Shown piece after piece: positions 1 through 34,106 of a stretch of 34,106 bases of DNA. Location: the NCBI RefSeq assembly GCF_001936595.1, contig NZ_MLBG01000042.1:1-34106 (forward strand). The letters are read 5' to 3'. The stretch comes from Desulfovibrio sp. DV. GTDB taxonomy: Bacteria; Desulfobacterota; Desulfovibrionia; Desulfovibrionales; Desulfovibrionaceae. The position numbers were made by a program, and so were the translations under genes. The notes below the pieces were generated by a model. The model did not search any database. It was not told the DNA's origin and saw only the letters and a program-made list of their open reading frames with translations. Each line of letters begins with the position of its first letter. The stretch's first letter is position 1.

Positions 1-1
1 C

Positions 2-469
2 GGCTGGCTCGTGGACCATGCCGTGCCTGGTCGCCTCCGGGCCTGGGGCCTTTGGATGGTGGTCCTGTTCGTTGCCATGGTGGCCAGTCGGGTGGTGGCC
101 ATGGCGGGCGGTGCGCAGGCCGGCTGGCTGCTCGTGTTCCATGGTCTGGCCCGCACGGGATTCGCCCTGGCCGTCATGGGCCTGCTGGCTGTGGCCCTGG
201 CCCGGACCGGGAAGCAGTCGCTGTGGCAGCGGCCCGGACTGGACGTGGCCTCCTTTGACCTTTACCTTCTGCATTTTCCGCCGGTCATCGTCTTGCAATA
301 CGCCCTGGTTGGAACGGAACTGCCGATTGTTGCCAAATTTGTCGTGTGCTTCCTGGTGCCTGCGGCGGCTTGTCTGGGGTTTGGCCGGCTTTTCGGGCGA
401 CAGCAGCGTCTGACTGTGCCGGTAATTGCCGCTGTCGCCTTTGTGCTTTGTCTGGTGGTCTGGGGGTGA
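2..469 (+). CDS. C-terminal part of a membrane acyltransferase-like protein (5' end outside window)
   Basis: The frame is open to the left edge, so this is the 3' end of a longer gene; an internal GTG at 11 is not a convincing start. About 155 residues are visible, almost wholly hydrophobic, with roughly four membrane segments. The segment FDLYLLHFPPVIVLQYAL resembles the 'YLLHxP' helix near the end of acyltransferase-3 (OafA/NodX-type) integral membrane enzymes, which acylate sugars at the cell surface. That family call rests on this one motif and the hydrophobic profile, so another multi-pass protein is possible. The gene stops at a TGA and is followed by about 175 bases without a recognisable gene. 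Confidence 0.55.
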   Translation, partial: GWLVDHAVPGRLRAWGLWMVVLFVAMVASRVVAMAGGAQAGWLLVFHGLARTGFALAVMGLLAVALARTGKQSLWQRPGLDVASFDLYLLHFPPVIVLQYALVGTELPIVAKFVVCFLVPAAACLGFGRLFGRQQRLTVPVIAAVAFVLCLVVWG

Positions 470-646
470 GGCCGTCGGGAGGATTCATGGACAAGTCGCA
501 TTGGGCGCTGGCAGGGCTTGGCGGCAGTGAGGCGCATTCGCAACGGGATCGGTCCGGTCTTTAATTCTTGGCCATCCGACCTTTTCATTCCCTCGTTGCC
601 GACAAAATGGCGGCCGGGGCAGCCAATCGCCAGAAGGAGTATCGAC

Positions 647-1090
647 ATGACCAATGAAGAGCAGTTGCAGCGCATTGCTCCCTGCGGCCTGGACTGTGGC
701 CGCTGTCTGGACAATCCGGCCAGCCCCATCGGCCGCCATGCCCGGGAACTGGCTCGGGAGCTTGGCGGTTTTGGCCGGCGGGCCGCGTTTTTCGCCCAGC
801 TCGATCCGGCCTTTGCCGCCTATCCGGACTTTGAACGTGTCCTGGCCAGACTGGGGCAGGGCGGCTGTTCGGGCTGCCGGACCGGGAAATGCCTGTTGGC
901 CGAGTGCCGGGTCAAGGATTGCGTGGTGGCGCGGGGAGTGGCTTTTTGCTTTGAATGCCCGAATTTTGCCGCCTGCGACCCGGGCCTGCCGCCGGGACTG
1001 GCCGAGCGCTGGCGGGCCAACAACCAGCGCATGGCCGCCTCCGGCCTGGATGCCTATGTGCTATGGCTGGGCGAGCAACCTCGCTACTGA
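647..1090 (+). CDS. DUF3795-type cysteine-rich protein
   Basis: A 147-residue protein. I chose the ATG at 647 because AAGGAG (634-639) lies 7 bases upstream; the frame is open further upstream but without a site. The N-terminus has C13, C17 and C20 (APCGLDCGRC), and the middle has a dense Cys cluster (GGCSGC, then GKC, AEC, KDC, FCFEC and AAC). This is the pattern of DUF3795 proteins, which probably bind a metal or iron-sulfur centre; no reaction is established for them. It is probably cytoplasmic, with no signal peptide or membrane segment. It is convergent with the MoaD-like gene, separated by 20 bases. The function is unknown. Confidence 0.75.
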   Translation: MTNEEQLQRIAPCGLDCGRCLDNPASPIGRHARELARELGGFGRRAAFFAQLDPAFAAYPDFERVLARLGQGGCSGCRTGKCLLAECRVKDCVVARGVAFCFECPNFAACDPGLPPGLAERWRANNQRMAASGLDAYVLWLGEQPRY

Positions 1091-1110
1091 GCGCGTCCCT
1101 GGGCGGTGGC

Positions 1111-1338
1111 TCAGCCGCCGCCCACGGGCGGGAAGATGCCCACCCGGTCGCCGTCGTGAAGGACGCGGTCCAGATCGACGGTCACGCCGTTGACGAACAC
1201 GATCTTGATCTCCTCGTGGGGAATGGCCAGGCGCGTGGCCAGGTCGAGGATGGTTTCCCCTTCAAGAATGGGAAACTCGCCGGCATTGCCGGGAGTCAGC
1301 GGGGCCAGGGTGGCGTAGCATTTGAGATCGATGGGCAT
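1111..1338 (-). CDS. MoaD/ThiS-family sulfur carrier protein
   Basis: A 75-residue protein with the ubiquitin-like small-carrier pattern. The middle reads ETILDLATRLAIP, followed by IVFVNGVTVDLDRVLHDGDRVGIFPPVGGG. The C-terminus ends in Gly-Gly, which in this family is adenylated by a MoeB/ThiF-type enzyme and thiocarboxylated to donate sulfur. The 'DGDRVGIFPPVGGG' ending is closer to MoaD (molybdopterin or tungstopterin synthesis) than to ThiS. A strong AGGAGG lies about 6 bases before the ATG. No moaE, moeB or pterin-enzyme gene is adjacent, so the partner must be elsewhere. It could serve tungsten or molybdenum cofactor assembly or another sulfur-transfer pathway. Confidence 0.85.
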   Translation of the reverse strand: MPIDLKCYATLAPLTPGNAGEFPILEGETILDLATRLAIPHEEIKIVFVNGVTVDLDRVLHDGDRVGIFPPVGGG

Positions 1339-1562
1339 GGCGTCCTCCTGGGGCCGGTGTTCTGGCCAGTCTTGTGTTTATGCCAACATATTTTTCTCTG
1401 TCTGTCCACGGTGCAGCAGTCGCCGGCAAGGCCCTGCAGCGTTGCCTAATCGGTTGGCCGCGTGTATGAACGATAAGGGTCGAATTTGGTTTGCCGCTTG
1501 TCGCGCCTCTCAAGCCGGCCGACAAGGTTTGCCAACCGCCAACCGCACCGGCGACCGGGAAT

Positions 1563-2405
1563 ATGGGAAGAATCTGGGGGTATCTCGGCGTTACGGCCGT
1601 TTTGGCAATGGGCATGGTTTGCTCGCTGCTCTATATCCGTTCCCCCAATACGCCTGTCCCCTCGGTCTGGTCCGGCGGGGAGATCCGGGTCGGCTATTCC
1701 AGCGAACCGCCGTATTCCTTTCGCACGCCCGAAGGCAATGTCACGGGCGTGGGGCCGGAGATCGCCAAGGCTGTGCTCGGCAGAATGGGTGTGGAGCGCA
1801 TCCGCTGGGTGCTGCTTGATTTCGGCAAGGCCATAAGCGCCCTGGAAGCCGGCCAGATCGACCTGCTGGCCAACGGACTGTTTATAACGCCCGGTCGGGC
1901 GGCCAGGATCCTTTTTTCACTGCCCTACTGCGCCGTGGGCCAGGGATTGCTCGTGCGCTCGGGCAATCCTCGCCAATTGCACTCCTATGAAGACGTGGCT
2001 GCGGCTTCCGATGTGGTGGCCGCCGTCCTGGATGGATCAGTGGAGCAGCAGGCGCTCGTGAGCCTTGGTTTGACGCCCGAACGCCTGTTTGTCGTCCCGG
2101 ACCCGGCCAGCGGCCTGGCCGCCGTGCGGGTTGGTCGGGCCGATTGTCTGGCCCTGTCCGGGCCGACGGTGCATTGGCTGGCCGGCGAGTCGGCCGGTGA
2201 AGCAGAGCCGGCCGTCCCCTTGCATCAGCCCGCAGCCATTCCCAGGGGCCAAAGCGCCTATGCCGTGCGCCAAAGTGACGGCAAACTGGCTGCAGCTGTC
2301 GATGCCATCCTTCGGGAATACATCGGCAGCCCTGAACATCTGGCCCGCGCCACACCGCTGGGTTTTGGCCCGGACACCCTGCCCGAGTGGAGCCGCGTCC
2401 GATGA
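1563..2405 (+). CDS. Periplasmic solute-binding protein (SBP_bac_3 family), membrane-anchored
   Basis: A protein of 280 residues from the ATG at 1563; a TTG at 1491 also opens the frame, but 1563 places a hydrophobic signal or anchor (GYLGVTAVLAMGMVCSLLYI) at the N-terminus. The mature part starts IRVGYSSEPPYSF and continues NVTGVGPEIAKAVLGRMGV, typical of family-3 amino-acid or ectoine-type binding proteins (EhuB-like in flavour). No clear signal-peptidase site follows the hydrophobic stretch, so it may stay membrane-tethered. No ABC permease or ATPase gene is adjacent. Instead its stop overlaps the start of a sensor kinase (ATGA, 2402-2405). The inferred role is a periplasmic ligand sensor feeding that kinase; the ligand is unknown. 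Confidence 0.8.
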   Translation: MGRIWGYLGVTAVLAMGMVCSLLYIRSPNTPVPSVWSGGEIRVGYSSEPPYSFRTPEGNVTGVGPEIAKAVLGRMGVERIRWVLLDFGKAISALEAGQIDLLANGLFITPGRAARILFSLPYCAVGQGLLVRSGNPRQLHSYEDVAAASDVVAAVLDGSVEQQALVSLGLTPERLFVVPDPASGLAAVRVGRADCLALSGPTVHWLAGESAGEAEPAVPLHQPAAIPRGQSAYAVRQSDGKLAAAVDAILREYIGSPEHLARATPLGFGPDTLPEWSRVR

Positions 2406-5023
2406 ACATCCCGTCAAGCTGCAACGCGAGACGGTCCCGGACACGCGGCTGGATCGATCTGCACCTCTACGCCATGGCCTCGGCCGCGCTCCTGACCGGT
2501 GTTCTGCTGTGGTGGACCAACACCTCCTGGCGGGAGAGTTTCGAGGCCTATCCGCCGGTCCTGGACAAGTTGCGGCTGGTGCGGGCCGATACCGTCAAGG
2601 GCTATCTGGCTGTTGAGCGCCATATGGCCGGGGAGCAGCTCGTCCGCCTGCCGGATGTGGATGCCTTTTTCGAGCAGGCCATAAGCGGTTGCGACGACAT
2701 CGCTCAGGCCATGGGTATCGCCGAGCACCAGCCCCACGACAGCGCTGCCAGTTCCGCGTTCCTGGCCACCCTTGCGCAGTATGCCAGAGGCATAGGGCAA
2801 TTCCGGGATATGGCCAGGCAAGGGGTGTCGGCCGATGCGGCCAGCCTCAAACGCTATGGCGTGGAACGCCAGGTTGCCTTTGCCGCATTGGAGAAGCTGG
2901 CCGATACCCTGGACGACGAGGTACAGCATCGTATTGGCGCTGCGGCCAAACGCCAGGACCGGCTCAATAACGTGCTCTTTTTTGCCTGGCTGTCGTTTCT
3001 GGCCTTTCTGGCCGTGAGCCTCGCCCTGGCCGCGGCGCGGCGACGCAAGGCCGAGCAGGCCATGGTGGCCAGCGAGGAGAAATACCGGTCCCTGTTCGAT
3101 CAGGTCCGCGATGTCATCCTGGTGGTGGAACAGGGCACGGGGCGCATCCTCGACTGCAACCGGGCCGTCGTAGCAGAGTGGGGCTACGAGCCCTCCGAAC
3201 TTGTCGGCAAGACCTCGTCCCTGCTTGGACTGCCGGACGGATTCGGCCTGTTTGGCGATACCGTGGTCCAGTGCGGCCCCAAAGGACCGACCGACAGTCC
3301 GACCGCTGTTCGGGAAACCCGTCTTGTTGTCAAATCCGGTGAAGCGCGCGACGTCTCTGTCCGATCGGGGCTGTTCAGCCTTGGTGAAACGCAGGTGCGC
3401 CTGGATATTTTTCGAGATGTCACCGAACTCAAAAAAGATGAATTCGCCCTGCGCGAGCGGGAAGCCATGCTGCGAAGTCTGGGCGACAATCTGCCGAACG
3501 GGGTCATCTACACCATGGAAATTGCTGCCGACGGCAGCCGCAGGTTTCTCTACATCAGCCAGGGCCTGGAACATATTTTGGGGTTGCCGGTAGCCAAGGC
3601 GCTTTTGGATGCCAATGCCGTGTTTGATCTTATCAATTTTGAAGATCGGGAGCGGTTGCGCCAGGCCGAGAGCGAGGCCCTGGCCGGCGGGACGGAGCTT
3701 GACATCCAGGCCCGCGTCATTTCCCGCGACGGCTCCGAGCGATGGGGGCAGTTTCGCGCCGCGCCGCGTCCGGCTGAGGGCGGTTTCGTGCTGTTTGACG
3801 GGGTATACTTTGATATCAGCGACCAGAAACGGACCGAGGAGCACCTGCGTCAGGCCAAAGCCGAAGCCGAGGCAGCCAGTCGGGCCAAAAGCGAATTCCT
3901 GGCCAATATCAGCCACGAGGTCCGCACGCCGTTAAACGGTGTCCTCGGCATGCTCCAACTTCTGGAAACAGCTTCGTTAACCGATGAAGAGGCCCACTAT
4001 GTGGCCACGGCCCTGAGTTGCGGCCGGGGGCTGGTGCGGGTGCTGGCCGATATCCTCGACTTCAGTCTCCTTGACGCCGGGACCTTGGCGTTAAAAGACG
4101 ACCGCACGGATGTCCGGGCCATTGTCGCCGATGTGCTCGAGGTCTTGGCCATAGAATGCCGCAACAAGGGCGTCGCCGCCAGGGTCGAGGTGGCGGCCGA
4201 CGTGCCGCAGCGCCTGTTGGTCGATGCCGCCCGGCTGCGCCAGATCCTGTTTAACGTGGTGGGCAATGCCGTTAAATTCACCCAGGCCGGGTCGGTCTCG
4301 GTTTCCGTTTCCGTGGCCTCCCGCCTGGGCGAGACCATCACTGTGTTGTGCAGCGTGGCCGACACCGGCATCGGGATGCCCGATAGCCAGCTCGACGCCA
4401 TTTTCGAGCCATTTACCCAGGTCGATGGGTCGCTGACCCGCAAGTATGGTGGCACGGGCCTGGGCCTTGGCATCGTCAAGCGCCTCACCTCCCTGCTCGG
4501 GGGCCATATGGCCGTGGAAAGCCGCCAGGGTGTCGGAACCCGGTTCGATATTGCCATCCCCTGCCGCCTGTCCGAGCCGGCAACGCTGCAACCGCCCGCC
4601 CCGCCCCTCGAACATCCCGGTCCTCCGGGGACCAGGGTGCTTGTGGTCGAAGACGACGCGGTCAATCGCATGGCCACGGTCATTATGCTCAAAAAAATGG
4701 GCTTTGCCGTGGAGGCGGTGGAGGATGGGGATCGGGTGCTTGAGACCCTGGCCGGCAAGTCTTTCGATGTGGTGCTTATGGACATTCAGATGCCCCGGGT
4801 CAGCGGCGACGAGGCCACCCGACGCATCCGCCAGGGCGCGCATCCCGGCGTCGACGCCACCATCCCGGTCATTGCCCTGACCGCCCATGCCATGGATGGC
4901 GACCGCGAACGCTATCTCGACAGCGGCATGGATGATTACCTGTCCAAACCCGTGGACGTCGCCGCCCTGCGCGATGCCGTGCTGCGGGCCGTGGCCGCCC
5001 GGCGCAAAGCCCCGTCGGCCTGA
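2402..5023 (+). CDS. Membrane hybrid sensor histidine kinase (helical periplasmic domain, two PAS, HisKA, HATPase, REC)
   Basis: An 873-residue protein starting at the ATG that overlaps the stop of the binding-protein gene, so the two are translationally coupled. TM1 is at about 22-40 and TM2 at about 191-213, enclosing a mostly helical periplasmic domain. PAS domains follow at about 222-340 and 353-480. The HisKA H-box NISHEVRTP carries phospho-acceptor H505. The ATPase domain at about 605-723 has the N-box ([11 protein letters not shown]), DTGIGM and [11 protein letters not shown]. The C-terminal receiver at about 745-865 has VVEDD, phospho-acceptor D794 (LMDIQMP) and SKP. All key catalytic residues are present. 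The hybrid layout implies a phosphorelay through a separate Hpt protein or direct output; no partner response regulator is adjacent. Confidence 0.93.
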
Positions 5024-5077
5024 TTTTTCCCTGTTCGTTGCCCCAAACGCCAGAGACACCGCTTCGGAGGCTCCCCC

Positions 5078-6730
5078 ATGCAACAAACCGTAATCGAACT
5101 GCTCATCGCCCGCCTCAAGGAAATCGGCATCACCGACGTGTTCGGCGTGCCCGGCGATTTCGCCTTCGCCTTAAACGACGCCATCGACAACGATCCCGAC
5201 ATGCGCTGGATCGGCTGCACCAATGAGCTCAATGCCGCCTATGCCGCCGACGGCTATGCCCGCATCAAGGGGCGTGCCGCCCTTTGCACCACCTACGGTG
5301 TGGGCGAACTGTCGGCCCTGTGCGGCGTGGCCGGCTCCTATACCGAGCATTTGCCTGTCTTTCATCTGGTCGGGATGCCGTCCATTTCCACCCAGCAATC
5401 CCGGCGTATCGTCCACCACACCCTGGGAGACGGCCTGTTTGACGCCTTTTCCACCATGACCAAGCCGGTGGTGTGCGCCAGCGCCATCCTGACCGCCGAG
5501 AACGCCGCCTGCCAGATCGAGCGCTGCATCGAGGCGGCCATTGCCCGCAACCGGCCGGTCTACATGGCCCTGCCCCAGGATCAGGCCGACAAGCCCCTGC
5601 CCGGACAGTATGTCTGCGCCCCTGAGGCTCCGGTCAGCAATCCGCCGGTCCTGGCCGCAGCCATAGAGGCCATTGTCGAAAAAATCACCGCTGCCGGCTC
5701 GACCGTGGTCCTGGCCGGCTATCTCATTGCCCGGCTCGGCCTTCGCGGCGAAGCCCATGAACTGCTCACCCGCACCGGCCTGCCCTATGCCACCATGTTC
5801 ATGGACAAGACCGCCCTGGATGAGACGCATCCAAGCTACATCGGGCTCTACGACGGCCGTATCATGAACCCGGAGGTGCGCGATTTCGTGGAAGGCTGCG
5901 ACTGCGTCCTGAACCTGGGGGCGCAGTGGAGCGATTTCAACACCGGGGCCTTTACCGCCCATATCGACCCCAGCCGCATGGTCGCAGTCATGCAGCACGA
6001 GGTGCGGGTGGGCCACGCGGTTTTTGCCCATGTGGAGATGCGCGACGTCCTGGCCGGGCTGGCCCGGGTGTTGCCCCACAAGCCGGCCTCCGGTCCCCGG
6101 GCCAGGGGCCTGGGCCAGCCCAAGGGCGCACCGGAGGATCCCATCACCCCGGACTATCTCTATCCGCGCTGGGAGCAGTTTCTGCGCCCGGGCGACGTGG
6201 TCATGGCCGAGACCGGCACGGTATCCATGGGACTGGGGTTTGCGCTCATGCCCGAGGGGGCGGAATTTTTTAATCAGACCCTGTGGGGAGCCATTGGCTG
6301 GGCCACGCCGGCCTCGTTCGGGGCCGCCCTGGCCGCGCCCGAGCGCCGCACGCTCCTTTTTACCGGCGAAGGCTCGCACCAGATGACGGTCCAGGAACTT
6401 GGCCAGTTCGGGATGCATGGACTCAAACCCATCGTCTTTTGCCTCAACAACGACGGCTATCTGATCGAGCGGCTGTTGTGCAAAAATCCCCTGAGCAGTT
6501 ACAACGATCTGGCACCCTGGAACTATGCCCAATTGCCGGCGGCCTTTGGCCTGACCGATTGGTACTGCGCCAAGGTGAGCACCAACGCCGAACTGGAGCA
6601 GGCCCTGGCCAGGGCCGAGACCTGCGGCACCGGGGCCTATATCGAGGTGGTGATGGATCGCATGGCTGCTTCGCCCCTGGCCCAGAAGCTCGGGGAGTCG
6701 ATCAAGACGCTCTACGCCAGCGCCAAATAA
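5078..6730 (+). CDS. Thiamine-diphosphate 2-oxo-acid decarboxylase (pyruvate/indolepyruvate decarboxylase type)
   Basis: A 550-residue cytoplasmic enzyme, the usual length for the PDC/IPDC family, with GGAGG at 5066-5070 eight bases before the ATG. It decarboxylates a 2-oxo acid non-oxidatively to an aldehyde. D27 (VPGDF), E50 (NELNAAYAADGYAR), the pair H113-H114 (RIVHHTLGDG) and E464 (NDGYLIERLL) match the catalytic set of Zymomonas PDC, the first four at identical numbers. The ThDP/Mg motif runs from G430 (GEGSHQMTVQEL) to LNND; it has Glu431 where most relatives have Asp. Substrate (pyruvate, indolepyruvate or branched 2-oxo acid) cannot be read from sequence. It follows the sensor kinase by 54 bases and may or may not be co-transcribed. 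Confidence 0.9.
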   Translation: MQQTVIELLIARLKEIGITDVFGVPGDFAFALNDAIDNDPDMRWIGCTNELNAAYAADGYARIKGRAALCTTYGVGELSALCGVAGSYTEHLPVFHLVGMPSISTQQSRRIVHHTLGDGLFDAFSTMTKPVVCASAILTAENAACQIERCIEAAIARNRPVYMALPQDQADKPLPGQYVCAPEAPVSNPPVLAAAIEAIVEKITAAGSTVVLAGYLIARLGLRGEAHELLTRTGLPYATMFMDKTALDETHPSYIGLYDGRIMNPEVRDFVEGCDCVLNLGAQWSDFNTGAFTAHIDPSRMVAVMQHEVRVGHAVFAHVEMRDVLAGLARVLPHKPASGPRARGLGQPKGAPEDPITPDYLYPRWEQFLRPGDVVMAETGTVSMGLGFALMPEGAEFFNQTLWGAIGWATPASFGAALAAPERRTLLFTGEGSHQMTVQELGQFGMHGLKPIVFCLNNDGYLIERLLCKNPLSSYNDLAPWNYAQLPAAFGLTDWYCAKVSTNAELEQALARAETCGTGAYIEVVMDRMAASPLAQKLGESIKTLYASAK

Positions 6731-6743
6731 GCTCAAGCGTCCC

Positions 6744-6764
6744 GGGCAAAACGCCGCTTTGCCC
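6744..6764. terminator. Short inverted repeat between convergent genes
   Basis: GGGCAAA (6744-6750) and TTTGCCC (6758-6764) form a 7-bp stem with a 7-base loop, placed between the convergent ends of the decarboxylase and the globin-coupled kinase. No T-run follows on either strand, so a terminator role is only a guess from position. Confidence 0.3.
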
Positions 6765-6811
6765 AGGGCGAGGGCAAAGCCGGCGAAGACAATCAAGCCC
6801 GGTGATCGGCC

Positions 6812-7972
6812 TTAGACCGCAGCGGCCGGGGCCTGGGGCAGGGTCACGACGCATCGCGTCCCGCCGGACAGCAGTCCCATGGCGATGCCGCCGGAATACT
6901 TGCGGGTGATGGCCTTGGCCATGGCCAGCCCCATGCCCGTGGCCATGGGATCGGTGGAGTGAAAGGGGCTGAAAATCCGGGTCAGTTCTTCGGCGCTGAG
7001 GGTCTGGCCGGTGTTGTCGATGGTCAGTTTGGCAAACCCCGGGCGACCTTCGCTTGGCTGGCAGCGCACGGTCACGCGCGGGTCGCCGGGCGCGGCGTAG
7101 CGCACCGCGTTGTCGAGAAGGGCGGCGAGCAGGGCATCGAGGTCGGCCGGGGCCACGGCCAGCCGGTCGGCCTCGGGCGCGATGTCCACGTTAAGGACGG
7201 CCTTGGGCCGGTCGGGAAGGCTGGCAATCCGGGCCAGGACCGTGTGCAGCAGCGGCGTCAGCACCGTGGCCTCGGCCACCGGCTCGCGGTCGGTCACGTC
7301 CATGTAGCGGGTCACGGAGCGGGCCAGGGCGTCCAGCCGGCCGGCTTCCTCCAGCACGATTTGCGCGGCTTCGGCCACGTCGGCGTCCTGGCTGTGCAGA
7401 CGGATAAGCCGTCTGGCTTGGCCGCCGATGACCGCGATGGGGTTTCGCACCTGATGGGCGATACCCTGGATGACATCCAGTTCGCACCGGGTGGCGAAGG
7501 TCACATAGGCATCGGTCTCCACCAGCAGGCTGAAATCGATCAAGGCGTCAATGGAGCGCAGCACTCCCGGCGCATCGGCCGCAGGCAGGCTGGCCGCGAC
7601 CCTTTCGTGCAGGTAGGCCCGGGCCAGGGCATAGGCCATGCTGATCAGCCGGTGGTCCACGTTGTAGGCCACATGGGCCTGACCGCTGCGCCACAGCCGG
7701 GTGAGGAGTTCCTCGCCAAGGCCCTGGCGGAAAAGCCCGGTAAACCACTCGGCCCAGTTGCGCCGCAACTTGGCCGGGTCCGGCAGATTGTCCTGGATGA
7801 TGCGCAACTGTGGCGCTTCCTTGACGAACCCCTGGATGCGGTCGGCAAAGTCGTCAGGCCTCGCCCCCAGGACCTCGCCCCAGCGGGCCAGCGGGTTTTC
7901 CGTCAGATCCGAGAGGCCGAGCAGTTCGCGAAAGCGGAACAAGCGTTCCGTGGGGATATCGGAAAAGGGCAT
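6812..7972 (-). CDS. Globin-coupled sensor histidine kinase
   Basis: A 386-residue soluble protein; ATG at 7972 preceded by AAGGGA. Residues about 10-135 resemble the protoglobin/globin-sensor domain: helices ending in the F-helix-like segment RSGQAHVAYNVDHRLISMAYAL, where H100 is the likely proximal haem ligand. The kinase half has an H-box IAHQVRNPIAVIGG with phospho-acceptor H173, an N-box LDALLAALLDNAVRYA, then IDNTGQTLS and an NtrB-like FSPFHSTDPMATGMGLAMAK. There are no membrane segments. By family precedent the haem would bind O2, NO or CO and control autophosphorylation. No response regulator is adjacent. Haem binding is inferred from the pattern of one His and helix spacing. Confidence 0.82.
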   Translation of the reverse strand: MPFSDIPTERLFRFRELLGLSDLTENPLARWGEVLGARPDDFADRIQGFVKEAPQLRIIQDNLPDPAKLRRNWAEWFTGLFRQGLGEELLTRLWRSGQAHVAYNVDHRLISMAYALARAYLHERVAASLPAADAPGVLRSIDALIDFSLLVETDAYVTFATRCELDVIQGIAHQVRNPIAVIGGQARRLIRLHSQDADVAEAAQIVLEEAGRLDALARSVTRYMDVTDREPVAEATVLTPLLHTVLARIASLPDRPKAVLNVDIAPEADRLAVAPADLDALLAALLDNAVRYAAPGDPRVTVRCQPSEGRPGFAKLTIDNTGQTLSAEELTRIFSPFHSTDPMATGMGLAMAKAITRKYSGGIAMGLLSGGTRCVVTLPQAPAAAV

Positions 7973-8140
7973 TTGCCTGTCCCTTCGGGCGGTGCGGCGT
8001 CTTGGTCGAGGCAGGGGCCGGCGCTGCCGCAGCCCAGGTCAGAGAGTAACGATGTTTCCTGACCATACTGCCTGTTGCCGTATTGGACAAGCCGGCGCAG
8101 TGCCATTGCCGGCCGTCGCCGGGCAGACCATATCGGACAA

Positions 8141-8557
8141 TCACTCGCCGATAATCTTGACCAACACCCGCTTTTTGCGCCGACCGTCGAATTCGCCGTA
8201 AAAGATGCGCTCCCAGGTGCCGAAATCCAGCCGGCCGGCCGTGACGGCCACCACGACCTCCCGGCCCATGATCTGGCGCTTCATGTGGGCGTCGGCATTG
8301 TCCTCGCCGACGTTGTGGCGATAGCCGGACACCGGCTCGTGGGGAGCGAGCTTTTCCAGCCAGACCTCGTAGTCGTGGTGCAGGCCGGATTCGTCGTCGT
8401 TGATAAATACTGAGGCGGTGATGTGCATGGCGTTGACCAGACACAGGCCTTCCGCGATGCCGGAGGCGTCGATGCAGTCCTGGACCTCACGGGTGATGTT
8501 TACAAACCCACGACGCGACGGGACATTGAACCACAGTTCCTTGCGATAGCTTTTCAT
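8141..8557 (-). CDS. yjbQ: YjbQ/UPF0047 family protein (secondary thiamine-phosphate synthase-like)
   Basis: A 138-residue protein, full length for the family. Characteristic blocks are [49 protein letters not shown] and [25 protein letters not shown]; the conserved His residues probably bind a metal. Members have weak thiamine-phosphate synthase activity in vitro and are annotated accordingly, but the physiological role is not settled. It is in the same direction as the upstream oxidoreductase gene but separated by a strong terminator hairpin, so it is probably transcribed on its own. About 170 bases without an evident gene lie between it and the globin-coupled kinase gene. Confidence 0.88.
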
Positions 8558-8593
8558 GGCGCGGCTCCAGGCGTTTTTCGTCCTGTAGCCGAA

Positions 8594-8616
8594 ACGGCCG
8601 GGATTGTCCCGGCCGT
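8594..8616 (-). terminator. Terminator hairpin after the disulfide-reductase gene
   Basis: A perfect 10-bp inverted repeat (ACGGCCGGGA and TCCCGGCCGT) with a 3-base loop, 26 bases past the stop of the oxidoreductase gene. On the minus strand the stem is followed by TTTC, a weak T-run. Confidence 0.65.
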
Positions 8617-8641
8617 CTCCCCGCAGCCGCGCCAGCCGGGC

Positions 8642-10336
8642 TTATTTCTCCAGGCCAAAGGGCCAGGCCACAAGCCCCCCTTCCATGACCGTCACGTTGG
8701 TGTAGCCGGCCGCTTCCAGCACGCTTTCCGCTTCGTAGCCGCGCATGGACACCTTGCAGTAGGCCACAATGGGCGCGTTCTTGTCTGCCGGCAGTTCGCC
8801 CAGGCGCTTGCGCAGCTGCCCAAGCGGCACAAGAGTCTCGCCCAGGCCCAGACGCATTTCCTTAAATTCCTTGGGACCGCGCACGTCGAGTAAAAACGGC
8901 GTTTCGCCGGCGTCGAGCCGGGCCTTGACGGCAACGCTTGACTGGCCCTGCATGAGGCCCTGCATCTTGTTCTGGACGATGTGGGCCGTGGCGATGGCGT
9001 GGTCGATGGCCAGGGAATAGGGCGGGGCATAGGGCAGATCGGCCATGGCCACGTCGTCAACGGTGAGGTTGCCCAGAATGGCCATGGCCATTTCCGCCAC
9101 CTGCCGGTTGACGTTGCCGGCCCCGACGCAGGCAAAACCGAGGATGCGCCCGGTGCCGGCCTCGGCCACGATCTTGGAAACGATGGGCTTGGCCCCCATG
9201 AAGCCCGGGATATCCGGGCTGGCATTTATGGCCGTGACGACGGCAAATCCCGCTTCCCTGGCCCGACGCTCGGAAAGTCCCGTGGAGGCGGCGGCAAAAT
9301 CAAACACCTTGCAGATGCCGCTGCCGATGGTTCCGGGGAAGGTCGCCTTGTCGCCAAGCACGGCGTTCTCCCCGGCCACCCGGCCTTCGAGATTGGCCAG
9401 ATCGCCATAAGGAGCCAGCATGGGCTTGCCGGTGAGGCGATTTTTGACTTCCACGCAGTCGCCGGCGGCGTAGATGTCCGGGTCGGACGTGCGCATATGC
9501 TCATTTGTGGCAATGCCGCCGGTTGCGCCGATGGTCAGGCCGGCCGCCTTGGCCAGGGCCACGTTGGGCGCGACGCCGATGGCCATGACCACCAGCGAGC
9601 AGGGCAGTTCCCGGCCGTCAGCCAAGCGCACGCCCGAGACCTTGCCGTCCTGGCCGAGGATTTCGCTGATGCCAACGCCCGTGACAATGGTCGCGCCTTT
9701 GGCCCGGGCGTGGTTTTCCACCAGCAGGGCCAGCTCGGGATCGAGAAAGCTCAGAATGTGGGGCAGGGCCTCGACCACGGTGACAGCCATGCCGGCCGCA
9801 ACCAGCGCCTCGCAGGTTTCCATGCCGATCAGCCCGCCGCCGACAATCACGGCCTGGCCGCCCTTGGAGGCCGCGGCAATGGCCCGCAGGCCGTCAGCGT
9901 CGGCCAGACTCGCCAGGGTGGTCACCCCGGCCAGCTCCCGGCCCGGGATGGGCGGCACTTTGGGCGTGGAACCGGTGGCCAGGATGAGCTTGTCATAGGG
10001 CAGATGGCCGGTCTCGCCGGTGGCGACGCGCTTCCAGGCCACAGTGCGGGCTGTGCGGTCAATGGCTGTCACTTCCGTGCCGACCAGGGCGGCCACGCCC
10101 TTGGCTCCGGCGAAAAAGGCCGGATCGCGGACAACCCCGGCCGGGGTGGCCAAGAGCATGTCGCGCTCTCCGACGCTGCCGGCCACGTAATAGGGATAGC
10201 CGCAGGAGGCCATGGACAGCTCCGGGGCCTTTTGCAACAGCGTGACCTCGGCCGATTGGTCCAGACGTTTGGCCCGGGCCGCTGCCTTGGGACCGGCAGC
10301 CGTGCCGCCGATGACGACAATCCGTTTCTTGTTCAT
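8642..10336 (-). CDS. FAD/NAD(P)H CoA-disulfide/persulfide reductase with C-terminal rhodanese domain
   Basis: A 564-residue protein from the ATG at 10336, which has a GGGAGA site about 9 bases upstream; the open frame before it is not coding. Residues 1 to about 450 are a pyridine-nucleotide disulfide oxidoreductase: FAD motif VVIGGTAAGPKAA, NAD motif VIVGGGLIGMETCEAL, and ATGS and YAAGD blocks. C45 in MASCGYPYYVAG matches the single active Cys of CoA-disulfide reductases. Residues about 465-564 form a rhodanese domain with active C527 (VAYCKVSMRG). This architecture is that of NADH-dependent persulfide reductases, which reduce CoA disulfides or persulfides and release sulfide. Such an activity would suit a sulfur-metabolising anaerobe; the substrate is inferred. 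It is likely a single-gene unit. Confidence 0.9.
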   Translation of the reverse strand: MNKKRIVVIGGTAAGPKAAARAKRLDQSAEVTLLQKAPELSMASCGYPYYVAGSVGERDMLLATPAGVVRDPAFFAGAKGVAALVGTEVTAIDRTARTVAWKRVATGETGHLPYDKLILATGSTPKVPPIPGRELAGVTTLASLADADGLRAIAAASKGGQAVIVGGGLIGMETCEALVAAGMAVTVVEALPHILSFLDPELALLVENHARAKGATIVTGVGISEILGQDGKVSGVRLADGRELPCSLVVMAIGVAPNVALAKAAGLTIGATGGIATNEHMRTSDPDIYAAGDCVEVKNRLTGKPMLAPYGDLANLEGRVAGENAVLGDKATFPGTIGSGICKVFDFAAASTGLSERRAREAGFAVVTAINASPDIPGFMGAKPIVSKIVAEAGTGRILGFACVGAGNVNRQVAEMAMAILGNLTVDDVAMADLPYAPPYSLAIDHAIATAHIVQNKMQGLMQGQSSVAVKARLDAGETPFLLDVRGPKEFKEMRLGLGETLVPLGQLRKRLGELPADKNAPIVAYCKVSMRGYEAESVLEAAGYTNVTVMEGGLVAWPFGLEK

Positions 10337-10484
10337 GGCTGTTTCTCCCTTTTTTATGAGAAGGTTGCTATGTTTGTGGCCGACTCCGCGGCCTGGAAAA
10401 CGCGACTTATTTCGATACTGTTCATACCGTAAACTAAAATGGCCTGCAACGCTTGTCGCGAAGGAGCGGGGCAAAAAAAGTATG

Positions 10485-11582
10485 CTAGCCGGCGGCAGCG
10501 ACCAGGGCGTCGAGTGTCTGGCGGGCGGTGCGCTCCCAGGTGAAGCGGGCCTCGTTGGACTTGCCCGCCTCCCGAAGCGCCCGGCGCAGTGCACCATCGG
10601 TGACGATGCGGGTCAGCGCCACGGCCCAGGCGTCGATGGACGTCGGATCGACCAGCAGCGCTCCTTGCCCGGCCACTTCCGGCAGGGCGGTGGCATCGGC
10701 GCAGGCCACAGGCAGGCCGCAGGCCTGGGCTTCCAGGATGGGCAGGCCAAAACCCTCAAACAGCGAGGGAAAGGCCAGGGCGCAGGCGCTGCGGTACAAA
10801 AGCGGCATTTCGTGCCTGGGCACATGGCCCAGCCGGCGCACCCGGTCGGTCAGGCCGGCCTCGCGCACCAGGACGTCGAAATCCTCGCTCCAGGCCAGGC
10901 CGCCGGTCATGACCAGATCGCACGGCACGAGATCGGCCATGCGGGCATAGGCGCCAAGCAGGGTGGGCAGGTTTTTTCGCGGCGAGATGTTGCCGCTGTA
11001 GAGAATGAACTCGCGCTCAAGCCCCCGGGCGCGGCGAAAGGCAGCCAGGGCGGCGGCGTCCACCGGCGCTTTGTAGAGAGGATCGCAGGCCAGATGGGTG
11101 GTGAGCACATGTTCGGGCCGGGCCTTGGTCAGGCGCAGCACATCCTGGCGGGTGTAGTCGGAGATGGCCAGCACCCGCCGGGCGCGCCGGGCGCTGTAGC
11201 GGATGGCCGGGCGCATGTAGGCGGTGTCGGCCGGGCGGTACATGCGAAGCGTGGGGTGGAAATAGCCGAGGTCCAGCATGGTGACCACGGCCGGGCAGGG
11301 GATGCCGGGCGGCATGTTGGACGAGGGAAAAAGGGCCACGTCGCAGGGCCGGCGGCGCAGGGCCAACGGCAGGGCCAGCCAGTCGAAGGCCAGACGATTG
11401 GCCACCGGCAGCACCACTTCCGTGGCTCCGGGAAACGTGCCCAGGTGGCTGGCGTCGGGGTAATAAAGCACCAGTTCGTGGCCGCTATCCAGGGCAAGCA
11501 GGGCATTGACGAGGCTTGTCAGATATTCTTTCGGACCGCCGGACGGATAGGCCAGGGTGCGGGCGTTTACGGCGATGCGCAT
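10485..11582 (-). CDS. Glycosyltransferase family 4 (GT-B fold)
   Basis: A 365-residue cytoplasmic or peripheral enzyme beginning MRIAVNARTLAYPSGGPKEY, a typical GT4 N-terminus. The C-terminal nucleotide-sugar domain has YSGNISPRKNL, then FPSLFEGFGLPILEAQACGLPVACADATALPEVAG, which contains the E-x7-E motif of retaining GT-B enzymes. It probably adds a hexose to a surface polysaccharide; donor and acceptor cannot be inferred. It starts 3 bases after the stop of the GT4-GT2 fusion gene, so the two form an operon running leftward from 13.6 kb. About 150 bases without a gene separate it from the downstream oxidoreductase; these include a T-run just past its stop (minus strand). Confidence 0.88.
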   Translation of the reverse strand: MRIAVNARTLAYPSGGPKEYLTSLVNALLALDSGHELVLYYPDASHLGTFPGATEVVLPVANRLAFDWLALPLALRRRPCDVALFPSSNMPPGIPCPAVVTMLDLGYFHPTLRMYRPADTAYMRPAIRYSARRARRVLAISDYTRQDVLRLTKARPEHVLTTHLACDPLYKAPVDAAALAAFRRARGLEREFILYSGNISPRKNLPTLLGAYARMADLVPCDLVMTGGLAWSEDFDVLVREAGLTDRVRRLGHVPRHEMPLLYRSACALAFPSLFEGFGLPILEAQACGLPVACADATALPEVAGQGALLVDPTSIDAWAVALTRIVTDGALRRALREAGKSNEARFTWERTARQTLDALVAAAG

Positions 11583-11585
11583 GGC

Positions 11586-13568
11586 TTATCCGGCCAGATG
11601 GTGTTTCTTGCGGGCATAGGCGCGCAGAGGTTCCAGGCGGCAGTTGACCTGGCTGGGCAGGGCCCGGCCCTTGGCGATGGCCCCGAGCTGGGCCAGGACC
11701 GAGCCCAGGCGCACCTCCATGGTCACGAGCTTGATGGCCAGTTCATGGAGCAGGCCCCGGCCGTGGCGGTGTTGGCAGGTATAAACATCGCGGCGAAAGA
11801 CTTCCTGCCAGGTGGCGGTCTTGGCTGATTCGTGGAGCCTGAATGCAGCCAGCACCTTGGGGATGCGCACGATGCGGCCCTGGCGGCTTATGCGCTCGAA
11901 CAGATCGAAATCCATGCAGTAGGAAAAGGCCGTGTCCATGCCGCCGGCAGCCAGATAGGCGTCCTTGCGGAAAAAGGTGGACTGCTGGGCCACGGCCATG
12001 GTGTGGCGCATCTGCCGGGCCGAAGGGGCCAGCACCATGTCGATCATGACCGGCTGGCCGGCCGCGTCGGTCAACACCGTATCGCCGGTGACCATGACCG
12101 CGTCGGGGTGGCGGGCAAAGGCCTCGGCCACGGCAGCCAGGACGTCGTCGCTCCACAGATAATCATCGGAATTGAGCCAGCCCATGACTTCGCCCGTGGC
12201 CAGGGCAAAGCCTTCGGCCAGGGCCGCGGTCTGCCCGGCGTCCGGGGCCGAGCGCCAAAAGGCGAGATGGTCATTCCAACGGCCCAGGATGTCGGGGGTG
12301 GCGTCGCTGGAACCGCCGTCCAGGACAATGTGCTCGACGCGGACGTCTTTTTGGGCGGCGACGCTTTCCAGGGTCTGGGGCAGATAGCCGGCCTGATTAT
12401 ACGACGGGGTGATGATGCTGACCATGGGCCGCTTGGTGCTGTGGCCCGAGGCCTCAATAAGCGTCTCGTAGACGGTTGCCGCGCAGGCCTCCCAGGAAAA
12501 GGCTGCGGCCCGGTCCAGGCCCAGGGCGATCTGGCGGCAGCGCAGGGCCTCGTCGCAGCAAAGCCGGGTGAGGCAGCCGGCCAGGGCGTCGGCGTCGTCC
12601 GGGGCAAACGCCAGTCCGGCCACGCCGGCCGCTTCCGGCAGCGAGGCGGCGTCGGCATAGGCCACCGGCGTGCCGCTGGCCATGGCCTCGAGCAGGGGCA
12701 GGCCGAAGCCTTCGTAGCGCGAGGGGAAGACGAAAACCGATGCAGCCCGGTAGGCCAGGGCCACGTCCTCGTCGGTCAGGTAGCCCAGGCAGCGTACGCG
12801 CCCGGCAGCAAGCTCCGGCGGCGTGGCTGCAGCCAGGGTTTCCGTGTCGCCGTACCCGACCACGGCCAGGACCGGCGCGATGTCGTCCGGCAGCCGGGCC
12901 ATGGCCTGCAAGGCCACCGTGAGATTTTTGTGCGGCATGAGATTGCCGACGCACAGGATGAACTTTTCGGGCAGGCCGTGCCGGGCGCGGAAATCGGCCA
13001 GGGCCGGGATGTCCTTCGCCGTTGCCGGGCGGAACCGGTGGTGGTCCACGGCGCAAAGATCCGTCGGCCGGGTGCGGGTGGCCATGGGTCCGTAGAGGCG
13101 CAACAGTTCGCGCCGGGTAAAGGCTGAAAGCGAAAGCGGGATGGTCAGGCGCGCCAGGCTGGCCTTCTGGCGCAGGGCGAAAACGAGCCTGATGTGCCAG
13201 GGCAGGGTCCCTGGCAGGCGCTTCCATAAAATATCGTTAATGACCCCCACCGACCGGCCGGAGAAGCCCAGCGGCAGCAGCCCGTCCGGGGCGTAGTGGA
13301 CGTCGGTGCCGATCTGGCGGAGTTGCCAGGCCATGCCGGCCTGCTGCCAGGCATAGAGCGAGGGCGCCTTGACCGTGGCGGCCTGCAAACTGCCGGCAGC
13401 CATAAGGTGCAGGGCCGTGGCGTTGACGATGGGCTGGCCGGAGACCAGGGTTATTTCGTCACGGCCGGCGGCCAAAGACGCCAGATGGGGCAGGATGGAT
13501 TCCAGGCAGCGGCCGATGCCGGTGCGCTTGGGATAGGACAGGGAACTGGCGTCGAGCGTGATGCGCAT
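11586..13568 (-). CDS. Two-domain glycosyltransferase: GT4 fused to GT2
   Basis: A 660-residue protein from the ATG at 13568 (MRITLDASSLSYPKRTGIG), which aligns with the start of the neighbouring GT4; the longer frame to 13796 overlaps the divergent promoter region and is not used. Residues 1 to about 370 are a GT4 domain with CVGNLMPHKNL and FPSRYEGFGLPLLEAMASG. Residues about 380-640 are a GT2 domain: VSIITPSYNQAGYLPQTLESV, VLDGGSSDATPDIL and GWLNSDDY, the last giving the metal-binding DxD-like site. Such fusions can add two sugars in succession. The GT2 half resembles the separate GT2 gene at 18761. No strong ribosome site precedes the start. Confidence 0.88.
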   Translation of the reverse strand: MRITLDASSLSYPKRTGIGRCLESILPHLASLAAGRDEITLVSGQPIVNATALHLMAAGSLQAATVKAPSLYAWQQAGMAWQLRQIGTDVHYAPDGLLPLGFSGRSVGVINDILWKRLPGTLPWHIRLVFALRQKASLARLTIPLSLSAFTRRELLRLYGPMATRTRPTDLCAVDHHRFRPATAKDIPALADFRARHGLPEKFILCVGNLMPHKNLTVALQAMARLPDDIAPVLAVVGYGDTETLAAATPPELAAGRVRCLGYLTDEDVALAYRAASVFVFPSRYEGFGLPLLEAMASGTPVAYADAASLPEAAGVAGLAFAPDDADALAGCLTRLCCDEALRCRQIALGLDRAAAFSWEACAATVYETLIEASGHSTKRPMVSIITPSYNQAGYLPQTLESVAAQKDVRVEHIVLDGGSSDATPDILGRWNDHLAFWRSAPDAGQTAALAEGFALATGEVMGWLNSDDYLWSDDVLAAVAEAFARHPDAVMVTGDTVLTDAAGQPVMIDMVLAPSARQMRHTMAVAQQSTFFRKDAYLAAGGMDTAFSYCMDFDLFERISRQGRIVRIPKVLAAFRLHESAKTATWQEVFRRDVYTCQHRHGRGLLHELAIKLVTMEVRLGSVLAQLGAIAKGRALPSQVNCRLEPLRAYARKKHHLAG

Positions 13569-13614
13569 GGGGCGTCCGAAGCGGCTTCTAAGTTGGGGGG
13601 TTGGAGCGGATGCG

Positions 13615-13644
13615 TTGACATGCGTCAATTCGATCGAATATGCA
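13615..13644. promoter_or_regulatory. Candidate divergent promoter/operator of the polysaccharide cluster
   Basis: The 106-base gap between the divergent transferase and permease genes holds TTGACA (13615-13620), which is half of an inverted repeat TTGAC-ATGC-GTCAA (13615-13628). A perfect 12-bp palindrome ATTCGATCGAAT (13628-13639) follows directly. A rough -10 (TATGCA, 13639-13644) lies 18 bases from the TTGACA. The palindromes suggest a repressor site over a rightward promoter; this is sequence inspection only. Confidence 0.4.
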
Positions 13645-13674
13645 ACCGGCTCCATGCATATATCACCCAAAGCC

Positions 13675-14535
13675 ATGGTCGTGCGGCGGCCCCGGGCCGG
13701 ATCGTTATGGTCCGGTCTGTTGGCGGGCGTCAGCCCTGTGGCCTTTGTCCGCGCCTTCTGGCAGCGCCGGGAGGTGCTCTCCACCTTCGCCCGCATCGAG
13801 TTTTCCTCCCGCTACCACGGGGCGCAGCTCGGCGTGCTGTGGAGTCTGGTCTCGCCGCTGGCTACCCTGGCCGTCTATACCTTTGTTTTTTCAGTCGTCT
13901 TCAAGCCATCCTGGGCCGGCGGCGGCGACGGCGGGGTGGCTGGCTACGCGCTGATCCTCTTTGCCGGCCTTTCGGCCTTTGAGGTCTTTGCCGTCAGCCT
14001 CAACCGCGCCCCAAGGCTGCTCTCGGAAAACGTCAATTTCATCAAGAAAGTCCTTTTCCCCCTGGAAATCCTGCCCGTTGGCGTCATTCTGGCCGCGGTG
14101 CTCGAATCCCTGGTCAGCCTCGTTCTGGTGGCCCTTGGCGTGCTTGTGACCACGGGCCGTCTGCCGGCCACGGCGCTCTTTGCCCCGCTGGCCTATCTGC
14201 CCCTTGGCATGTTGACCCTTGGCATGTGCTGGCTGCTCGCCCCGGTCGGCGTTTTCCTCAAAGACCTCGGCAACATTGTGGGTGTGGCCGTGCAACTGCT
14301 TTTTTTCGCCACGCCCATCCTCTACCCGCTCTCGGCCGTACCCGAGCCGTACCGCAGCCTTTTGGCGCTTAATCCGCTGCACCCGGTGGTTGACCACCTG
14401 CGCCGCACCATCATCTACGGCCAGATGCCCGACTGGTCGGCCCTTGGCCTCGTGACCCTGGTTTCGGCCGGGGTGATGCTGGCCGGGTATACCTTTTTCA
14501 TCAATATCAAGAGGCTGTTCGCCGATGCCGTCTGA
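13675..14535 (+). CDS. ABC-2 type polysaccharide export permease (Wzm-like)
   Basis: A 286-residue protein from the ATG at 13675; another ATG at 13654 is in frame and neither has a clear ribosome site. After a short cytoplasmic N-terminus with [31 protein letters not shown], the family signature, come about six membrane segments, ending [13 protein letters not shown]. It forms the inner-membrane channel that exports undecaprenol-linked glycans (O-antigen, capsule or teichoic-type). Its 3' end overlaps the ATPase gene by 11 bases, so the pair is translationally coupled. The motif [18 protein letters not shown] near the C-terminus is typical of the family. Confidence 0.92.
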
Positions 14536-15946
14536 TGCCCCGATCATCGCCGCCCGGGGCGTGTCCAAGATGTACGAATTGTACGCCCGGCCCCAGGACC
14601 GGCTGCGCCAGATGCTTTTCCCGGGCGGCAAGCCGCTTTACCGGGAACACTGGGCTCTTCGCGACGTGTCCTTCGAGGTCGGCCCGGGCGAGGCCTTTGG
14701 CATCATCGGCAAGAACGGGGCCGGCAAATCGACCCTGCTGCAAGTCCTGGCCGGCGTGTTGGAGCCGACTGCCGGTGAAGTGGTGCTGCCCGAGCGCACC
14801 ACGGCCCTTCTGGAGCTTGGTTCGGGCTTCAAGCCGGAATTTACCGGCCGGCAAAACGTCTTCGTCAATGCCGCCGTACTCGGCATCCCCCGGACCACGG
14901 TGGCCGAGCGCCTGGACGACATCGCCGCTTTTGCCGATATCGGCGCGCATTTCGACCAGCCGGTCAAGACCTACTCCAGCGGCATGTTCCTGCGGCTGGC
15001 CTTTGCCGTGACCACCAGCCTGGAACCGGATGTGCTCATCATCGACGAGGCCCTGGCCGTTGGCGACGTCTTTTTCCGCCAGAAGTGCTATAAGCGTCTG
15101 GAAGGGCTCCTTTCCCGCGGCACGGTGGTGGTGCTCGTCTCCCATGCCATGAACGACGTGGCCCAGTTCTGCCACCGGGGCCTCATGCTTGAGCGGGGCC
15201 GGGTGACCTATCTGGGCGATGCCGCGGCTGCGGTCAAACGCTACATGGTCGGCGACGGCGGCTATGCCCCGGGCAACCTGGGCGAGGCTGCGCAGGGTCT
15301 CGATCTGCCGGCAGAAGCCGATGCCAATGATCCCTGGCCCGCCCCGGAAGCCTTTGTCGATCTCACCCAGGTTGCCGTCGCCGAAAACGACTGGGCCGGC
15401 TGCACCCATGTGGCCATCTGCGACGCCTCGGGCCAGCCCTGCCGCAGTTTCGAGCAGGGCGAGACGCTCTCGATCTTTTGCCGCTACGCCGTGCAGCATG
15501 ATATGGAAGTGGCCGTGGCCGGCGTCGAGCTCATAAACGACAAGCGTGTCATCGTGTTCGGCAAAAACACCCTGCAATTTGACAGCGACCATCCGACCCT
15601 GACCCCGGCCGGCAGCAGCCTGCGGGTGCGCTTTGACGTCAAACTCGAATTGGCTCCCGGCGAATACACCTTCAATCTCGGGTTTTCCGCCATAAGCCGC
15701 GAAGACTTCGACCGCCGGGCCAGCCTGTCCCACCAGGAACTGGAAAGCCGCACCACCGTCATCTCCATCCTGACCCGGGCCGGCGATTTCCTGGTGACCT
15801 TCCGCAGCCGCGACACCACGCCGGTGCAGCTCACCCACCACGGCGTGGCCAACCTGCCGGGACAGGCGACGCTTCGGCTGTATAGTGGTGGTGGGAAGGA
15901 AGAATGCTCCGGCGGCCGGGGGGATAATCCCCCCGGACCCCCTTGA
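14525..15946 (+). CDS. ABC transporter ATPase for polysaccharide export with Wzt-type C-terminal domain
   Basis: A 473-residue protein. Residues 1 to about 245 are the ATPase: Walker [10 protein letters not shown] (62-70), signature YSSGM, Walker [10 protein letters not shown] and the switch His in VSHAMND. Residues about 285-455 are a Wzt-C-like beta-sandwich ([11 protein letters not shown] to [18 protein letters not shown]), which in O-antigen exporters binds the modified end of the glycan. The N-terminal [14 protein letters not shown] is typical of Wzt/TagH. The last dozen or so residues ([11 protein letters not shown]) are encoded by a GC-rich repeat also found at 33.2 kb, and its TGA stop lies inside that repeat. 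The tail is therefore probably a late addition. It works with the permease just upstream. Confidence 0.92.
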
Positions 15947-15950
15947 TGGG
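15916..15950 (+). repeat. GC-rich palindromic intergenic repeat, copy 1
   Basis: CCGGGGGG and CCCCCCGG flank ATAAT (8-bp stem, 5-base loop, 15916-15936), followed by ACCCCCTTGATGGG. The same sequence, with one extra G, occurs at 33243-33278. This copy overlaps the 3' end of the ABC ATPase gene and supplies its stop codon. It may act as a terminator or a transcript-stabilising hairpin. Confidence 0.85.
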
Positions 15951-16110
15951 AAACGGTTTTCAAGGGATTCTTGGGGCTGGCTGGCAATTCGGTCGGCATT
16001 GATGCAAACGCCGCATGCCTTCCAACATTCCACTTTCAAGCATCACCCGGTGTTCGTACAAGAGCACCTAACCCCCCCCGATGAAAAGTTTTTGGGGAAG
16101 GTGGGGGTCT

Positions 16111-16152
16111 GGGGGAGGAAACCCCTTTTTTCAAAAAGGGGTTTCCTCCCCC
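16111..16152. repeat. Perfect 20-bp inverted repeat upstream of the methyltransferase-GT gene
   Basis: The left arm 16111-16130 starts GGGGGAGGAAACCCC and ends TTTTT. The right arm 16133-16152 is its exact complement, with only TC between. It lies in the 233-base gap between the ATPase gene and the next gene, which also holds repeat copy 1 and otherwise shows no gene. It looks like one of the intergenic hairpin elements common in GC-rich genomes, and could terminate or attenuate transcription. Confidence 0.8.
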
Positions 16153-16179
16153 CAGTCCTCTCCCCGAGGAGCCTTCCAT

Positions 16180-18768
16180 ATGCGACAGTGTTGGTGCGGG
16201 ACGGGCGGGCTGGAGCCGTTTGGCGAGGCGTACATGCTCTGTCCGGCCTGCGGCACATTGGTGTCGCGGCAGGAGGACGGCGAGGGCTACGGCCGGGACT
16301 ACTGGTACGGCCATCAGGAGGCCGACCTGGGCCAACCGTCCATCGAGGTCCGAGCGCGTCAGGACATGCCGGAGCGGTGCGTTGCCTGGCTGCAGTTTTT
16401 TTTAAGGGCCTGTCTGCCGCCGGGAGACGTGCTGGAGCTTGGCTGCGCCCATGGCGGCTTCACGGCCCTGCTGGCCCGGGCCGGTTTCCGGGCCAGGGGC
16501 CTTGAGTTGGACGCCTCGGTGGCCGCCCTGGCTGCCCGGACGTTTGGCATTGAAGTCCTGGCCGGGCCGCTGGAAGAACAGGACATCGCGCCGGGCAGCC
16601 TGTCGGCTGTGGTGCTCATGGACGTGCTGGAGCATCTGCCTGATCCGGTCGGGCTCTTGCGCCGGGTGGGACGGTTGCTGGCTCCGGGCGGCGTGGTGCT
16701 GGTGCAGACGCCGTGTCTGCCGGCCGGGGCAACGCACGAACGGCTGGCCACCGAGGCTGATCCTTTCCTGCGCATGTTGCTGCCGGCCGAGCATCTTTAT
16801 CTGTACAGCGAAAAGGCGGTGCGAGCGCTTTTTGCCGCGGCCGGCCTTGGCGAGTGCCGGTTTGGCCGGGCGCTTTTCCCCTATGACATGCTTTTTGTGG
16901 CCGGCCGTGCCCTGCTTGCCGATCACGAGGCGGCAGCGGTGGAAGCGGCCCTTTGCGCCACGCCAGACGGGCGCATGGTGCAGGCCATGCTTGATCTGGC
17001 TGTCCGGGCCGAGGCGGCCGAAGAGCAGGCGGCAAGGCTCGCCGGCGAGGATGCGCCCGTAATCGGCGGCCTGGAAGGCGTGGTCCGGGAGATGGCTTCG
17101 GGCTGGGTTTCGGAAGGCCGGTTGCCGCTGTTGGCCAACAAGATTCTCACCCGGGTCGGCCGGGTGGCTTGGTTGTGGAACAAGGCCGTCAAATATGTGC
17201 TCAAGGAGCGGGGCTGTCGGGTGGCCCCGGCCGGCGGCAAGTCCGGGCCGGCATTGGTGCTGGTCGATCTGACCCCGGTGGTTCCCGGCGGCGGCAACGG
17301 CGGGGCCAAGCTCATGACCATCCTGCTGCTCGAGGCCCTGCGCACCATGCGGCCGGATTGGCGCTTTGTCTGCCTGACGTCTGACGCGGCCCACGACGAG
17401 CTGGCCCATCTTGATGCGCCCAATGTCACGCGGGCGCGGGCTTCGGGCCTGGGGCGGCTGCGTGGGTTGTCCCACTGGCAGGGCGAGCCGGTCGATCTCC
17501 TTTTCTGTCCGTTTACCATGCCGTATTTCCACCATCCGGACGTGCCGGTCGTCTCGGTGGTCTATGATCTGCAATATGCCTATTATCCCCAGTTTTTCAC
17601 GCCCGATGACGAAGCCGGCCGGGAGCGGACGTTTTTAACCGCCGCCCGGGTGGCCGAGCGGCTGGTGTGCATCTCGGAATTCACCCGGCAAAGCGTCCTC
17701 ACCCAGGGCCAGGTGCCGCCGGGCCGCACGGCCACCGTCCACATCTCTCTGCCGCGTCGGCTGGCCCGTACCGACCCCGAGGTGGTGTCCGCCATGCGCG
17801 CCCGCCTGGGCCTTGGTGAGGCTGACTATCTGCTGTTTCCGGCCAACTACTGGCCGCACAAAAACCATCGGATGCTTCTGGCCGCCTTTGGCATGTTCGC
17901 AGCCTCCCGGCCAGGGAGCGGCTGCAAGCTGGTGCTGACCGGGTCGGATACCGGGCTTCGGGACGAACTGGGGCAGGCTGCGGCCCGGTTGGGGCTGGCC
18001 GACCGGGTGGTCTTTGCCGGCTATGTGCCTGATGCCGAACTTTCGGCGCTTCTGACCGGAGCCAGGGCGCTTATTTTCCCGTCGCTTTTTGAGGGATTCG
18101 GGATGCCGCTGGTCGAGGCCATGGCCGTGGGCACGCCGATCCTGTGTTCCGACGTCACCAGCCTGCCCGAGGTCGGCGGCGACGCGGCGCTGTATTTCGA
18201 TCCCCGCCGTCCGGACGACATGGCCGCAGCCATGGCCCGGCTCCTGGATGAACCCGGGCTGGCCAAGACGCTCGTGGCCCGGGGCCGGGAGCGTCTGGCC
18301 GCCATTGGCGGGCCTGAGGACATGGCCCGTCAGTATCTGGCCGTGTTCGAGGACGTGCTGGCCCGGCCGGTGTCCCAGAGCACGGCGGTGCGCGGGCTTT
18401 TCGCCGACGGCTGGTGCGGCGGACGGCTTTTTGTGGCTTACGGTCCGGCGGCCCACCGCCAGTGGCTGCGGGCGCGGTTTTTCCTGCCGGCAAAGGCTCC
18501 GAGCGGGCGGGTGGTGGTGACGACCCTGGTCAACGGCCGGACCGTCGGCAAGCCGGTGGTCCTGGCCCCTGGCCGCTCCGTCAGCCTGGACCCGGATCTG
18601 CCGCCAACCGGCGGCTGCGTGGAGTTTGTTCTGGACGGGGCGCGGCGCGGCAACGGCCAGGGGCCGGCGGCCGACCGGCGGCGGCTGTCGGTACGCTGCG
18701 AGGAACTGCGTCTGACCGATGGCGAACGCGACGTCGATCTGCGCTATGCGGAGGCAATACGTGGCTAG
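16180..18768 (+). CDS. Methyltransferase-GT4 fusion protein with N-terminal Cys motif and C-terminal unknown domain
   Basis: An 862-residue protein. The start is the ATG at 16180, with GAGGA 9 bases upstream; the frame before it runs through the hairpin repeat and is not coding. The N-terminus has C4, C6, C21 and C24 (CWC to CPAC), a zinc-ribbon-like pattern. A class I SAM methyltransferase follows: motif I VLELGCAHGG near residue 84 and MDVLEHLPDPVGLL. A GT4 domain covers about 357-727 (LVDLTPVVPGGGNGGAK, FPANYWPHKNH, FPSLFEGFGMPLVEAMAVG). Residues about 735-862 are a beta-rich region I do not recognise. It probably caps or modifies the exported glycan and adds a sugar. Its stop overlaps the next gene by 8 bases. 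Confidence 0.88.
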   Translation: MRQCWCGTGGLEPFGEAYMLCPACGTLVSRQEDGEGYGRDYWYGHQEADLGQPSIEVRARQDMPERCVAWLQFFLRACLPPGDVLELGCAHGGFTALLARAGFRARGLELDASVAALAARTFGIEVLAGPLEEQDIAPGSLSAVVLMDVLEHLPDPVGLLRRVGRLLAPGGVVLVQTPCLPAGATHERLATEADPFLRMLLPAEHLYLYSEKAVRALFAAAGLGECRFGRALFPYDMLFVAGRALLADHEAAAVEAALCATPDGRMVQAMLDLAVRAEAAEEQAARLAGEDAPVIGGLEGVVREMASGWVSEGRLPLLANKILTRVGRVAWLWNKAVKYVLKERGCRVAPAGGKSGPALVLVDLTPVVPGGGNGGAKLMTILLLEALRTMRPDWRFVCLTSDAAHDELAHLDAPNVTRARASGLGRLRGLSHWQGEPVDLLFCPFTMPYFHHPDVPVVSVVYDLQYAYYPQFFTPDDEAGRERTFLTAARVAERLVCISEFTRQSVLTQGQVPPGRTATVHISLPRRLARTDPEVVSAMRARLGLGEADYLLFPANYWPHKNHRMLLAAFGMFAASRPGSGCKLVLTGSDTGLRDELGQAAARLGLADRVVFAGYVPDAELSALLTGARALIFPSLFEGFGMPLVEAMAVGTPILCSDVTSLPEVGGDAALYFDPRRPDDMAAAMARLLDEPGLAKTLVARGRERLAAIGGPEDMARQYLAVFEDVLARPVSQSTAVRGLFADGWCGGRLFVAYGPAAHRQWLRARFFLPAKAPSGRVVVTTLVNGRTVGKPVVLAPGRSVSLDPDLPPTGGCVEFVLDGARRGNGQGPAADRRRLSVRCEELRLTDGERDVDLRYAEAIRG

Positions 18769-19654
18769 ACTTACGGTATCTGCTGTCACCCCGTCGTATA
18801 ACCAGGGGCGTTTTATCGGCCGCACCATCGACAGCGTGCTGTCCCAGGGCGTGCCCGATCTGGAATACGTGGTCATGGACGGCGGCAGCACTGATGCAAC
18901 CGTGTCGGTCCTTGAAAGCTACGGCGACCGGCTGCGCTACCGCTCCGAGCGGGACAAGGGCCAGCCGGACGCGGTCAACAAGGGCATAGCCGAGACCACG
19001 GGCGAGATCATCGCCTGGCTCAATTCCGACGATGTCTACACCCCTGGCGCACTTCAGGCAGTGCTTGAAGTTTTCGAAAAAAATCCTGAAGTTGATGTTG
19101 TTTATGGAGACGCAGACCATATCGACGTCAACGACGCCTTCATCGAGGCCTATCCGGCCGAACCGTTTGATCTCACCCGGCTCAAGGAGCGCTGCATCAT
19201 CTGCCAGCCGGCGGCCTTTTTCCGGCGACGGGTGGTGGAACGCTTCGGCAACCTCGATCTGCGCTGGCAGTACACCCTTGATTATGAATTCTGGCTGCGT
19301 CTGGCCAAGGGCGGGGCGGTGTTTTCCTATCTGCCCCGAAAGCTGGCCGGCTCGCGGTTTTATCCCCAGACCAAGACGTCCGGGGCCAAGCTCACCGTAC
19401 ACGGCGAAATAAACGACATGATGCTTTTCACCTTCGGCCGGGTGCCCGAGCGCTGGCTTTTTAACTACGCCCACGCCCTGGTGCGGGAGAAATGGCAGGT
19501 GGCCGACGCAAGCGCGCTCTTTACCCCGGCCGTGGCCCTGGCCTCGGTTATGGCCTCACTGCGCTGGAACCGCACCCTGTCGCCGACCGTCCTTCGCACT
19601 ACGGCCTCCTGGCTCACGCGCGGCGTCATCCGGCCCGGTAGCGGCGCAATATGA
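18761..19654 (+). CDS. Glycosyltransferase family 2
   Basis: A 297-residue protein. I chose the GTG at 18761 because GGAGG (18750-18754) sits 6 bases upstream and the protein then begins VARLTVSAVTPSYNQG, the normal GT2 start; a frame from 18719 would overlap the previous gene further. Motifs are VTPSYNQGRFIGRTIDSVLSQ, VMDGGSTDATVSVL, GQPDAVNKGIAETTGEI and AWLNSDDVYTPG, with DYEFWLRLAKGG in the acceptor part. It is an inverting GT-A enzyme for surface-glycan assembly; specificity is unknown. It overlaps the upstream gene by 8 bases and the downstream GT4 by 4 (ATGA), so all three are translationally coupled. Confidence 0.92.
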   Translation: MARLTVSAVTPSYNQGRFIGRTIDSVLSQGVPDLEYVVMDGGSTDATVSVLESYGDRLRYRSERDKGQPDAVNKGIAETTGEIIAWLNSDDVYTPGALQAVLEVFEKNPEVDVVYGDADHIDVNDAFIEAYPAEPFDLTRLKERCIICQPAAFFRRRVVERFGNLDLRWQYTLDYEFWLRLAKGGAVFSYLPRKLAGSRFYPQTKTSGAKLTVHGEINDMMLFTFGRVPERWLFNYAHALVREKWQVADASALFTPAVALASVMASLRWNRTLSPTVLRTTASWLTRGVIRPGSGAI

Positions 19655-20850
19655 AGATCGGCTTTGACGTGTCCCAGACCGGAGCGGGCAAGGCCGGCTG
19701 CGGCTTTTTTGCGGCTGCCCTGCTCTCGGCCCTGGCCGAGGTCGATACGACCAGTCAGTACGTGCTCTATCCGGCATTCGGGGATTTTTTCCGTGAACCC
19801 CATCCGGAGAAATGCCTGGATCCGGCCGGCAGCCGCTTTCACCAGGGGCCACGGTTTCGCCGTTTCTGGGACCAAAAGCACTTTTTCCGCCAGCCGCCCG
19901 AGGATTTTGAAGCCCGCCTGGGCCATCCCGATATTGTCCATGCCAACAATTTTTTCTGTCCAACCGGCCTCACCCGGGCGCGGCTGGTCTACACGCTCTA
20001 TGACCTGTCGTTTTTGGTCGAGCCGGCCTGGACCACTGAAGGCAACCGTACCGGCTGCTTCGACGGCCTGTTCCGGGCCGCCACCCAGGCTGATACGGTG
20101 CTTTCGATTTCACAGTATTCCCGTGACCATTTCCTGCGGATATTCCCACACTACCCGAAAGAGCGGATCGTTGTCGCACCGCTGGCCAGCCGGTTCAAAC
20201 CGGACGGACCCCAGGAACGGCCCAAGGCGGCCGCGCAGTTGCAACCGGATGGCTTCTGGCTGTGCGTGGGCACCATCGAACCGCGTAAGAACCATGAGCG
20301 GCTCTTTGCCGCCTATGCCGCCTGGAGGCGCGAGACCGGCGGGACCATGCCGCTGGTGCTGGCCGGCGGCAAAGGCTGGCTCATGGACGACGTGGCCCGC
20401 ACCGTGGCCGAACTCGGCATTGCCGAGCATCTCGTCTTCACCGGCTACGTGACCGACGCCGAACTGGCCTGGCTCTATGCCTCATGCCACGCCTTTCTCT
20501 ATCCGTCGCTGTTTGAAGGATTCGGGTTGCCGGTGCTGGAGGCCATGAGCCTCGGTGCGGCCGTCATCACGTCCGATACCACGTCGCTGCCGGAAGTGGC
20601 CGGGGATGCGGCCGTTCTGGTCGATCCCCTGGACGTTGCCGGTTTGACGGCGGCCATGACGATGCTGGCCGGCAACGACGCCTTGCGGGTAAGCCTGCGG
20701 CAACGGGCGCTAACCCGGGCCGAACTCTTTTCCTGGGAAAAAACCGCCCGCATCGTGGCCGATACCTACGCCCGCGTCCTTGGCCTGCCGCCGGCCTGGG
20801 GTGAGGTGAGGAGAGGGACGCTGCCTTGCATGTATCCCCATCGAGGATAA
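19651..20850 (+). CDS. Glycosyltransferase family 4
   Basis: A 399-residue GT-B enzyme whose ATG overlaps the preceding stop. Motifs are IVHANNFFCPTGL, VYTLYDLSFL, CVGTIEPRKNHERL and YPSLFEGFGLPVLEAMSLGAAVITSDTTSLPEVAGDAAVLVDPLD. The core family match ends around ARIVADTYARVLGL; the last 20 or so residues (to YPHRG) look like run-on beyond the conserved end, and the stop falls within a hairpin at the border of lower-GC DNA. This suggests the original 3' end was altered. It is the last gene of the rightward polysaccharide operon. Confidence 0.9.
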   Translation: MKIGFDVSQTGAGKAGCGFFAAALLSALAEVDTTSQYVLYPAFGDFFREPHPEKCLDPAGSRFHQGPRFRRFWDQKHFFRQPPEDFEARLGHPDIVHANNFFCPTGLTRARLVYTLYDLSFLVEPAWTTEGNRTGCFDGLFRAATQADTVLSISQYSRDHFLRIFPHYPKERIVVAPLASRFKPDGPQERPKAAAQLQPDGFWLCVGTIEPRKNHERLFAAYAAWRRETGGTMPLVLAGGKGWLMDDVARTVAELGIAEHLVFTGYVTDAELAWLYASCHAFLYPSLFEGFGLPVLEAMSLGAAVITSDTTSLPEVAGDAAVLVDPLDVAGLTAAMTMLAGNDALRVSLRQRALTRAELFSWEKTARIVADTYARVLGLPPAWGEVRRGTLPCMYPHRG

Positions 20851-20860
20851 CTTGATGGGG
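20836..20860 (+). terminator. Hairpin at the end of the polysaccharide operon
   Basis: CCCCATC (20836-20842) and GATGGGG (20854-20860) form a 7-bp stem with an 11-base loop containing the GT4 stop codon. No T-run follows closely. Termination is inferred from position only. Confidence 0.35.
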
Positions 20861-20998
20861 TCAAGGGGACGACAGGTCGAAATTGCCTTGAGTTTTTTGG
20901 GATCATACTCCACTGACATTCTGTTTTCAGACGGAAGATACTCCCGTTAATTTCGTTGACAATCGTTATAGTGCTTTCAAAACGTAAGTGAGAGCCAG

Positions 20999-22006
20999 AT
21001 GTCGCACCGTCGATCACTGTTCATATTCATAGCCGCCTGCTTCGCGACAATCTCTGCGTTGGTAGCCGTTTCATCCGCGGCAAGAACTGAGGTGGTTCCC
21101 GATACGGCGCAAAGTGTACCCCTCGACCAGACAACGGTAAGGCAAGTGATCGGCGGCATCACCGCCGAGTTGCTCGAAGGTTATGTATTCCCAGATAAGG
21201 GAGCGCAGGCGGCAGATGCGCTTGAGAAGGCATTGAGAGCGAACGCCTATGCCGGCGTAACCGACCCGGTTCAGTTTGCGCTGCAACTGACAGAGCAACT
21301 CCAGGCGATCACCAAGGACAGCCATATGAAGGTGATCTTTGGTTCGCCGTTTCGTCACCAGTCTCCACCTTCCGCGCCGCAGGATGCCGGCTTTGAGGTG
21401 AAACGGCTAGACGGCAATATCGGATACATCCACTTGGCGCGGTTCGTTCCGCCCGAGGTCTTTAACCCGGCGGCCGACGACGCCATGCGCCATCTGTCGG
21501 ACACCGCCTCGCTCATCATCGATATGCGGGACAATGGCGGCGGACATCCGGCGTCTGTGGCCTACCTTATCAGTTTCTTCCTCGATCCGGGCAAGCGCGT
21601 TCATATCAACGACCTCATCTGGCGCAATCGTGGGACTTCGACTTTCAGAACGGAGTCGTTTTGGAGTTCGCCGACGCCGGTGCGCTATCTCGGCAAGCCC
21701 GTCTATGTGCTGGTTGGCCCAAAGACTTATTCGGCCGGTGAGGAGTTTGCCTATGACCTACAAGTACTCAAGCGCGTAACCGTGGTCGGCGAAAACACAC
21801 GCGGAGGAGCGAATCCGGGCGGTCTGAATGAACTCGGTTCCGATCTCTTCGTTGTCATCCCAATCGGCAGGGCTGAAAATCCGATCACACATGGCAACTG
21901 GGGGGGCGTCGGCGTGCGCCCTGACGTTCAGGCCACGCTTGGGGCCACTCAGGAAACTGCCGTGGCCTTGGCCAAGGGCCAGCCAGCTACGCAGTCGGCA
22001 CGATAG
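20999..22006 (+). CDS. S41-family peptidase (C-terminal processing/IRBP-like), secreted
   Basis: A 335-residue protein with an N-terminal signal peptide (RRSLFIFIAACFATISALVAVSSAA). Residues about 44-115 match the helical N-terminal domain seen in S41 proteins of the retinoid-binding-protein-like type (VRQVIGGITAELLEGYVFPD). The catalytic core follows: LDGNIGYIHLARFVPP, IIDMRDNGGGHPASVAYL and nucleophile S245 in GPKTYSAGEEFAYDLQ, then GENTRGGANPG. No PDZ domain is present, as usual for this subgroup. It would cleave peptides in the periplasm or at the surface. Base composition and codon use are visibly less GC-rich than all neighbours, pointing to horizontal transfer. It stands alone between unrelated operons; a TTGACA at 20956 has no good -10 partner. 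Confidence 0.9.
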   Translation: MSHRRSLFIFIAACFATISALVAVSSAARTEVVPDTAQSVPLDQTTVRQVIGGITAELLEGYVFPDKGAQAADALEKALRANAYAGVTDPVQFALQLTEQLQAITKDSHMKVIFGSPFRHQSPPSAPQDAGFEVKRLDGNIGYIHLARFVPPEVFNPAADDAMRHLSDTASLIIDMRDNGGGHPASVAYLISFFLDPGKRVHINDLIWRNRGTSTFRTESFWSSPTPVRYLGKPVYVLVGPKTYSAGEEFAYDLQVLKRVTVVGENTRGGANPGGLNELGSDLFVVIPIGRAENPITHGNWGGVGVRPDVQATLGATQETAVALAKGQPATQSAR

Positions 22007-22326
22007 CCGCATACTGGATATCCGGCACGACTAGTGTTGTGCCGAAATCTTTCTGAACACGATGATTGCTCAGGCCAATTTCGCAAAAGCGAAGAAGGTC
22101 GATAAAGAGTGGCAAGATCTCGTTCTAATACCGCGAAAGCCTTTCAGCAACCACAGTTGCTTCGGTGGCCAGGGGCCTGAGGCACCCGGACCAAATGAGT
22201 GGAGGGCGGGCGACCTTACCGAGACAGTGGATGGGAGCGAGAAAAAAATCTCATCAGTTGGGCGATGTTACTGCAGTGAACACTTGATGGGAAGCGACGT
22301 TTATTGGGATTGCAGCATAATGAAAG
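22007..22326. other. Gene-free lower-GC stretch
   Basis: The bases between the S41 gene and the terminator show no convincing gene. A 102-codon frame (22062-22370) runs through the terminator hairpin and has no recognisable similarity or ribosome site. The stretch shares the lower GC of the S41 gene and contains ACTTGATGGG (22282-22291), which also occurs at 20850-20859 on the other side of that gene. It is probably the remnant of an acquired segment. Confidence 0.5.
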
Positions 22327-22359
22327 AGGCGGCCAAAGGGTGTTTCCCTTTGGCCGCCT
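22327..22359. terminator. Strong bidirectional terminator hairpin
   Basis: GGCGGCCAAAGGG (22328-22340) and CCCTTTGGCCGCC (22346-22358) pair perfectly over 13 bp around TGTTT, extended by an A-T pair. Short T-rich tails lie on both strands (TTTACC rightward, TCTTTC leftward). It sits 54 bases past the end of the leftward selenoprotein gene and most likely ends that operon. Confidence 0.85.
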
Positions 22360-22412
22360 TTACCGTGTGAGCAGGCAGTGTTTGATGGCTGCCGCAACGG
22401 CCCGGTGCCGGG

Positions 22413-23288
22413 CTATTCGAAGAGCTTTTTGATGTCCGGGTCGGCCGGGAAGGTCTCATCCAGATTGATGACCTCGGCCTTGAAGGTGCCGTTCGGGGTC
22501 CAGGTGAAATCCGCTGCGCCGGGCAGGGCGAGCAGGTCCAGGCGGTTGACGGTCTTGCCCCGGGTATAGGCCCTGGCCCACAGGGTCTTGCCCCCGGGAC
22601 CGGCCTTGCCGGCGTTGCCGGCATTGATGCCGCTGCCAAGGAGCACATCCAGGGCATCCGGGTGGGCGGTCAGGAAGGCCTCTTCGTCCATCATGCCCAG
22701 GCCGCTGAGGCCGATGACCAGCTTGGCCTTGGTGCGAAGCTCCCTGGCCGCCTTGGCCACGGCGTCGCCGATGGCTGGCGGGGCCGGTTTGGTCAGATCC
22801 GGCGGCGGCGGGAAAAAGACAATGCCGATGGTCGTGCCGGCCGCCTCGACTACCGTGGTCCGCGGCGTGGTGTCGGCCACGGTGAACCCGGCCGGAATCG
22901 GAGCCTGGGCGCTTTTGAGATAAGCGGCCTCGTCCGGGAGCAGGGCCCCGGCCGTATAGCCGGTAAGCGTCAGGGCCTGGCTGATGGCCGGCAGCCGGCG
23001 TGCGTCAGGCCTTCTGTCCGGTCCGTCGGGGAGAATTTCAAAGGGAGCGCCAAGAACCAGGGTGCGTTCGCGGCCGGCTTCCGTTGCGCGAAGGGATTTG
23101 ATGAAGGTGGCCCGCCGGGCCAACCCGCCAACGAGCTTGCCGCCTCAGGACGGGCAGGGCTCGTAGTTGCCGTAGGTGTTGCCGGAAAGGACCAGGGTCA
23201 GGACCGGCTCCTGGGCATGTACCGGCAGGGCGGCGCAAAGGGCCAGGATAAGGGCCGAAACGGCCGCCTGGACAGGGCGGAAAAGCAT
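22413..23288 (-). CDS. Probable selenoprotein: periplasmic degenerate UshA-like protein with CxxU motif (TGA at 23145-23147 read as Sec)
   Basis: Read through the in-frame TGA, this is a 291-residue protein with Sec at codon 48. Start is the ATG at 23288; a GTG at 23294 has the better-spaced GAGG. Residues 1-25 are a signal peptide (cleavage near VHA-QEP). The N-terminal region reads LVLSGNTYGNYEPCPS, then the TGA, then GGKLVGGLARRATFIKSL. The sister protein at 23415 has CPTC followed by LGGLARRAT at the same place, so the TGA replaces its second Cys, giving C45-P-S-U48. Similarity to the sister continues to the C-terminus (DVLLGSG, LWARAYTRGKTVNRLDLLALPG). A SECIS-like hairpin follows the TGA. 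A plain nonsense mutation is the alternative. Conventional gene calling would split or truncate this gene. The function is unknown; a periplasmic redox role is inferred from the CxxU motif. Confidence 0.8.
23106..23125 (-). promoter_or_regulatory. Candidate bacterial SECIS hairpin
   Basis: On the mRNA, beginning 19 bases after the UGA, GGU pairs with ACC, a single U bulges, GGCCC pairs with GGGCC, and the loop is GGC. The layout (GGU, bulged U, short stem, G-starting loop, ACC) parallels the E. coli fdhF SECIS, which directs SelB to a UGA. The loop G is about 28 bases past the UGA, further than in fdhF but, as I recall, within the range accepted for bacterial SECIS elements. This comparison was made by eye. 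Confidence 0.6.
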
Positions 23289-23343
23289 GTTCACGGGGTT
23301 TCGCCTCAAGGGGGGTTGGCGGTTGGCGAACACGGGCGCGGGC

Positions 23344-23372
23344 GACCGGATTCTTAAAAGAGCAATCCGGTC
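23344..23372 (-). terminator. Hairpin between the two UshA-like paralogues
   Basis: GACCGGATT (23344-23352) and AATCCGGTC (23364-23372) form a perfect 9-bp stem with an 11-base loop in the 126-base gap between the two paralogues. No T-run follows. It could lower read-through into the selenoprotein gene or mark an mRNA processing point. Confidence 0.45.
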
Positions 23373-23414
23373 GATGCCGACAGCAGGTTGGCGGGCGCGG
23401 GCCACGCCGCTGGA

Positions 23415-24284
23415 TTATTTGAGAAGGGCCTCAACCGCCGCATCCTGGGGAAAATTTTCGTCCAGGGGATCGACCTTGGCTGTGAAGTTTTCGCCGATTT
23501 TCCAGGTAAAGCCCGGTTTTCCGGGCAGAGCCGTCAAATCCAGGCGATTGATCGTTTTGCCCTTGATGTAGGCCCGGGTCCACAGGGTGCGGCTGTCCTT
23601 GGAGAGCCGGGAGGCAAAACCCGAACCGCCGCCGCTGCCAAGCAGCACGTCAACGGCTCCGCTCCTGGTGTTGATGAAGGCTTCCTCGTCAATGGCTCCC
23701 CAGGGGCTCACGCCGACCACCAGGGCGACCTTGCCCCGCAGCTCGGAAGCGGCTTTGGCCGTGGCGTCCATGAGTTTGTCCGGCACCACGGCGCTTATGT
23801 CCTTGGGCATGGGGAAATAGACCAGCCCGATCGTCTGGCCGCCCACGTTGACCACGCGGGTCACCGGGGCGTCGCCGAGCAGTTGGGCTCCCTTGGGTAG
23901 GGCGGCCTTGCGCTCGGACAGGATGGCCATTTCCTGGGGGGTCACAGCCATGGCGTCATAGGCCAGACGCTCATGGGCCTTGGCCACGACCGGCAATTTG
24001 TCGGGTTCCGGCGGCGCGGCCGAGACTTCGGGGGCAAATTCCCACGGTCCGGCCACAGCCAGCAGCTTGCCGGCGGTGGGGCCGCTTTTGCGCAGGTTCT
24101 CCACAGCCGTGGCCCGTCGGGCCAGGCCGCCGAGCTTCTGCGGACCGCAGGTGGGGCACGGGTCAAAATAGCCGTAGGTGTTGCCGGCGTAGAGAATGGT
24201 CAGGACCGGGTCGGCGGCAAAGGCCGCAACCCCGGTTGCTGTCGTCAGAACCAGGGCCAGAAGCAGGGAAGTCAGTGTTGGCAT
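23415..24284 (-). CDS. Periplasmic degenerate UshA-like protein with CxxC motif (Cys paralogue of the selenoprotein)
   Basis: A 289-residue protein from the ATG at 24284; the frame before it belongs to the HU gene region. Residues 1-24 are a signal peptide (AFA-ADP). The fold can be followed along UshA/5'-nucleotidase-type metallophosphatases, but the metal-site motifs are changed. The N-D-x-H-G block is replaced by GNTYG (34-38), the GD block by GP (79-80), GNHE by TPQE (115-118, in YDAMAVTPQEM), and the GGHxH block by GSGGG (216-220). RLDLTALPG follows as in the family. C43 and C46 form CPTC. So it is probably not a phosphatase; a redox or binding role is inferred. It begins 4 bases after the HU stop and is likely co-transcribed with HU. 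Confidence 0.8.
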   Translation of the reverse strand: MPTLTSLLLALVLTTATGVAAFAADPVLTILYAGNTYGYFDPCPTCGPQKLGGLARRATAVENLRKSGPTAGKLLAVAGPWEFAPEVSAAPPEPDKLPVVAKAHERLAYDAMAVTPQEMAILSERKAALPKGAQLLGDAPVTRVVNVGGQTIGLVYFPMPKDISAVVPDKLMDATAKAASELRGKVALVVGVSPWGAIDEEAFINTRSGAVDVLLGSGGGSGFASRLSKDSRTLWTRAYIKGKTINRLDLTALPGKPGFTWKIGENFTAKVDPLDENFPQDAAVEALLK

Positions 24285-24288
24285 AGGG

Positions 24289-24564
24289 TCACTTGTTGAG
24301 ATATTCCTTGAGTTCTTTGCCGGGACGGAAGAACGGCAGTTTTTTGGGAGCCACGGTGACCACGTCGCCGGACTTGGGATTGCGCCCGGTGTAGCCCTTG
24401 TACCCCTTGATCTTGAAGCTGCCAAAGCCCCGTATTTCCACACGGTCTTCGTTAATCAGCGCCTGTTTGACGGAGTCGACAAAGGCATTGACGATGTCGG
24501 CGGCTTCGTCGATGTGCAAGCCTTTGGTTTCGGCCAGGGTCTTGATGAGTTCGCTTTTGTTCAT
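24289..24564 (-). CDS. HU/IHF-family DNA-binding protein
   Basis: A 91-residue protein, the standard length, with GAGGA 7 bases before the ATG. It starts MNKSELIKTLAETKGLHIDEAADIVNAFVDSV and has the beta-arm region VEIRGFGSFKIKGYKGYTGRNPKSGDVVTVAPKKLPFFRPGKEL, the HU signature; the RNP tip that intercalates DNA is present (GRNPKSG). It forms dimers that bend DNA and organise the nucleoid. Whether it is HU-beta or an IHF-like subunit cannot be decided. It leads the operon with the two UshA-like genes. The 112 bases upstream hold a CCCGCC/GGCGGG hairpin (24600-24615) and presumably its promoter. Confidence 0.95.
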   Translation of the reverse strand: MNKSELIKTLAETKGLHIDEAADIVNAFVDSVKQALINEDRVEIRGFGSFKIKGYKGYTGRNPKSGDVVTVAPKKLPFFRPGKELKEYLNK

Positions 24565-24676
24565 CGCGTGGTCCTCGCGCTGTTGACGGTTGGCCGATGC
24601 CCGCCTGATGGCGGGTGGTGATCAATCGTCCATCTATTTCATACCATTGCCGAAAAAAACCGGTCCCCGTCAAGGC

Positions 24677-25507
24677 TTACTTGCGAATTACCGGTATTTT
24701 TCCGAGAACCGGGCCGGCGATGAGGGCCTCGCGTCGCTGTTGGCGCACCCTGTGGAGCTTGACGGCACCGCCGATAATGTCCTGGGCGGCCTGGCAGCGA
24801 GGAGCATGGCGTAAAAGCGGAATCTGGCGGCGCACGGCGTCGGGCACGGCCGGATCGGAGTGCACGCCGCCGATAAGGACCGGCGTGAAGCCCAGGAAAT
24901 GGCTGCAGGCGGCCGAGAGGCGGTTGAAGGTGGCCTGGGTGTCGGCCGGGCTTTCCACCTGATTGACGAGCACGTGGAAGTCGGAAACGCCGTACTGGGT
25001 GTGGAGCACCTTGATGACGGCGTAGGAGTCGGTCAGGGATGTGGGTTCGGGAGTGACGACCAGGACGCGCACCTGGCTCATGGCGGCGACCGATAAAACG
25101 GTCTGGGAAATGCCGGCCCCAAGATCGAGCATGAGGTAGTCGTAGCTGCCAAACACGGCGTTGAGCTTGTCAAAAAGCACTTCGCGCATGTCATCGTCCA
25201 TTTCGAGCAGTTCGGGCACGCCGCTGGCTGCCGGCAGAAAGTCGAAGCCGCCCGGTTCCACGGCCAGCATCACGTCCTGGGCCTGCACGTCGGGGCGGAA
25301 AAGGTCCTGGAGGTTTTTTTCCGGGGACAGGCCAAGCAGCACGTCCACGTTGGCCAGGCCGACATCGAAGTCCATCAAAAGGACGCGATGGCCGGCCCGG
25401 AACAAGGCGTAACTCAGATTGAGGGCCAGATTGGTTTTTCCCACGCCGCCCTTGCCGCTTAATATGGCCACGGCCAGAGTGGCGTTGGGATTAGGGACTT
25501 GGGACAT
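24677..25507 (-). CDS. MinD/ParA-family ATPase (FlhG-like)
   Basis: A 276-residue protein. I chose the ATG at 25507, for which AAAGGA lies 11 bases upstream; an ATG at 25519 overlaps the previous stop but has the site abutting it. The deviant Walker A is at about 18-25 (GKGGVGKT), followed by VLLMDFDVGLANVDVLLGL and YLMLDLGAGIS. Members of this subgroup without an obvious C-terminal membrane helix are often FlhG/YlxH, which control flagellar number with FlhF; MinD or another positioning ATPase is also possible. No flagellar or min genes are adjacent. It follows the GGDEF gene with almost no gap, so the two are co-transcribed. Confidence 0.85.
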   Translation of the reverse strand: MSQVPNPNATLAVAILSGKGGVGKTNLALNLSYALFRAGHRVLLMDFDVGLANVDVLLGLSPEKNLQDLFRPDVQAQDVMLAVEPGGFDFLPAASGVPELLEMDDDMREVLFDKLNAVFGSYDYLMLDLGAGISQTVLSVAAMSQVRVLVVTPEPTSLTDSYAVIKVLHTQYGVSDFHVLVNQVESPADTQATFNRLSAACSHFLGFTPVLIGGVHSDPAVPDAVRRQIPLLRHAPRCQAAQDIIGGAVKLHRVRQQRREALIAGPVLGKIPVIRK

Positions 25508-25515
25508 AGGCCGTG

Positions 25516-26385
25516 TCATCCTTTTATTGATCCGGTAAAGAGGAAGCGTTTTTCGTCGGCGCGCACCAGGGTCTTTTCCGGCGGCGCGGTCAGATCGGCG
25601 ATGGGGGCGCTGTGGAGCCGGTCCTTGCCTTGGGCCTTGGCCGTATAGAGCGCGTCGTCAGCCATGGCGTAGAGCTTTTCCCAGGTGATGGCCAGCTTGC
25701 CCTTAGTGCAGGCGATGCCGGCCGAGATGGTGACCCGAAGCGGCATGTCCACGCCGTCGCAGATGATGCGAAGCGACCGGGCCGACTCGATGAGCCGCTC
25801 GATGACGCCCTCGGCCCGCACCAGCCCGACGCCGGGCAGGATCAGGGCGAATTCCTCGCCGCCAATACGGGCCGCGTAGTCATAGGTCCGCTTTTCAGCG
25901 GCCAACAGCGCGCCCATGGTGGCGATCACCCGGTCGCCGCAAGGGTGGCCGTAGGTGTCGTTGACCAGCTTGAAATCGTCGAGGTCGATCAAAACCAGGG
26001 CCAGGGACTGGCCGGAACGGGCCGAACGGATCAGTTCGGCCGCCAGGATGCGCTCGAAGGCTCCCCGGTTGTGGAGCTTGGTCAGGGGGTCGTGCTCGGA
26101 AAGAAAAACAAGGTCTTTGAGCGTCTGCTGGATACGGGTCAGATAGGGAAACGGATTGGCGGACAGGGGCAGGGCCATCCAGTCGCGCAGATCCCGGCGG
26201 TTGCGCAGGCTTTCCCACTCGGGAAGGGTCAACCCCGAGCACAGGCGCATGATGACCAGCCCGTCGCCCTCGACGGCGCAGTCCGGTTTGTCCACCGTCG
26301 CCAGCATCCGACGCAGGGCGTCGAGTTCGGCCAGCAGGGCCTCGTCCGGAAAATCCGACGAACAGTCGGTATCAGCGGGTTTCAT
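25516..26385 (-). CDS. Diguanylate cyclase (GGDEF domain)
   Basis: A 289-residue soluble protein; the ATG at 26385 overlaps the prfB stop by 14 bases. Residues 1 to about 90 are a domain I do not recognise. The GGDEF domain follows: FLSEHDPLTKLHNRGAFERIL, IDLDDFKLVNDTYGHPCGD and active site GGEEF (175-179). RTYD at 166-169, five residues before it, is a canonical inhibitory c-di-GMP site, so the enzyme should make c-di-GMP from two GTP with product feedback. The nearby PilZ protein at 30196 could be one receptor. It has no membrane segment. Confidence 0.9.
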   Translation of the reverse strand: MKPADTDCSSDFPDEALLAELDALRRMLATVDKPDCAVEGDGLVIMRLCSGLTLPEWESLRNRRDLRDWMALPLSANPFPYLTRIQQTLKDLVFLSEHDPLTKLHNRGAFERILAAELIRSARSGQSLALVLIDLDDFKLVNDTYGHPCGDRVIATMGALLAAEKRTYDYAARIGGEEFALILPGVGLVRAEGVIERLIESARSLRIICDGVDMPLRVTISAGIACTKGKLAITWEKLYAMADDALYTAKAQGKDRLHSAPIADLTAPPEKTLVRADEKRFLFTGSIKG

Positions 26386-27482
26386 TGCCGACGCTAAGGA
26401 GGAAGCCGCGGATGAATTTGTCCAGTTCGCCGTCCAGCACCGCTTCGACGTCTCCGGCATCAACGCCGGTGCGATGGTCTTTGACCAGTCGGTAAGGCTG
26501 CATGGTGTAGGTCCTTATCTGGGAACCGAAGCCAATGGCGTTTTTGGAATCGTAGTTTTCCTGCTTTTCGGCCTGGATCTTTTTCAGTTCCAGATCGTAG
26601 AGCCGGGCCTTTAACACCTTCATGGCCGATTCTCGGTTGCGGTGCTGCGACTTCTCGTTTTGGCACTGCACCACGATATTGGTGGGGAGGTGCGTGATGC
26701 GGATCGCCGACGAGGTCTTGTTGACGTGCTGGCCGCCGGGACCCGAGGCCCGGAACACATCAACGCGCAGGTCGTCATCCTTGATGTCGATATCAATGTC
26801 TACTCCAGCATCGGGGTAGACGTCTACTGAGGCAAACGACGTATGGCGTCGTCCCGAGGAATCAAAAGGCGAAATACGGATCAGGCGGTGGATGCCTTTT
26901 TCCGCAGCCAACAGACCGTAGGCATAGGGGCCGGAAATCTGCAGGGTGACGCTTTTGACGCCAGCCTCGTCGCCGGGTAGGAAATCGAGCAGCGAGACGG
27001 TGAACTGCTTGCGCTCGGCCCAGCGGCGGTACATGCGCAGGAGCATTTCGGCCCAGTCCTGGGCTTCGGTGCCGCCGGCCCCGGGGTGGATTTCCAAAAT
27101 GGCGTCGGCATTGTCTTCGGGACCGAAAAAAGCGGCCAGTTCGGCATCGGCCAATTCGGCCCGCAGGGATTCGATCTGCTCGGCCAGGGCGTCAAGGACT
27201 TCAGGGCTGTCGTCGTCCTTGGCCATGCCCAGCCATTCATCGAGATCGGCCTTGGCGGCAAGCAAACGCTCTCCGTCGCCGACCTTGCCGGCCAGCACGC
27301 TTTTTTCCCGCAAAACCGGGGTCAGGCGTTCGGGATTGTCCCAGGCGCCGGGTTTGGACAATTCGGCCTCAATGGCGGCCAGGCGTTCTCGGCTTTTGTC
27401 CAGGTCAAAGACGCCTCCAGAGTTCCTCGAATTTCTCCAAAAGTTCCGTACCCTGGCTGCGCAGTTCCGAATATTGCAACAT
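26372..27482 (-). CDS. prfB: Peptide chain release factor 2, with programmed +1 frameshift
   Basis: Translation starts at the ATG at 27482 ([22 protein letters not shown]), reads 25 codons to CTT, then meets TGA (27405-27407). Slipping forward one base gives GAC and continues in the frame that ends at 26372, for a total of 369 residues. The junction reads [12 protein letters not shown], as in other RF2 proteins. Functional motifs are SPF (204-206, UGA/UAA recognition) and GGQ (249-251, peptide release). RF2 ends translation at UAA and UGA, and its own UGA shift site makes synthesis self-limiting. It starts 20 bases after the lnt stop and overlaps the GGDEF gene. Confidence 0.96.
27405..27418 (-). 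promoter_or_regulatory. prfB programmed frameshift site
   Basis: On the mRNA, a Shine-Dalgarno-like GGAGG (27414-27418) is separated by one codon (CGT) from CTT TGA C. This is the conserved RF2 autoregulatory arrangement: when RF2 is scarce the ribosome slips +1 on CTT. Confidence 0.95.
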
Positions 27483-27502
27483 GATGTCGTAATCGCTTGG
27501 TT

Positions 27503-29050
27503 TTAAAGGGTTAAGCTGCCGGGACGGATTTTGGCCCGGCGCACGGGCAAGCCCAGGGCGGCCAGGCCCAGGGCAGCAAATAAAACGGGAATGCCCCAGG
27601 TAATGAGGGTATTGTGGCGGTGAAACCAGGTCGTTTCCGACATGATGGGCACCTCCGGACAGGGCAGGGTCAGCGCCGTGAAAAGGCCGCCCTGGGCTAT
27701 GATGCGGCCCCGTGGGTCGATCACGGCGGAAATGCCCGTGTTGGTGCCGCGGATGAGCGAGCGTCCCTGTTCCACGGCCCGCAGGAGCGCCAGATCGAGG
27801 TGCTGGTGCGGAGCCGCCGAATCGCCGAACCAGGCGTCGTTGGAGATGTTGACCAGGACATTGGCCCCGGCCGCCACCCGCTTTTGCGCAAGTTCCGGAA
27901 AGATTGCCTCATAACAAATGAGCGTGCCCAGGGCAAGGCTGCCATGGGCCAGGGGGGCGTCGGTCCGGCCCGGCCGGAAGTCGCCCACGCCTTCGACGAG
28001 CTTGCCGATAAAGGGAAAGTAGTCGCCCAGGGGCACATACTCGCCAAAGGGCACAAGATGCACCTTGTCGTAGGCCGCGGTTTCCCCGGATGGGGCAAGC
28101 AGATAGGCCCGGTTATAGAGGACGTGGCCGCCGAGTGAGCGTTCGTAGGCCGGCGCGCCGAAAACCAGCGGGACGGCCGCCTGGGCGGCAAACTCCCGGA
28201 TGCGTTGGGCCAGCGGGCCGCCGTCCTGGTAGAAAAAGGGCATGGATGTCTCGGGCCAGATGAGCAAATCCGTGGGCGTGTGGGCAATGGCCTGCCGGGA
28301 CAGCTCCAGATACTTCGTAACCGTCTCGTCCTCGGCCTCGGGAGCCCATTTCCGGCTCTGGTCCACATTGCCCTGGACAATGGTCACATGGGCCGCGCCA
28401 TCCTTGGCCAGCGGTTCGTCCAGGCGGCGGTTGCCCAGGAAGAAAAGGGCCATGGCGAGCACAATGACGGCCAGGCCGGGACGGGAAAACGGGCCGTAGA
28501 CGGCCAGGGCGGCGGCCAGGCCGGCGAAAAGGCCGGACAGGCCGTAAGCGCCGAGAAAAGCCGCTCCCTGGACAGCCGCCGGCCAGGGAGAGAAGGCAGC
28601 GGCCAGGGTGAGCCAGGGGAATCCGGTAAAAAGCAGGCCCCGGGCCGCTTCCATGACGGTCCAGGCGGCGGCGCAGTATGGGATGAAAAGCCAGGGAGGC
28701 AGCCGCTGCGCGCCCAGGCGCAGGGCCAGGGCCAGGGCGGCGGTGTACAGGCCAAGGACCAGCCCCATGAGAACGGGGACGGGCAGGGCCAGGACCCAGG
28801 GCAATCCCCCGAAATCGTGAATGGGCAGGCAGGTCCAATAGAGGCTGGCGCTGGCCGACAACGCGCCGATCCAGTAGGCGGCCCTGGCCGCAGCCCGGGT
28901 TGTTGGCGCGTACACGGCCACGTAGGCCAGGGCGGCGGGCAGCAGCAGGACGAGAAAGGGCAGACGATACACAGGATTGGCCAGCCCGAGCCAGGCTCCG
29001 GCAACGGCCAGTATGGCGGCTATGGTCACGGTGCTTCTTTTCGAAACCAT
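27503..29050 (-). CDS. lnt: Apolipoprotein N-acyltransferase
   Basis: A 515-residue inner-membrane protein; I place the start at the ATG at 29050 (MVSKRSTVTIAAILAV), though no clear ribosome site precedes it and a longer frame exists. About six membrane segments lead to a periplasmic nitrilase-like domain with the catalytic triad E267 (WPETSMPF), K329 (YDKVHLVPFGEYVP) and C379 (ICYEAIFPE), then NISNDAWFG. It transfers an acyl chain to the N-terminal Cys of lipoproteins. A final hydrophobic helix is present (ITWGIPVLFAALGLAALGL). corC lies upstream, an arrangement also seen in enterobacteria, but here a 13-bp hairpin separates them. Confidence 0.95.
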   Translation of the reverse strand: MVSKRSTVTIAAILAVAGAWLGLANPVYRLPFLVLLLPAALAYVAVYAPTTRAAARAAYWIGALSASASLYWTCLPIHDFGGLPWVLALPVPVLMGLVLGLYTAALALALRLGAQRLPPWLFIPYCAAAWTVMEAARGLLFTGFPWLTLAAAFSPWPAAVQGAAFLGAYGLSGLFAGLAAALAVYGPFSRPGLAVIVLAMALFFLGNRRLDEPLAKDGAAHVTIVQGNVDQSRKWAPEAEDETVTKYLELSRQAIAHTPTDLLIWPETSMPFFYQDGGPLAQRIREFAAQAAVPLVFGAPAYERSLGGHVLYNRAYLLAPSGETAAYDKVHLVPFGEYVPLGDYFPFIGKLVEGVGDFRPGRTDAPLAHGSLALGTLICYEAIFPELAQKRVAAGANVLVNISNDAWFGDSAAPHQHLDLALLRAVEQGRSLIRGTNTGISAVIDPRGRIIAQGGLFTALTLPCPEVPIMSETTWFHRHNTLITWGIPVLFAALGLAALGLPVRRAKIRPGSLTL

Positions 29051-29164
29051 CGAGGGTTGCAGATTCGGGGTGGGGCCGGCGGCAATACCTTCGGCCCGGG
29101 CGGGACCGAATATGGCCGAGCCCGCAGCCAACTGCAAGCCGAATCCGGTCCGGAGGCGCACTGC

Positions 29165-29203
29165 CTGCGGCCTGCCGACGGCATCAGAAACGGCAGGCCG
29201 CAG
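29165..29203 (-). terminator. Long hairpin between corC and lnt
   Basis: A perfect 13-bp inverted repeat, CTGCGGCCTGCCG (29165-29177) and CGGCAGGCCGCAG (29191-29203), with a 13-base loop, 33 bases past the corC stop. No T-run follows, so it may partly terminate, attenuate or stabilise the corC message. Confidence 0.55.
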
Positions 29204-29236
29204 ACCCCGGCCTTTGTCGGTTGCAGCCGCCCCGGG

Positions 29237-30055
29237 TCAGTCGGCGGTCGGCTCGATGACAATCCAGCGGATTTGCCGGCGGTCGGCTTCGCGGATGGTG
29301 AAGCGGCGTCCTTCCAGGGTAAAGGCGTCGCCCTGGCGCGGCACCCGGCCGGCCAGTTCGGTGAGAAAGCCGCCGATGGTCTCCACCTGCTCCGATTCGA
29401 GCGTCAGGCCCAGTGAGGTGTTGAGATCTTCAAGCATGTAGCGCCCGGAGACGAGGTAGACGTCCTGGCGCAGTTCCTTGATTTCCTCGGGTTTGCTCGG
29501 GTCGTGTTCGTCCTCGATCTCGCCGACGATCTCTTCGAGCACGTCTTCCAGGGTCAAAAGCCCGGAAGTGCCGCCGTATTCGTCCAGGGCCACGGCCATG
29601 TGCTTTTTCTGGCTGCGAAATTCCAGCAACATTTTCTTGAGATCAAGGGTTTCGGGAACAAAAAGAGCCTCGCGCATGACGGCGCGCGGGTCGGGAGTCT
29701 CGCTGCAGGCCGGCAGCATCTGGCTGAGGATATCCTTGGCGTAGAGCACACCGAGAATATTGTCCCGGTTGCCCTCGTAGACCGGGATGCGCGAATGTCC
29801 GTGTTTTTTGATCAGCGCGCACACGGCTTCAAGGCCGTCGTCGATCTCGGCGCAGACAATGTCCGGGCGGGGCACCATGATGTCGGACACCTGCTTGCTT
29901 TCCAGCCGCAGAATGTTGAGCAGCATGGAGGCGTCTTCCTGGATGATGGAGCCTTCCGCCTTGGCTTCAAGAATCAATTCTTCGATGGAAATGCTTTTTT
30001 GGCGGAAAAACTTGGTCAGGGCATTCCAAAACCGACCATCGGAATCGTCGTCCAA
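29237..30055 (-). CDS. corC: CBS-domain CorC/HlyC-type protein
   Basis: A 272-residue soluble protein. The start codon is TTG at 30055: AGGAGG lies 6 bases upstream and the protein begins at the usual family position. A pair of CBS domains covers about 55-180 (VSDIMVPRPDIVCAEID, HSRIPVYEGNRDNILGVLYAKDIL, MAVALDEYGGTSGLLTLEDVLEEIVGEI), and a CorC_HlyC C-terminal domain follows to the end. There is no DUF21 membrane part, so it is the stand-alone type found beside lnt in many bacteria, implicated in divalent-cation efflux or envelope maintenance. CBS domains usually bind adenosine nucleotides. The 140 bases upstream include a T-rich stretch. Confidence 0.92.
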   Translation of the reverse strand: MDDDSDGRFWNALTKFFRQKSISIEELILEAKAEGSIIQEDASMLLNILRLESKQVSDIMVPRPDIVCAEIDDGLEAVCALIKKHGHSRIPVYEGNRDNILGVLYAKDILSQMLPACSETPDPRAVMREALFVPETLDLKKMLLEFRSQKKHMAVALDEYGGTSGLLTLEDVLEEIVGEIEDEHDPSKPEEIKELRQDVYLVSGRYMLEDLNTSLGLTLESEQVETIGGFLTELAGRVPRQGDAFTLEGRRFTIREADRRQIRWIVIEPTAD

Positions 30056-30195
30056 CCTGGTCCTCCTTGGCGGGCCGTGTCGTCACGCAGCGGCAGGCGC
30101 GCAATAGTCTGTGTTATGCGTCGTTTCCGTGACAATCCTTGAAAAAAACAACAAGAGGCTAACAAAGAACCAAAAGCGCGTCCATGCCCGGGAGG

Positions 30196-31311
30196 CTACT
30201 CGCCGCGCTGGCGGTAGATGGCCAGATGCCGGCGAAAGGCCCAGTCGTCCAGGGCCGGCACCCCGGAGGCGGCGGGTTTCCAGGATAAGACTTCGCCGGG
30301 AGTGTCGCCCGGGACGGCGAAGCTCATGATCCGAAATCCCATGGCCACCAGTCCCACGGCCTGCGGGTTGCCATAGATGTTTTGCAGGCGCAGGGCCAGA
30401 TGAAATTCCATGGGTTGTTCGGCTTCGGGTTCGGCCAACAGCAACCGGATGATGAACCGGGAACCGGGTTCGATCAGCCGGTGGTTGATGCGATAGGCTT
30501 CATGCTGGAGTTCCAGGCGCAGGCCGCCGCCGGAGAGGTTGCGCACTTCGATGTCCGGGGTTTCGAGCCTGGGGTCAAACCGCAACAGCGGACGTCCCCA
30601 GGTGGTCGGATCGCCGAAGCGGCCCCGGATATTTTTAATGGTGGTCTCGTGCCACAGTTCCAGTTCCAGGATGCAGGAGCGGGGCGGCTCCACCCGCAAA
30701 AAGCCGCGCTTCTGTTCCAGTTCGAGCCGATGCGGCCAGCCCACGGTCATGTGGATGAACTCGTCGCCGGCCTTGTTGACGGAAACGATGGGGGCCACGA
30801 AATTATAAAAGCTGTGCAGGTCCTTGTGGGGATCAAGGCGGAGTCGGAAATCGCAGGCCACGAGTTTGCCCACCCAGGTGGTGTTGGCGCGCACCAGCGA
30901 GGTCATCTCCAGTTCGATGCCGCGTCCGGGCGAGGCGGCCAGGATGGTGGCGTCGGTGGAGCGGGCGCCGGGGTCGTCGCGCACAAAGCTCACCCGGATC
31001 TTGCTGCGCTGGGTAATCGCCGTATCCACCAGGGCGCGGATTTCGCCGGGCTCGGTGATCCAGGTGGAGGGTTTGATGTCGCCAGGCCGATAGTGGCTTT
31101 TGGCCATCAATCCGACGGCGATGAGGATGAAAAACGTGCCAAACATGGCCGCCATGAGAAGCAGCGCTTCCGGGGATGCATGTCCGCTATTGGTGGCGTC
31201 AAGCATCCTGTCCCACCAGCCGGGATCAAAGAGGCTCATAAAGGCCGGAAGATCGTCAAAACCCCTGAAATACGCCATGAATAAGTCATAAGCCATCCCC
31301 ACGGCGGACAC
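30196..31311 (-). CDS. Membrane-anchored PilZ-domain c-di-GMP-binding protein
   Basis: A 371-residue protein. GTG at 31311 is used because GGAG lies 7 bases upstream; ATG at 31296 is the alternative, and both overlap the 3' end of mnmG. One membrane helix is at about 50-70 ([21 protein letters not shown]). A region resembling the YcgR-N flagellar-brake domain follows (about 90-195). The PilZ domain has the c-di-GMP motifs R202-x3-R206 (RGFLR) and N258-x-S-x2-G (NLSGGG). It would bind c-di-GMP at the inner membrane and alter motility or surface traits. The long spacing between the two motifs (about 50 residues) includes an insertion compared with short PilZ domains. Confidence 0.82.
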
Positions 31312-33181
31312 AAGGGGGCTCCCCCTCCCTCTGGCGCTTTTTGAGATGAATTTCCAGGCAGGCCACGGCCGCCGGCGTCACCCCGGAAATCCGTCCGGCC
31401 TGCGCCAGGGTGTGCGGGGCCACCCGGGCGAGCTTTTCCACCACCTCCCGGGACAGGCCGGAAACCGCCTCATAATCCAGGTCCGGCGGCAGGGCCACGG
31501 TCTCATGGCGGCCCATACGGCCGGCCAATTCCTCCTGGCGCTTGAGGTAGCCTTCATATTTGATGCGGGTTTCAGTTTCCACCGCCGCCTGCTGCTCGAG
31601 TTGCGCCAACTCGGGCCAGAAACGGACCAGATCGGGCAGGGTGACGTCCGGGCGGCGCAGGAGTTCGTCCAGGCGCAGGCTGCGGTCAGCCGGCCGGCCG
31701 CCCAGGGCGGCCCAGGCGTCGTCGTCGCAGTCCCCGGGCCGCACTCGGCGCTCGGCCAGACCGGCCAGGACGGCGGCAATGGCCGCTTCCTTGCGACAAA
31801 AAATATCCCATTGGGCCTCGCCGACCAGACCCAGGTCCCGACCCAGGGCGGTCAGGCGGGCGTCGGCGTTGCCCTCGCGCAATAGCAGCCGATGCTCGGC
31901 CCGGGAGGTGAACATGCGGTAGGGTTCGGTCGTTCCCTTGGTGACCAGATCGTCGACCAGAACGGCCATGTAGGCCTGGTCGCGGCGCAGGAGAAAGGGC
32001 GGCCGGCCGGCCAGGGCGCAATAGGCGTTCAGCGCCGCCCAAAGGCCCTGGGCCGCTGCTTCTTCGTAGCCGGACGTGCCGTTGATCTGCCCGGCCAGAT
32101 AGAGTCCGGCCAGGGCCTTGGTCTCCAGCGTAGGCTTTAATTGAACCGGGTCGGCGTAGTCGTATTCGATGGCATAGCCCGGCCGCACGATCCGGGCGTT
32201 TTCCAGGCCCGGTATGGTGGCGATCATGGCCTTCTGGGTTTCGATGGGCAGGCTGGTGGAGATGCCGTTGGGGTAGATCTCGGGATTATCCAACCCTTCC
32301 GGCTCCAGAAAAACATGATGCCGGTCGCGTTCGGGAAACCGGGCCACCTTGTCTTCCACCGACGGACAGTAGCGCGCTCCCGTGCCCTCAATGACGCCGG
32401 TAAACAGCGGCGAACGGTCGAATCCGGCCCGGATGGCGGCGTGGGTGGCCTCGTTGGTATGGGTCAGGTAGCAGGGAACCTGCGGCAGGACCGGTCCGGG
32501 GCCGTGGAAACTGAAGCCCGGCGGCGGGGTGTCGCCGGGTTGGGGTTCGGTCTTGGAGAAGTCGATGCTTTTGGCCAAAAGCCGCGGAGTGGTGCCGGTC
32601 TTGAGCCGGCCCAGGGCCAGGCCGTGGCGGGCCAGACTGGCCGAGAGTCCGTCGGAGGGCGGATCGCCGAGCCGGCCGCCGCGCAGTTGGGTCAGGCCAA
32701 TGTGAATGAGGCCGCCGAGAAACGTGCCGGTGGTGACCAGCACGGCCCGGCCGGCAAAGACCTCGCCCGAGGCGACCCGCACGCCGCACACCCGTCCGTT
32801 CTCGGCCAGGATGTCTTCCGCACTGTCCTGGCGCACGGCCAGATTGTCCTGGGCGAAGACGTCGCGCTTGACCACCCGCATATAGGCGTCGCGGTCGATC
32901 TGGGCCCGGGTGGCCCGCACGGCCGGTCCCTTGCTGGTATTGAGCGTGCGGAATTGGATGCCGGCTGCATCGGCCCAAAGGCCCATGCGCCCGCCCAAAG
33001 CGTCGATCTCGCGGACCATATGGCCCTTGGCCAGGCCGCCGATGGCCGGGTTGCAGGACAGGTGGCCGATGCGGTCCACGTTTTGCGTCAGGAGCAGGGT
33101 GGCCAGGCCCAGCCGGGCCGCGGCCATGGCCGCCTCGCACCCGGCATGGCCGGCCCCGATGACGATGAGATCGAAAGTCAT
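31286..33181 (-). CDS. mnmG: tRNA uridine-5-carboxymethylaminomethyl modification enzyme MnmG (GidA)
   Basis: A 631-residue protein with GGAGG 9 bases before the ATG at 33181; the longer open frame to 33352 crosses a repeat and is not coding. It starts [18 protein letters not shown] (FAD-binding) followed by [24 protein letters not shown], and contains [16 protein letters not shown] and the C-terminal helical domain that contacts MnmE. With MnmE it modifies U34 of several tRNAs. Length and motifs are standard. Its end overlaps the PilZ gene by 26 bases, suggesting coupled translation. Confidence 0.97.
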
Positions 33182-33218
33182 GAACTGGAGCCTCCAAAAG
33201 AAAAGAACGCAAGAGAAA

Positions 33219-33235
33219 CAGGGGCGCTGCCCCTG
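33219..33235 (-). terminator. Terminator-like hairpin between methyltransferase and mnmG
   Basis: CAGGGGC and GCCCCTG pair perfectly over 7 bp around a 3-base loop, followed on the minus strand by the pyrimidine-rich TTTCTCTT. It lies between the methyltransferase stop and the mnmG start and probably ends the methyltransferase transcript. Confidence 0.55.
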
Positions 33236-33242
33236 CACCCCG

Positions 33243-33278
33243 CCGGGGGGGATAATCCCCCCGGACCCCCTTGATGGG
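33243..33278 (+). repeat. GC-rich palindromic intergenic repeat, copy 2
   Basis: The same element as 15916-15950 with one additional G in the G-run: an 8-bp CCGGGGGG/CCCCCCGG hairpin around ATAAT, then ACCCCCTTGATGGG. Both copies are in the same orientation on the plus strand. Confidence 0.85.
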
Positions 33279-33315
33279 GGGACAGAGCCTGAAAACGTGT
33301 TGCGTAAGCAAAGTT

Positions 33316-33972
33316 TTAGGCAATCAAAGAGGGCTTTTGGCCAAGGCAGCACAACCAGCCCTGGTCGGTCTCTTCATGGACGGCGACGTCCTCGAAACCG
33401 GCGGTGGTGAAGAGGTCCCGGAACTGGATCGGGCTCAAGTAGGCCATGGGCACGAGTGCCAGCCATTTTTGGTTGCGGGCGTCGAATTTGGGGGTGTCGT
33501 AGACCTCGGCCAAGAGCAGGAAACGACCGCCGGGGCGCAGCACGCGCCGCACTTCGTGCAGATCCGCGGCGAGGTTGGGCCAGAAATAGTGCGTCTCCAC
33601 GGCCGTGGCCAGATGGAAGGTGGCGTCGGGATAGGGCAGGGCCGAAACCGAGGCCCGGCGCACGTCCATGCGTCCCTGGGCAATGGTTTGGGCATTGTAC
33701 CGCCGGGACAGGGCCACGCTTTTTTCCGAGGCGTCGATGCCGCAGATGCGTCCTTTGGGGGCGAGCGTAGCCAGCCGGGCCAGGGTCCGCCCGCCGCCGC
33801 AGCCGATGTCGAGCACGTCGTTGTCCGGGGCGATAGGCACATGGGACAGGCCCCAGCCGGTCAGCTCGAAATGGCTGCGGTTCATGCGCCGGCCGATATA
33901 TTCGCCAAGGATGCCACCGGGCCGGCGGCACTGCTCCATCAAGAGCTTTTTCCAGGCGCGCTTCACGTTCAT
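33316..33972 (-). CDS. Class I SAM-dependent methyltransferase
   Basis: A 218-residue protein with GAGG 5 bases before the ATG. Motif I is [12 protein letters not shown] (53-64), followed by [41 protein letters not shown] and [14 protein letters not shown], the pattern of Methyltransf_11 enzymes. The substrate is unknown; relatives act on small molecules, lipids or quinones. The C-terminus has a WLCC segment. About 130 bases to the right edge of the window contain no identifiable gene and may hold its promoter. Confidence 0.88.
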
Positions 33973-34106
33973 TGCGACCTCTTAGCACCTGCCCCGTTGC
34001 CGGGGGTCGGGGGCTATACTCTCCCCGACCGTCGGAACAGGCGGTGGTTCCCGTCACGTGTCTGCCGCGGCTTCCCTGGCCACAGCAGAACAGACTGTCG
34101 ACCAAC

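Follow-up and report, generated by a model that had tools for sequence, protein, structure and literature searches.

A probable CxxU selenoprotein gene in tandem with its cysteine paralogue in a Solidesulfovibrio genome

The locus and its reading frame

The window, by which we mean the whole stretch of 34,106 nucleotides analysed here (contig NZ_MLBG01000042.1, positions 1 to 34,106), comes from Desulfovibrio sp. DV, which its nearest named relatives, S. aerotolerans and S. magneticus, place in the genus Solidesulfovibrio. On its minus strand lies a reading frame with one internal TGA, adjoined by a paralogue with Cys in the corresponding place and by several genes that recur beside the family in other genomes. 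The features needed for what follows are these:

22413..23288, minus strand: UshA-like selenoprotein family 2 gene, an open reading frame with a read-through TGA (291 aa, predicted Sec at residue 48)
23147-23145, minus strand: in-frame TGA, putative Sec codon 48 in CPSU, at a column that is TGA in 116 of the 142 homologous domains
23214..23288, minus strand: probable signal peptide spanning roughly the first 25 residues, with VHA at its end (by eye from the translation)
23108..23136, minus strand: putative bSECIS-type hairpin stretch, lowest-energy hairpin -11.4 kcal/mol
23415..24284, minus strand: tandem Cys paralogue (CPTC), also of NF049981 (282 bits, cut-off 140)
24289..24564, minus strand: HU-family DNA-binding protein gene, conserved upstream neighbour
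24677..25519, minus strand: MinD/ParA-type ATPase gene, conserved upstream neighbour
25516..26463, minus strand: GGDEF protein gene, conserved upstream neighbour

The translated frame is open from the ATG at 23288 to the TAG at 22415-22413, with the single internal TGA and no other stop, and a GTG stands in frame 6 nt upstream of the ATG. Conventional gene calling would yield an 86-aa fragment that starts with GTG (23405-23145) and an open reading frame of 236 aa with a TTG start at 23123. A preliminary description of this DNA had predicted this split, together with the frame, the position of the TGA and a correspondence between CPTC in the paralogue and CPS-TGA here; translation reproduces the coordinates, and in the alignment of the two proteins (42% identity) CPTCG falls opposite CPSUG. 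The product would be a putatively exported protein of 291 aa with a CPSU motif, and in an AlphaFold2 model a helix at residues 3-19 falls within the putative signal peptide.

Read through, the protein matches the NCBIfam model NF049981, 'UshA-like (seleno)protein family 2', over positions 1-262 of 262 with 275.6 bits, the cut-off being 140. The table of a review of May 2026 (PMC13188914) gives NF049981 as a CxxU family with WP_420705249.1 as its example and the entry 'GenBank annotated', and also contains the CxU family NF041198, while a UshA-like CxU group was already present in an ocean survey of 2008 (PMC2398784). Since the family is catalogued and these entries exist, the kind of protein is already known, and sequence comparison places the gene in the catalogued family NF049981 and not in a new one. 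The preliminary description was therefore only partly right in calling the selenoprotein overlooked: plain gene calling breaks the gene in two and our analysis supports the whole gene as a selenoprotein, but the family already stands in NCBIfam and in the 2026 table. What we add to the catalogue is a tandem duplication placed in the genus ancestor, a conserved chromosomal place, a 5'-nucleotidase-like fold and an apparent loss of metal ligands. No functional study of the NF049981 family was found in the open-licence PMC literature; a sequence search of solved structures with the Sec protein gave no match up to E 1, and a search of a plasmid collection gave none at E 1e-5.

The position of the gene on the chromosome was compared over 80 loci with long flanking sequence (two loci from some genomes), and at least 74 of these have one or more genes of a conserved set. 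Because the loci end short of the full flanks, the counts for single neighbours are lower bounds: upstream and on the same strand, HU is found in at least 57 loci, the MinD-like ATPase in 64, GGDEF in 62, RF2 in 67 and Lnt in 63, and downstream DapF is found in at least 36 and DapA in 49 (DapA is not counted toward the 74; Lnt, RF2, DapA and DapF were named by eye from sequence). Four of the six loci without the conserved set are second Cys paralogues. By this comparison the locus is apparently ancient and passed on vertically, and its conserved neighbours give no hint of a redox role. The upstream prfB carries CTT TGA C at 27405-27410 (minus strand) after a GGAGG stretch, which we take to be the programmed-frameshift motif of prfB, and the open reading frame at 26372-27361 is the portion of prfB after the frameshift.

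Homologues, decoding machinery and the RNA after the UGA

A scan of 161 loci, made up of loci from a search of 149 genomes, additional fetched loci, machinery loci, 4 loci from the nearest relatives and 28 new loci from the phylum (the best by score and so a biased sample), gave 142 distinct homologous domains in which, between conserved flanks, the codon aligned with the TGA is TGA in 116, Cys in 24 and something else in 2, namely L153, a fragment that does not contain the motif, and L065, a row whose CGC is aligned off the column. Trp does not occur at this column in any of the 142. The 24 Cys rows, which we sorted from homologue and locus data, comprise 14 tandem copies from the genus, 4 second paralogues beside a Sec copy elsewhere and 6 from genomes with the Cys form only. 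NF049981 has a match in 99 of 149 genomes, that of the window included, and exceeds its cut-off in 96; in a phylum sample of 395 genomes, 153 give a hit at E 0.001, and among the matches listed 6 genomes, again including our own, are above the cut-off and all belong to the same family of organisms. At the level of sequence, the conservation of the TGA column and the purifying selection after it (see below) confirm that the observation goes beyond chance.

Five of the 116 Sec members (L098, L102, L152, L075 and L077) lack Cys throughout the four columns that precede the Sec, and the partner Cys is present in all 24 Cys members. These five members narrow the possible chemistry and, as read from the alignment, would count against an obligatory Cys-Sec bond. 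Two distant UshA-like relatives (L065 and L069) continue into CxxCH stretches like those of cytochromes c, a hint that related families may be linked to electron transfer. The L153 fragment (G023:C2:107100-107877) is a second copy split over two frames, through either decay or sequencing error, and three congeners have a separate family fragment that covers model positions 114-223 and contains an in-frame TAG (G011:C3:20701-21036, G013:C59:367-702 and G008:C37:17583-17918), perhaps the remnant of a further copy.

The genome possesses the bacterial machinery for selenocysteine: searches find selA (607 bits) and selB (372 bits) on one contig and selD (330 bits), and tRNA-Sec (selC) is present with 83 bits and anticodon UCA. 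As selD itself carries one in-frame TGA (L010, G000:C39:9056-9973), SelD is probably a selenoprotein too. In a survey of 71 genomes hand-picked from the 149 searched, with a threshold of E 1e-60, selB turned up in every one of the 53 genomes that have the TGA form, in 2 of the 6 that have the Cys form only (of the other four, two are incomplete, at 74% and 85%) and in 10 of 12 without the family.

We propose that the UGA at codon 48 would be decoded as Sec by SelB and tRNA-Sec, aided by a hairpin just downstream. As a model of such a hairpin we used the bSECIS description of the review (PMC13188914), which our program implements as a stem of at least 4 bp, a loop of 3-9 nt with G among its first two bases and a distance of 16-37 nt from the UGA, counting hairpins of -7.5 kcal/mol or lower. 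A hairpin of this type occurs in 95 of the 116 Sec members, where synonymous nulls lead one to expect 43.8, and in 12 of the 24 Cys members, where 12.7 are expected; among the best loops, GGC (60) and GGA (22), 28 nt after the UGA, are the most frequent. Set against synonymous nulls, the folding z averages -0.75 over the 112 Sec members that are free of gaps, 95 of them lying below zero, and 0.04 over 22 Cys members. Codon choice follows the same division: in the tandem pairs of the genus the second Gly codon of GGLARR is GGG in all 14 Sec copies and in one of the 14 Cys copies (Fisher 7.5e-7, a value too small because the copies are related), and among the 116 Sec members GGG takes this place in 54, where the background frequency is 18.9%. 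By raw folding energy the Sec and Cys members cannot be told apart (means -20.3 and -21.3), and RNAalifold finds no common structure among 107 distinct Sec sequences (-0.11 kcal/mol), so the RNA argument is drawn from codon choice and from hairpins set against synonymous nulls, not from covariation.

In the window, the lowest-energy candidate hairpin has its loop at 23127-23119, 17 nt after the UGA (coordinates by hand), and the hairpin commonest in the family is also possible, with a GGC loop at 23116-23114, 28 nt after the UGA, on a stem UGGCCC/GGGCCA (by eye). This stretch folds no better than its shuffles (z -0.28), and the hairpin of the Cys twin satisfies the model too (-10.6 kcal/mol), so that the hairpin does not discriminate when this gene is taken singly. 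Across the family, the hairpin, codon and folding tests all indicate a constraint of bSECIS type after the UGA, and the codon choice shows a constraint at the RNA level from which the Cys copies are free.

The tandem pair and competing readings of the TGA

The tandem Sec/Cys pair is found in 13 of the 14 genus genomes searched, the fourteenth being 69% complete, and one of the 13 has two pairs, for 14 Sec and 14 Cys copies. In a midpoint-rooted tree of 117 rows of at least 200 residues (of the 23 rows left out, 22 come from outside the order and one is short), the Sec/Cys label changes 6 times; within the genus the Sec copies form the sister clade of the Cys copies (96/87), and a Sec-bearing group adjoins the two. 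Because the root was set at the midpoint, the direction from Sec to Cys is inferred from the surrounding Sec majority. The simplest reading of these sequences is that a Sec gene was duplicated in the genus ancestor and that a single change from Sec to Cys followed, which would make the gene in the window the half that kept Sec and its neighbour the Cys half. As a pair held at a conserved locus, the two genes are a natural experiment on the retention of Sec beside a Cys copy.

The adjoining Cys copy also lends itself to another history, in which the TGA is a recent nonsense mutation and the duplicate is becoming a pseudogene while the Cys paralogue does the work, and the Sec copies do evolve somewhat faster (median dN/dS over 91 pairs 0.46 in Sec copies against 0.29 in Cys copies). 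Yet TGA is found in all 14 Sec-type copies from the 13 genus genomes, our own included, as well as in the 116 domains above, Sec rows lie both within and outside the genus on the tree, and beyond the TGA the frame is under purifying selection (dN 0.054 and dS 0.267 between the window copy and its nearest congener), so that a pseudogene seems to us extremely improbable. It is very improbable, too, that the UGA is a true stop between two shorter proteins: the TTG at 23123, from which the second would begin, is in frame, but it is a Leu codon within a GGLARRA block conserved in Sec and Cys members alike, the TGA form accompanies selB, and the synonymous constraint after the codon is seen in the Sec and not the Cys members. 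No more credit is due to a UGA that another tRNA or near-cognate decoding would turn into Cys or Trp; most homologues that lack the TGA do have Cys there, but the genome has the full Sec machinery, selB is present in every tested genome with the TGA form, and Trp is absent from the column.

As judged from these comparisons, the gene is very probably a real selenoprotein gene, with UGA 48 specifying Sec. The preliminary description had offered this interpretation, suggesting a search for homologues with Cys or TGA at codon 48 and for selA, selB, selC and selD, and had named as contrary evidence a genome without the machinery, relatives that all carry Cys and a decayed frame downstream. Both searches came out in favour of its interpretation and none of the three contrary findings was encountered; the machinery, the TGA in relatives and the intact frame all support Sec, and selenium in the protein is predicted.

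Fold, metal site and comparison with known systems

The AlphaFold2 model, built with 8 sequences and with Cys in place of Sec, has a pLDDT of 82 and a pTM of 0.81, and Foldseek aligns it with CD73 (E 2.4e-11) and UshA (E 2.6e-9) at an rmsd of about 5 A; the predicted fold is that of a metallophosphoesterase, resembling the 5'-nucleotidases. The pLDDT of the CxxU loop is below 50, and for this reason the placement of CxxU above the former active site is a putative one.

By sequence alignment alone, we mapped onto the family the motifs DxH, GD, GNH, H and GHxH, which we take to be the ligand motifs of metallophosphoesterases. Among the 118 members from the order, Asp at 82 occurs in none (one has a gap), Asp at 37 in 9 and His at 196 in 3, and position 220 is Gly in 117; among 22 distant members, in which gaps are many, Asp at 82 occurs in 3 and His at 220 in 4. 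The Sec loop of the same 118 members is nearly invariant, with G54, G55 and R59 in all, R58 in 117 and C45 in 115. With the loop so constant and the ligand positions mostly changed, the conserved feature of these proteins is the Sec loop and not the metal site, and on this mapping the aligned metal-ligand residues appear to have been lost.

Sec could be real and the protein nonetheless a metal-dependent nucleotidase or phosphodiesterase, with Sec as a metal ligand or in a structural role. The likeness of the fold to 5'-nucleotidases and the ND, GD, H and GGH motifs of some distant relatives fit such an enzyme, but the changed residues at 82, 196 and 220 and the absence of Pfam hits up to E 1 with the Sec protein lead us to think it unlikely. 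We regard as highly likely, from the sequences compared, the joint explanation that the gene encodes a Sec-decoded member of NF049981, kept through the genus duplication, on a dead phosphoesterase scaffold. On this joint explanation, we infer that the protein would act in the periplasm as a selenol/thiol redox or selenol-ligand protein, that the former metallophosphoesterase scaffold would no longer hydrolyse phosphoesters, and that the reactive Sec would sit in the loop that formerly bore the first metal-binding motif. A more specific suggestion, which we make tentatively and with some doubt, is that a nucleotidase scaffold has turned into a periplasmic selenol enzyme in which the Sec loop replaced the first metal motif, sometimes without a partner Cys, and that Solidesulfovibrio keeps a Cys version alongside; if this is true, selenium supply or substrate would decide which copy, Sec or Cys, works.

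Among known systems, E. coli UshA and CD73 have a similar metallophosphatase-domain fold (query TM-score 0.59-0.63), but they share 13-18% identity with the window protein, whose length leaves no room for their C-terminal nucleotidase domain, whose aligned metal-ligand positions are not kept, and whose CxxU sits in the loop after the first strand. The selenoprotein family NF041198 (PCGU, CxU) has the Sec-loop block in common with the window protein (residues 13-70, E 3.1e-12), but the protein falls outside it, reaching 45.8 bits against a cut-off of 275, with 291 aa against a model of 519 positions and CxxU in place of CxU. With NF049981, in contrast, no feature was found that would exclude the window gene: it matches the whole model, the CxxU/CxxC motif is present as CPSU in the Sec gene and CPTC in the paralogue, Sec and Cys forms are common to both, and in this genus the two forms are seen side by side as a tandem pair.
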